Positions 1 to 64,000 of a stretch of 64,000 bases of DNA are shown piece after piece. Numbering within the stretch: the stretch's first letter is position 1; the number at the start of each line of letters is the position of its first letter. Under the pieces are notes generated by a model. The model worked only from the letters and a program-made list of their open reading frames with translations, made no database searches and had not been told where the DNA came from. Origin of the DNA: Strobilurus pachycystidiatus (lineage: Eukaryota > Basidiomycota > Agaricomycetes > Agaricales > Physalacriaceae); NCBI GenBank assembly GCA_019915135.1, contig JAHLMK010000001.1, positions 5,022,001 through 5,086,000 on the forward strand, given 5' to 3'. The position numbers were made by a program, and so were the translations under genes.

Positions 1-481
1 CACGGTCGCCATGATCGTGGCTGGGGTCAAACTGGAATTGCTCTACGAGGCATATTGTCGGCCGCGGCTATAAGGCAGCAAGGGCGCTGGAGAGAGATGA
101 TAAGGGACGATAGGGGAGGATAAGCCGGGAGAAATATTTTAGAGATCCAATCGCTGAGGGGGGGATGCAGGTACTTACTGGGTGTTTATACACGGCCAGT
201 TACAGCCATTCATGTTTGTACGGAAAAGAGAGCACTGTCAGTGAGATTACTACTACTCCGACACCTGCTTCAAGGAGGAGTGGACAGTCTGTGGATTTGA
301 AGGCTAGGAAGCGAACAAGTACTCCGCAGTTATTTATAGTTTCAAATTCCAAATCAAGTCGAGGGTCGTCCGCCGGACCGCCCTTCGCCTGCCGCTTCTC
401 AACGCGACAAGGGTGAATGCAGTGTTCAGGCTCTGCTCGAACATGACGAAAGTTGCTAACCATTACAACACACAATCGTAT
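1..481. other. Left edge, no gene recognised
   Basis: Only short overlapping open frames on both strands, without splice-consistent continuation or any family resemblance. It lies downstream of the FunK1 stop codon and probably holds its 3' untranslated region. Confidence 0.4.
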
Positions 482-2729
482 CTATGTAGATCTACGCAAT
501 ATAGTCATGAACTTTGCGTAGGTAATATGCCCACCCAAAGTCAAGTTGTCGAATGCAACCTGGCTTGTGGTGTCGACAAAGGGATCGTCATCTTCACTGA
601 TATTCGAGGCCGACATTCCTTTGGCGAACATGGCACGGAGAGGTTTGAGCCATGTTGCCAAAAGCGGCTGGAATTCCGGACGGCATTCCCTCCAGACCAC
701 TTTAGCCCGGTCAGAAAACATCAAGAACGCGCATTTTGCATTCTGGGCTGACTCAAAGTCTGCCACATCCCTGACATTCCAGGCCTGAAGTACCGCATCG
801 TTCGGCAGGCGGCGTTTGTTCTGGAGATCAAAATGCACGCTAGCCCAGACGAGAACGTAGAGAAAGGACTCGAGGTCGTGTCGATACAGGTGGTGGGGTT
901 CCTTGGACAGTAGGTCCGACGCCATGAATGGCGCGGTACCAGTTCGTTGTTTGGCGCCAGACGTTACCACGTTGCCGCCGTCGTCAACTGGTGACGCATT
1001 GTCGAAATCAAGAAGGACACCAGCGACATAAGCCTCTCGTCGTTCAAACATGAGGTTACCCTCGCTGATATCACGATGGAGGAATCGACCTTTGACGTAG
1101 GCAGTGTGATGAGCTGGGATAAGTCCCGATCAGACAAGACTATTATTGTAGGGGGGTGATGGACTCACTTTCGACAAGCTCGATAAAAATTCTCTTAAAT
1201 TCGTCAAGACTGTTGACCATCCACAATGGCTCGTAGCGGTGTGCAACGCTGATGAGTAGGTCACGAACGATGAAGGCGGAACCATCGCCGGTGAAGACAC
1301 GGAACCGCGGGAGATTGAGATCAGTGGATGAGTCCAGATACTGGCTGAAGATTATCTTGGGGAGGTTTCCTGCAAGTTCCGGGGCCCGCTCGAGAATGAG
1401 AGAAAGCGTCTCGGTTTCCGGGAGATGTTCACCGCGTCCAAGCCACGAGAATTTCAGTGCCAGAGGGAGTTGTGGTTCAACAACATCGCTAAGCCTCACA
1501 GGAAGAACAAGCGTGCGGCGATGCAGCAGCTCTCGAGCCTGAAAAATGGGCTCTACTCCGTCAACCTCAAACATGACTCTAGACTGGGGAATGAGTCCAG
1601 GGCGAGCAGTATTAGCCTCTTCGCTGCTCGACTGCGCCAGTTCATCGGGCATGAGCCCGTCAAAAGAGAAACAGCTCTGATTCCACTCGGTTGGTGGACC
1701 GGTTCCAGGAGGCTTTTTGTGGTGAAACTTGTTGTAGCCCGCCTTGCCGTCAGAGCACATGCTCATGGCGAAGAGAACAAGCATCATGGCTGTTCGATCT
1801 GTGTCGAAGGAAAAACTGCGCGTAGAACAGACACCCATGCAGTCATAGTACCACACAGTGACCTGGTCGTTGGAAACGGAAAGACCTGTGGCAAAGAAGC
1901 GATAGGTTTCATGGAAGAGCTCGAGCATGTAAGTTCCGAGTAGAGCATCCTTGAATGTGAGCCTGCGTTTGACGAGGTGCTCCGGACGGACATCGGCAGT
2001 CAAAGACGCTTTGCGCTTGCGAGTAAGCGGCGCGCCTGGAACCGCCCCGAGTGTCTGCGTCTCACACTCAGGGGGGAATAATGGATAGCGCTGAGGCTTC
2101 GCGCTGTATGTGGCAGTCTTTGCTATACCAGTGTCTAGCGAAGCGGCGTAAGGCTGGCCACGACTTGGCCTATCGCCCTTGCGAACGGCGCTCGCGCGCG
2201 ACGCCCTCTCGACCTCCACTGGATATCTGATATCGGCCCAATGAAGTTTGCACCGAGGACGCCCTTGAGCGGTAGCGGTCGTGGTGTCGCTGGTATCGAG
2301 GGATGATGGGGATGCGTTGAATTGATTGAGGGAGTTGTAGCAGGCAAGCGAGACAATAAAGATGTCGGGATTCCTGGCGATCTCTGACGAGTCCCGGGAG
2401 AAGAGACATTGTTCGCCGCCGTTATGCCACAGTCGAATAGCCTTGTCATCCGGGATCTCAATACCAGGGGGAGGATCGGAAGAGACCTGCTCGAGGAAGC
2501 GATTGCATATCTTTTGGAAAGGAGGATAGAGCACAGGCTCTCTGTGGCCGGAGTCGTTGGCAGCATTGACAAGCCTCTGAAATTCTGCAATGGCGCTGTC
2601 ATCCAGAGACCACTTTTTGGAGTCAACCATGACATGGAAAGCCTTCAGCTGGGCATTTGTGAGACCCCAGACTTTCTGCGCCCAAGTGGTGAGGTCTCCG
2701 TTGGAATAGACAAAGGCGCCTGCTGACAT
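482..2729 (-). CDS. Fungal-type protein kinase (FunK1 family)
   Basis: A serine/threonine-type kinase of the FunK1 family, which is strongly expanded in mushroom-forming fungi; substrates are unknown. The first exon (about 520 codons) carries the N-terminal region, with a characteristic block around TYMLELFHETYRFF and a YYD motif. A GTGAGT...CAG intron at 1114-1168 joins it to the C-terminal lobe. Across that join the catalytic loop reads LHRDISEGNLMF and the metal-binding position reads LLDFDNAS, i.e. DFD where most kinases have DFG, as is usual for this family. The frame ends at 482. The start at 2729 is the first methionine of the long frame. A further short upstream exon (an open frame reaching to about 2928) cannot be excluded because FunK1 proteins often have a short helical N-terminus. 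The HRD and DFD motifs are intact, so the gene appears functional. Confidence 0.9.
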
Positions 2730-3519
2730 ACTGTCACATACAGATAGATTGCACCTGCTTTTGCACGATGTCTGCGCGAATACCGCTGTCTAGTGTCATG
2801 GATGTAGCCATTTCTGAGAATGTTTGAGAGCAATAAAAAACGTTTAACGCAATGAAACTGACCGGAGCACGAAGAACAAGTGGAGGAGTAACAATCGTGG
2901 TCGTACGATGAAGAGTCATGTAACTCATGTTGGTCGTGTCGGGCAGCCATTGTGACGATTATATAGGTCGAGGAACGATGGAGCGCGTTCCAGAGGAGGA
3001 AGTAGCAGCCGTGGCTCAGAATAGCAACAGTGGCTGATAGTCAGACTCAGAGTGATGGTGAACGTTGGTGCGGAACTGTTAGTATTACTGGTGCGGAACA
3101 AAGACGTGACAGTCATGTGACCGCTTTTCTTTGATCCGCTACAGTCCGCTACTAGAGCCGGGTTTCCAGGCTAATCTTCCTCAGATCTTCCTTCAACTTT
3201 ACCAGACTGTTACTTACAGTACTCCGATTCGAAGTTCGCAGTCATCCGGGTTACATTATTAACACTGCTTAGCCTTGCTCCGAGCCAATCAAAACGCAAA
3301 ATTTACGCGCTCAGGATGACCCCGCTCAGCTGCCAGGTACAATCTTCTACCACTAGTGTTCAGCCTGAGTCACAAGAGTCCACGTCGCAAGCAGATCAAG
3401 GACACGTCACTCACCTCACAGAAATGGTGCCAACGAGCAGCAGTGCGCCGCAACAGAATATCTCCTTTCAGGCTGCGCTAATACATGGCTAATAAGGCAA
3501 ACCAATGAATACATTCCAC
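2730..3519. other. Intergenic, between FunK1 and NRPS-like gene
   Basis: About 790 bp with only short frames. It probably contains the FunK1 promoter (minus strand, left part) and the 3' flank of the NRPS-like gene. No repeat or RNA gene seen. Confidence 0.4.
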
Positions 3520-6500
3520 TCAGAACCCCTCTTGAAGGCCCCCAATTACTCTTTCGTTCATCAAGAACTCATAATGTCCCCCCTCCACCGCAATGGTACG
3601 ACTGCCCACCAAGTGCCTAGCTCCCAAATCAAGCCATTCTGATCTGTCCTTCTCCTCGACGGTAACCACAACACCAGTGCGTGCCACGTACACGCTCACT
3701 GGTGCCTTGACAGACGCCATCCAATTCAGCATGGCATCCGTCGGCGATACAGCATGCCCAATGGTTAAGTCGTGAACAAAATCGGCCGCCACAGCGGTGT
3801 ACCGCTTGATCGTGGACACCGCATTCTGGATAGACATCGGTGCCGGGCTACCATACGTGGCGTGATCAATGAAAACCTGCATTTGTTTTTTCATGATAGG
3901 CCAGCTCCCGTCCTCCTTCATCAAACCAGCGACAGCGCTTACAGCCACCGCGCCTATCTTCTCGCGGTTCCCTGGTACCGCGGGATCTGGGTTGCCTAGC
4001 CGGTCTGCGGAATACACATATAAGAGAGGGAAATGGTCGAGCATGGCCAGTTGTATGACATCGTCGTCGTTGTCCTCAAATATCTTGGCCAACAGGAAAG
4101 CAAGAATGCTGGTACCGGAGTAGGCGGCAAGTCGATATGGGCCTACAGGTCGTTGTTCTTTGATCCTCGAAAAATAGAAGGTGGCCAACTCATACAAGGT
4201 CGTGAGAGGCGTATTTGGGGTTGTTTGCAACGTCCAGACGGCGGTTCGAAACTTCTCAGAGTAGGCAGAGTATTCGAACCATAATCCACCAGCACCTATA
4301 AAGGCGTGAGTTGCAAGGTTTCAACTGCTACACGAGACTCACCATGAATGATAATCAGAGGCGGCTCGCCTTTGCCTTCACGGAGTTTCACGACAGTCTG
4401 TTCCGACATCGAAACCGGGCTTTCCACAGTCGGGTAGTACTCGCCCTGTTGTTCCAGCTCAGGGACAGACGGGATGCTGAGCGATCCAATGATGAAACCA
4501 CGGATGAAGGCGCTCAGACCCAAGATATTGGGGAACTCGAACACAAAGTTCTGAGGCAATAGTCTGAGAGAAGCCAGTTCAATGGTCTTTGACTCCCGCA
4601 TCGCGCGTAGAATCGCGTTACGAATCGAAGTAGCAGCAAGACTATAGAGGATGCATCAATGGAAATGCAGGGAGCTAGCCAGACAAGGCCTACCTATCTC
4701 CACCGAGTTCAAACAGGTTTTCATGGTCTTTGATGGATTGGGCGAGAACGTCGTGCACGATCTTTCGGACAAGAATGGTGACGTTTTCGAGATCCCACTT
4801 CGAAGGTAGTGGGATGTTGGAAAGGGATATCTCGTCCACGGCGTTGTACAAGGCATCGATTTCGTCTTTGTAGATTTCAAGAATATGGCCGCGGCGAAGA
4901 GTACCCTTCGACGTGACCTCAAACGGTTTTGATGAACTTGCAACAAGAATCATCTATACGCGGTCTTTAGCCTTCGACGGAATGATGATAATGATATATG
5001 AAGACGTCACCTCTTTATATATTCGCGAGTGTTGGGGTGCTTGTGCGTTGGCAAGAACCACTGTGTCCCTAGAACAAGACCATTAGATTCAAATTACACC
5101 CTGTAACCGTGGACGAACCAGATCTTGTTCCGGTATTCAACCAGCTTTTCTGTATCACTGGGATCGAAAGCGTATCCAGGCTTGGGTAAAATGAGGACTC
5201 CTGGTTGGAACCTAGACCTTCCGAACATGATCGCGGCCGATACATGTTCACCGGCCAAAAGGGCAGCCTCTATGAATAGACTAGTATCAAGTTCTGAGAT
5301 CAAAGAGTGATTCTAGTACGCACCAATGGGCGCGGGATTAGTCTGCAAATCGGAAGGGATAAGCGTAAAGTCTTCACATGTCGATATGCTTCACCTTTTC
5401 CTGTAGTAAATTGTTCGGTCGGTCAATAAGTTGGGAGGAAAATATAACAGCACGTACCCCGGTACTATGCACAATCTGTTCATCTGACATCTTCATAAGT
5501 AACGTGAAAGACTATGGATCTGAGAATATATCACCTGCTCTGCCATGAATCTTGAAATAAGCCGGATGTACGGGATGTCGAATGACCAGGTCCTTCGTGT
5601 CAAAGGCCTTCACTCCATCGATCTCGGTATTCACAAGAGCAGGGGAAAGTGCAGGACATTCCTGAGCGACAGTGGATGAGCGGCAAAAATGAGCGGTGCG
5701 AAGAGATATATGTACCCGCACGTATAAGCGAAAGGTCCCTTCTGTATCAGGAACAAAGGCGACGTCTACATGAGGCGCCATCTGGAGAATTGAGCCTACA
5801 AGCCTCTGCTGATGCTGAATCATACCTGTTGCCACTCCCAGCCGATGGAACGAGGGTGAGCTTGAACGGTTGATTAGATACGCATTGAGGGCAGCTTAAG
5901 TCACCATTGACTGACTGCGAATAACCGTAAGCATGCCAGTTTCAGTGCTACAATATCTCGTCTCATCAATCAGGAATTAGGAGCTAAACCCGTCACTAAC
6001 AGTCCATAGGTCGTCGCGATGGGGACGTCATTATTTTGCAGTATCTCGCCCGCTTCCTTTGACAAGGCGCCTCCTCCAAAGAACTGCGTAGAGACCGTTT
6101 GGCTTGCATTGAATGCGACGAAGATTGATACGCACCACCGCAATGCGCGAACGTAAGACCGAAATTGCTTGCGGACTTTTGGACCATTCCTGAAACAATG
6201 GTCAGATCTGAGGCATTCAGATGGGTAACCTATACCTCAAGAAAAGAAGGCACAATGAATAGTATTGTGCAATCAAGGGAGACAATGCTATCCAGAAATC
6301 GCTCCGGTGTGGGTACATGGGCTGTTGGTACCGGAGGAAAAACGGCTAGGACCATGCCGCTCGAGACCTATTTTTGCGTCAACACAGACTCTGGGTTATC
6401 GTTGAGTTCAGACTTGCCATCTGGCTGCAAGCCCAAAACGCCATTAGGTCTTAAAATACGTTAACGTCCAACACTATCACACTTCAAACCGTACTCACGA

Positions 6501-7342
6501 TACAACGGTAGTGTTTGGAAAGCGAGGATCTTGCCAGTCAACTCCATCCCACCATAATCTATGTCACCACTTAGTAGCATATACGGGAAGAGAGATACAT
6601 AACACACATGGGAGAGTGCAAATCTGCAGAATCAGACGATGTGTGAGCGTTATAGGACTCGGAAAACGGCTGGATCCAGAAGAGTGGTATATGATAGCAA
6701 CATCGCTCAAATCAGCTCGCTCAGGGGGCGGGAATGTCTCGAGCGACGTGCGGGGCTCAAAGAGCTCTTCAAAGGCAGGCATCTGGAGGAGCTGAATGCG
6801 GCCTGCTTCAGACCCCTCGTGGCGAAAGCTTTGGTGGACAAGCTCGGCCACATCCTGCATCTGTTTGTCGCGACTGACAATGAGATGGTGACAGTTGGTA
6901 GATTTCATGAGGTGAATGACCGCAGGTGCGGAATTCCGTGTAGAGATAGGGAATGGGATAAACCCGGCGCGCATAAGACCATGGACAACGGTAAAGAATG
7001 TGATGGTGTCTTCACTGATAGTCAGAAACTGACAGGCGATACCGACGGACAATAAGTGTACACACCGGAGTTGGAAAGAATTGCAATAACAGGGCGCTTG
7101 CAAGAGTCGTCGAATTGAAGATGGCGCTGGAGAAGCTCTCTGGAGATCTGTATGGCTGCACTGACCCGTTTCCACGGAACGCTCACGGGTGTCGCGTCTT
7201 CTGGAGCTTCATAACGAAAGACGGGATGTGTCGCGCTGTTCTTCGCGTGGAAATCAACCAGCTCGGGAACCGTAAGAGATCCGTGAAGAGGTGGAGGACT
7301 GAATGTGGACGAGTTCAAACCTTGGGGGGTAGTATACTGCAT
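3520..7342 (-). CDS. NRPS-like enzyme, adenylation-thiolation-thioesterase (A-T-TE)
   Basis: A single-module NRPS-like enzyme split by more than a dozen short introns. Splicing by eye gives an adenylation domain starting near residue 1, with the ATP-binding motif IIYHSSGSSRFPSP, the block FFGGGALSKEAG, TYGLTETGM, GRADEQIVHSTGEK, and the final lysine motif KGTLRRGHILEIY. A thiolation domain follows: the exon junction restores LFELGGDSL, whose serine would carry phosphopantetheine. A C-terminal thioesterase has the start IIIHGAGGLW, nucleophile serine in AYSGTS, acid in LDHF and histidine in EGGHYEF. All catalytic residues are present, so the enzyme looks functional. One intron appears to use a GC donor (GCAAGT). 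A-T-TE enzymes activate a carboxylic acid and release it as a condensed product, as in quinone/furanone synthetases; the substrate cannot be read from sequence. It lies head-to-tail downstream of a terpene-synthase-like gene. Confidence 0.85.
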
Positions 7343-7869
7343 GGCACCTTTGGTGTGAATAGCACGCCCAGGACCTCAGAGCCCTTTACTTATGAGCTCG
7401 GCAATTCAGCAGCAAAGGTAACAGGGTACCATCGGCTGTGTATCGGCAACGTAGTACTGAATTGAAACCCACTTGGAGTCAATGAGGGCGTTATTCCTCT
7501 TGGGGATGTTTCCAGTCCTGCGGCTGCCCTGGGGTGTGCTGAGCCAGTATTACTTGGTCATTCCGGGCGCAATCAAGGAGCAGCCCCGAAAAAAAATGCA
7601 CTTTCGGTCTCGAGAGAACGTAACGCAAATCCGTCAATGGCTGAAAGGGACTGCAGGGATAAACAGAAGTGTGAAAGGATGAAGGAAATCGGTAAGCATT
7701 GGTGTCACCTGCAGTGCTTCGCACCGAGTCTTCGCACTTGCAAGCCAATCTGTTCACGATCACGAGGCTTGCGTGCTTTCTCAGGTTAGTTCTTGCCCAT
7801 GAACTGTACTGTGAGCTCGAAGGTCCTGGCCATTCAAAGCTTGGAGTAAATCACAATATGTATACGATA
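7343..7869. other. Intergenic, NRPS-like promoter
   Basis: About 530 bp between the terpene-synthase-like stop and the NRPS-like start. Both genes run on the minus strand, so this holds the promoter of the NRPS-like gene. No other feature recognised. Confidence 0.4.
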
Positions 7870-9001
7870 TCAAGTTGGGGACTGTGTGAATATCCATCCG
7901 TAATCTCGAACATTGTTACCATTCTTCCCGAAGAACAATTCTGTTTCGTACATCCAATTCAATGTCCCTACAACACAGTCCTTGACACCAGAGACCCAGA
8001 GCCTCCGATCGTACTCTACCCTGCTTGGGACCTTAGGTACATCAGGGGCAGATGGTCGACGAAAGATGGAGAGTAGCGAGGGCGCCACATTGGGTGACAG
8101 GATGCTGCTTTCCAGACGGCAAAAAGCATCTAAAGCATCCTTGACCATTTCCCCAGCCCGGTGCGCCGCCACCTGGACAGAGACGTCGTTGTTGTACACG
8201 ATGACAGAAATCAAGCTGCAGCTTGTGGGGGCGCGGATGTTGTACGATGCGATATCCTGAAGGAAGGCAACTCAGAGGCGGGGACATGTTGAGTTACATG
8301 ATGATTTACAAGGGACATGGCAAGAATGTCGACAGCAGTGAGCCTGAGGGTGTGAACTTCATCGGTTTCCTCAATGACCGACAGCCCCTCCACAGCCTCG
8401 ATAAGATCAAGAAGAGCGAGCGCTCCGCTGCAGTCTCGAAGATAGGAAATGTATTCCTCGGTGGATGGTACCGGTGTGTCTGATGCTAAAGTCACAGGTC
8501 GATAGCGAGTCAAAGATTCATCGAATCTTTGATGCCACGTCGGAGATAAACCATCAGTGAGAGCCTTGATATCAGGCAGAGTGCTGTGTCACGATTAGCG
8601 GCCGGATTATGACTGACGAAGGGTGTCAGCTCAGGTACTCACTGCTGAAGTAGATGGCGTGTCCCAAGACTGTCGACTCCCTCTGGCCCATCCTGGCAGC
8701 CATCGAACCGCTCGCCACGTAAAATACGCGAGTACTGGATCATCCACAGCGAGCAAAAGTCTGCAGCGATACGCAATTGCAATCCATCGCAAGTAGGAAA
8801 ACACAAGGCGGCCAGGAGACCGCCTTTGACTTCATGCAGGATATCCACATTCAGGGTTGAGATAGAGCTTAGGCGCGCTAAAGACTGGTCCGAGGCCCAT
8901 TTACAGCGGGGATTCGTGCGGAGCTCAAACGAACGAATGTATGAGGGTATATCGGGAAGCTGAAAGGTTGTACGTCCATTGGCGCTTGTGGTCTGTTCCA
9001 T
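7870..9001 (-). CDS. Terpene-synthase-like protein with degraded active-site motifs
   Basis: Spliced translation has the layout of a basidiomycete class I terpene synthase: an N-terminal FQLPDIPSYI start, GLLAALCFPT, the helix LRIAADFCSLW, a mid region STEEYISYLRDCSGALAL, and the C-terminal signature GTLNWMYETELFFGKNG (family: W.FETERYFG). The motifs that bind the Mg2+-diphosphate cluster are not normal. Where DDxxD or DExxD should follow LRIAADFCSLW the sequence reads MIQYSRIL, with no aspartate pair. The NSE motif is built across an intron (donor GTAAAT, acceptor TTCAG) as LDIASYNIR instead of NDxxSxxxE. Length and frame are otherwise intact. It is either a dead or repurposed paralogue, or an intron has been missed near the first motif. 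Its position next to an NRPS-like gene suggests a small secondary-metabolite locus. Confidence 0.7.
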
Positions 9002-9162
9002 GTCAGGTCATGGGAGAGAGAGCAGACCCAGATTCATTCCAAATGAAGTCGGAGTTGGAACGCGGCATCTTTTGCCGCGTGGCCATCAAGTGGCGCAAAC
9101 CCATTGCTGCTGGGGAAAGAGATATAATTCAGCCTCCTCAGAAAAAGTCAAGTGTCATTTAG

Positions 9163-9843
9163 CTATCCGTCCCCAGCTCCGTCCCCTTGTGGATCCTCGT
9201 CGTTGCCAATTCCAGTTCCGTCTCCCTCTCGATCACGCTTCTTCTTCTCCATAATTATAAACGAAAAGACGACCAAGTCAAAATCTGCGCCACAATGGGG
9301 CTGAACCACCAGTCTCGCTTTCAGTTCACCCGCAAACATACCCATCCTGGTGGGAACACAGGTGAAGCGCGCCAACTCTTCGTTTGAGCCTGTAAGACTC
9401 ATCTGTAATTGTAGTTCAGACAAGGTGATCAACGGCCCCAACGAATATCACTCACATAGCAACCACTACTCCGAGTCTTCCAGCAGTATTCCCTCCCGTC
9501 ATTCCCCATGAAGTAACGCGATCTGTTGACGCGTCAGTAGGTACATCGCTTTCTTCGGACGGCAAGCAGCGCACGAGCTAAATCGACCCTTCCGGTACAG
9601 AAAGTTGGAGCTAGGTACGCCGTTTCCTCCCAGTCCTTCGATTTGGCTGCTTCTCACCATCGTCGCAGTGTCCCAGCTGTGCCATGATATTTCGCCGATG
9701 ATGACCGGAGGGAACGACAAGCGCTGAACTTGAGAAACACGCCGACCGTGCAATTTGTTGGTGTGGACACCGTAATGTGGTTCACCGTTGACTGATAACA
9801 ACGTGGTGTTCAGTGGGTTGTTGGGTACCAGGAAGAAGTTCAT
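9163..9843 (-). CDS. DUF6593 domain protein
   Basis: Three exons, joined at introns 9523-9574 and 9403-9455. The product begins MNFFLVPNNPLNTTL, continues with EISWHS and RYFMGNDGREYCWK, and ends with a beta-strand followed by IMEKKKRDRE and a short charged tail. This matches the fungal DUF6593 family (proteins starting with a 'PLNTTL' type strand, then a 'GREYKWK' motif and an 'EKKRRDRE' end), which is common and multi-copy in Agaricomycetes. Function unknown; the fold is probably a small beta-rich domain. The reading frame is complete after splicing. Confidence 0.75.
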
Positions 9844-10130
9844 GGGAGAGGCGACGGTGTGGAGACAAGCAATGCTTGAGGGCGGTCACGATGCATGGCA
9901 CGAACTTGTACTTGGGATAAGGGCCTTGCTTCCGAATCGCGCGTTCGAATGATACAATTTAGTCACCGGCATGGGATCGTCGTTCATTAGTTATTTGATA
10001 ATATGTACTCAACCTGCGATGCCTGCCATGAGAAACGAGAATGCAGATCGTCAGGAAGACGTACTACTGAAAATCCACGGAAAGAGATACTATAAGTACA
10101 CAGATCTGCAAAGCAATGATACATATACTG

Positions 10131-13100
10131 TTATGATGACAAGAAAGTTAAAACACCCAGCGTATTGCCAAAACCAGCGAATCCGCGCGATCTGGCAATG
10201 ACAAAGGGCGACACACGTGTAAACGGCAAGTGTGGGATAGGAACCAAGGTCGAAGCAGGCACATCGTCCTCAGTCACCGTTAGCATCGATAAAGTCGAGG
10301 CCTGTATATCAGGATCTGAGATGTCAAACGTCCACAATTCCCATCGATCCAACGTCGAAGGCGACAGCCCACCGCCCGTGCCAGGACTTGCCACAGTGTC
10401 CCGTGCGATCTTTTGTTGCGACCGAGGTCGCCTCCGAACACCAACGACTTTCCCCTCATGTATCCCCCAACCACCTCTTTCGCACATCGTATCCGACACC
10501 TTCACGACATGTACGCTGAACCAAAACGACGCGACCTTCGAGGAAGATCTGAACCCATCAGCAGGGCCTACCGCATGGTCAACCTCGAATTCGTCCAGAG
10601 GCAAAGGCAACGTGTCCGAAGTCGAGGCACGTCTACTAGAATCTTTCTCAGATGCCCTCCTAGAATGCACGCCATGCCCCGAGACGGGAAAAGCCGTTTC
10701 CATTCCGGACGAGAGCCGCGCATTGCGGGCTAATGGTGAGCTGGAAGCCGCGAAGCTTCCGCTCCTCGAGGACTTTCCGAGACTATCGTAACGTCGCATC
10801 GTCTGCAAAGGAACACAGCTACACCGTCGCGACGTATCCACATCGTTATGATAGACTTTGAAGACATGCACAATCTGGTTGACAGAAAATGCCAGAGAGA
10901 AGCAATCAGGACGAAGATGGCCACACAAACGACATGTAGCGAGGGGAACGGGAGATAAGGATAGTTGGGTGACCTTCCCATAGGCATCATCCAATGTGCG
11001 TATCAGTTCACCTGTAAGGCCATCCCATAACGAGATAACCCCAGCCTCGGTGGCCACACCAACAACAGTGCGAGTTTCGTCGTACATGAGGGTGCGGCAC
11101 ACATGGACAGCACTAACACAGTCGCTTGGGTTCCCAGCCTGGACAGAGAAATCCGGCAGAATAATGCGATCCGTCTCGCTGACTTCCTGTACGTCGAGCT
11201 TGCCATCATCCAGGAAGAACGCCACCAACAGGCTGTTCTGGGGACATACTCGAAGGAGACGGGGCTTTACAATACTTGCGCGCCCCGAAGGTCGAAGTTG
11301 GACGGCAGTGGATAGTTGCGCCACAGACCACTTGGCGACCACACCGCTTTCGTAGACGGAAACAAGCGAGACGGGTACTACGGGCTCCAACGGCGAAGTG
11401 GGCCGCGATTGTGGTGGTGTTTTCGTCCCTTTCTTGGATGGTAAGAACTGAAGTTCCGATACGCCAGCCGAAGAGGTGTCAAGGAATAGGTGAGGGAAGG
11501 CGAGAACACGATCGTGCTTGATGGACCAGACCGCAATAATTCCGGCCCCGGTCCCAACAGCACAATGTTCGCCACTGTCATCCACGGCCACACAAGTCAC
11601 TGTCGAAGGACTAGAAGAAGTGCTAGCCGACCGCAGTAAAACATCCGTGGCGTCAATGGAAACATGAGTCTGCACGTCCAGCTGCCAGATGACGATCTCG
11701 TTCCGTAACCCCACTGTGATCACGACCTGGCCATTCTTGCTCGACGCAATGAGCTCAACATCGCTCGAGAACGCCCGCGGAAGAGTCGAGAACGAAGCCT
11801 GGCTACGTAAGGCGGGCACCTCGGGCTGGGCAGCTGCCTCCTCGACGCGTGCACGATGCTTTTGCGCCTCCAATAGTTCTGTATCCTTGAGTAGATATAG
11901 CAAGAGGCCATATAAAGCGATTATCGTCGCAGCGATTGGGAGAACCATGATTCTGAACAACCAGAGCAGCGACCGCACGCTGCGGAAGCGTGGTCGATAG
12001 AGCTTGGGTAGGTTGTTGACGTCGTCGACGTCAGGGAGGAGAGTCATTATCGTGGGGCTCTCTATTCGAAGATGGATGATTGATTCTGTGGGATTGAGAG
12101 TCTTCCATAGCAACCAAGCAGGATCCTGTTTGGCAAAACCGCCAGTCTTGCCTCTTTCACCAGTATGACGGGAGAGTGCACCTCTGTGGGCGGATAACTT
12201 GGGGGCAATGTCTGACGGGATGGTGGCGTAATATAGTGTGGCTGTAGTCGCGAGAAGCTGGGACTCATTGAGAAGGTGTTGGTAATCAGAAGCGGACAGG
12301 CTTACTAGGAAGAGGCTCAGATTCTTCCTTGCCCGAGCTCCGAATAAGGTCTGAACGATTGAGGCTAGTTTCAGCCACACCGATTTGTTCTTGAAAGTAT
12401 CGGTAGCCTTGGATGGCATAGCGGGCATCAAGCTGGGATCCAGTCGTAAAAGTTCATCCAGCTGGGAAACCGGTCAGCCTGAGATCGAGGGAAGCACAGA
12501 GAGAAATTACTTCGAGACGTTGCATATCAATAGAAAGAACAGCAAGGAAGAATGTATGGGCCAAGAACCAATGGGCTACGAGAACCACCACGGCGAACGA
12601 GCAGAATTGACGTATTGCACCACCGGAAAGAGCTGCTATCACCCCAAGAACCGCGTTGTAAAAGACAACCTTGAGCGTATTCGAAGTCCCCGCATAGCTG
12701 AGCCCTTCGGCTATGCGCTGCTTCACTGGCAAGGTGACGTGGGTTTTCCCCACCGCGTCCACCTAAATACAGGTCGGTGAGATTCAATCGACAGCGACTT
12801 GGCCGAATTACGGACCAGGTTGAACATATTCTCCGCGCCGACGAACAAGATCATGATTGGTAGCAACTCCCTGTTGGGCAGTCAGGGACGTCATCTCATC
12901 AATGTAATTGACAATGCGGAGGACGTACCAAGGCACCATGGTTACTTTGAAACCGACTAGAGCACACACACTGAGACTGGTGACAGTACTGACGGCAATT
13001 TCGACGAGGGCGGTGAAAGTCACACCGATGCGGGAATGGACGGTCTTCATCTGTCGCATCGACCAGGAGACATAAACGAAAAAGCCGCCATAGGCTAAGT

Positions 13101-14120
13101 AGAGGAATGCAGAGATGGCGGTCCAGCCCTTGCGCCCGGGCGGCGATGAGTGATACTGATGGAAACTTGAGAACGAAAAATAGAATGCTAGGCAACGATA
13201 CACACCTCCAATGCCGGCAAGTAAGGTTCTTCTGACTCAAGAATAAGCTCCGCATTCGAAGGCTTGACACTGTCGACCATCTCAAGCCAATTGAAATGGT
13301 CGGATTTCTCGAGGCAGTCCGTTTCGGGGAAGAAATACGTGAGGACAAGGTACTTTGCATAGTCCAAGTGGGATTCGTTGTCAGAGTCCCGTTCTGCGAG
13401 TACCATAGACGGGGTCAGCGGTATCCCTGCGACAGACACGTTCCTGGATATGCTAAGCGTGGAGAGGATGTCGGGGTCGGAGAGTAGCGCATTCTTGTCG
13501 TGATTCCAGAACTCCAGCGGAGAGAGAACAAGGCACTGGCCGTCGCCGCGCCTGATACAGCGGGATGATATGAGTTCATCGAGGGTATTTTCAAGCTTGA
13601 GTGTCGAGAGAAGAGTTTGATGGTCGAGAGCAGTGTCGTCCTCCTCGTCCGGACTGTGAATAAGGATCCGCTCGACGCGTACGGTGCGTCCTATTCCACA
13701 TCGGGCGCGCGATACTGCATCCTCCCGAACGCGGAGGCTGAGGTACCCAGACCAAAGGTCGACCAGGTCCTTCTGGGCATTGAAGCCAGACGAACCACCT
13801 AGTATCGAGACAGACTGCGGCTGGGAGGAGGAATACAGCGCCAAGGCTGGATAGAACAGCGAGGTTATGACAACCCCTGATATGAGAATTACGCGGATTT
13901 GGTGGGTTGCACAATGCCTGGAGCGGGGTCAGCACGCGCCTAGTGGGGAGGGCCAGACAACGTACAGCCCGAAATGGAGGAAAGCCCAGTTCCCGTAGCT
14001 CCGGACGACGGCAAGGAGCGAAGCAAGCGACTCGATCATACTGAAAGGGTGTCCGCTGCGAAGACTGGTCGGCCAGGGAGCCGTGGGCGTCGATAGTGGT
14101 CGCGGTCTGTTATCGTGCAT
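10131..14120 (-). CDS. SCP1: SREBP cleavage-activating protein homologue (SCAP/Scp1)
   Basis: Sterol sensor that escorts the SREBP transcription factor from ER to Golgi. Upstream exons encode a first membrane segment (VILISGVVITSLFYPALALY), a luminal region, then the sterol-sensing domain: several hydrophobic helices (WTAISAFLYLAYGGFFVYVS, LLPIMILFVGAENMFNLV) and the highly typical stretch TLPVKQRIAEGLSYAGTSNT followed by AVLGVIAALSGGAIRQFCSF. The large C-terminal exon (766-codon frame) carries another membrane helix near RIMVLPIAATIIALYGLLLY and then WD40-like repeats (IVIWQLD, IAVWSI, ISLWDGLTGE). The start is the methionine MHDNRPRPL; an intron with donor GTACGT and acceptor CTCCAG restores frame into the second exon. 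It is divergently arranged with a membrane protein gene, the two starts being about 175 bp apart. Confidence 0.9.
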
Positions 14121-14294
14121 GCAGAGGTATGTTCTGACGTCCAAACAGCATTCTACGCAACGGAGTCGTGGTGGTGGGAAGCCAGGCCGGGTACATTATT
14201 CTTGGCTCAAGGACAGTGCCTGTTCCCACGGGCCAGCATAGGCAATGGCGGCGCGCTCCCCGATTTACCCGTTCCTCCTTTCTTCCTGACCCCC
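14121..14294. promoter_or_regulatory. Shared divergent promoter region (SCAP / membrane protein)
   Basis: Only about 174 bp separate the start codons of the SCAP homologue (-) and the multi-pass membrane protein (+), so both core promoters must lie here. No TATA box or sterol response element is recognisable by eye. Confidence 0.4.
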
Positions 14295-15329
14295 ATGATA
14301 GATTCCGTCGTTGCACTGTATGACCGCCTGCTTCAGCCAGTTGCCCCCGGCCTGGGTATATCCATAATCGACTTTGCTGGGGCGGTCCGACTATGCGTAA
14401 TTATGCGACAAATCAAGGACATGTTACACAAAGAACACATGGCCAAGCCTGGCGCTGTCGCTGAAGACAGATCTTTCGCTCGAAGTGTTGCTACGACGCT
14501 TACTGTAGTCTTTGGAGGTTGGTGCTGCTTCAACACGCCTCCAGGCAACGTTCTAACCGACGTTGTACAGGCGAAGTCATGGCTTGTATGATCTCATCCT
14601 CTCCCACTATGACATACCCTCATTCATAGTTCAGTCCCATTGATTGGAATACCACCTTCTTTCATGGTCTCTGCCACAGCTACCATTCTGTTCACAGTCC
14701 TTCAAGGCATCGTAGACATGATACCCTCTATACCCGCACCTTTCCTAGAGATGGAGCTTCCCCTCTCTATCTTCGATGGCTTTACGCGTGCATTACTTCT
14801 CTGCAACTTTATAACCCCCGTGGTAACCGCAAGCTCCTCCCCGGCTATCGCAAACTCTGCGTGGACCCTTCTTGTTACTTCCTTCGTTCGTATCTCATCT
14901 TCGCACCGAACTCTACCGACTCTATTCAATTAGATTGCAGCGAACGGTGGCTTCTTCCTTGTCAATTTATTCTCCTTCATGAATCCGACTCCGCTGGGAC
15001 TGCAAACCCCACCGGAGCTCTTACCATATGGATGGACCACTGCAGACCTGTGGTGTGCGCCATTGATTACAGGATTATACGCGCTTCTCACCCACGCGCA
15101 ACCGGCCTGGGCGGAACTGCATTACCTCTTCCTCAACGAGGTGGATCCTGTTGATCCAGACCAAGCAAGAGCCTTGTGTGCCGTGATTCTTGCTTCAATT
15201 TTTGCGACACGGACCCTCAAGAATTTCAGCCACCTCCTGCGACCCCAACGTACACATTTCACTTTCCGTTTGTCACAAATTCATCACTCACCATGTTTCT
15301 ACTTCACAGAGAAGCTCAAGACGCAATAA
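14295..15329 (+). CDS. Multi-pass membrane protein, conserved fungal hypothetical
   Basis: Begins MIDSVVALYDRLLQPVAPG. Introns at about 14518-14571 and 14589-14630, and one ending in TTAG before ATTGCAGCG, restore a continuous frame with FGGEVMACFSPLIGIPPSF, LEMELPLSIFDGFTRALLL, and FIAANGGFFLVNLFSFMNP. There are at least four to five hydrophobic segments, and the C-terminal part (CAVILASIFATRTLKNF) is also helical and hydrophobic. The end at 15329 is the stop of the last open frame and could move if another intron follows. I do not recognise the family. It does not show the glycine-rich motifs of TRIC channels, which it superficially resembles in length. Confidence 0.65.
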
Positions 15330-15686
15330 TGATCATAAGCTACATACGTATCTCCGCGACGCGCTCGTGCTCGCACCGTGACCGAGACTTTGAAACGCCC
15401 CAGACAATAGTAAATACTCGTACGTAGACCGGTCCAGACACGAATAGTACCGGCTGGGCATTCGTCCACGGTCATTCCATAAAACACACTTTTTTTTTCA
15501 ACATTCAAGTCCAGTTCAGAGAGACAAATTGCAATCCCAGGTTATCCCTTCCAGGCTTCCACTGCGACGCCACATATCCCACGTGACATGACATTCCGGA
15601 AACCTCCGCCCGCGGACCCGGGAGCGTCCCTTGAACGCGATCCCCAACCGAAATTTCGCTCTCGCCGTCATCTCTCGCTGCCAGCA
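15330..15686. other. Intergenic, PDX1 promoter
   Basis: About 350 bp between the membrane protein and the pyruvate dehydrogenase component X gene. It should hold a 3' UTR and the promoter of the next gene. No further feature recognised. Confidence 0.4.
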
Positions 15687-16802
15687 ATGAACGGTGCCCG
15701 CCAGCTCTCGTGTGCGTCGAGGTCGTGTCTGCGCCAGTCCAAGCGACGTGAGTCGACATCATAATGTTACGCGTGCGATTAATGGAGTCATCATACATTG
15801 TGCAGTCCTTCATGCGACGCCCAACCGACGAGCAGTGACCCAGCTGCAGATGCCGGCCATGTCGCCGACGATGACGGAGGGCGGCATTGCTTCTTGGAAG
15901 AAGCAGCCCGGCGATGCTTTTTCCGCTGGGGACGTCCTACTCGAAATTGTGCGTCGAGTACACCCCCACCCCAATCAGTCCTTCTAAGTAATCCCTTAGG
16001 AAACGGACAAGGCGACGATTGACGTGGAAGCGCAGGATGATGGGATAATGGGCAAGATAATTGTACGTTTCCCTAGCTCGATGACGGTCCGTCGACTAAT
16101 GCAAGCAACAGATGCCAGACGGTTCCAAGGCCATCCCGGTTGGCAAAATAATCGCTCTGCTCGCTGAAGAGGGAGACGACATCTCGAATCTCGAAGTCCC
16201 CGCGGAAGCTTCATCATCATCTGCTCCTCCTCCTCCTCCCGAGGAAGAAGCAGCGGCCGCACCACCACCACCATCTCCACCTTCCGAGCCCAAAGCTCAT
16301 TTAACGTCGCCTCCTTCGCATTCGCGTCCGCTTTTCCCATCTGTTCACCGGCTTCTTATGGAACACGGCGTTGAGAACACGGACAAGATCAAGGGCACTG
16401 GTATACGTGGGATGCTTACCAAGGGCGACGTGCTGGCCTTCCTGGGCAAAGCTTCTGGTCCTCTGGGCACCTACAAAGTGCCCAAACCCGAAGCCAAACC
16501 TTCACCCGCTGCGCCGAAGAAGGAGGAACCCAAGGTGTGTATTCAAAACCTCTCTCAATACCATTCATCTTACTGAGTATCATCAGATACTGGACGGAGC
16601 CGCTCTTCGACGACTTATTGTCGCGACAATGCTCAAGAACTCAGTCCGCCCAGTTGCCGCAGCAGGACCAGCACCAGACTTTGACTCAGTCATTGCTGAT
16701 TACCTTCCCTCAGCGCCAAAATCAGCAGCGACGCCTGCTCTTACACCACAACCACCGAAGGCCAAGTCGGACACCGCCACTTACTTTGATGGTTTACTCT
16801 AG
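15687..16802 (+). CDS. PDX1: Pyruvate dehydrogenase complex component X (E3-binding protein)
   Basis: Mitochondrial protein that anchors dihydrolipoyl dehydrogenase (E3) to the E2 core of the pyruvate dehydrogenase complex. A basic N-terminus (MNGARQLSCASRSCLRQSKR) fits a mitochondrial presequence. The lipoyl domain follows: QMPAMSPTMTEGGIASWKK, then, across a GTGCGT...TTAG intron, EIETDKATIDVEAQDDG, with the lysine of ETDKA as lipoylation site. Next are a Pro/Ala/Glu-rich linker and the E3-binding domain (SVHRLLMEHGVENTDKIKG, GIRGMLTKGDVLAFLG). The C-terminus is short and lacks the acyltransferase domain with its HxxxDG site, so it is not E2 itself. Five exons; every intron starts GT and ends AG and keeps frame. 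Confidence 0.92.
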
Positions 16803-16940
16803 AGGGTCATGTATAGACGCGATATACAAATCATACATCATTTCCAGTCTGGCAAAATAGCCCCCAACTTCTTTCTGGCGTTCCGTTTGCATACTGATAT
16901 CACATCCTATTTCGACTCATACACAACAGATTGGGTATAT
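16803..16940. other. Convergent 3' ends
   Basis: 138 bp between two converging genes; must contain both polyadenylation regions. Confidence 0.3.
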
Positions 16941-19900
16941 TCATGGGTTGAAGGGAGGCATTTCCTGCACGCGTCCTTTTGACGGCCACACTTCTGTCAT
17001 CGTGAACGCCTCCCATATCCTGCCTCCTCTCGCCACGTACAACATATCCAGCGTATTGGCGATAGGACCCGACAGCAAGTCCGCCTCGGGATCGTACACC
17101 ACAAAGTCCGCAAGCTTGCCTACGAATAACGACCCAACAGAGCCCCAGATTCCCAAGGTCTGCGCAGCAGAGGATGTAGCGGCTTGTAAGACCTAGTGTT
17201 GATTTAGTCCTAATTCTTGGCACGGTGAATATAGTCTGACGAACCTCATAATTAGACAAGCCTCCCGCTTTAGTAAACGCCATCTCTGCGTGGTAGTTGT
17301 GGCCCATTGGGCGTTCTCCGTGAGCACCGATGTGAGCCTTCAAGCCCATGTGAACCATCTTGGCCACTGTGGAGGATATGTTGAATAGCCCGTATGCTAA
17401 GTATATTTCGTCAAGTTAAGACGAATGCTGGATAAGTTGCGGACGTACATTCCCGAGGTCGCGTTTTGGATTCGTGTAGACCTTCCAAAATGTCGTGTGG
17501 TATCAGGTTGCGGAGTCTGCGAGAAAAGGTTCGTTGAGAAAAAGCGAATGTGTCGAGGGTGTAGACACACTTCGGATCGTTTGGAACATCGTGATGGGCC
17601 CAAACATACTCCTCCCCAGAAGCACCTCCATAGCTGACCACATGTGTCGGCGTCGCTCCAGTGCCACTCTTGGCATAGAGCGTCAATACATCATCGTAAA
17701 GAACCGCCACCGGTATCGAGTGTTCGACAGTAGTCATGCCTGCGTTGGTCGATTGAGTAAAAGATGTAATATGTGCGATTGCATGAACATAGGTCACCAT
17801 CAATGATATACGTCAAATCCCAATCATAATGCCCGCCTCCTTCCGGAACACACAACAACCCGAGCTCTTTTCCCTTCCTGAGAAGCCTCTGCCGAGATGC
17901 GCTACAGCAACAACGTCAGTCAAATACAAGTGGCAAATGACTGGAACGCATACCGAGAAGACAACTGATAGTTCTTGTACGAAATCGCCGCCGGGCCTCC
18001 CTCCGCCTTGAGGCGCATCAGACAAGAAGTGGCTTCATCCATGTCAACGACTTCCTCGTGTATGCCCTTCCAGCTCCCACCGAACAGAGGTGAGCCACTG
18101 GTGAGCGAGCGCGGGCCGACAAACTGACCGCTCTCAAGACGACTACGCTCGATGAACGTGCTGATGGTATCTGAACTCGGGCTGGGAAGGGGAGTTAAGG
18201 ATGAGCATAGAGAAAGAGAAGGAAGGGAAAGGAATGACGGACTTGTGCAAAGTCGTAATACCATACGCAAGATGCGTGAGGAGCTCCCAGGATTTGGCCG
18301 GATGGACGACTAGGCAGCCACTCCAGTGGGCGTGCACGTCGATGAAACCGGGGACGACGAAGCCTAGTGACCCAGCACCCTTCAGCTTGCAACAACAAAC
18401 ATCGTTCAAACAGGGTTTACATACCACCATTGGCATCAACCTCCTTGGCACCTGGAGGGACCTCAACGGCAGCTCCAATGGCTGTAATCACACCGCCTTC
18501 CACCAGCATGGTTCCGTTAACGATAAGGTCTCGCTCTGGGTCACCCGTCTCCATCGTGAGGATCGTGGCATTGGTGATGGCAAGGACGCCAGACTGCCCT
18601 GACGCCGCCGCTTCCTGCTTGATTCGAGCGACGTCGGTCGAGTGCGAGACGTGTACCTCTTGGGTTTGTACCAGCGCCTTCGTACATGCGATTCCAAAGT
18701 TCAGTGTATCAGACTTGATGGCCGACTGGCACTGCCTGAGCTGGGAGACCTCGATCCAGTGGATGGTGGGACCTGATCATTGAAAGTTCCATAGTCAGCC
18801 GTAGACACGGAAAGATTGATTCGGACTAACCAAAGAACCAGAAGAGCTTCTTCCCATCCCCGCTCCACGCAAGATCATGCCCTCCATGCGCGCTCAACCT
18901 CACAAGCTCCTCTGTCGCATTCCCCGGCTTAGCCCAGAGCTCCGAATCCGAACCAGCAGGCGCCAAGAAGACATGTTGGAACTCTCTGAACGCAACCATC
19001 CCAGCGCTCGAACTCAGAGCGATCTCGTTAGTCATCCTCCCAGAAACCACCGTATGCCCAGATGCATCGGGAGCAGATATATCGACGAGGTACACCCTCT
19101 CTGATTCTTGGACCAGAATCTGGTCTGGACTAACAAACTTGAGCTGAACGCGGTCCGTCAACTCAGGGATGATTGTGGAGATGAAGTGGACGTTGGAGAC
19201 AGTGGCTTTGGAGTCGTGGAGGACGATGTCTCCAACGTAGAGACCCGGCGCAGCTGTAGCGACAACAGAACCAGTCAGCTCGTCTCCCTCATTCTTGATA
19301 AAAGCGATCTTGCGCTCGGAGGATATCGTCGCCGACTGGTATCGACCAAACGCCATCCCGTCCACTTGGTACGCGACACCCGACGCGAGGTCCGCGACTT
19401 CGAGAGTGGTGAACTTGGTGTCGGACCAGCGACCGTGCACGACAAGGGTGCTCGACCCCTCGACGAAGGAGGGAGAGTAATACGGCGCGTGCGAATCCAA
19501 TACCGGGACTTGAGTTGAGACGCCCGTGCGTAGATCCTGGACAACGGTAACTCCAGCAGCCTGGAACACAGCCATTTCGCCCTTCTCGTCTATCCGCAAG
19601 TCACGAAACGCATTGACGCGCATCTCGTCTTGGGTCTCCATTCCGACTAGGTCGATACCACCGGTGAGCGTGTCCGCGAGCTTCATCTCGATGTGGGCGC
19701 GAAACCGGATGGGCGTCGCTGGACCAGCTGCGATCCGCTCGCCGAACGCGTTGACCGCCAAGGGGACGTTGTAGATCTGGCCTGCGGCCCAGATGACGAC
19801 CGCGTCGTCTGCGGGCGTGAAAGCGAAGGAGGGATAGGTGCCCATGGGCGCCCAGAGAAGGGAGGCGTCGTAAGACAGGCCGTCAAAGGCGTAGTGGATC

Positions 19901-21225
19901 GTGCCGGTTTCGAGGTCTCTAAGATGATGATTAATGAGACGTCGGTGTTAGCGGTGAGGTGGATAACATACTTGAGCACAAGAACCTCGTGGTCGCGTAC
20001 GCGTCTTACGAACGCGAGGGTCCTCTTGTCGCGAGACAGTTCCGGACGGGATGCGCCTCCTGGAAATGCTTCTACAAGGACAGTATCTTTCCCGGTGGTC
20101 ATGTTCCTTGAATGAATGGCGTAAACACCGGCATGTGCATCTGGTTTGAACTGATCAATACGTCTGGAGAAACCTTTTGTCCCCACACATACCTTTGCCT
20201 TCGCCAGTCGTGTACGGATCAGCTGCGTTTTTGGCGTAAATGAGCGTATCCTCTGATCTCCATGAGAATTGCTCTGGTCCGATTTGTTGATTATAGTAGT
20301 CGTCGACTGTCATTCCCGGAGGGAGTGTGCGCCCAAGGAGACGACTACCGCTGTGAGTTCCTATTTGTCGACTCTCGGATAAAGAGGGAACGTCGTATTC
20401 CCATCCCTCCGAGGCGGCGAGGGTGATTTTGGAGGTATACCACTTTGACGCGATTATCTTGGAACCGGAGGGGTGGAAGCGCGGGTCCGAGACCCAGCGG
20501 AAGGTCTCGTTGGTTACGCGACGAGCTGGGCGGAGGTCAGAGGACAGACAATATACCACGAATGATTAGCACATACCATCCAGCCGCCCTTCGCCAATCA
20601 GACGCCTCCGCCGCTGTTGCACGTCCTCCTTCGCGCCCGTCGCCAACAATACATCCTCGTACCGCCTCTGCTTGAGTATGCCCGCCATCTCCGGCCGTCT
20701 GACGTCCATCGCCGCACACCCCGTCCACGGCATCACCCAGATGTTGTCCACACCGAGCTCGGCGTCGCTCCTAAAGACGAGTCGATCGCCCTCGGGCGAG
20801 AAATGCGGGTCGGCATCGTATGGCACTCCGAGCAGGATAGGGCGCGCGGTGTGTACCTCGCTAGACGCCTCGGATGATGGCAGACAGTAGAGCTCTCCGA
20901 GCATGTCGAACACGATCTCTCCGCTGGTCGGGTGGACGTCCAGCCTCAGCCACGTTCCCTCCTCGACATCATACTCGAGCGTCCGCGGGTAGGAAAAGTC
21001 GGTGGAGATGTCCCAGGCTGTTTGTTGGCGGTAAGGCCAGACATTGTCCTGCCATTCGTCCGCGACATCTGTTTGTAGACGGTCGGCCGGTCTGAATTTG
21101 GTGGTGGAATGAAAGAATGTAAATGTGAGAGAGAGGGCCGATGCGCAAATTAGAATAATTAGGAAAAAGCGTCGGGAGTCCAGCAAGCCGGCGGGGACCG
21201 GTGAAGACCTCTGGGATTTTTCCAT
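16941..21225 (-). CDS. Membrane-anchored TolB-like propeller/amidohydrolase fusion
   Basis: A very large protein (over 1,000 residues) in many exons. Residues about 18-38 (FFLIILICASALSLTFTFF) form a signal anchor. A long beta-propeller of the WD40-like/TolB type follows, with repeated blocks such as ILLGVPYDADPHFSPEGDRL, DPRFHPSGSKIIASKWY, PSFAFTPADDAVV and LAWSGDGKKLFWFF. After the propeller comes a composite amidohydrolase domain: ILTMETGD, then GFIDVHAHWSG (metal-binding HxH), EHSIPVA, IGAHGERP and the C-terminal SLFVGKLADFVVYDPEAD typical of imidazolonepropionase-like amidohydrolases. The same propeller-amidohydrolase order is known in bacterial and fungal proteins of unknown substrate. 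The anchor suggests action on the extracytoplasmic or vacuolar side. Metal ligands look complete. Confidence 0.85.
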
Positions 21226-21492
21226 GGCCGTCGCGAACGGCAGGCAAGCAGCGGGAGTGCCATGGTTAAATGCAGGATAGTGGTAGGGAGGCGCTTATCT
21301 CGGCGCTTATTTCCGCTATCTCTGGGCGCTTAATGCTGGCAATCGGCGAGACCTTGCACACTACGACGACCGGGCAGTTCCTAGCTTCTAGATACAACCT
21401 TCAAAACGACGAGACTCTTCGTGGTAAGGGTCTCTGTTCAGAACGGAGAGCTGACTCCAGCTGCACTTGGACTACAAATCCGGCAACAGTAA

Positions 21493-22273
21493 GAGCCTGT
21501 TCGGCAACCGGGTTTTGAGGAGGGTTTTCACGAAAACCGGGTTTTGAGACTCGGAAACCGGGTTTTCCTAAACAGTAAATGTCACGCCGTGATCCAACCG
21601 TACATAGGCATCATAATTCAAGCTTGCCCTCAAGCCGGAAAACAATTTTGGCAATAATGTACGCGGTCGCAATTTGACAGTGAAGAGTGCCAGAGGGCTC
21701 GGAAGAGATATATTTGGTAGGTCAGTGTCGTTCTGCGAAGATGCTCTCTGTCTATGACAAAGTAGCGGTATGGTACCCACCGGAAAGTATGTACAGTTCA
21801 GCCTCGGATACGTCGAGAGGCATTAGTGACGATGTCAACGGCTGCTCAGACGAGGAGGACTATTACCTGAATGTTGGATACGGTTAGATGGTATTAATAC
21901 TAAAGACTTGTGTTAATGACTTGTGTGAACCGGCTTTAAACAACGACTCCATCTCGTGGGTGGATGGATTCGATCTCGTCTGCTCCGTATGCCGGAGGCG
22001 GTAACTAGAATTATCGACCGAAAAGCTGCGAACGTGGACGGCCAGCGGGCATGATTAGCCGGATTATGCTAGGCTGGAACGTGGAGACCTCGCAAGGGGA
22101 ACTCTGCGAGCCCTCAAACATCAACATCAACATCAACATCTTCTTCTGTAGTGGCAGAACGATGACAGTCACATAGTGTCACGTAGCAGGCAGTTTCCGA
22201 AAACCAGGTTTCCGAGTCTCAAAACCCGGTTTTCGTGAAAACCCTCCTCAAAACCCGGTTGCCGAACAGGCTC
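21493..22273. mobile_element. PIF/Harbinger-like MITE
   Basis: A 781-bp element with near-perfect terminal inverted repeats of about 70 bp, both starting GAGCCTGTTCGGCAACCGGG (one visible mismatch), flanked by the 3-bp duplication TAA (21490-21492 and 22274-22276). TWA target duplications and GxGCCTGTT-type termini are typical of PIF/Harbinger elements. The TIR itself contains tandem AAACCGGGTTTT modules. The interior holds only short frames and no transposase, so it is non-autonomous. Confidence 0.8.
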
Positions 22274-22381
22274 TAAGTAGAGCAAGCACATATGTCAAGC
22301 AGATAGTGAGCATTCCCGTCAGTCATGATATATCATAGCAAATAAAGATCCCAAGTTGTTTACAAGTCCTTTTGCACTCAT

Positions 22382-23071
22382 TCAGCATCCTCCTTTGCCT
22401 CCTCGTCCTTTGCTTCATCTTCCTTTGCCTCCTCTTCTTTTGTTTCATCCTCCTTTACCTCATCCTCTTTAGCATCCTCCTTGGCCTCCTCGCCATCCCC
22501 AGGTGCCTGCTTGCTGCCCATAACAGTGGCATTCAACCTACCAACAAAGGTCAACACGATACTCGAGGAGCAGCCGCGGAACTCACGTCAACATGACCTG
22601 TACGGTCTCCTTTTCGCCGCCCTCCCCTTGCAGCTCGACATTGAACCGCTTGGTGCCCTTCCACCCATAGCTGCCCGTGCTGAACGACGTCGCTGTAAGC
22701 GCAACCGTCGACAGGAACCCAGGATCCGCAGTGGCCGCCGGGACAGTCTCGTCATCCGCAATGCTAGGGGGCGTATGCGTCACGTTGACGTGAAGAGGGA
22801 GCGCTCTGGATTTGAAGTTGGCTGCTGAAAGGTTGGCCTTGGGGCGAGCGCGTCAGTGTTGGAGTCGGCGGCGGCGGCGGTGTACATACCTTGGCGCCAC
22901 CTCCGCGCTTGCCGCCCTTCTTGCCCTTGGTAGCGGGACTCGTGCCGTTGTCCGTCTTGGCCGCCTTGCTCGCCCTTGTCGTGGGGCCCGAATCATCAGA
23001 GGCTCTCTTAGTTCCTATACCGGCGTCAGCGGCCAGTATCGACTCGATGCCATGAAGTGCTCACCGGCCAT
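22382..23071 (-). CDS. Small conserved Agaricomycete protein with acidic tail
   Basis: Four exons: MAG then TKRASDDSGP (intron GTGAGC...TATAG), a basic GKKGGKRGGGAK stretch, NLSAANFKSRALPLHVNVTH, a beta-rich core ending GSYGWKGTKRFNVEL and QVMLTLNATVMGSK, and a lysine/glutamate repeat tail (EDEVKEDETKEEEAKEDE). Similar small proteins occur in other mushrooms. The basic N-terminus and acidic C-terminus would fit a nucleic-acid or chromatin-associated role, but nothing in the sequence proves it. Start chosen because MAG and the intron phase agree. Confidence 0.65.
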
Positions 23072-23181
23072 TATTTATGAGCAGTGAAAGTCGAATGTCT
23101 GGTTGATGGTGGAGGTGTCTGAGAAATGTTGGTTCAGTGTTGGTTCAACTGCCGCGAATTCAAATATTAGGAAAGAGCCGG

Positions 23182-24000
23182 TCACCATGACGTCACGCGA
23201 CTGGATTCCACCTGATCCTCGTCACCGACTCTCCGCGTAACACTGACAGTTCTGCGGATGGCCCTGGCGACGATGACCAAACAATGACCATGATATTCGT
23301 GGTGTTCGCCACATATCTTCAACCCTTCAGCAAAATAGGGCAGGGATATTTGCCAATGGTTCCAGCACTCGCCGTTCAAGGAGCTATCCAAAGATAGGCA
23401 ATTCAAATGTCAATGAACCACGCATGGCCGACCGGAGTGGTCAGCGGGGCATAACGATATACTCACAGTCATGGAAATTGAACAGGCCTTACAAGACATA
23501 TCAGTGCGACGAGACTGAATTCCGGTACTTTCACGATTAACTTACTGATCGGTGATTTGTGGCGCAATCTAGACTGCCACGCGGTCTCGTTCAGCTTTCC
23601 TTCCGCGCTCGGTACTCACAGCCACAGAAAACAAGGAAAACTTTGGACTCAGAGGAATGTAAGTAACGCTATGATTCCCCAGAATCTCGAGGCACATTCG
23701 CTCATGTTCGTCGTGCAGTTCAATGATTGATGCCACTCACTGATCGAGTCCGTTCACCACCCACAGACTCTAGATGAACATATAAATTTTCATATCATCT
23801 ACTGAGAAGTGAACCTCCCAGATGTGCGTAGCACCAGGATGGTCCTGGATGGAACCCCAGAAGTTCACAACATCCCAATGATACAGAAGTGAGTTTAAAT
23901 CGCAAGACCGTGACCGAGCATCCGAATCGACTTCTTTGCCAATGAAGATACGCTGAGATATCAGCCCTTCTGGCTGCGCCGCTCATGATTAAGAATACAA
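23182..24000 (-). CDS. Unrecognised small multi-exon gene
   Basis: Several short open blocks on the minus strand can be joined in frame through GTGAGT/GTAAGT donors and AG acceptors: KEVDSDARSRS...NSLLYHWDVVNFWG, IWEVHFS, VTYIPLSPKFSLFSVA, RLRHKSPISLFNFHD, then LNGECWNHWQISLPYFAEG and a C-terminal block ending ESSRVTSW at 23182. The composition is coding-like but I recognise no family. The start codon is not determined; the 5' limit given is the upstream edge of the coding-like stretch. Could be a decayed gene. Confidence 0.35.
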
Positions 24001-24154
24001 TGGTGACTGGTAAGTATCAGTCACCGAAACTTGCCCAAAAAACTATCAACCGACCTGAAAAAAACGGCGCCCGCCGCCGCCCGCCTGCAAAGTTCTTAGT
24101 TCAAACTTCAAAGTGTCGGGCCTCGGCGACGGGAATCAAAACTCATAAAAGAAA

Positions 24155-24226
24155 TGACCCCTACCCGATTTGAACGGATGGCCTTGTGGACTGGAATCAC
24201 ACACTCTACCGCTGAGCTAAGGGGTC
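24155..24226 (-). tRNA. tRNA-Trp (CCA anticodon)
   Basis: Minus-strand cloverleaf: acceptor stem GACCCCT paired with AGGGGTC, D-arm TAGCTCAGCGGTAGAG, anticodon loop TTCCAGT giving anticodon CCA, T-arm with loop TTCAAAT closed by ATCCG/CGGGT, and an A discriminator. The anticodon stem has one weak pair. No intron seen. Confidence 0.85.
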
Positions 24227-24610
24227 CTGTCGATGGTAATGGTACAGGAAGTAGAATGTGCATAATCAATCAAAGTCAATTATAAACAGGCCGACGGCCC
24301 GATTCACTGTCAAATTCTGGCATCAGCGGTCATGTTCTCGTACTCTCTCTCTCTCGGCATCTTATCAGTACGCACAGAGTCATGGGATTTGCAATATTGC
24401 CCACTTAGACTCATTGATGCGATAAGAAAGGTCGATCTCTTTGGTGAACTGAGGTGATCTGGCGTCACGGTCTTGAAGAGAATGCATCCGGATTCCATAT
24501 TGCCTCGATTCTTCCATGCGTCTCACGCGGTGTAGCATTCAACCTCCTTTCCTGTGAACGCCTACCTAGCAACAGCGGCCTTTGCCCGCATTCCTTTCTC
24601 TCTACCGTCA
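24227..24610. other. Intergenic
   Basis: About 380 bp between the tRNA and the next plus-strand gene. Part of it (from about 24,450) is open in frame with the next gene, so an upstream exon is possible. Nothing else recognised. Confidence 0.3.
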
Positions 24611-25777
24611 ATGTCCCTCGGAGCAGAGCCCTCCAACCTCTTCTCAAAGTGCCTCAAATTCTGGTCTGCGCCTGCGGCTGACAATCTCTATATTGTCGCG
24701 TCTGGATCTCACGCATCGGGTACAGTCACCGTGTCGCAACGCGTCAGTCCTTCCAAATCCAAGGAGATCCGAACGAGCGTCCAGTTGTCATGTCGGGAAA
24801 TACATATGGAAGCAATGAAATTATGCACCGTCGAGGAGGTGGAAGATGGACAGCGAATTGAGATCAAGGCGCGTCTTTGCTATCTCGTTGTCGTACAACT
24901 CCGTCTCTGAGCTTGCCCAGACACCCAATTTCGATGACCCAACCGACACAACGCCGCGATTACAGATCCATGTCACTATCAGCTTTCCATCCAATAACGT
25001 CTTCGCCAAGTCCTTGACGTTAATGTTGCCACACTTCGCCTGTCTCTTCAAGGGACCGGTGCACATCAAGACCATTAGCGCTCAGAAGCTGAGATCAATA
25101 TATATCGAAGATGTATGTCTCTCGCTCGTCTCTCGCTCTCTACTGACATTCAGCATTAGACCTTGCATTGCAACAAATTCCAGGGAACGACATCAGGAAA
25201 CATCGTCGGCCGTTTGGTGGCGAAAACGGCACTGACCCTCAAGGCAGTCCACGGCGACATCAAGATCGAGGCTAAATTTCGTAAACACAAGAACCCACAC
25301 AAGAAGGATGGCATTTCTATTCGCCTACGAAGTCAAAGCGGGTAGGCATGCCATTTGTGTGTTCCGAAACTCTTCTCATCTCTTCGAAATAGCAAGATCA
25401 CGGCTGCGCTAACTTGCCATCGCACGGAAGCTTACCGCGTCGACGTCGAGGCCACATCTGCCAAGCGGCCTATCAAGCTGAATCTCAATGGTATGACGGG
25501 AGATCCTGAGCTGCATCTCTTGACTGCGACTACGAACGCTGGCGCGACCGTGATGCTTCCGCGTACCTTCCTGGGAGAGTTTTCCTTGATTTCAGAAGGC
25601 AACAAGCCGGCTGTTCAGTTGCGCCATTCCGACGATAGGTCGGCGCAGATTCATTCCTCGCGGGAGGAAAATGTGGCTAGAGCATGGGGAACCGTTGGGA
25701 TGCGTTCGACGGACGGTCTAGGAATGGGCAGCGTGAAAGTCATTGCCCACCAGGGGAGCGCCAGGCTTGTTATCTGA
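24611..25777 (+). CDS. Adhesin-like beta-strand repeat protein (DUF4097/DUF7330-like)
   Basis: The spliced product has serial short beta strands with T/S-N/Q-G type turns: LYIVASGSHASGTVTV, TVEE joined to TPNFDDPTDTTPRLQIHV by an intron at about 24836-24921, VHIKTISAQKL, GNIVGRLVAKTALTLKAVHG, KITAALTCHRTEAYRVDVEA and LPRTFLGEFSLIS. This repeated strand pattern resembles the DUF7330/DUF4097 proteins that are frequent in mushrooms; assignment is by pattern only. Cellular role unknown. Start placed at the ATG of MSLGAEPSN; the frame is open further upstream. Confidence 0.5.
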
Positions 25778-25883
25778 GCAACACTATATACACTACCTGC
25801 AGTATGATAGATATCTATGATAAATATCTCTAGTTTACATTTGTACAACCAACTCGAATTATAATATGTACGGTACTTAACGA

Positions 25884-28500
25884 TCATGATTTTGGAACGC
25901 CAACTAAAAAGTCCTTGTTGGTGAGGAGTTTAGAGTCGATGTAGGCCTGTGGAACGAGCTCGCAATATGTGTGGCCCCTGACTGTTTCGGGCGTCACAAC
26001 GACATCGGATCGGCTGAATTTCTCCAGACGATGCTGCCCTCTCAAGTGGAAGCGAAGCGAAGTAGCCTTGACGGGCTTCAAAATCTTTCCCGACAAACGT
26101 TCGAAATGGTCGCAGGGAACAGCGGTGCGACTGCCATCGGGCGCCCACATCCGATGCGCACAAGAAAGCTTCCAACTACGGCGTGCCGTCTGTACTGTGT
26201 CAGCTACACTGGGGGAGCCGGTCAACCAAAAATTTGGTTCCTGCCCGAGAGGATATGGTCGAGGGTGCTTTTCGGCTGCGTGATGTATCTAGAAGGTAGT
26301 GAGGAAGGGATCGAGGGCATATCGAGGGTTTGACTTACAGCGTCCGTCCATGTCATAACGCGACATTCTGGCTGAAGGTTGTATATTATGCAGGTCCTGC
26401 ACAAATAACCGGGACAGAGTGAGTTCATAAAGGCGGTTGTGAACTCGTCCGGATGCCAACGTGAGGCATCCGGAGGGTAGATGGGGAAGAGGGGAGAGGA
26501 GGTCACGCGAGGCCAGTCTATGACGAAGTCAGGTGTTATAATCATGCACAGAACACGATGAACCCACAGGAAGGTGTAATGGCCTGAACAAGACCCTTCA
26601 CAATCTCCTCCGCGCCAGGATACATGCGGAATCTTTCGACAGGCTTATTCCATGGACGAGGACCGCCAGTCTCCTCGATCGCCCGTTCGCATTCGGGGGA
26701 CGACCACATGGCATCGCACCAATGGGTGAGTACTCTGGGATAGGTGACCGGATCCTGACAGAAAGTGCACTGGAAGACGGTCTTGGCGAGGAAGAGTGTG
26801 TCCATATCGGCGGTTGGGTTGTTCTCCCGGACCAGGTCAAGTATCTGCGCTTTCTTATTCACGAGCCACTCCGCGAACAGTTCAGGGAAGCAGTCAAACA
26901 CCGGTCGGAACATTTCCAACGTTGGGATTTCGGTGGGTCCGAGATTGTCGACGACCTCTCGGAACTCGGGGATGTCAAGTATCTCGTCGGGACTGGGGAT
27001 GAACAGATCCAAGATTCCTTCACTTTCGAAAGGAACCACTTTCTGGTGGTGCGATTGCTCGCCCAAGAGGTCTACGATGCAGTCACGGTGAAGATCGCGA
27101 AGAATCGGTAAGAGCTCCAAGTGTTGGAAACATTGCTCTGCGTACTCCATCGACTTGAGGACTGTATCTTTGATGTGTGCCCATCCTAAAGCCAGGTCAG
27201 AGGAAGCACAGCGAGAGTAAGCGAGGAACAGACATACCTAATTGATCAATCTCCTCAGGGAAAGTAATAAAGGAAAAGCGCAGTGAATGATGGAACCCAA
27301 TCTTCTCGAGAGTCTTCGCATATGGCGTCTCCTTGAGACATTCGAGTATACTATGAGGGCGATCAGTTTCGAGGGCAAGCATGTGAGGTGCGGCGTATGC
27401 ACTCACTATTGCCAGCGAGTCGAGAGGCGCGAATCTCTTTGGTCTTCTATTTCATATGAAAGACCCTCGTACGCGTCCCATTGCTGATCGGCCTGCTTAG
27501 AACGAGTTGAGAGCAAGATAGAGAAGATTACTTACCTTGTCAATCGTGTCGGAAATAGTCTTCCAGGGAGCCATCACCACATTGATATTGTACCAATCAG
27601 GTAAGGTAGGTCTAATTTTTTCATACCATCGTGCCATTTGCTTGGCTCGAGGGAGGAAATATACAGGAGTAGCTGTTTATAATATCAGAGGACTGGCAAA
27701 CTTTGGGAGGAAACAAGCTCACGATCATCTTGGGCCGTTCTTCGTTTGTATAGGAAAGGATGTAAATCCCTTGGTAAGATAGCAGTCTCACTACCAGGAT
27801 CCATCAGTGCCGAAGCAGGCACGTAACTGGTAGAGGCTGAGCTAAGGCTGTAGTAAAATAGACACAACTCACAGTCCATCAACACAATCATTGCAGATCC
27901 ATGTCTCTCCGAATGGATAGACTTGGAGATCATCTAGGTTATTGCAACCCGGTCGCTAAAGATGAGAATAAGAACCCGCACAGAGGAACCTAGTGACTGT
28001 ACTCACCCCACAGACTCTCTCGTACAAGAATCTGGAGACATAGTAGTGGAGGTGCCTCTCAAGTCGTTTCGCGTCCTCCTGGGGAGTGCCATACAGGAGG
28101 ATGTCCTCGAAATGACGGGGTCTTAGAAGCGACCCGCCCGGAACTAGACTGAGGTCGAAACCCTCTATATGGCGCAATGATGATTTCCATGGCAGACCGT
28201 CACTGTCGTCGACAAGAAAGAGTCTCAGCTTGCGGCATGTGCGTGCCAAATTGACAAGATCGTAGGGCGTCAAGAGAGAGAAGATCTGAAGCGAATGGAT
28301 TAGTCTGGAGATGGGGGGAGGTATGTATCTGCTCTTGCCTTGTCTAGATATTTTTTCTCAAGAAACGGCAGCTGCAGAATAGGGACCTCGGAGGACGTGG
28401 TAGTGGATGTGGTAGCGCCATGAGCTTCCGCAGAAACACGACGGCGTTTGCGTTGCGGTTCGTCGGTTGTGGGGGTGCGCGAGCGTGAACGGCGGGGCAT
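25884..28500 (-). CDS. F-box protein
   Basis: Begins MPRRSRSRTPTTDEPQRKRR with a basic nuclear-localisation-like stretch, then LPFLEKKYLDKA. An F-box-like helix pair follows across an intron: IFSLLTPYDLVNLARTCRKLRLFLVD. Many exons follow, including FITFPEEIDQLG, a long exon with EYAEQCFQHLELLP and a cysteine-containing block VFQCTFCQDPVTYPRVLTHW, and the end YIDSKLLTNKDFLVGVPKS. The layout (short N-terminus, F-box, long C-terminal region of several hundred residues) matches the large Agaricomycete F-box family, whose members present substrates to SCF ubiquitin ligases. The substrate is unknown. Confidence 0.75.
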
Positions 28501-29116
28501 GGTGGTTGATAGTCAGAGGACAAGGTGTGCGTATGTTGGAAACTGAAAAAAGCCATTGTTTATACGATATGCAGACAAAAGAATCCAGAATGAGCGAACA
28601 AAAGAGACCCCAGTTCGATCATCAGTCCGTGAATAGGGCACTCGGACCGATTGATCCGATGACCGGCTTGCTTTATTGTCGTTGTTGCCACTTCGGAATG
28701 CATGCAGACAGTTTTTCAAATTTGCGATGGCAAAGACCACTGTGTATCCTGTGCTAGATGCTCCGGCTGCAGCCTGAGGCCTGAGCGCTAGCGGCGAGCA
28801 CTCCTCACCGACAACAATCGACGTTGTCATATGCGCCACAAACGAGCAATTTCGAATTGGTTGCATTGTCTGCTTTTGGTATTCCCCTAGTGCCGTAGCT
28901 CTTGTTCTCAAGGTGGTCCTCTTACTCTCGTATATCATCGCTCCATGCGCTCACCTTTGGGCAGGCATCGCAGTCAGATCATAAGATGGTCTCCATAAGT
29001 ACAACGTGTATTCCGAGGTCGAGAATACCAGTGAAATAATATACAGACAGCAAGTACAAAGCAAATCCAAAGAGCAATAAAAGATAGGGGCATACAAGGC
29101 GGCAGAGACCTCCAGC
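28501..29116. other. Intergenic
   Basis: About 615 bp containing the F-box promoter and the 3' flank of the next minus-strand gene. Only short non-spliceable frames; nothing else seen. Confidence 0.4.
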
Positions 29117-30487
29117 TCAAGTGAAATCACACATCGCCAACTCCCTCACCTTCCAATGGTCGTTGCCCAGATACTCCAACCCCCCAAAGATCGTACGCCC
29201 ACATAACAGGTCCACCCTCGTCGGTCCTTCCCCCACCTCTTCCACCGGGTTCGGAGAGTTCGCAATGCGCCACTGGTACGCCTTCGTGAACGCCTCCGAC
29301 GCAATCAAGTCCTTGAACTTGTCCAACATCGGAGCGCCCAGCGGGACCCTATACGCCTTATACAGCGCATCCAGCACCTCCACCGCCTCAACGGTCTCAA
29401 ATTGTGGGAACGTGGTCATCGTCACCTTGTACCACTCGTCCGAGATGTACGACGGGCAGTGGATGACCATGCGCTTAATGTTGGTGTGCGTAGATGCGTT
29501 GGCATTCATCTCTGCCTCTTCTATGGGGGCGTAGGTATTGTAGTGAGGGTGCCAGCGCAGTCGAAAACGACCCTGATCTTGTGGGTTGAATGCAATATTG
29601 ATCTTATATTCGTACTGATTCGTGCGTCGGCCTGTGGCATCCTTGAGAAGGCGTCGACTGAGACAGGGTACCAGAGAGATCTGCTCTGCTTTGACGGGCT
29701 CTGTAAAGGATGAGGATGTCAGCGACCAAAGGAAGCATAACAAGATACTCACCAACGAAAGCATTGGGGAACTGCGACATAGATTGTGGCCTCTGCCTTT
29801 GAGAGGTCGTCGCATGTTGAACAGCCGCCGGCGGTTGAGCATGACCGTTGTACGATATAGGAAACGGAGCCTGGTAGTTGGCAGAAGGAAGGGGCCGGGG
29901 AACGGTGGGCTGTCGATCTGAGGGATGAACGGTCATCAAACGTGAGTTCAATATGGAGAAGCCGTGAGAAGCTTACAAGCATTTGTGTGGTTCATCTGCA
30001 TTTGCCTGTGCGCCGCCGACTGGGCTTCTCGGGCTGCTCGCTCCTTCTGCATTCGTTCTATCTCAGCAAACGTTTGAGTACGTGGCGCCTCGTTGTAATA
30101 GTTATTCGGCTCTACGGAGGTTTACGGTCACATTAAATAGACGCCCAGCCCCGACTTAGACTTACGGTTGGTCGGTCTGAGAATGCCCTTCGCAGGCCCT
30201 GTAAAGCAATGAAGAAGAGACTCCACAACATCAAGTAAGTAACACACTCTGATCGTGGATGTTTGCGTTCATGCCAGAGGTGGTCCCAGAACCTAAGAGA
30301 GAAAGTTGATGAACGCCACTTGCTGCTTATGAAGTGGCTCACCTGGCTGCTTCAGAATGCCCTTACGCGGCTCTACGATCTTTGAGACCTTGCTGAACGC
30401 CGTCAAGGCAAAGACTTACGCGGCCGATAAGCAGATGGAGCCAGCTCCCTCCTTGGTGTGAATTGCACGGAATGGTCTTGAGAGCAT
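29117..30487 (-). CDS. Conserved hypothetical with KGIL(K/R) motifs
   Basis: Splicing by eye gives MLSRPFRAIHTKEGAG, a first motif EPRKGILKQP, a second RPAKGILRPTN, a glutamine/arginine-rich helix (TFAEIERMQKERAAREAQSA), a Pro/Gln-rich linker, and a folded C-terminal domain from NAFVEPVKAEQISLV to HWKVRELAMCDFT. The two KGILxP motifs sit in separate exons and look like a repeated short linear binding motif. The C-terminal domain has no family I can name. Frames at all joins agree. Confidence 0.6.
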
Positions 30488-32390
30488 ATCAGAGATGGAA
30501 GGGAAATATGAAAAGTCAGTTTACTAGCCGCCGTCAGCGTCGCTGGCATCGGAGGAATGAAAGGCTGCATGGTCGGTCTTGCGGTTGGAAGTGCGACCGA
30601 AGGTTATTTTGGTGAAGATGGTCGGAGGGAGAGTGGCGAGAGCTAGGGCGAGCGCCTCTCAAGTCACGGAGAGAAGGGTATCAACACGAGTTGATGCCTG
30701 ACCGGATGAATACATGTCAAATCGCTTCTCTTCACATGGTGGGTCCTATCTTGTCCAATCCTCCGATGCGGCATCTTCGTCAATTCTTCAGATCCAGATC
30801 GTCTTCTCTACAAGCCCTTACCTTGTGTCTCCTGAACACTAAGATTTGAGTGATGTTGATGTCGAAATCTCTCGAGTGTCGATCGATGCGTCCGGTTACC
30901 GTTCCTTAAGCGCGTGTGAGCCTGTGGGCGCTTAAGCATCCACGCACTGAGGGATTACTTCATTGATGGTGCTTACCCGGTGATAAAGATCCTGATGAAG
31001 GCAGGTCGGACCCGAACATTTGGGGCATATCGTCCCGCAAGCAAAGGCCAGTCATGGAACGCCTCGAGGTGATGGTGGTGGGTCCAATTAAGCCACAAAG
31101 CAGAACTGGTGACCCGGTTCTCGACGGTGCTAGTTGTTCCATTCATCGTCGAAATTCGCACCAAAGTCTAGTTTGATAGCGGATCTAACTTTGAGGTGGA
31201 AAGCTGAGGAGCGATCCATGACTATCGGAGATGGACGTGTGTCGTACTTGAGGATGCCAGTGAAAAAATCGTTTCCTCCAGAGAGACACAACTAGTCAAA
31301 TTGAGAAATTAGAATCCATCGGGCGAGTGCTTGAGATTTGGATGGCGAGTCGACGCTCAACGTCACCGAGTCTATACAGATTGCGTCTCTTGCGGGGAGA
31401 GGCGGGAGGAAGAGACAAAGGAGGCATGCAGAAGCCAAGTGTAATTCTTCGGAGTCGAGAAATAGAACAGCCGCCGCACGCCCTTGTCTGCTTCGTTCGA
31501 CAGGATCGTGGTTACTGACCAAGGCTATTGCGCTTACGTGAGCATGACATTCCTCATCCGGCCACCACTGGCGAGCGCGTCAAAAGGGCTTCAAACACTC
31601 CTCCCTCGCCTTGGCTCAATTCTACCCGTCACCGCGTCCCGCAACTTACAAGTCTTACAATTGTACTCGTCCCCAACGAGCTTCACGAATTCATGTGCTT
31701 CATCCCGTTGGCACCGAACTGCGTCGCGATATCCAGTGACAAACGGCGCGTCTGTACTGCTATGATCAAAATTAATATACGTATCGTGACTTAGTCTACA
31801 CGCTGAGCGTTAGCCCCAGCGTGAAGTCATACGTCGCTTGCTCTTAGGGTTCATTTGGTACGTTCTTACGTCTCCATTGGCGCGGCGACTAACCATCGTC
31901 GACAGAGGTCGTACATGAGCTTTACCCCGTAGAAGCTGACTTCAAACACTGGTGTCCAGAAAGGCATGTTCATGGTTCAAATCAGACTGGATAAATTCCA
32001 GGTATGTGAGTAAACTGCAACGTTCGACGCGACCACTCGAAAGTGTTGCGTACTACCAGCTGTGGCATCATTTCAGTTCGCCACAGAGTTTCCACCCAAC
32101 GTCTCAGCCTCGTGGTCCGCCTGGGACTTCAGCTATGCTCAGTTCCTGATCGCTACTACTCTCCATCCGCCAAGCTCAGATCATTTGATCAACCTTTCTG
32201 CTCATATGAATGCAGGTAATCATATACTCACAGTCCCCGGCATTGCGTCTCCCCAAAAAGGCTCTCATTCATGAAGATGACTGTGCGAAGGTTTACGTGA
32301 TGGTCGTACTATATCTATAGGCCTCGAGGGTTGCATGATTCGACCTGCTGCTGTCCTCTCAGCTATTCTCTCTCCTCAGCATCTTGCAAT
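30488..32390. other. Long stretch without a recognisable intact gene
   Basis: About 1.9 kb. Minus-strand blocks at about 30,960-31,300 (containing LEAFHDWPLLAGRYAPN, ending at a GTAAGC donor) and at about 31,590-31,780 (with a C-x2-C pattern after RCQRDEAHEF) look coding but cannot be joined into one gene. They may be remnants of a decayed gene. The rightmost few hundred bases should contain the promoter of the MFS gene. Confidence 0.35.
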
Positions 32391-34487
32391 ATGTTTTCTG
32401 ACACAGATATAAAAGACGAATCCCGCACGTCTTCGCCGGTGGGACTGACCGCAAAGGAAGAAGCCCTCCAACGAAAGGCCATCCGGAAGCTCGACATCTC
32501 TCTTCTTCCAATTATGACGATGTTCTACCTCCTCTCATTCTTGGTCTGTCTCCATATACGCTATCTCGTTTGAGACTCTCACACACCTTATCACCTCATA
32601 GGATCGTGCTAACATTGGTTGAATCAACCCAAAGTTACTTGATATATTGTTAATCGCACATATGTAGGAAACGCCCGCGTCGCAGGTCTTCAAACAGACT
32701 TGGGTCTCACGGACCATCAATACCAGATCTGCGTAACCGTCACCTTCGTGTAAACCACGTTTCCTCTCAAAGCCAGCGCCACTTATCTGAACATCGTGAC
32801 CCATGCCTTGTTTTCGCAGACCCTACATCCTCTCCGAGCTCCCTGCCAACCTCCTCCTGCGCAGGATCGGTCCCAAGATCCTCATGCCCACCCTCCTCAC
32901 CATCTGGGGCGTCATCGTTACGCTGCAAGGTAAGTCTGTGTTCATGATGTCAATCCATTATATTGAACACAAGTTTGATCAGGGCTTGTAACGTCTTATG
33001 CTGGACTCGTCACCGTAAGGGCGTTTCTCGGACTTGTGGAAGGCCCGATGTTTCCGGGGATCATTCTGTTTCTTTCGGGTTTCTATACGCGCAAGGAGCT
33101 TTCGCTGAGGTGCGTATCATTACCAACTTCATGCTTCGTCTCCACCGATAATTGTCGACTTGCAGAGTGGCGATATTCTATTCTGCGGCCTCGGTGAGTC
33201 GAGGTCGAGCTTGTTACCTGGTGTACGATCTTTGTGACAGAAGGACTCGGACGCGTAGCTCTCGGGTGCATTCTCTGGCTTGTTGGCGGCTGCTATCATG
33301 AACATGGACGGCTTGGGGAGTAGAGCTGGTTGGTCGTGGATCTTCATCTTGGTACGTCTCTCGATGCGTCATTTAAGCGTTGATGTTTTGATTGTTGATT
33401 CGATATCAGGAGGGCCTGTTCACTGTCGTTATTGGCGTAATTGCGTTCTTTCTTGTGCCGTCAGGCCCTCGCGACGCGCTTCTCCTCTCTGAGGAGGAGA
33501 AAGAGTAAGTCGTGTTCGGTGCTTCCTATCATCGACATTTCTGATTATCTCCATCTGACAGTGTCCTAGCTCGTCGATTAGAGTTCGACCGCCCCAACTT
33601 CCAGGTAGTGAGCGTGTTTAGCTTCAAAGAAGTCTGGCGCTGCATCCGCTCCCCTCATGTCATCCTTAATGCCGTCATATTCTACATGATAGGAACACTG
33701 CTCTTTGGGATGGGCCTGTTCCTCCCATCGTTGGTGCGACAGCTGGGCTTCAGTCCGACGGAGACACAGCTTCTCAGTGTCGGTCCATTTGGTAGTGGAT
33801 TCTTGGGTACGTATCCAACGCACCGTGTGACCAGAGCCGTTCTCATTGGCAATTTGTAGTCACCTTGCTCTCAGCATACCTCTCTGACCGATACCACGTC
33901 CGCGGACTAACAATCATTCTCGTCACTGCCCTGGCGCTGATAGGATACTCAATATATCTGGGTGCCACTGATAGATACGTCGCTTATGGCGCGATGTACT
34001 TCTGTGTCCCTGGCGCGTACGCGACGACTCCAGTGATAGCTGCCTGGATGTCGAACAACTCTGAACCCCATTATCGACGCGCTACGAGTATCGCTCTCGG
34101 AATCATATCTGCCAACGCTGTACGCCGTTACTTCCAGGCTGGGACCGTGATGCTCACAGCTTCATGTAGGGAGGTATAACTAGCACTTGGCTATTCCCAA
34201 CGAATGAAGGACCCAAGTTCAGGAAGACCACGATATTGAATATCGTCTTGTCAGTCGTCTCATCTTCCTGTCCATTTTTTCTGACGTTTTGACGTAGCTC
34301 GGCTGCCATCATGGTTGGGGCAGGGATCAATGCGATGTACCTTTCGCGAATGAACGTGCGCAAGCAGCGAGATCGCGCGAAGATTCTAGCGCTGTATACC
34401 GTAGATGGCTCAAAGAACGGACACGGAGGCGCACGAGCGTGGATGGAGCTAGGGGATTGTCATCCTGATTTCGACTACACTATCTGA
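32391..34487 (+). CDS. MFS permease, anion:cation symporter (Dal5/allantoate-type)
   Basis: Twelve-helix transporter of the Dal5/Tna1-like ACS family. Start MFSDTDIKDES; then KLDISLLPIMTMFYLLSFL, DRANIGNARVAGLQTDLGLT (the family signature loop), YILSELPANLLLRRIGPK, VRAFLGLVEGPMFPGIILFL, WSWIFILEGLFTVVIGVIAF, FYMIGTLLFGMGLFLPSLVR, LSDRYHVRGL, AAWMSNNSEPHYRRATSIAL and a cytoplasmic end WMELGDCHPDFDYTI. About nine introns. Substrates of the family include allantoate, nicotinate and other small organic anions; the specific one is not readable. It is paired with a minus-strand paralogue that converges on it. Confidence 0.88.
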
Positions 34488-34637
34488 CCACACATTCGTA
34501 AGTATCTGTATTATGATAGAGCAATAGGCCAAATTGTGCGACATCAAACCACGGTACACGCAGAATAGCAACTTGAGTAGAGTAGAGCAAAACGAAATCA
34601 AATGGTATCGTACATGGGTAGGGAAGATTGGGGTAAA

Positions 34638-35349
34638 TTAGAGCCATTCCTTGTTCAAGCACTTTGCGATCTCTCCGCAATTGCCACATTTCCTAGACTT
34701 CGACTCATACGCCTTGGGATCGAACTCGTTGAAGTGGTCGATGGGATGACGATCGCCTTTGTAGGACCTTCCAGTGCGAGAGCTCATATGATACCATTGA
34801 GGTTCTAGAAGAAGGTTCATATACATTCAACGACACGAGACGTCGAGTGGACTGACCCATTTCACAATACTTTCGGCCAAAATTGGATGTTTCGCAATAG
34901 CACGAGCCTGGTCCGAGTCGCGATTATCTAACCTACATAGGAGCTGGACAGAAAAGCGGTCGCGACATACCTCGGCTATGGTGACAGGCGCAGCTCTCAC
35001 AGGCAATGTATCCACAGTCAGGGCACTCCTCCTCATCGTATCTCTCGTCAGAACGGAACCTCACGTTGCAACCGGTGCAGTGAGTCTTGGGCGGCTTCGT
35101 CTTGGGCTTGGCCGCTTCCTTGGCCTCGTAGGCCTCAGTGATTTCGCGCAGCTTGGCGTTCATCGCGCACGCCTTCTTGTGGTTAGACCAATCCGCCTTT
35201 TGACATTTTGCCGAGCTAAAAACGGCGTTAGATTACCAGGCAGAGGGGCAGAAGAGGGCAATTTACCAGTAGAAGGCATATTTACAGGCTGAGCATTGCT
35301 TGTCAGCAGGACTCAGGGACATGCAGCTTTGGGCTTCGCATACGGGCAT
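34638..35349 (-). CDS. MYND-type zinc finger protein
   Basis: Four exons. The first two encode a MYND finger: CEAQSCMSLSPADKQCSAC then, after an intron, YCSAKCQKADWSNHKKAC, with all expected cysteines and the histidine. A second zinc-binding block follows (HCTGCNVRF, CPDCGYIACESCACHH). The C-terminal part SIVKWEPQWYHMSSRTGR ends with KCGNCGEIAKCLNKEWL. MYND fingers mediate protein-protein contacts. This gene sits exactly between the two convergent MFS paralogues. Confidence 0.8.
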
Positions 35350-35631
35350 GTTGATGGAGTAAAGCTGAGTCAGAACGAATAAGTGAGCCGCCACACGCGA
35401 CGCGTAACGGCACGTGCTAAGTGACACCGAGGAAGCGTGAAAGTACGACCCGGACAGTGGACACCGGGACACTGACAGAGGTGTACAACGGAGCGGGACG
35501 AAGCGTAAATTGATTCTGATTCACGGCAAATGTATATAGCCAAGCTTCAAGAACGCGAGTCATATTTTTCGGAGCATAAAGGTATTCACTCGACGATAAA
35601 TGTGAATATTTGTCCAAACTGGACATCACAA

Positions 35632-37763
35632 TCAGATAGTGTAGCGAAAATCTGGGTGACGGTCTCCAAGTTCCATCCATGCACGAAGACCTCCGTCACC
35701 CTTACCCTCGTCACCATCCAGGTAAGGCGCCAATATCTGCGCACGATCCCTTCGCTTACGTTCGTTCATCCGGCTGAGGTACAGAGCGTTGATTCCGCTT
35801 CCAACCATAACCAGGGCACAACTGGAGAAGCAACTCAATATCAATAGGAAGCATGCAGAGTTGCACGGCTTACAAGACTAGATTCAAAATTGTCGTCTTG
35901 ACGAATTTCGGTCCTTCTTTCGTGGGATAGAGCCAAGTGCTGGTGATACCACCCTGAACGACGATGCACGTCAACCACTGGCAGCGAAAGATGCAAGAAT
36001 TATACTCACGGAGTTGGTAGCGATGAACCCGAGTGCGATACTGGTCGCGCGCCGATAGTAGGGTTCAGAGTTGTTGGCCATCCAAGCTGACATGACAGGT
36101 GCAGTCGCGTACACTCCTGGTACACAGAAGAACATAGATCCATATTTCGTGTACTTGTGGTCAGAACCTGTAGGCAATGAGCGAGGAAATTCAGACGCAT
36201 GCAACCACGGGGGACGATACGTACCCAGATACATGGAGAAACCGATCACACCAAGTAATGAAATCATGGCAGTAGGCAGAGCTCGAGCGTTGTAGCGATC
36301 TGCAAAGAATGCAGATAATAGTGTTACTGGCGAAGCAGTCAGCGTTCAACGGAGACGTTCCCTAGGCGCTGAAAACGTACCGAAGAACCCAGCAGCAAAC
36401 GGTCCGACACTGAGAAGTTGAGTTCGGGTGGCACTGAACCCGAGTTGCTTGACAATCGACGGAAGGAAGAGACCTAATCCATAAAGACATGTTCCAATCA
36501 TGTAGAACATGATGAAGATCATGATAACGTGGGGGGAGCGGAGGGAGTACAGTATTTCTTTGACGCTGAAATGATCTGCAGGATTAATCGATGGTCGGTC
36601 GACTTCGAGTCGTCGCACGAGGATTCTAAACAGACGGGAGGATCAGTCAGTACGTGAACAAACTCTGAGGGCGCTACTTACCGTTTCTCTTCCTCTGAGA
36701 GGAACAGAACTTCGTGAGGGTTTGAAGGCACCAAGAAGAAGCCGAGTAGCCCGATGCAAACGCTGAAAATGCCTTCCTGTGATAGTTTCGCCGATTTAAC
36801 CTCGGAGAGTGTGAATCATTCAGAGGTGACATACAAGGATAAAGATCCACGACCAGCCTGCCTTGTTTCCAAGACCATCCATGTTCTGAATAGCCGCTGC
36901 AAGCAAGCCGGAAAAAGCACCAGAAAGCTGCTGCGCGTCAGGGAAGGGACACCTCCTAGAACAAACATTCACGAACAGAAGCGGACGAAAAGAAGACAGC
37001 AACTCTGAACGGAGGCGGTTAGAACTTGCTTCAAAGCTAGACTTTCCACGGAAAAGCGTACCTGAGAGAGAGCTCCGCGCGAGTATAGAACCCTGATAAA
37101 AAGAGAACGATACCCGGGAACATGGGGCCCTCTACAAGCCCGAGAAATGCTCGTACTGCGACAAGACCGGCATACGAGGTCACAAGGCCTTGATAAGAGT
37201 CAACTTAGCATCATCGCATCCGAACAAAGTACAACATAGCCATACCCTGTAACACAACGATGACGCCCCAAATGGTGAGGAGAGTAGGCATCAGGTATTT
37301 CGGTCCAATTTTGCGTAGGAGTAGGTTGGCGGGGAGTTCCGCAAAGATGTACGGCCTGAACGGGTGAATGTAGTAAGCACGGCGTAGAGCGGTCGTAGGA
37401 GATCACGAACACGAAGAGCACGGTTACACATATCTGATACTGGTGATCCGTAAGACCGAGGTCCGCCTGAAGACCAGCGACACGAGCATTGCCTGTGATC
37501 GAGTGAGGGTGCAAACAGCGAACAGAGACGAATGGGCCAACCGATGTTTGCACGATCCTAAAGCTGAAGCATGAGCTACTATAGGTATGCTAGAGGCGGC
37601 AAAAAAGACGTACCAGGAATGACAACAAGTAAAACATGGTCATAACGGGCAAGATGGCATAGTCAAGCTTTCGAACAGCCCTCCTCTCGAGTTCCTTCTC
37701 CTGCGGAGTAAGTTCTGCGACGAAGGGAGAAGACGAGCGAGATTCCTCTTTGGTCGTGGACAT
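35632..37763 (-). CDS. MFS permease, paralogue of the 32.4-kb gene
   Basis: Same family and exon layout as the plus-strand MFS gene, read on the other strand: MSTTKEESRSSSPFVAE, LDYAILPVMTMFYLLSFL, NARVAGLQADLGLTDHQYQI, MDGLGNKAGWSWIFIL, SPHVIMIFIMFYMIGTCLYG, LFLPSIVKQLGFSATRTQLL, AWMANNSEPYYRRATSIALG and the end WMELGDRHPDFRYTI. The C-terminal signature is nearly the same as in the partner, so the pair arose by an inverted duplication that left the MYND gene in between. Confidence 0.86.
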
Positions 37764-39399
37764 CGTGGAGGGAAGGAAGATGCGACTCGGACTTGATTTG
37801 TTTTTCTGTAAGCTGATCTATTTGAGCACACCGCGTGATCTCCGAAGCACCACTCTGCCGTAAAGAAGACTGAGGGAACGTAAGATGAATCATTGTAGGC
37901 TACAGTATATCTCCTTGAGACATCAATTTATTGTCGGAATACACCCCGCTCTGATGTGTCTGGAGGTACACTGCACAGGCGGTAGTGAGCGCGGCGCCCA
38001 CTTTTCGGTAGTGGTATGCTGAGAATTCCAGATATGGTGCAGGCACCAGACAGGCACTGGGAGAGTGTACGATGTTGTCGCTTCGAAGTGTGGATTCTAG
38101 TTCCTAGAGAAGCAAAGCGGTGTGAAAATTTGTTAGAGGATCGCTTGCATCAAGATTCCGGCGACAGCTGACAGCTAGAGCGCTGTATGATGCCCCGCGC
38201 CACGAGGCGGACAGTTACGGTGTTCCCGGGTGTAGAAGTCGTTCTGAGCGCGAAAGGTTTGGGCGAGGCGAACATTGGTGCCACCACATGTCCTCGGTCA
38301 CGAGAATCTAAGTCCCGAAAACTTGCTCCAAGCCAAGTATACAAGTCCGGAGGGAGGATTCCACGAGTCCTGCGGTCAGGCGAGCGATTGACAGCCAGCG
38401 AAAGAGACGAGAATTAATGCTATGCCATCGAGTGGGGCGCACATAGCAGCCATTCTGTGATCTGAAAGACGCAGGCAAGACGATGAATAGACGGGTGGGG
38501 ATGGACGGGAAGGAGAGGACGCCCGTATAGTCTCCCAGGGCCCAGGCAAACTCGATCACTTTGTACTTACCTCGGTCTGAGATCTATTTTGGGCATTGCA
38601 ACCGATCACCGCGATCTTTTCTCACAACCTCCAACCACTCGGACGCGTCCCGCACAGGCGGCACCGCAGCTGCAGTCATGCACCGTTTTGACCGCGAAGT
38701 CATGATTTCACAGTGACCTGACCCCACAACAACCCAGTGTGGTCAAGACGGTGCTCGCTTCAAACCAGGCTTTGGGCCGCCGCCTCGGCGCTCGTACCAC
38801 TAAAATCCCTACGTTCCTCCGAAATACAGTACTACAATCCATTGATGATGCCAAACACAGCTTCAAGCCCGCCGATGACCGTGACCATTGGGAAATGTCG
38901 GTAGTATGTCTCGATTCGTAAGAGGCCATCAAACCGACCGGTTTTTCAATGTTCTATCACGCGTCTGACTTAGTACAGCCCGCGTTAACCTTCATCCAAA
39001 GATCCTTTCATGACTCATTCTCCAGCTAAACCGTCACCAATCTTACGAACGCTACTGTCTCAAGACCCGTCTACGTCCTTTGGAACGTCAAGAAAAACGG
39101 GGACCCGGAACAGCGTTTTCATCCCTATCCTATCTATCGATAAAGGAACTCACGACCTCTACATCTAGACTTGCTCACACCCCGAGACAATCCAGAGGTC
39201 ATGATCATGACTTGAACCCCAAGGATCTAGTGAATGGGTTGTATACTCAAGAGCTTCGAGGAAATCACAATGAACGACGACCGGATTGATAGATCCGACG
39301 TGTAACCTGACGAGGATTCCCCAAACCTGACTCGGGCACCGACGATATGTTACTCTTGTGGAGTATTTTATGGAAACCCTCGGTGCGATGCTCTGAGCT
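37764..39399. other. Region with no firmly supported gene
   Basis: About 1.6 kb. The left part must contain the promoter of the MFS paralogue. Plus-strand blocks at about 38,739-38,890 (TTKIPTFLRNTVLQSIDDAK) and about 39,028-39,290 (YERYCLKTRLRPLERQEK) could be exons of a small unrecognised gene, but I cannot join them with confidence. Confidence 0.3.
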
Positions 39400-39934
39400 T
39401 CACATAGACTGCCGTGCCTTGTGAACATCGAACAGAGAAAGACAGCACTTCGTAACAATCGCATCTCCCGGTCCCCTGATAGAGAGCCAAGGAATCTCAG
39501 GAAAGTGCTTTTGCGGTGCTTGACATTCTGAAAAGCACAGGTACTTCGTCGCCAGCGCTACATAGCGGCGCAGCTTCTCATGCGCATGGTTGAGACGAAC
39601 GCCTATGTTTATCATCTCTATTGAAGACTCCGAAGAGCCCGCCTGGGCGGAGGCGAGCAGACTCTCTATACGTTAGATAACATATATAGGCGTATACACC
39701 TACCACCGGCCCTGCTCTGTGAACCGATGAAAGACACTGGAAACACATCTGATCTGGAAGACATTGGGTGTGTGCTTCGGTCTTGCGCATAGGTTTTACT
39801 CGTTGGTGTATTGAGATTTTAGTCAGGTGCTGAACAATCTCCGTCAAATTTGGTCCTGTTTTTTGTCCATTATGCGAACCTGTCTCGTTGACCATTTCAT
39901 TGGTACGCGGAATTGCATCTTCTAGGATCAATTG
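39400..39934 (-). pseudogene. 3' part of a host gene split by the giant transposon
   Basis: Two minus-strand exons, 39704-39934 and 39400-39663, joined by a GTAGGT...GAG intron, encode QLILEDAIPRTNEMVNETG, a CLPDQMCFQCLSSVHRAGPV block and a helical end (NIGVRLNHAHEKLRRYVALA). The frame is open at 39934, where the CAATTG target duplication lies. Continuing at 59114 on the other side of the transposon the same frame goes on upstream (KPLIEFMSARLQIVKGQSSR) without a stop. I infer that this was one gene before the insertion. Family not recognised; the cysteines may be structural. Confidence 0.55.
39929..39934. repeat. Left 6-bp target-site duplication (CAATTG)
   Basis: Matches CAATTG at 59109-59114. 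The second copy of the transposon is preceded by CCAGTC instead, so CAATTG belongs to the target and not to the element. Confidence 0.75.
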
Positions 39935-39959
39935 TGTGGCGGATATAGTGTAACAAAAA

Positions 39960-40270
39960 TACATTTTCTTGATATTTACGCACCAAAGTCCGCTTTTTCA
40001 TCGTTTGCGCGCAACTTGGCTGCCTTTTGCTCAATAATCACGCACCTCTGTTAGCATCAAGACGCTTTCGCACAACCATCAAGGCGGCAGTCAAAACACA
40101 CGCACCCCCAAGACACACGCGTTCAAATTCACGCACCTGATTTACAAAGCGGTCAAATTCGCGCATACCACATGTGTGCATCGAGAGTTTCACACATGCC
40201 AGCTATAGTTGTTTCCTTAAATTCACACACCCTTTGTTTTTCTCTCAAAACACGCACTCGCGATCTCGGA
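39960..40270. repeat. Left subterminal repeat cluster
   Basis: Seven or more variants of a short motif, (C/A)AAATTCACGCAC, in about 300 bp: for example at the phrases TTTACGCACC, CAAATTCACGCACC, CAAATTCGCGCAT, AAATTCACACACC and AAACACGCACTCGCG. The inverse (GCGTGAGTTTGG, TGCGTGATTTTG) recurs at the right end of the transposon. Arrays like this are usual transposase binding sites. Confidence 0.55.
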
Positions 40271-40847
40271 ATACCTCTCGATTCGCACTAGTGTATGGAA
40301 AAGGGTTGTTTTCACGCTGGGTTGAACCCTCGGCTCCGCGATCTGTTTAGGCCTTTGTGACTGTGACGACGTGTCGCGTCTTTGTTGATTTTCAACCGCC
40401 ATCATTGTGTCCTCCCTCGTCCGCCATGCCGGAGTTCACAGTCATCAAGTACTTCGACAACAAGGTGGCACTTCATGCCAGTGATAAAGGGAGCACTGGG
40501 CTGCCCGCTAGTGACCCTTCCGAGTTTGGTAAGCTCGGCATGGTTCTCGTCATAATATCTCTGTATCTGATTTCTTTCCAGGCCGCCTTGGCGTGTTTGA
40601 GGCGACTTTGGCGCGGTCAAATGGTGCCCGCCAGTCTGTGACCATTCACAACCCTCTGGACAACGACCCATACTTCCTTCCCATCGCCAAACCACGGACA
40701 TCTGCACGACGGAGTAGTGCTGGCAAGAAGAAGAAAACATCAACGACATCGGCTTGTACACGATGCGTCTCTGTGAGTCCATCCACACCTCACTTCTAGT
40801 CATACTGTCTTATGCCCTTCAAGCCACCCTCACAAGCCGGAACTACT

Positions 40848-41696
40848 TGTTACGACCTGACCCCGCCGTGACAAGGACCCGCTCATGAGAGACTACCCCT
40901 GTAGTCAACCCATAGCTTTCCTGCGAGCGTACCACGTACATCCTCGTATTGTGCTTGACTGGTCGTACTGTACCAGTCATAGGGGCCCTCGATGGTCGCA
41001 CATCCATCTCGCCAGAGACTGTGATACCGTAGGAACCTAATCCCAAGGCACGAGGCTCGCCGCCGGACCTAGTCCCAGGTGTGGCGTCGGGGAGCCTTCT
41101 CTTGTCGGAGTCAACGACGTTGGCGGAGGTATCGAAGGGAGACATGTGGGTGAGTCCTACCACGGAGAGCTCAGAGTGCCCAACGGGGTTGTATGGGGAA
41201 AACTGGTTAAGGACGAAGTCTGAGTAGCTAGTACAACGCTGTCTCTGTATTTATACTAATCCCATGCTTGCTCGTCGTTCCTCTTCTCGAAGCTTCTACC
41301 ACATACTCCCGATGCGTCGGGAGTGGTCCGACGCTGCGGATGACGGAGATCCCGACATCCCGATGACCGCCCGACAGATCGATGACCGCCCATTGGTCGG
41401 GAAGGCGGGTTTGGTCGGGTACCAACTCCCGCCTGACTCACGCGGCCTAAGTATATTCCCGGGGTGTCTTACACCATGTGCGCTCGCTCCAAAGTGTATC
41501 CGGGAGGGCGGGAAGCCCGACAAGGGCGGGACTTCAGGATCCCGGTTCTGTCGCCATAAGGGATCGAACTCTCAACCCCTTGATATATCTCTCGGCATCT
41601 TCCGGTGTGGCGCTGGTTTATGTAGCCGTAGCATCAGGACGCCAAAGTGTGACCAAAGTGGAGGGCCTTGAGTTGCGGTGAGGCCACATCATGACA
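40848..41696 (-). repeat. 3' LTR
   Basis: 849 bp, TG...CA termini. In element orientation this is the downstream repeat; the polypurine tract lies immediately inside it at about 41,699-41,711. Confidence 0.85.
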
Positions 41697-42432
41697 ATAT
41701 CCCCTTTTTAAGTTTCTCGTCCCGAGAAACGAAAGAGTGATCTTCTTTATGGGCTCCTACGGTCGCGTCGATGCTTTCTACAAGGCTCCCCGAGCCTTGT
41801 TAGAGCAAAAGTGTAGTCGCGGTGGAGGGCGCGATGGCTCGGAACCTGCTACGGGAGGGCCGAGACGCGTTTTCCTCGATGAAGACGCGTTCGGAGGAAA
41901 TTCTGAGTAGACAGAAGTGTTTGTATCGTAAAGACGATGTTTTGTTGTCCGGGTCACGTGATCGATTTTGTGTGGCGTATATTTTCGATACTCGTCCTGA
42001 GATGTCCTCGGGAATGCGCCTTTGATCGTACAGAAATCGATTTTTTCATTGCCGCCGGCATTGGTCATGATTTCGTCGTTCGAGCTCCCCGAGCTCAGAA
42101 CAGTACCCGCGCCACGCGCTCGGTACCGTAGTTGTGTCCTCTCCGGGCAATCAGGACTCCCTGCGAGTCAAAACCCCCATCTGAGTGCTCAAGACCCCAT
42201 ATCTGTACCCTCAGATATCCATCTGAGGTACAGATCCCAGGGTCTCGCGGAATGATCTGCAGAATCATTCAAGTGAGTCTATTCTCTGGACCCAGGTGCG
42301 CTTCTTGAAAGCCTATTGCTGATATCCCAGAAGTCCCAGAGATTGGGTGCGGGAACGAGCGCTTGCGCGCGCAGTTATAATGGCGCCACCCTGGAGAAGG
42401 TCCCCAGAACCACTCTCCTACGCCCCTCGACG

Positions 42433-43196
42433 ATGCCCACCTCCTTGCTTGCTCTGATCTCGCGTCGTTCGACAGCCGCGCCGTCTGACGCCCTTCTGGC
42501 CGTCAATCATCGCGGCTTTCGCATCCACGCGCGCCCTGCGCGAATCCCGAGCATCGTCCTGGAAGAATGGATCCGGTGCATTGCCGCCGTCGATGATAGT
42601 CTGTCGAATGATAATTCGTTCGAGTCTGGTCCTCTGTCGTCGTTGGAGTGGTTGGCCCTGGTAAGTTGGCGAATTGGTTCCTGGTAGTTCCCATTGACCA
42701 GGCGCCTTCGATTGGGTGGGTGGACGTATTCTAGTTCACGTTATTGCGCGCCGCGCTCGTCTTCGCTAACGATGTCGAATTTCGTCCCCCGGCAACTTGG
42801 AGTCGTCTTTCACTCGTGCCTCCTCAAGGCAGCGAGACTGTTTCTGCATTGGCCGTGAGTGCCTGGGTGCTGTTGTCGCCATGGGGTGAGTTTTTGTTTT
42901 TCCTTTTTGATTCGTAGTTCTTTGTCTGACGTCGATGGGGCCCAGTGGCTGTAGCGTTGCCTCCCGTCATCATCATCCGCGGGAATATCGACTTCCACCT
43001 CCCGCTTCGATACCTCTGGCGGTGTTCGTCCCGTAGGGACATAGTGACGGCGTTCTGGGCGTCGACGGACGGGGAGGAGAGGGATCGATGGGAGGAGAGG
43101 GTGAAGACGGAGGGTCTATCCGAGATGGGGATGGCGAACGAGTGGGAGGAGGTGACCGAGGAGTGGTGGCTTGGGGCAATGGATTTCGTTCGGTAG
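42433..43196 (+). CDS. Intron-containing passenger gene inside the LTR element (antisense to it)
   Basis: Three exons, 42433-42660, 42735-42885 and 42946-43196, with perfect GTAAGT/GTGAGT donors and TTCTAG/GCCCAG acceptors, encode 209 residues. The start MPTSLLALISRRSTAAPSDA is followed by VNHRGFRIHARPARIPSIVL, EEWIRCIAAVDDSLS, EWLALFTLLRAALVFANDV, SAWVLLSPWGVAVALPPVII, and an acidic, tryptophan-rich end (EEVTEEWWLGAMDFVR). A TATA-like TTATAATGG precedes it by about 55 bp. It lies on the plus strand while the retroelement is transcribed from the minus strand, which explains why its introns were not spliced out during retrotransposition. No family recognised; probably a captured host gene or an element-specific accessory gene. 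The identical copy in the second transposon is also intact. Confidence 0.6.
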
Positions 43197-43746
43197 GGTG
43201 TCGATGAGCTCCTTTCAGGGAATTTTTTGTTTTTTCTGTAGTTCGCATACCGGCTTATACCATTTCTTGTTTGTGATACCCCCACTCTGGGATTTTGATC
43301 GCGTCGTTCGTTGTGATCGGCGCGTCGCGTATGTTTAACGAACACGTACTAGTGGTGACGGCTAATGTTCCTGATTTGCGTGATGGTCGATCACGCCCGG
43401 GGATATTCTGTTGTCTAACTTATCCTTTAGGATCAGGTGTCCGAATGATGCGAGTGCTCGTTTCGGAGGTGTTCCTGCGGGTATGCCGATGGGTGATGGA
43501 TGCTCGCTTTTGCCGGGAGGTGGCGTAGCGTTTCGTAGTGTGGGGATTGCTTGTTGGCGAAGGTGGTTGTCTTTCGACCGGTGGATCTGGATTTTTATTA
43601 CGACAGTCCTCGACTGTATTTCTCTTCCGAAGAGAATGAGCTACGCTGCTTGGCTCGAAACCTGTTCTTCGGTCTTCCCACCGCTAGTTTCCATTTCACG
43701 TCAGGACCCTCCTCCACGAGGAGATCCACTGTATCGTCTGGGTGGT

Positions 43747-44769
43747 TTATTCCTGGTTCGCGCGGAAAGGTTTTCCGTTGTCGGAATACAGTACGGGGTG
43801 TGGAAAGAGAATGAGTCCTCGATCCAAGGGTTGGACGGGGTTCGTGGATTTCTCGAATTCCACTCCGTATAGGAGACGTAGGTGGTGCGGGGTGTTGCAA
43901 GTTTGTTTTGCGCTGTATAGATGCACGGCCCAGGGGTCCAGGATGAGGGAAGGGGGGTGGTAGAACACCGTGAGATCTAGGCGTGGCTCGGTATAGAATG
44001 TCGGGGTTCGTATACGTCGTAGTGGCCCCCGTAAATATCTTGCCTGAAGAAGGCATAATCCTTCTTTCGTGTGTCGAGATAGATGTTGGGGGGTTCTCCA
44101 CAGAACTTCCATACATCGTGCCATGATGGGGATATGTCCGTTCACCAGAGACCGAAGAAGAACCCAGTCTTCCTCTAGTCCCAGCAACCTATAGACCACG
44201 TCTATGACCCATGCAGCTCTGCCCAGAAGGCTCCGGTATTGAGTAGGACCTGATCGTACTGTTGGTTTGAATTCCGCGATGTGGATGGTCAACTCCCTAA
44301 GGAGGGAGAGTACTCGATGTTCGGTTCTGCGAGCTCGTACAAGGGGGGGGATAGTGTCGGAGGTTGTGGTGATTGGAGGCGTTACCCCAACGCCGGGGGA
44401 GGGGGGAGGTTCCGATGTAGTGGTACGTGGGCAGTATGGAGACTTCGTCCTATTGTTACGACCTGACCCCGCCGTGACAAGGACCCGCTCATGAGAGACT
44501 ACCCCTGTAGTCAACCCATAGCTTTCCTGCGAGCGTACCACGTACATCCTTGTATTGTGCTTGACTGGTCGTACTGTACCAGTCATAGGGGCCCTCGATG
44601 GTCGCACATCCATCTCGCCAGAGACTGTGATACCGTAGGAACCTAATCCCAAGGCACGAGGCTCGCCGCCGGACCTAGTCCCAGGTGTGGCGTCGGGGAG
44701 CCTTCTCTCGTCGGAGTCAACGACGTTGGCGGAGGTATCGAAGGGAGACATGTGGGTGAGTCCTACCAC
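43747..44769 (-). CDS. Gag-like open frame starting in the 5' LTR
   Basis: A 340-codon frame in element orientation. The first about 107 residues are LTR-encoded (MVGLTHMSPFDTSANVVDSD, VRPSRAPMTGTVRP) and are conserved in every LTR copy in the window, including the solo LTR. The rest is internal (a Pro/Thr-rich segment, then RTEHRVLSLLRELTIHIAEF and AAWVIDVVYRLLGLEEDWVL). Position and helical character suggest a Gag-like protein, but no CCHC knuckle is present and similarity is not recognisable, so the label rests on position. Confidence 0.45.
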   Translation of the reverse strand: MVGLTHMSPFDTSANVVDSDERRLPDATPGTRSGGEPRALGLGSYGITVSGEMDVRPSRAPMTGTVRPVKHNTRMYVVRSQESYGLTTGVVSHERVLVTAGSGRNNRTKSPYCPRTTTSEPPPSPGVGVTPPITTTSDTIPPLVRARRTEHRVLSLLRELTIHIAEFKPTVRSGPTQYRSLLGRAAWVIDVVYRLLGLEEDWVLLRSLVNGHIPIMARCMEVLWRTPQHLSRHTKEGLCLLQARYLRGPLRRIRTPTFYTEPRLDLTVFYHPPSLILDPWAVHLYSAKQTCNTPHHLRLLYGVEFEKSTNPVQPLDRGLILFPHPVLYSDNGKPFRANQE

Positions 44770-45302
44770 GGAGAGCTCAGAGTGCCCAACGGGGTTGTAT
44801 GGGGAAAACTGGTTAAGGACGAAGTCTGAGTAGCTAGTACAACGCTGTCTCTGTATTTATACTAATCCCATGCTTGCTCGTCGTTCCTCTTCTCGAAGCT
44901 TCTACCACATACTCCCGATGCGTCGGGAGTGGTCCGACGCTGCGGATGACGGAGATCCCGACATCCCGATGACCGCCCGACAGATCGATGACCGCCCATT
45001 GGTCGGGAAGGCGGGTTTGGTCGGGTACCGACTCCCGCCTGACTCACGCGGCCTAAGTATATTCCCGGGGTGTCTTACACCATGTGCGCTCGCTCCAAAG
45101 TGTATCCGGGAGGGCGGGAAGCCCGACAAGGGCGGGACTTCAGGATCCCGGTTCTGTCGCCATAAGGGATCGAACTCTCAACCCCTTGATATATCTCTCG
45201 GCATCTTCCGGTGTGGCGCTGGTTTATGTAGCCGTAGCATCAGGACGCCAAAGTGTGACCAAAGTGGAGGGCCTTGAGTTGCGGTGAGGCCACATCATGA
45301 CA
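44454..45302 (-). repeat. 5' LTR with promoter
   Basis: 849 bp, TG...CA termini. It contains the minus-strand TATAAATA at about 44,855-44,862 and the methionine (44769) of the Gag-like frame, so the frame starts inside the LTR and reads into the internal region. Confidence 0.85.
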
Positions 45303-47059
45303 CTACTACGCCCGACGACATTGTGAGTATCATCTGTCTTCCTCTGGATCTTGGTCCTCGTCTCTTCTCCAGAAGAACAAGTACTCTACACTCAACAACA
45401 AGACCGCCGCGGCCATTCTAAATGGACTTGAGCTCAAAGGCCAGCTCCTTCACTGCTGTCGAGGCAAGGAGCTTATCTTTGGCATTGACGACGTATGGTC
45501 TTATTTCACTGTCCGTTATACCACTAATAAGTACATTTAGTTTGTCATTCGCGTATGTTTCGGACTCGAGGGCCATCTACTTTGGATTCCGACCGCCCAG
45601 TTCGATGAGCTCACTGGGAGCCCACCTGTGGCGCGAGGACAGAAGAGTAAATCGTTCGAGGTTCCCGCTGACATGTTCCAAGGACCGCCGAACAGTACTG
45701 GTTACGCCTCGATCCAGATGTACTTTCGACGGGGCAAGTGGACGTTAATTCTTCTCGACCATAACGTCATGATCTCCTTTCATGTTATGCGTCTCCGCCG
45801 ACCATGTACTCCCTCAGATTTTCTGTCCGATTCGGAGGTAAGTTTACTTCTTATCATCGCAATCTTTGCTCATCTCTGACGCTGTAGATATGGCCGTATC
45901 TCTGGTCCTCCTCCCATGGTCCAGTACATCATCTGGAGCCGGAGAAGACCATGGAGGCTCTTTGTCTCTGGCGCTCGCAAATCCTGGCATCGAAAGATCA
46001 TACTCCGATCTTTGTCGCTGTCAAGGGCAATCAGCTAGTCAACAACGGCTACGGTGCCCAGGAGACGACTGACATGCTCTGGCACGCGCGTATTCATCCT
46101 ATCATGCCTATCTATTTACTTGCCCCGCTTGATTCTCTATGGCGTCAGTTTGTTGACCATCACAGGCGTTACCAACTTGGGCGTCTGGCGATGCTTGCCA
46201 AGACTCCACTCGCACATACGTCAGGACCTGGTGCATTCTCCTTCAATGCAGATGCTCATAAGCGCTTCTTGCGAACCGTTCCCGTCTACCGACGTGACAC
46301 TGTATGAATCTCAAAGGAGGAGTTCCAGGAGCTGCGAGACACTGATCTGCTGAACTCAGACGCGACACTCAACGACGATGGGACTGCATCCGTGACAACT
46401 GGTAAGCCTCTCAAAGCCAGTGGTATACGCCCTTATAGTCTTTTTAGACACCCATGACGATCCATTCTATCATCCTGGCCTGGAACCAACTATCCGCAAC
46501 ATGGACAATCGCACAAAAAAGCTCAAACTACCGATCTTTTGCCTCTCTATTTCTCGCGGTGTCAAGTCAGCAAAGACCGTCAATATTTATACGCCCATCA
46601 CAGCAAAGATACCTGCGTCATGGAATACGCCAATCTATGTAGGTTTTTGACGCCTGACTTTCTCCTCTTCTAATCCTTTGCAGTCTTTCCTTCAAATGAA
46701 GCCGACTGAGGATGTCCTTGTCGTCGCTCATAATACAACGCTGGGCCCTTATAGTTTCGAAGTATTTGTGTCTGCTGTATGGACAGCCGACCGGGTGGAG
46801 AATCTGCCTGCAACAAAGCGGACACCGCAGATATTTGGGAAATCGGTGAGAAAGAGAGCGGCTGCATGCGGTCTTAGGAGGGAGATAGAGCGAGCAGCAA
46901 AGAGGTCCAAGGTTGAATCGCGCGGCTGCTTGTTGTACAAGTCCCAGAACGACGACATAGGAGATGAGCTATTACAGGAATTGGAGGAGATGGACGAGGG
47001 CGACGAGGATGACGATGAGTAATAATTATATGTATTTATCGAGTTGTAGTTGCACTAGA

Positions 47060-47480
47060 CCCACTGTGACAAAAGTGGTACTTCACTCAGCATGTGTGGC
47101 ACAGTCAAGCATCGTGAGGGATGCGGGTACTCCAATAGTACTCCAGAAACACCACCAAATGACAGAAGACATTTAGGAAAGGTCATGATTGAAGGAATTG
47201 CGCCACTGCGGGTCCTAGAGCAGAAGTGGTACTTCACTCAAGGTACGTGGCGCAGTCACGAGTCGCGAGGATATCCGAGGACCTGAAATTCACCCTACAC
47301 ACACCACAAAGTGGAAGGATACATGTAGGAATGGCCAGAATTGAAGGATTCACGCCACCGCGGTCCTAGAGCAGAAGTGGTACTTCACTCAAGGTGCGTG
47401 GCACAGTTAGGCAGTGTGAGGGTACCCGAGTACTCGAAATATACCTCAAAAACACCATAAAGTGACAGAAGATATTAGAG
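47060..47480. repeat. Imperfect direct repeats (about 150-bp period) upstream of the transposase
   Basis: Three copies of a unit containing AGAAGTGGTACTTCACTCA followed by a GTGGC(A/G)CAGTCA phrase, at about 47,070, 47,220 and 47,370. Degenerate further copies lie at about 47,990-48,060, beyond an AT-rich insertion. The array separates gene A from the transposase gene and sits in its promoter region. Confidence 0.6.
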
Positions 47481-47484
47481 ATGT

Positions 47485-47928
47485 CCACAAATATATATTC
47501 GAGTATATTCTTATTCATGCACACGGATAATCCCCCCTCCAAGGGTCATAATTGTTATTCATGAATATACTCTTAATCTTATTCATCAACTTAATCTTCA
47601 CTGCGAATATTTCGCTTTTATTCATGAATATTCATGAATATACAAGTATAATCATCTCAATGTCACTCAAAATCACAGTTAAAGTTATTGAATGAACTAT
47701 AAATCATTCAAACAGCATCTAAATTTATCATAAACTTGTCTTCAGTACTGAGAATTCAGTATTGTCAGACACTCATGAATGAGTTGAGGATTATGTGAAC
47801 TTGAAGGTTCATATTCTATATTCGTCAACTTATTCTTATTCACGAATATAATATATTCATCATATTCATATTCATGAATAAGATTAGGAATATATTCATG
47901 AATATTCTTCTTTACTCCTTATTTGTGG
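47485..47928. mobile_element. AT-rich MITE-like insertion
   Basis: A 444-bp stretch far richer in A+T than its surroundings, starting CCACAAATA and ending with the inverse TATTTGTGG, and packed with the palindromic word ATTCATGAATAT in both halves. It interrupts the 150-bp repeat array: the GAAGATATT phrase of the unit is found on both sides. The exact target duplication is unclear. No coding capacity. Confidence 0.5.
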
Positions 47929-48186
47929 TCATGTCTAGAAGATATTCAGGAATGATCAGGATTGATGGAATTGCGCCACTAGGATCCTCAGTGCAGAAGT
48001 GGTACTTACTCACTGAACTCTCTAGGGCAAAAGTGGTACATGTCTTAGTATCTGTGGTACAGTCAGAGTACCATTCTCATGGCTCATGGGTGTCTTTGCT
48101 CGCTCTGTTAGCTGTTTTCCATCCCTGGTCCTTATCGGTTCAGCATCTGAGTCATTTGAAATTTGCCTCTTTCTCTGTTACTATCA

Positions 48187-49808
48187 TGTCCGAGAGTCAT
48201 GGCTCACCCTCGATTCACCAGTTCCTTATGGAATGTCACAGAGCATCCACACGAGCTCTGCTTGTCATCAACTGTATCCCAAATGCAGAATTGGATGCAG
48301 CGGAACGAGCATTACATGTTCTGTCCGCATTGCGCACTATTCTCCAGTCTATTCAAGGAGAACTTGACAATGGTCAGGATCTCTCCGAGTACCTTGACAC
48401 TCTCATCTCTCCTCTGGTCGCCTTCCTCGAGCGGCCTCCTCCAGATCCATCCGATTTCGTTCCCAGACTGTATCAGCCCACACAGGGTCGTCCTCGCTAT
48501 ATCCTCGATCTGCAACGCGCTCTATTGCTTCATGAGCTCGGTGCAAGCTGGAATGACACTGCCCATGCCATGGGTATCAGTCGTCAGACCCTCTGGCGAC
48601 ATCTGACTCAAGCTGGTCTAGGGGGTACTCGCAGAGAGTTCACCATCATGTCAGACGAAGAGCTGGATGAGCAGATTGCCCAGCTCTCTCTCGAACATCC
48701 ATTCAGCGGGTCCATCATTCTCAAAGGTCTGCTCGAGTCACGGCATATTCACCTGCCCCTGCGCCGAATTCAGCAGAGTCTGCAGAGAGTTGACGAAATC
48801 AGTGTTCTTACCAGGTATGTACAATCATTACTCGAGTATTGGATGGTATGATACAAGCCTCACAGATGGGGTGCTCTGATGTCTAGAACCGTATACAAAG
48901 TTTGCGGAGTAAATGCTTTGTGGCATCAAGATGGAAACGAGAAACTCAGGCCTTGGGGCTTCTATATTCATGGTTGCATTGACGGCCACTCTCGCCTTCT
49001 TATCTACTTGGAGTGCACAAACAACAAGCGGTCAGACACCGTTCGAAAGTTCTTCCTCGATGCCATAGGTGTTTATGGATGGCCTAGCCGTGTTCGCGGT
49101 GACTATGGAGGAGAGAACAATGGCATAGAGGAGGAGATGATTCGTCACTGGGGCAAGCTACATAATGCCTATATCCGTGGCCAGTGAGTTGACAAAGACC
49201 CATGTTTGGCTTTTTCTCAATATAAATTAAGATTGACGAGAAATGTCAGAATGGAAAGAGGCTGGCGCGACATCAGGAAGGATTGCATTGAAGCCTTTTG
49301 CCAGATCTTCTTCTATCTCGAACGACTTAGCTTGCTGGATATGGCAAATGCCATTCACCGCCTATGTCTTTTCCTTACCTTCCAGCGGCGCATCCAGGTC
49401 TCGCTGAATCGTGCACTTGATGCCTGGAATCATCACAAGATTCGCACAGATAGGAACCGTAGCCCGGTGGTCATATATGAGCTCAGTCGAGAGCAGGCCA
49501 TCAACCGTGGATACTGGACAGGCGACGCCGGTGACCCACTTGAAGACGTACAGAACAACCCTCGATATGGCGTTGACTCATCGTCCTCTTTCACCGGAGA
49601 CGATCATCAGGAAGGGCAGCGTGAAGATATTCCTCCTGATATAGACTTGGATATGCAGCGCGAGCGAGGACTACTGTTGAACAAGGATGATGAGATAGAG
49701 GAGGTGCGAGCTCTTCTGAACAATTTTGACTTCGATAGAGATGACGGAAACTGGGGAATCAAAGTCTATTGTGAAGCAGTAGTTACTCTGACAGCTAGAT
49801 TACAGTGA
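48187..49808 (+). CDS. Integrase-type (D,D,E) transposase
   Basis: Three exons. The first encodes MSESHGSPSIHQFLMECHRA, a helical region, then a helix-turn-helix (LLLHELGASWNDTAHAMGIS, RQTLWRHLTQAGL) as in IS3/Tn3-like DNA-binding domains. Across a GTATGT...TCTAG intron the catalytic core follows: GVNALWHQDGNEKLRPWG with the first aspartate, IDGHSRLLIYLECT, VRGDYGGENN with the second aspartate and, after another intron, RMERGWRDIRKD with the glutamate. The C-terminus has ALDAWNHHKIRTDRNRSPV and a charged tail. This is the 'integrase core' family found in fungal and animal transposons. All three catalytic residues and the HTH are intact, so the element may be active. The last intron acceptor is the only uncertain junction. 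Confidence 0.85.
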
Positions 49809-49849
49809 TACTCGTCCATCAGACTGCACTTTGAACAGAGTTACGTACT

Positions 49850-50480
49850 TCATAATCTCCGATGAGTACATCCGCCAGTAAACCTCGTTCTTTGGTTGTG
49901 ATCCGGATGATAAACCCTCAGAATCATGCATCGCTGTTCCTTCTCGGGGAGAGGTTTCATAGTAGACCAAGTAAGCCGCCTTAGGATGATGGGGTGAGGA
50001 AACCAGACTACGATCTTCTCTGCAACGTTCTCCCATGTTGGCTTAGTGACAAACCAACTGGCCAATATTGATAGTCTCTCCTGATGTGTTGTTGGAGTGC
50101 GACTGATGTGGCCACTGTTGGAGCCTCCCCTACCCCTACCTCCTCTGCCTCTGGCACCTGTAGCACTGGGCTTTGGACGCGCTTTTTCTTCCCTATCTGA
50201 GTACCCTCATGAACACAGTGTATTCAAAACAGATTCGAGTCAACATACTTTTCTTTCTCTTGGTCCTTGCCTCCGATGCTGTTTCATCAGTCGGAATGAG
50301 GTGCTTCTCAAGGTACCATGCGCTGTTTCCAATAGATTCGGTGTTCGACATGTCTGACGTTCATCATAGTGAGAAAATACTGCTGCAACTATATGATCTC
50401 AGTAATGAACGTACCGTCGGGACTATCAGTCTCATGCACCTCATAGTAGTCCTCACCGATCTGATATGAAGGTCAGAAGC
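49850..50480 (-). CDS. Small J-domain-like protein (HPD motif), possibly frameshifted
   Basis: Minus-strand exons (YQIGEDYYEVHETDSPDG; NSAWYLEKHLIPTDETASEA; then a long last exon) give a basic RGRGGRGRGGS stretch, SILASWFVTKPTWENVAEKI and a helix EKEQRCMILRVYHPDHNQ. The HPD tripeptide preceded by a basic helix is the signature of J-domains, which recruit Hsp70. After DHNQ the frame ends quickly (FTGGCTHRRL), while a shift of one base would continue as NEVYWRMYSSEIMK, which looks like helix III. So there may be a one-base frameshift. The gene converges on the transposase; their ends are about 40 bp apart. Confidence 0.45.
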
Positions 50481-50576
50481 GCCAATTGCCTGTTCTGCAA
50501 AGAATAAAACAAATGTATTCGTAAACAAACAGATATCACTAAAGAAGGTAGAGATTACTTTCGATTGCGCGACCAG

Positions 50577-51209
50577 TAGCTGTGGGTATGAGGCTCATGG
50601 CCTAGCAATTGATGGGGTCCCATTCAGCCTCAAAACACATCAATTGCTAGGATTGGGCAATTGCTAGGAATATGAGCCTCATGGTTCAGGGTCCTAACTT
50701 GATATATTGCTATTAGGTTAGTTGGGCTAGGTAAGGGTTAGGTTAGAGGTTAGAGGTAAGGGTGTCTCGGTGTCTCGGTGGAAGAAAACGGTATTTATAC
50801 TCAGTAAAAAAGATTCAGCAATGAATTATCACTTTTTAATACTTAGGGCTTGTCCCTAAGTATGTCTAATTCATTGTGTTTATTGTCACAAATACTTAGG
50901 GCAGTCATGCCCTAAGTATGGAATATAGCAGCAGTACTTAGGGTTAGTGAAACTAAGCCTAAGTCTGTAATAATGAAAATTTATTGCTGATATAGTCATA
51001 AAATGCGATCAAAGTTCACTATAAATAAGGCTTTCTGGCTGAGTGGTTATGCCCCCCAAACTCATTATTTTTAGTCAGAAGGTCAGTGGTTCAATCCCTG
51101 CTAATGACAACGATTAAAACTCAAGTTGCTAGAGCCTAGTAATTGCTAGGTTTGGAGGCTCAATTACCCTGGGCAATTGCTAGGGAAATGAGGCTCCAAT
51201 CTACAGCTA
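50577..51209. mobile_element. MITE with hairpins and CTAGCAATTG termini
   Basis: About 633 bp with imperfect inverted ends: left TAGCTGTGGGTATGAGGCTC...CCTAGCAATTG, right (reverse strand) TAGCTGTAGATTGGAGCCTC...CCTAGCAATTG. Each end contains further CTAGCAATTG inversions that can fold into hairpins. The interior has three palindromes of ACTTAGGG type (50840-50864, 50892-50920, 50935-50965), a TTAGG-rich stretch (50712-50762) and a tRNA-like promoter. No target duplication could be resolved and there is no coding capacity. Confidence 0.5.
51028..51105 (+). ncRNA. tRNA-like pol III promoter sequence (SINE- or tRNA-derived)
   Basis: Contains an A-box-like TGGCTGAGTGGTTATG and, about 50 bp later, a perfect B-box-like GGTTCAATCCC, spaced as in type-2 tRNAs (Leu/Ser). 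No acceptor stem can be formed, so it is not a functional tRNA. It lies within the hairpin-rich MITE. Confidence 0.45.
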
Positions 51210-51505
51210 GGACTCATTGCGCCGCCTCTTCTGATCCTCATCACCCTTCGAATCAACTTTTTCCGAGGATGTCTACCAATGCATCCGGGAGTATGAGCAC
51301 ATAACCAATCTAAACAGCCGCGTCTCTTACCTTCTGGGAGGCAGTCGCACGCGTCTTTGGCCGTGTACGTGCCTCAGCGTCAGCATCTGCAATATCATCC
51401 GTAGTCGCCTGTTCGGCTCCCTTGTGGTACTGCTTAGGGCGCTGTCGTGCTATATATCAGTATGTACTCGAGACCAACAGGTGATGTAGAAGTATTTACC
51501 TTAAT

Positions 51506-54500
51506 TCAATTTCGCAGCTTTCGAGCAATAGCCTCGCAACACTCCTTCAGAAAAGTATACGCAGCTTGATATCCTGGCTGCTCGGGGTCCTCCTCATCAA
51601 GGAAGCGAACAACAACGTTGTTGTAGAATCCAGAAAGACCAAACTCTCCAACATAGAGTATATCCGCGTTCATATGTTTTGGATTGCCGGGATCTCCAAA
51701 AAGACGCTCTAAGCAGGCAACGAGATTAAGACCCGGATGAAAACAACCATTGGACAAGCTCTGTAACTCGAGATAGAATTGGGACGTCAATGATGCTGTC
51801 TGCGGAAGTAGTTAGGGAAACAATGCGGCATCGATGCATGAAGACAGGTAGCACAACATACCGGAAACTTATGTGAGTATGACCGAAAAATCACAGCAAA
51901 GCTTCGAAAACCTTCTGCCTCCCACTGAACACGGGGATAGTGCAAGCGAAAATAGGAGAGCAGAGCATATACTGCCTTTGAGATCCTCAAGCACTGTAAG
52001 AAGACCTGTGGAACAGTTGGGAGTGAAGAGAATGAGGTTGGAGGAAAGCCGGCCGCCAGAGCGGGAATGATTGTGTATAGAGTCGACAAGAAGTCCGTCA
52101 GAATGCAGAGTCCACCGCTGCCGAGGACTATGTGCTGCTCAAAGAACAGATTATCCTCCTGCTGTGGAAACGGTTGACCCGTACTACCGCATTGGAGAGA
52201 AAGATCAACAAAGTCTGATAGGAATTCCGTGTTGAGAGAGCTCCGAATCTCCTCCAGAAGACTTGCCGGGTTAAGAGCGGGTGGCACTCGTCCCAGGACT
52301 AGCTCCTGCCACGATTGAATGCGAGTATGCCTCTCTTGAATATGTGTATACTGAGGTGAAGCCTTGTCTCTCCACTGTATCTTGAGGATCAGCGAAACAG
52401 CAATGTAAGGGTCATGAGAAATGACTTACCCAACTTGTACGCCTCGTACTCCCTGTCGATACAGCAGGACACGACATCTTCGAAAGGTATCGCAAGGTAC
52501 AACTGTGCGTCGAAGGGATCACATACAAAGATGTGTCATGCGAGGTCACTGGAGGGTCTGACTCGACTGGTGGGTCTGGCGACGGTGCTTGTGATGGTGC
52601 AACGGATGGTTCTGCTACTGGAGGCGATGGCGCCTCAGAGGACTCTACGATTGGAGGTGACGGCGGCGGCGGCGAGGACATCTCAACAGACGGAGCTGGA
52701 GACGGCCTTGAATGAGAGGGACCGGGTGTAGATGATCTGGCGGTAGACTCGTAGTCTTGTGTCTTGGAACTCAAACTCGATGCATTGTCAAAAGATGAGA
52801 AGTTGGGAAATGCTGAAGTAGATGATTCAGCAGTAGAACCATGGCCAGAGCGAGCGGAGCCCGATGGAAAGGAGGGAAATTCAGGCATGTCTTCATTGTC
52901 GTAGATGAACTGTAACTGCCGTAAGCTTATAGAATCTCACAGTGAATGGTATACCATACATCCTCGTCACAAAAGCCACGCTCATCAAAACACTGCTGGT
53001 CCTCGCCATTGGAGGATACAAGGAACAAAGGCTACAACTGTGTGAGTATGCAAAGGGTAGGAAAGGACCGTACACACCTCCTTTCCTTTACCCTTAGAGG
53101 TTTTCAAACGGGATGTCTCGTTCTCGAAGTCGTTCTGTGTCTGTCTCGTCAGCTATGTGGTTGTAAGATGAAATGTGATAAGACAAACCTGGTGTTTGCT
53201 CTTGGTTCTTGTCTCATCCTCTGTGATATCACCAACCGAGACTTTACTACGCTTTTTATGGGGCTTTCTTGGCGACTGTAGACCTTTGCTGTCCGACGCA
53301 GAGTGCTCTCCGTCATCCAACTACTCTAGTGTCAGATACTGTCGATGGAATGACAGATGACTCTTACCTTGTGCTTATTCGGTCTTGCTCGTGAGGCTGC
53401 TAGTTTAGTCCCGGACTTGGGCGTCTCATTGTCCGAATTGTAGATGTCGCGGAACATCTATCAAGGCGACGTTAGATCCAGGACGTCTCAGATTAAGCGA
53501 CCAACTTACCTTGGTAGACTTTCCGCGCACCTTTTCTGAAGTTGTCTGTGTCGCGGACGAATTTGTACTTGACGACTTATAAGCATTCTTACGAAGGTTA
53601 GAGGTCGGCAGAGATGCAGAGGAAGAGTCACTATCGTCAATGTCTACGGCAGTGTTGTCCCTCTTACGTCGAGACGCCCGAGGCTTTGGGGTCCGGCTGG
53701 AGGTAGGCTTATTCTAGAGTCTACATCAGTAGGGTTTAATGGTTGCCAATTCGATGTTACCTTCGGCATGAACTCCTCCGAATCCTCTTCCATGACAGAG
53801 TCTTCGTCCGAGTCTGTCGTAATGTTGCGCTCCATGATCTCCTTTTGAGATAAGTCGCGCGTAACATCAGCGTAGTCCTGGCTTGTTACGCCACCGAGTG
53901 GGAGATTGGGCTCTGTAGCATCGAGGGCAATGTAGACCATGTTTGGAAATAACTTTGCCTTGTTTCGGACGCCGCCACCAACTGAAGCACTAACAAAGCT
54001 ATCAGTCAAGGTGTTTATCAAGACAGGATACGACTTACTGAAGCATTTGTTCCACTGTAAGGTGTTTTCCACCTTTGAAAGTCATGGGGCGAAGAATGTG
54101 GGACACTCCGGGATGTCGACGTGCCTGGCTCTTACCGACTGTCCTTGTCGACTGCTCAACGGCCATCAGAACGCGCCATCCAGTATAGAAGCGGAGGGGA
54201 TGGGGTTCAATGTCATCGAACGCATCATCGATGCAAGCATCAACTTGGAAGCCGGACAAGTCTTCGGCAGCGTCGACCGTTGCAGTGTATCCCTCGTTGA
54301 CGAGTAAGCCGGTTCTGTGAGGTCACAGAATCAATTCTAATTCAGAAGAAAAGGAATGCAAAAGACTTACTTAGACTCGTTCGGTCTTTCATACTCTCCC
54401 ACAGCGACGGCTTTGGTCCCCTCTACAAGTGTGACCGTGAACTTGCGTGTCTTCACGGGTGGAGCCTTGACCTTAGCAGCTGTGCTTGTAGACTTGCCAC

Positions 54501-56078
54501 TGTGCTTCTTGCCACGATTCTTGTAGCCCTCACCACGGCCCGTATGATCAAGGTCAGCGGCAACCTGATACTCCAGAATGAATCAGCCACAAAGAGGGTA
54601 GCAGCAGCAGGAATGGTACTCACTGTCTGGGCAGGATGGAACCGAGCGCTCCGATCTCTAGCCTGGCTCTTGAGGCCTTCCACAAAGTCGGATCCACCGC
54701 CGGCTGCCGCCACCTCCTCATTCCGTTGAAGAGCAGTAGCGGTTGCCTTGAAGGGTGCTGCTCCGAAGTCCTTCGACGATGATGGCTGAGGAGAAGGATT
54801 GGCTGAAGCGGAAGCGGCAGTACGAGACCCAAAAAGAGAGTTGTATGTTGACGAGCTGGTGGATGCCAAAGGTATGGATGGTGGGGCTTGCATGGGGGTC
54901 GAGTTCGTCGCAGCAGCAGGCGGTGGTGCCTATGGAGAATATTAGATGAAATCAAAGATCAGAGACTATAGACAGACCGAAGGCGAGGAGATCTCATCGT
55001 GTATACCAAGCGGACAGCCACAGACACCACAGGGAGTTCCCGGATTACGAGAAGACTTGGGAGTAGTGACTTCGTCGGCCCAGAAACCTCGACACCCACA
55101 AGGGTGATTACCCTTGAAGTTGCGACATCCGCCGCCGCCTCCAAGAAGCCTGACTCGGAGATGAAGATGCGAGAGTGGACCGGCTCCAATGTTGCGCATA
55201 GTGCTTGTGACAGGGTGTTACGACCTGACCCCGCCGTGACAAGGACCCGCTCATGAGAGACTACCCCTGTAGTCAACCCATAGCTTTCCTGCGAGCGTAC
55301 CACGTACATCCTCGTATTGTGCTCGACTGGTCGTACTGTACCAGTCATAGGGGCCCTCGATGGTCGCACATCCATCTCGCCAGAGACTGTGATACCGTAG
55401 GAACCTAATCCCAAGGTACGAGGCTCGCCGCCGGACCTAGTCCCAGGTGTGGCGTCGGGGAGCCTTCTCTCGTCGGAGTCAACGACGTTGGCGGAGGTAT
55501 CGAAGGGAGACATGTGGGTGAGTCCTACCACGGAGAGCTCAGAGTGCCCAACGGGGTTGTATGGGGAAAACTGGTTAAGGACGAAGTCTGAGTAACTAGT
55601 ACAACGCTGTCTCTGTATTTATACCAATCCCATGCTTGCTCATCGTTCCTCTTCTCGAAGCTTCTACCACATACTCCCGATGCGTCGGGAGTGGTCCGAC
55701 GCTGCGGATGACGGAGATCCCGACATCCCGATGACCGCCCGACAGATCGATGGCCGCCCATTGGTCGGGAAGGCGGACTTGGTCGGGTACCGACTCCCGC
55801 CTGACTCACACGGCCTAAGTATATTCCCGGGGTGTCTTACACCATGCGTGCTCGCTCCAAAGTGTATCCGGGAGGGCGGGAAGCCCGACAAGGGCGGGAC
55901 TTTCAGGATCCCGGTTTTGTCGCCATAAGGGATCGAACTCTCAACCCCTCGATATATCTCTCGGCACCTTCCGGTGTGGCGCTGGTTCGTGTAGCCGTAG
56001 CATCAGGACGCCAAAGTGTGACCAAAGTGGAGGGCCTTGAGTTGCGGTGAGGCCACATCATGACACAGGGAGGGCCAT
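51506..56078 (-). CDS. Gene C of the giant transposon: large protein with N-terminal cysteine cluster
   Basis: At least ten exons on the minus strand. The N-terminus has a cysteine/histidine cluster (CRNFKGNHPCGCRGF ... CGVCGCPLGIH) that could bind zinc. Then come Ala/Pro/Ser-rich linkers, a basic stretch (GYKNRGKKHSGKS), a folded block FRFYTG-like (PHPLRFYTGWRVLMAVEQST, HILRPMTFKGGKHLTVEQML), GGVRNKAKLFPNMVYIALD, low-complexity Ser/Pro regions (PSPAPSVEMSSPPPPSPP) and a C-terminal helical domain ending ECCEAIARKLRN. No family recognised. The likely start, MALPVTSTMRNIG at 56078, is separated from the rest by the solo LTR, which sits after the third codon; translation could instead start at a downstream methionine. 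It is transcribed towards the transposase gene. Confidence 0.55.
55216..56065 (-). mobile_element. Solo LTR of the same retrotransposon family
   Basis: 850 bp, same family as the 849-bp LTRs but with about 14 differences and one extra base. TG...CA ends, flanked by the 5-bp duplication CAGGG (55211-55215 and 56066-56070). Left by recombination between two LTRs of a former full element. It is inserted at the very start of gene C. Confidence 0.88.
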
Positions 56079-56292
56079 GAGAGTTCCGGGAAAGTGAAAG
56101 AAGAGGGATGAACGGATGAACGAGCCGGCGGACGGGATCAAAGAGCGCTCTTGGAGGGCATCTACGACATCGGATAACGTGGAAGACTCTGTGACTGCTA
56201 CTCGCCAAGATCAGTTCAGGGAATGAGACTGAACACATGAGTGTACTTACAAACGGGAATGGACGACTGAGCAGCTCCCAGTACAAAAACCG

Positions 56293-56830
56293 TCATTGGT
56301 CTCGAAGCAATAATGCGTCGAAGACGGCGCTGGCTCGCATGGGATATATGACTTTGACAATACCTACGACGCCTGCAAGGTATAAGGCGGTTGAGAAGCA
56401 ACTGTGAAGGAAAGAACCGAGAGACTAGAGTGACATCAATATGGAAAAGTGCTCAAATCATATTTGGACTTACTAAGAGTAAAGACGAAGGTCAAAAGGT
56501 GTCCAGTCAGGACGGTGTATGCCATGGACACATCGGAGATGTGGTACGACGAGTAAGCCAATGTCCCAACACGGCAGAGAGCAAGGACACAGATGACGGG
56601 AATGAAAAGAGCGAGTGACATGGAAAGCAACCAGAGAGGAATGTGGCACCAGATTCCATCAGAGTGGGATGCTACTAGGACTGGCGGCTGTCGTTGACGC
56701 ATCTGGAGGCACTGAGTCTTGGAGCAGGAGACAACCTACAGAGTTATATACTTACCGCTACAACAACGGATAACATCCTGAAACACGAGAATGGTGGAGC
56801 CCAGAAGAAACCTTTCAGTCTGGAAATCAT
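56293..56830 (-). CDS. Possible small membrane protein of the giant transposon
   Basis: Three exons can be joined: MISRLKGFFWAPPFSCFRML, then (intron GTAAGT...CCAG) IPLWLLSMSLALFIPVICVL and VSMAYTVLTGHLLTFVFTL, and after a GTAAGT...TTGCAG intron VVGIVKVIYPMRASAVFDAL. Two to three hydrophobic segments in about 125 residues. The opposite strand also has a hydrophobic frame (GAATVIFCYVYFKL) nearby, so the assignment is tentative. No family recognised. Confidence 0.3.
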
Positions 56831-57459
56831 CTGTGGGTTGCTATTGGAGCTGCTACAGTCATATTTTGCTATGTGTATTTCAAACTGGTCCCCCACAAAC
56901 AGAGTCTTGGAGCCTATCATGACGTTTGGACAAATTGGGTGGCGTATATACCGTCACCAGAGACTATAGATGTCAGTGAAGTGATGCAATCTACTCAAGA
57001 GGTGCCCCACCTCGTCGCAAAACGTTTAGCAGGGGCCACAATGCTCCAATCAGGCGACCGGACAAGAGGGAAGGGAAAGACACGCGTCACAACGTGTCTG
57101 CTATGATCAGACAGTGCCTGAACCATCTGTCTACAAGCTCGCAGTGTATTCGTGCTTGTGCCTAGCGAGCGACGCGACAAAATCCGGTCTAATCACTTGA
57201 AGGGACTCGGAGTAACACGGTCGGATTCTAGGCGGGTAAGAGAGCACTACAGTCCACAGAAATCCTGGGCTGGATTAAGACGATGATGATGAAGACCCAC
57301 TTGCCTCTAGTCTCCAAGATAGTATCCGCACGGCGCCCAAGAACAGAGGACACACAAAGAAAGCTGTAGTTGGGCGCCGGAGGCTGAGAATTTTAAAACT
57401 CCGATGCCCGAACCGGACGCGCTGTGATGTGACGGCCCTTCGGAGGGAGACAGAGTGCA

Positions 57460-59108
57460 TTTGTGGGTCTCATACGAGGGTATTGCTCGATTTCAATGTG
57501 ACTTGACCGTGAAGAGTGAGTTTGACCCGACGGGAAATCACCTGTGTGAGTTTGGAAGGGTGATACTGTAGTTGCGTGAGTTTGGACAATATATCCTGGC
57601 TCGCGTGTGCATTTGATGTTGTGGCAGTTACTGGGGAGGCCCATCTGTCTCTAACCGTGGTGATGTTTGTATATGTTTGTTCCCACTAAATTGCCATCGA
57701 AAAGTGTCCGCCTTATTATTTACCGCTACATCGACCTGAGCTCTTTGGAAATTTGAAAAATTCTACTTTCTCGTCATAATAGCAAAGTTGTTACCAAAAG
57801 AAACCCCACATTGGTCAGCATCTTTGAGATACAAGAAGGTTTCAGCACTTCCACACCGAGTTAGAAGGGTCAAGTGGTAACAAAAGTTTCATTTACACTT
57901 CAAAAGCATGTGGGCAAATTTTCAGAACCATTGAGGGTGTGTAACGGTAAATAATGCACAATCCGTAAACGCGATAGATAGGCGCAATCAGTACGCGATC
58001 GTTATGTGACTTGCGTGACCTAGGGTTTCAAAGTCCAGTCCATGTAGACCGGTAAGACCGGTGGACTGGACCGGACTGGACCGGTCACATGACCAGTCCA
58101 ACATGGACCGGTCCTACCAGTCCTACCAGTCCCGGTCCTAGGTCCAGAGCTCAACCTAAATTTATTAGGACTGGTAAAGACTGGTCTAGGACCGGTTTGG
58201 ACCGGTCTATTCAGGATTCAGTTAAAATCGGTCAAATGTCCTTCTAAAGGGTCATTATATATGATTTTATGGTAAACTTACCTTGACTTGACCGGTCAAT
58301 GGTAAACTTACCCTCACTGAGGCGTTCCTATGGTAAACTTTCCATGACTTCTATACTCATATGGTACATTTAGCTGCACATACTTTCTTACATTTGAAAA
58401 TGTCATCTTGTTGTGGCTAAAACATATCATACAAGCTTCACTAGTCATTCATTTCACTGTCATTGACTATATAATCTATCTGGTAAACTTATATGATGGT
58501 AAACTTACTCAAAAATGTGCAGAAATATAAATTTAGGCTCGTGATCCTTTGGACCGGTCCTGGACCGGTTTAAGACCGCAGACCGGACTGATTAGGACCG
58601 GTTTTTGCGGTCCTAACCAGTCCAGTCCTAGGTCCAGCCAGATTTGGGAATTTTCTGGACCGGTCCAGTTCCCAGTCCATGACCTCAGAGGTCAAAAGAC
58701 CGGACCGGACCGGACTTTTAAACCCTAGCGTGACCCACCGTGTCTCTGAGCTGTTCTGGCGGGTTTACGGACTCTCATGGACAATAAACTAGTGTGAAAC
58801 TCTCACAAATGCTCCGTATGGTGGTTGACCTCATTTTATCTGGGTTTAAAGCATAACTGATACTGGAAATACGTGTTGTATACTATGAGCATGCAATCAT
58901 GTGGCTATGCACTTAGTCATCCGCCACGGCATTGGAGAGAGATGGGCCTCCCCACAGTTACCCTGTGTGAGATTGAGCAACCCGTTTGCCATGTTGTGTG
59001 TATCTGCAAATCAGACTCTGACGTGCGTGATTTTGTTCATACATGCGTGTGAAACTACTGAAATGGTACGTGTGTGTATAAATCTTTTGTTACAGTATAT
59101 GTGCCATA
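57460..59108. repeat. Right subterminal region of the giant transposon
   Basis: Non-coding. Contains inverse copies of the left subterminal motif (GTGAGTTTGACC, GTGTGAGTTTGG, GCGTGAGTTTGG near 57.5-57.6 kb; TGCGTGATTTTG and GCGTGTGAAAC near 59.03-59.06 kb) and the right terminus ending CCATA. It is interrupted by the hAT-like MITE. Confidence 0.5.
58021..58727. mobile_element. hAT-like MITE rich in ACCGGT
   Basis: 707 bp flanked by a perfect 8-bp duplication GCGTGACC (58013-58020 and 58728-58735), the length used by hAT elements. Termini TAGGGTTTCAAAGTCCAGTC and, inverted, TAGGGTTTAAAAGTCCGGTC. Both ends are filled with ACCGGT/GGACCGG words; the middle has several copies of ATGGTAAACTTACC. 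No coding capacity. Confidence 0.82.
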
Positions 59109-59114
59109 CAATTG

Positions 59115-59252
59115 CCGGGACGACTGCCCTTTTACGATCTGCAGCCGAGCACTCATAAACTCAATGAGTGGCTTGCTGGTGGCTTGATCCCCGCTCGTGC
59201 AAGGAACAGAGATCGACTGCCTTTACAAAGTAGGTCGTACTACGGACCAGTC
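59115..59252 (-). pseudogene. Host gene fragment between the two transposon copies
   Basis: The 138 bp that separate the duplicated CAATTG from the second transposon copy. Read on the minus strand they contain an open frame (ATSKPLIEFMSARLQIVKG) that continues in phase through CAATTG into the host exon at 39934. This is the same host gene, cut a second time by the second copy at 59253. Confidence 0.5.
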
Positions 59253-59743
59253 TGTGGCGGATATAGTGTAACAAAAATACATTTTCTTGATATTTACGCA
59301 CCAAAGTCCGCTTTTTCATCGTTTGCGCGCAACTTGGCTGCCTTTTGCTCAATAATCACGCACCTCTGTTAGCATCAAGACGCTTTCGCACAACCATCAA
59401 GGCGGCAGTCAAAACACACGCACCCCCAAGACACACGCGTTCAAATTCACGCACCTGATTTACAAAGCGGTCAAATTCGCGCATACCACATGTGTGCATC
59501 GAGAGTTTCACACATGCCAGCTATAGTTGTTTCCTTAAATTCACACACCCTTTGTTTTTCTCTCAAAACACGCACTCGCGATCTCGGAATACCTCTCGAT
59601 TCGCACTAGTGTATGGAAAAGGGTTGTTTTCACGCTGGGTTGAACCCTCGGCTCCGCGATCTGTTTAGGCCTTTGTGACTGTGACGACGTGTCGCGTCTT
59701 TGTTGATTTTCAACCGCCATCATTGTGTCCTCCCTCGTCCGCC

Positions 59744-60165
59744 ATGCCGGAGTTCACAGTCATCAAGTACTTCGACAACAAGGTGGCACTTCATGCCAGT
59801 GATAAAGGGAGCACTGGGCTGCCCGCTAGTGACCCTTCCGAGTTTGGTAAGCTCGGCATGGTTCTCGTCATAATATCTCTGTATCTGATTTCTTTCCAGG
59901 CCGCCTTGGCGTGTTTGAGGCGACTTTGGCGCGGTCAAATGGTGCCCGCCAGTCTGTGACCATTCACAACCCTCTGGACAACGACCCATACTTCCTTCCC
60001 ATCGCCAAACCACGGACATCTGCACGACGGAGTAGTGCTGGCAAGAAGAAGAAAACATCAACGACATCGGCTTGTACACGATGCGTCTCTGTGAGTCCAT
60101 CCACACCTCACTTCTAGTCATACTGTCTTATGCCCTTCAAGCCACCCTCACAAGCCGGAACTACT
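59744..60165 (+). pseudogene. Gene A, second copy, 5' exons up to the LTR insertion
   Basis: Same first three exons as at 40426 (MPEFTVIKYFDNKVAL ... CTRCV), stopped by the LTR element inserted at the same position (after CTACT at 60161-60165). The downstream exons would lie outside the window. Confidence 0.6.
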
Positions 60166-63100
60166 TGTTACGACCTGACCCCGCCGTGACAAGGACCCGC
60201 TCATGAGAGACTACCCCTGTAGTCAACCCATAGCTTTCCTGCGAGCGTACCACGTACATCCTCGTATTGTGCTTGACTGGTCGTACTGTACCAGTCATAG
60301 GGGCCCTCGATGGTCGCACATCCATCTCGCCAGAGACTGTGATACCGTAGGAACCTAATCCCAAGGCACGAGGCTCGCCGCCGGACCTAGTCCCAGGTGT
60401 GGCGTCGGGGAGCCTTCTCTTGTCGGAGTCAACGACGTTGGCGGAGGTATCGAAGGGAGACATGTGGGTGAGTCCTACCACGGAGAGCTCAGAGTGCCCA
60501 ACGGGGTTGTATGGGGAAAACTGGTTAAGGACGAAGTCTGAGTAGCTAGTACAACGCTGTCTCTGTATTTATACTAATCCCATGCTTGCTCGTCGTTCCT
60601 CTTCTCGAAGCTTCTACCACATACTCCCGATGCGTCGGGAGTGGTCCGACGCTGCGGATGACGGAGATCCCGACATCCCGATGACCGCCCGACAGATCGA
60701 TGACCGCCCATTGGTCGGGAAGGCGGGTTTGGTCGGGTACCAACTCCCGCCTGACTCACGCGGCCTAAGTATATTCCCGGGGTGTCTTACACCATGTGCG
60801 CTCGCTCCAAAGTGTATCCGGGAGGGCGGGAAGCCCGACAAGGGCGGGACTTCAGGATCCCGGTTCTGTCGCCATAAGGGATCGAACTCTCAACCCCTTG
60901 ATATATCTCTCGGCATCTTCCGGTGTGGCGCTGGTTTATGTAGCCGTAGCATCAGGACGCCAAAGTGTGACCAAAGTGGAGGGCCTTGAGTTGCGGTGAG
61001 GCCACATCATGACAATATCCCCTTTTTAAGTTTCTCGTCCCGAGAAACGAAAGAGTGATCTTCTTTATGGGCTCCTACGGTCGCGTCGATGCTTTCTACA
61101 AGGCTCCCCGAGCCTTGTTAGAGCAAAAGTGTAGTCGCGGTGGAGGGCGCGATGGCTCGGAACCTGCTACGGGAGGGCCGAGACGCGTTTTCCTCGATGA
61201 AGACGCGTTCGGAGGAAATTCTGAGTAGACAGAAGTGTTTGTATCGTAAAGACGATGTTTTGTTGTCCGGGTCACGTGATCGATTTTGTGTGGCGTATAT
61301 TTTCGATACTCGTCCTGAGATGTCCTCGGGAATGCGCCTTTGATCGTACAGAAATCGATTTTTTCATTGCCGCCGGCATTGGTCATGATTTCGTCGTTCG
61401 AGCTCCCCGAGCTCAGAACAGTACCCGCGCCACGCGCTCGGTACCGTAGTTGTGTCCTCTCCGGGCAATCAGGACTCCCTGCGAGTCAAAACCCCCATCT
61501 GAGTGCTCAAGACCCCATATCTGTACCCTCAGATATCCATCTGAGGTACAGATCCCAGGGTCTCGCGGAATGATCTGCAGAATCATTCAAGTGAGTCTAT
61601 TCTCTGGACCCAGGTGCGCTTCTTGAAAGCCTATTGCTGATATCCCAGAAGTCCCAGAGATTGGGTGCGGGAACGAGCGCTTGCGCGCGCAGTTATAATG
61701 GCGCCACCCTGGAGAAGGTCCCCAGAACCACTCTCCTACGCCCCTCGACGATGCCCACCTCCTTGCTTGCTCTGATCTCGCGTCGTTCGACAGCCGCGCC
61801 GTCTGACGCCCTTCTGGCCGTCAATCATCGCGGCTTTCGCATCCACGCGCGCCCTGCGCGAATCCCGAGCATCGTCCTGGAAGAATGGATCCGGTGCATT
61901 GCCGCCGTCGATGATAGTCTGTCGAATGATAATTCGTTCGAGTCTGGTCCTCTGTCGTCGTTGGAGTGGTTGGCCCTGGTAAGTTGGCGAATTGGTTCCT
62001 GGTAGTTCCCATTGACCAGGCGCCTTCGATTGGGTGGGTGGACGTATTCTAGTTCACGTTATTGCGCGCCGCGCTCGTCTTCGCTAACGATGTCGAATTT
62101 CGTCCCCCGGCAACTTGGAGTCGTCTTTCACTCGTGCCTCCTCAAGGCAGCGAGACTGTTTCTGCATTGGCCGTGAGTGCCTGGGTGCTGTTGTCGCCAT
62201 GGGGTGAGTTTTTGTTTTTCCTTTTTGATTCGTAGTTCTTTGTCTGACGTCGATGGGGCCCAGTGGCTGTAGCGTTGCCTCCCGTCATCATCATCCGCGG
62301 GAATATCGACTTCCACCTCCCGCTTCGATACCTCTGGCGGTGTTCGTCCCGTAGGGACATAGTGACGGCGTTCTGGGCGTCGACGGACGGGGAGGAGAGG
62401 GATCGATGGGAGGAGAGGGTGAAGACGGAGGGTCTATCCGAGATGGGGATGGCGAACGAGTGGGAGGAGGTGACCGAGGAGTGGTGGCTTGGGGCAATGG
62501 ATTTCGTTCGGTAGGGTGTCGATGAGCTCCTTTCAGGGAATTTTTTGTTTTTTCTGTAGTTCGCATACCGGCTTATACCATTTCTTGTTTGTGATACCCC
62601 CACTCTGGGATTTTGATCGCGTCGTTCGTTGTGATCGGCGCGTCGCGTATGTTTAACGAACACGTACTAGTGGTGACGGCTAATGTTCCTGATTTGCGTG
62701 ATGGTCGATCACGCCCGGGGATATTCTGTTGTCTAACTTATCCTTTAGGATCAGGTGTCCGAATGATGCGAGTGCTCGTTTCGGAGGTGTTCCTGCGGGT
62801 ATGCCGATGGGTGATGGATGCTCGCTTTTGCCGGGAGGTGGCGTAGCGTTTCGTAGTGTGGGGATTGCTTGTTGGCGAAGGTGGTTGTCTTTCGACCGGT
62901 GGATCTGGATTTTTATTACGACAGTCCTCGACTGTATTTCTCTTCCGAAGAGAATGAGCTACGCTGCTTGGCTCGAAACCTGTTCTTCGGTCTTCCCACC
63001 GCTAGTTTCCATTTCACGTCAGGACCCTCCTCCACGAGGAGATCCACTGTATCGTCTGGGTGGTTTATTCCTGGTTCGCGCGGAAAGGTTTTCCGTTGTC

Positions 63101-64000
63101 GGAATACAGTACGGGGTGTGGAAAGAGAATGAGTCCTCGATCCAAGGGTTGGACGGGGTTCGTGGATTTCTCGAATTCCACTCCGTATAGGAGACGTAGG
63201 TGGTGCGGGGTGTTGCAAGTTTGTTTTGCGCTGTATAGATGCACGGCCCAGGGGTCCAGGATGAGGGAAGGGGGGTGGTAGAACACCGTGAGATCTAGGC
63301 GTGGCTCGGTATAGAATGTCGGGGTTCGTATACGTCGTAGTGGCCCCCGTAAATATCTTGCCTGAAGAAGGCATAATCCTTCTTTCGTGTGTCGAGATAG
63401 ATGTTGGGGGGTTCTCCACAGAACTTCCATACATCGTGCCATGATGGGGATATGTCCGTTCACCAGAGACCGAAGAAGAACCCAGTCTTCCTCTAGTCCC
63501 AGCAACCTATAGACCACGTCTATGACCCATGCAGCTCTGCCCAGAAGGCTCCGGTATTGAGTAGGACCTGATCGTACTGTTGGTTTGAATTCCGCGATGT
63601 GGATGGTCAACTCCCTAAGGAGGGAGAGTACTCGATGTTCGGTTCTGCGAGCTCGTACAAGGGGGGGGATAGTGTCGGAGGTTGTGGTGATTGGAGGCGT
63701 TACCCCAACGCCGGGGGAGGGGGGAGGTTCCGATGTAGTGGTACGTGGGCAGTATGGAGACTTCGTCCTATTGTTACGACCTGACCCCGCCGTGACAAGG
63801 ACCCGCTCATGAGAGACTACCCCTGTAGTCAACCCATAGCTTTCCTGCGAGCGTACCACGTACATCCTTGTATTGTGCTTGACTGGTCGTACTGTACCAG
63901 TCATAGGGGCCCTCGATGGTCGCACATCCATCTCGCCAGAGACTGTGATACCGTAGGAACCTAATCCCAAGGCACGAGGCTCGCCGCCGGACCTAGTCCC
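60166..64000 (-). mobile_element. LTR retrotransposon, second copy (5' LTR truncated by window)
   Basis: LTR 60166-61014, internal region 61015-63771, second LTR from 63772 to the window edge. It shares the three LTR-specific differences of the first copy, position for position where visible, so it was carried along with the giant transposon and not inserted independently. The Gag-like frame (from 63065) continues past the edge. Confidence 0.85.
61751..62514 (+). CDS. Passenger gene of the LTR element, second copy
   Basis: Identical three-exon structure and sequence to the gene at 42433-43196 (MPTSLLALISRRS start, MDFVR end), with all splice sites and the frame intact. See that entry for description. 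Confidence 0.6.

What the first reader, a model, noticed from the sequence alone, without database searches (positions are those of the whole stretch)
39935..59108. A 19-kb intron-rich DNA transposon with integrase transposase and several cargo genes
Seen: related inverted ends (TGTGGCGGATATAG / TATGGCACATATAC, then TGTAACAAAA), a 6-bp duplication CAATTG, subterminal motif clusters in opposite orientation, a D,D,E transposase with HTH, and at least three spliced accessory genes in a single unit. A second copy starts with the same terminus but a different flank. Known: integrase-core transposons exist in fungi, and the IS3EU group has, as I recall, 6-bp duplications. Inference: most such elements are far smaller, so a multi-gene version with a J-domain-like and a Cys-cluster protein could be an undescribed large transposon type.
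Basis: partly seen in the sequence, partly recalled or inferred. Interest (0 to 1): 0.92.

Follow-up and report, generated by a model that had tools for sequence, protein, structure and literature searches.

The report
Mushroom transposon carrying a glycosylase-fold gene
A large cut-and-paste transposon in a mushroom-type fungal genome is real and belongs to a known group, but one of its genes is predicted to fold like a DNA-repair enzyme that removes altered bases, which might help the element escape silencing.

Summary
39935-59108 is a complete DNA transposon flanked by CAATTG. A copy differing at 6 of 19,174 bases starts 144 bp further on with its own duplication (CCAGTC); a third, on contig C9, has TGTGAG. 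It is not a new transposon type: its rva_4 integrase-core transposase, 6-bp duplications and TGTGG..CCATA ends place it in the IS3EU/GingerRoot group, with an unusual TG at the 5' end. The 19 kb is inflated by four nested insertions; the core is about 11.9 kb. I read three genes: an intact transposase; beta, a Cys-cluster/J-like gene related to genes beside two other IS3EU-type transposases of this genome; and alpha, at the left end, broken here but intact on C9 (597 aa). Alpha has no Pfam match and relatives in five mushroom species. Two predicted models match Fpg/MutM/Nei/NEIL DNA glycosylases, and the protein starts with their catalytic Met-Pro-Glu; sequence profiles do not confirm the kinship. 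A sister IS3EU-type family carries a weakly TET/JBP-like gene at the end far from its transposase. I propose that alpha serves demethylation-type counter-silencing; that is inferred. Multi-gene IS3EU elements are known (Styx, rust TET+ IS3EU); four paper searches showed none with a glycosylase.

The parts
39935..59108 (.). Complete IS3EU/GingerRoot-type transposon, copy 1 (19,174 bp with nested insertions; core about 11.9 kb)
   Evidence: Three copies with distinct 6-bp duplications
39929..39934 (.). Left target-site duplication CAATTG (right one at 59109-59114)
39935..39958 (+). Left terminal inverted repeat, begins TGTGGCGG
   Evidence: 20 of 24 positions agree with the right end; same end at copy 2 and C9
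59085..59108 (-). Right terminal inverted repeat, read inwards TATGGCAC
39978..40257 (+). Five subterminal ACGCAC motifs, all in one direction
40426..47022 (+). Gene alpha, predicted Fpg/Nei fold; broken in this copy by the LTR element in exon 3 and by TGA at 46305-46307; intact on C9 (597 aa, C9:700774-698638)
48186..49808 (+). Transposase, exons 48186-48814, 48866-49183, 49232-49808; 507 aa, HTH + rva_4 integrase core, D232/D289/E324
49853..56735 (-). Gene beta (approximate limits): N-terminal part with Cys cluster, middle part, J-like tail with HPD; interrupted by a solo LTR and a ~650-bp insertion
40848..45302 (.). Nested LTR element, 4,455 bp, duplication CTACT; absent from C9
50563..51218 (.). 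Nested insertion of about 650 bp with inverted ends, absent from C9 (limits approximate)
55216..56065 (.). Nested solo LTR, duplication CAGGG; absent from C9
57632..58954 (.). Nested inverted-repeat element, 1,323 bp, flanked by CAGTTAC; itself split by an insertion at about 58021-58727; relatives elsewhere in the genome
59253..64000 (.). Start of copy 2 (continues beyond the window to C1:5100426), duplication CCAGTC at 59247-59252

Best explanation
One full-length copy of a three-gene cut-and-paste DNA transposon of the IS3EU/GingerRoot group, core about 11.9 kb. The transposase (HTH + DDE integrase core) probably binds the terminal repeats and the inward ACGCAC motifs and joins the element to target DNA cut 6 bp apart. 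Shown: three copies with three different 6-bp duplications, and that the loaded 19-kb unit moved whole (copies 1 and 2 share the nested insertions). Inferred: the protein-DNA steps. Beta (Cys cluster ... J-like tail) is a conserved partner gene under purifying selection (shown); its role as a transposition or regulatory partner is inferred. Alpha is an Fpg/Nei-fold protein (predicted). Most likely it acts as a base-excision glycosylase/AP lyase that clears modified cytosines or damaged bases from the element, the kind of task that TET/JBP genes on other transposons are thought to start (inferred). My odds: element class 0.9, alpha fold 0.8, counter-silencing role 0.35.
Against: Both models have low confidence (mean pLDDT 44 and 55), share one alignment of five sequences, and TM-scores are 0.4-0.5 by target and under 0.3 by query for most rows; the N-terminal Met-Pro-Glu lies in a stretch under pLDDT 50 and, in the second model, outside the aligned range. 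Pfam and NCBIfam find no Fpg/Nei domain; no PDB sequence matches; an Fpg profile is beaten by 2 of 200 shuffles; hhalign probability is 4.7. Alpha is broken in two of three element copies, yet these moved. The 5' end is TG, not TA. No assay of activity exists.
Confidence: 0.6

Rival explanations
1. Alpha works in transposition itself: an AP-lyase or DNA-bending protein of Fpg fold that trims or steadies excision and integration intermediates, with no role in silencing.
For: Fpg/Nei proteins bind and bend DNA and cut at abasic sites (general knowledge); alpha sits inside the element next to the left end.
Against: Copies 1 and 2, with broken alpha, separated only recently (6 differences in 19 kb), although C9 could supply alpha in trans; the sister family C14b has no alpha match by tblastn and still has clean duplications.
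Confidence: 0.2
2. Alpha is a passenger: an ordinary repair or DNA-binding gene picked up by the element, without benefit to it.
For: Another alpha lies on contig C35, a contig without an rva_4 match; dN/dS of 0.35 rests on 11 synonymous and 12 other changes.
Against: C35 alpha is itself beside KDZ-associated Cys-cluster ORFs; no H2TH domain over the cut-off is found elsewhere in the assembly, so a host donor is not seen.
Confidence: 0.2
3. The fold call is wrong: low-confidence models of a barrel-plus-helices protein resemble Fpg by chance.
For: Low pLDDT; no sequence-profile support.
Confidence: 0.18
4. One reading: a new, 19-kb type of multi-gene transposon.
For: The 19-kb unit did move as a whole.
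Against: About 7.3 kb is nested insertions; the C9 copy is 12.3 kb; transposase, duplications and ends fit IS3EU/GingerRoot.
Confidence: 0.04

Closest known systems
Styx of Zymoseptoria (IS3EU; PMC10853768, passages read)
   Same: DDD/E integrase-type transposase, inverted repeats, 6-bp duplications, several extra genes, local jumps
   Different: 7.9 kb, four ORFs with GATA, CCHC and DUF3577 genes; ascomycete; no glycosylase-fold gene named in the passages read
TET+ IS3EU of rust fungi (PMC12730594, abstract and passages read)
   Same: 6-bp duplications, ends TAYGG..CCRTA, extra genes beside the transposase
   Different: TET/JBP and alpha-kinase genes; long TIRs over 30 bp; both ends TA. The window family has a 24-bp TIR, a TG 5' end and alpha instead
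GingerRoot (PMC10045372, passages read)
   Same: Related transposases, 6-bp duplications, TG ends sometimes seen
   Different: Described from a clubmoss; TG..CA when TG occurs, whereas here TG..TA
Fpg/MutM, Nei, NEIL DNA glycosylases
   Same: Predicted fold, Met-Pro-Glu start, Gly-Lys motif, a stretch resembling the H2TH motif
   Different: About 9-19% identity in structural alignments, GYGA where Fpg has GxGN, 567-665 aa in the full-length homologues, not found by family profiles, carried by a transposon

Membership tests
IS3EU/GingerRoot group | DDE integrase-core transposase with N-terminal HTH | tested here: met
   rva_4 over cut-off on two exons; HTH_7 at E 1.2e-4 but 22.6 bits, just under its cut-off of 23.8
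IS3EU/GingerRoot group | 6-bp target-site duplications | tested here: met
   7 of 7 larger units with both ends read: window copy 1, copy 2, C9, C14a, C14b, C10 and a 2.8-kb unit; 1 of 3 short two-ended relatives
IS3EU/GingerRoot group | Ends TA..TA, occasionally TG..CA | tested here: inconclusive
   Window family is TG..TA; sister family is TA..TA
IS3EU/GingerRoot group | Transposase groups with Repbase IS3EU or GingerRoot references | not testable with these tools
   No Repbase sequences at hand
IS3EU, strict description of PMC10045372 | TA..TA at both ends | tested here: not met
   5' end TG in the window copies, C9 and three short relatives; so not filed as strict IS3EU
Fpg/Nei DNA glycosylase (gene alpha) | N-terminal Met-Pro-Glu with catalytic Pro2 and Glu3 | tested here: met
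   M1, P2, E3 invariant in five homologues and present on C9, in the window and on C35
Fpg/Nei DNA glycosylase (gene alpha) | Fpg/Nei fold | tested here: met
   Two low-confidence models
Fpg/Nei DNA glycosylase (gene alpha) | H2TH motif with GxGN | tested here: inconclusive
   Weak alignments put GYGA or GSGA there in four of five homologues; the fifth lacks the stretch
Fpg/Nei DNA glycosylase (gene alpha) | Sequence match to family profiles | tested here: not met
   therefore called an Fpg/Nei-fold protein, not filed as a member
Fpg/Nei DNA glycosylase (gene alpha) | Base excision or AP-lyase activity | not testable with these tools
   Needs an assay
DnaJ domain (tail of gene beta) | HPD motif | tested here: met
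   YHPDHN in the window, YHPDKN in C1b; YYPDRN in C14
DnaJ domain (tail of gene beta) | Match to the DnaJ profile | tested here: not met
   Best E 0.52, C1b tail; so J-like only
TET+ transposon (sister family C14/C10) | TET/JBP dioxygenase gene inside the element | tested here: inconclusive
   Tet_JBP E 0.017, 14.8 bits against a cut-off of 34.9; same place matched in C14a, C14b and C10 under the cut-off

The most novel reading that the evidence does not exclude
Fungal IS3EU-type transposons carry their own base-excision enzyme of Fpg/Nei fold. Alongside or in place of transposon-borne TET/JBP enzymes it removes modified cytosines (or deaminated or oxidised bases), so that the element escapes methylation-based silencing or RIP-like mutation. 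The gene is traded between transposon kinds (IS3EU and KDZ-associated loci), as TET/JBP genes are.
Probability: 0.35. Interest if true: 0.9.

Novelty: new variant of a known kind. Interest (0 to 1): 0.73.

Why it matters
TET/JBP enzymes on fungal transposons are thought to start removal of 5-methylcytosine, with later excision left to base excision repair (PMC12730594, passages). A transposon-borne Fpg/Nei-type protein could supply a glycosylase or lyase step and would, as far as my four searches of an open-licence library show, be the first reported on a eukaryotic DNA transposon. It makes transposon counter-silencing testable with one purified protein. In this assembly no H2TH domain reaches Pfam's cut-off in an exon-wise search, so a recent capture from a host Fpg/Nei gene is not seen. 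The comparison also shows that at least two IS3EU-type families of this fungus are multi-gene systems with a shared partner gene.

Tried and rejected
New 19-kb transposon type: rejected (C9 copy, nested insertions). Giant elements: the sister family gave units of 44,026 bp (C14a) and 89,656 bp (C10) with perfect duplications. C14a is a 13.3-kb element with two nested LTR elements of 5,984 and 24,719 bp. C10 was read only in part; I assume the same and make no giant-element claim.

Homologues of beta in the large protein set: none at E up to 0.001, but only the 7,996 candidates sharing most words were scored and the query is rich in low-complexity stretches, so inconclusive. Sequence-profile proof of the Fpg family for alpha: not reached. 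Shared contigs between alpha and transposase homologues: I compared the contig lengths listed by eye and saw none in common; weak. Ends of the C1b element: not found. Empty sites in related strains: not available.

Own error, corrected: my join of the C9 pieces doubled base 700000. That made a false frameshift in C9 alpha (also in notebook entries 2 and 4) and shifted C9 positions by one; searches use the right join. The N-terminal C9 alpha piece sent to Pfam therefore ends in three wrong residues. The 387-aa alpha query starts beyond that base, but I took 34 residues of it from the window's reading frame; one differs from C9. My first calculated exon joins were off by one base; one search is right. 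Gene models other than the transposase and C9 alpha come from my own small splice-site program and are approximate.
Full report
WHAT IS THERE. The window lies in a 51.8-Mb assembly; the named relatives of its transposase point to a mushroom-type fungus (inference). The element runs from 39935 to 59108 with CAATTG on both sides. A second copy of identical length, with 6 substitutions in 19,174 bp, starts 144 bp downstream and carries CCAGTC on both sides. A third, on contig C9 (688988-701262, 12,275 bp), carries TGTGAG. Three copies with three different 6-bp duplications show that these are the true ends. The terminal repeats agree at 20 of 24 positions, and inward ACGCAC motifs cluster at the left end (5 against a mononucleotide-shuffle mean of 0.09); on the right this copy has 1 and C9 has 3. 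A pattern for such ends gives 47 matches in the genome against 13 for the reversed control. Among them are three short two-ended relatives of 890, 840 and 842 bp with the same TG/TA ends; one has a perfect duplication (CAAATG) and two do not.

SIZE. The 19 kb is not the native size. C9 lacks a 4,455-bp LTR element (40848-45302, duplication CTACT), a solo LTR (55216-56065, CAGGG) and a ~650-bp insertion (about 50563-51218). A 1,323-bp inverted-repeat element (57632-58954) is flanked by CAGTTAC and has relatives elsewhere; C9 does not align there, nor to its immediate surroundings. Without these four the core is about 11.9 kb. Copies 1 and 2 share them, so the loaded unit moved as a whole.

TRANSPOSASE. 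Three exons, 507 aa, open; HTH and rva_4 integrase core, D232/D289/E324. 68 relatives at up to 57% identity among 7,994 scored candidates; the named ones are mostly mushrooms, with a few other fungi and animals. At one position that is invariant (a serine) in an alignment of 20 relatives the window protein has a leucine by my reading of the sequences; the catalytic triad is kept. dN/dS against C9 is 0.11; C9's own gene has one premature stop. The rva_4 family gives 34 matches in this genome, which I group into 18 loci (a lower bound).

SISTER FAMILY. A family at 51% transposase identity has terminal repeats alike over about 100-130 bp, beginning TATGGGAG. C14a, C14b, C10 and a 2.8-kb relative have perfect duplications TGATTC, GAAAGG, TATACG and CCTTTT. 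C14b is 13,313 bp; C14a is the same element with two nested LTR elements. By my models C14b holds the transposase, a beta homologue and, at the far end, a gene with a weak TET/JBP match (E 0.017, under the cut-off). Matches under the cut-off lie at the far ends of C14a, C14b and C10, among 27 such matches in the genome.

BETA. In C14b my model joins beta and the J-like tail in one gene; in C1b they are consecutive models on one strand. Pairwise BLAST: C14 against C1b 1e-36; window family (C9 sequence) against C1b 2e-6 and against C14 8e-4; tails 2e-11 (C14/C1b), 1e-3 and 0.05 (window/C1b, window/C14). A Cys-cluster match is seen between the window and C1b (47% over 34 residues, E 3e-4) but not in C14. 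In C14 and C1b beta lies upstream of the transposase on the same strand; in the window the two converge. dN/dS is 0.15 over seven modelled exons. So beta is a partner gene rather than casual cargo. A ubiquitin-like N-terminus is only hinted at (Rad60-SLD E 0.0098, under the cut-off).

CONTEXT OF ALPHA. In this genome alpha matches the three element copies and one more place, on contig C35, at 44-52% identity. C35 has no rva_4 match in the list. About 0.4 kb beyond C35 alpha lies a reading frame with CxC6 (E 5e-17) and further on one with a sub-threshold CxC5 match (E 8e-4); these are Cys clusters associated with KDZ transposases. The nearest listed KDZ match on C35 is about 30 kb away, in a list that was cut. 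This hints that alpha is shared between transposon kinds, as reported for TET/JBP (PMC12730594), but does not prove it. Synonymous divergence between the window and C9 elements is uneven (alpha 0.03, transposase 0.16, beta 0.58), so these elements look like mosaics.

WORKING MODEL. Shown: independent insertions, 6-bp duplications, an open transposase, conserved beta, an intact alpha on C9. Inferred: transposase acting at the repeats; beta as partner; alpha as glycosylase or lyase. NEIL1 excises 5caC and stimulates TDG (PMC5566547, abstract), and transposon TET/JBP enzymes are thought to remove silencing marks (PMC12730594, passages). An Fpg/Nei-type enzyme in one family and a TET/JBP-like one in its sister would fit one purpose.

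KNOWN OR NEW. IS3EU: usually 6-bp duplications, TA..TA ends; GingerRoot: 6-bp duplications, occasional TG..CA (PMC10045372, passages). Rust TET+ IS3EU end TAYGG..CCRTA and carry an alpha-kinase gene (PMC12730594, passages). Styx is a four-ORF IS3EU element (PMC10853768, passages). The window family departs by TG at its 5' end, so I file it under the IS3EU/GingerRoot group, not under strict IS3EU. In searches (listings and abstract starts; PMC12730594 also by passages) I saw no report of a transposon-borne Fpg/Nei-type glycosylase.

Noticed in passing
G000:C10:675371-765026 and C14:1019648-1063673: IS3EU-type units of 89.7 and 44.0 kb with perfect 6-bp duplications; the 44-kb one is a 13.3-kb element inflated by nested LTR elements, the 90-kb one was not read through.
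   Followed up: partly
G000:C35:123400-127100: An alpha gene (44-52% identity) next to CxC5/CxC6 Cys-cluster reading frames linked to KDZ transposases, on a contig without a listed IS3EU-type transposase.
   Followed up: partly
window 39935-59108 against G000:C9:688988-701262: Synonymous divergence differs about 20-fold along the element pair (alpha 0.03, transposase 0.16, beta 0.58), as if modules were exchanged.
   Followed up: partly
G000, whole assembly: KDZ transposase domains are abundant (174 matches, some split over exons), and 27 TET/JBP matches, none over the cut-off, are spread over many contigs.
   Followed up: no
window 47073-47472: 151-bp tandem repeat (2.6 copies) between alpha and the transposase; the C9 copy has extra copies.
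   Followed up: no
G000:C11:230577-231416, C11:1633048-1633889, C1:6068051-6068940: Short (0.84-0.89 kb) non-autonomous relatives with the same unequal TG/TA ends; one of three has a clean 6-bp duplication.
   Followed up: partly
window 40848-45302 and 55216-56065: A 4.5-kb LTR element in which I saw no long retroviral-type reading frame by eye, and a solo LTR of the same family (98% alike); a related LTR lies in the 2.8-kb unit on C14.
   Followed up: no
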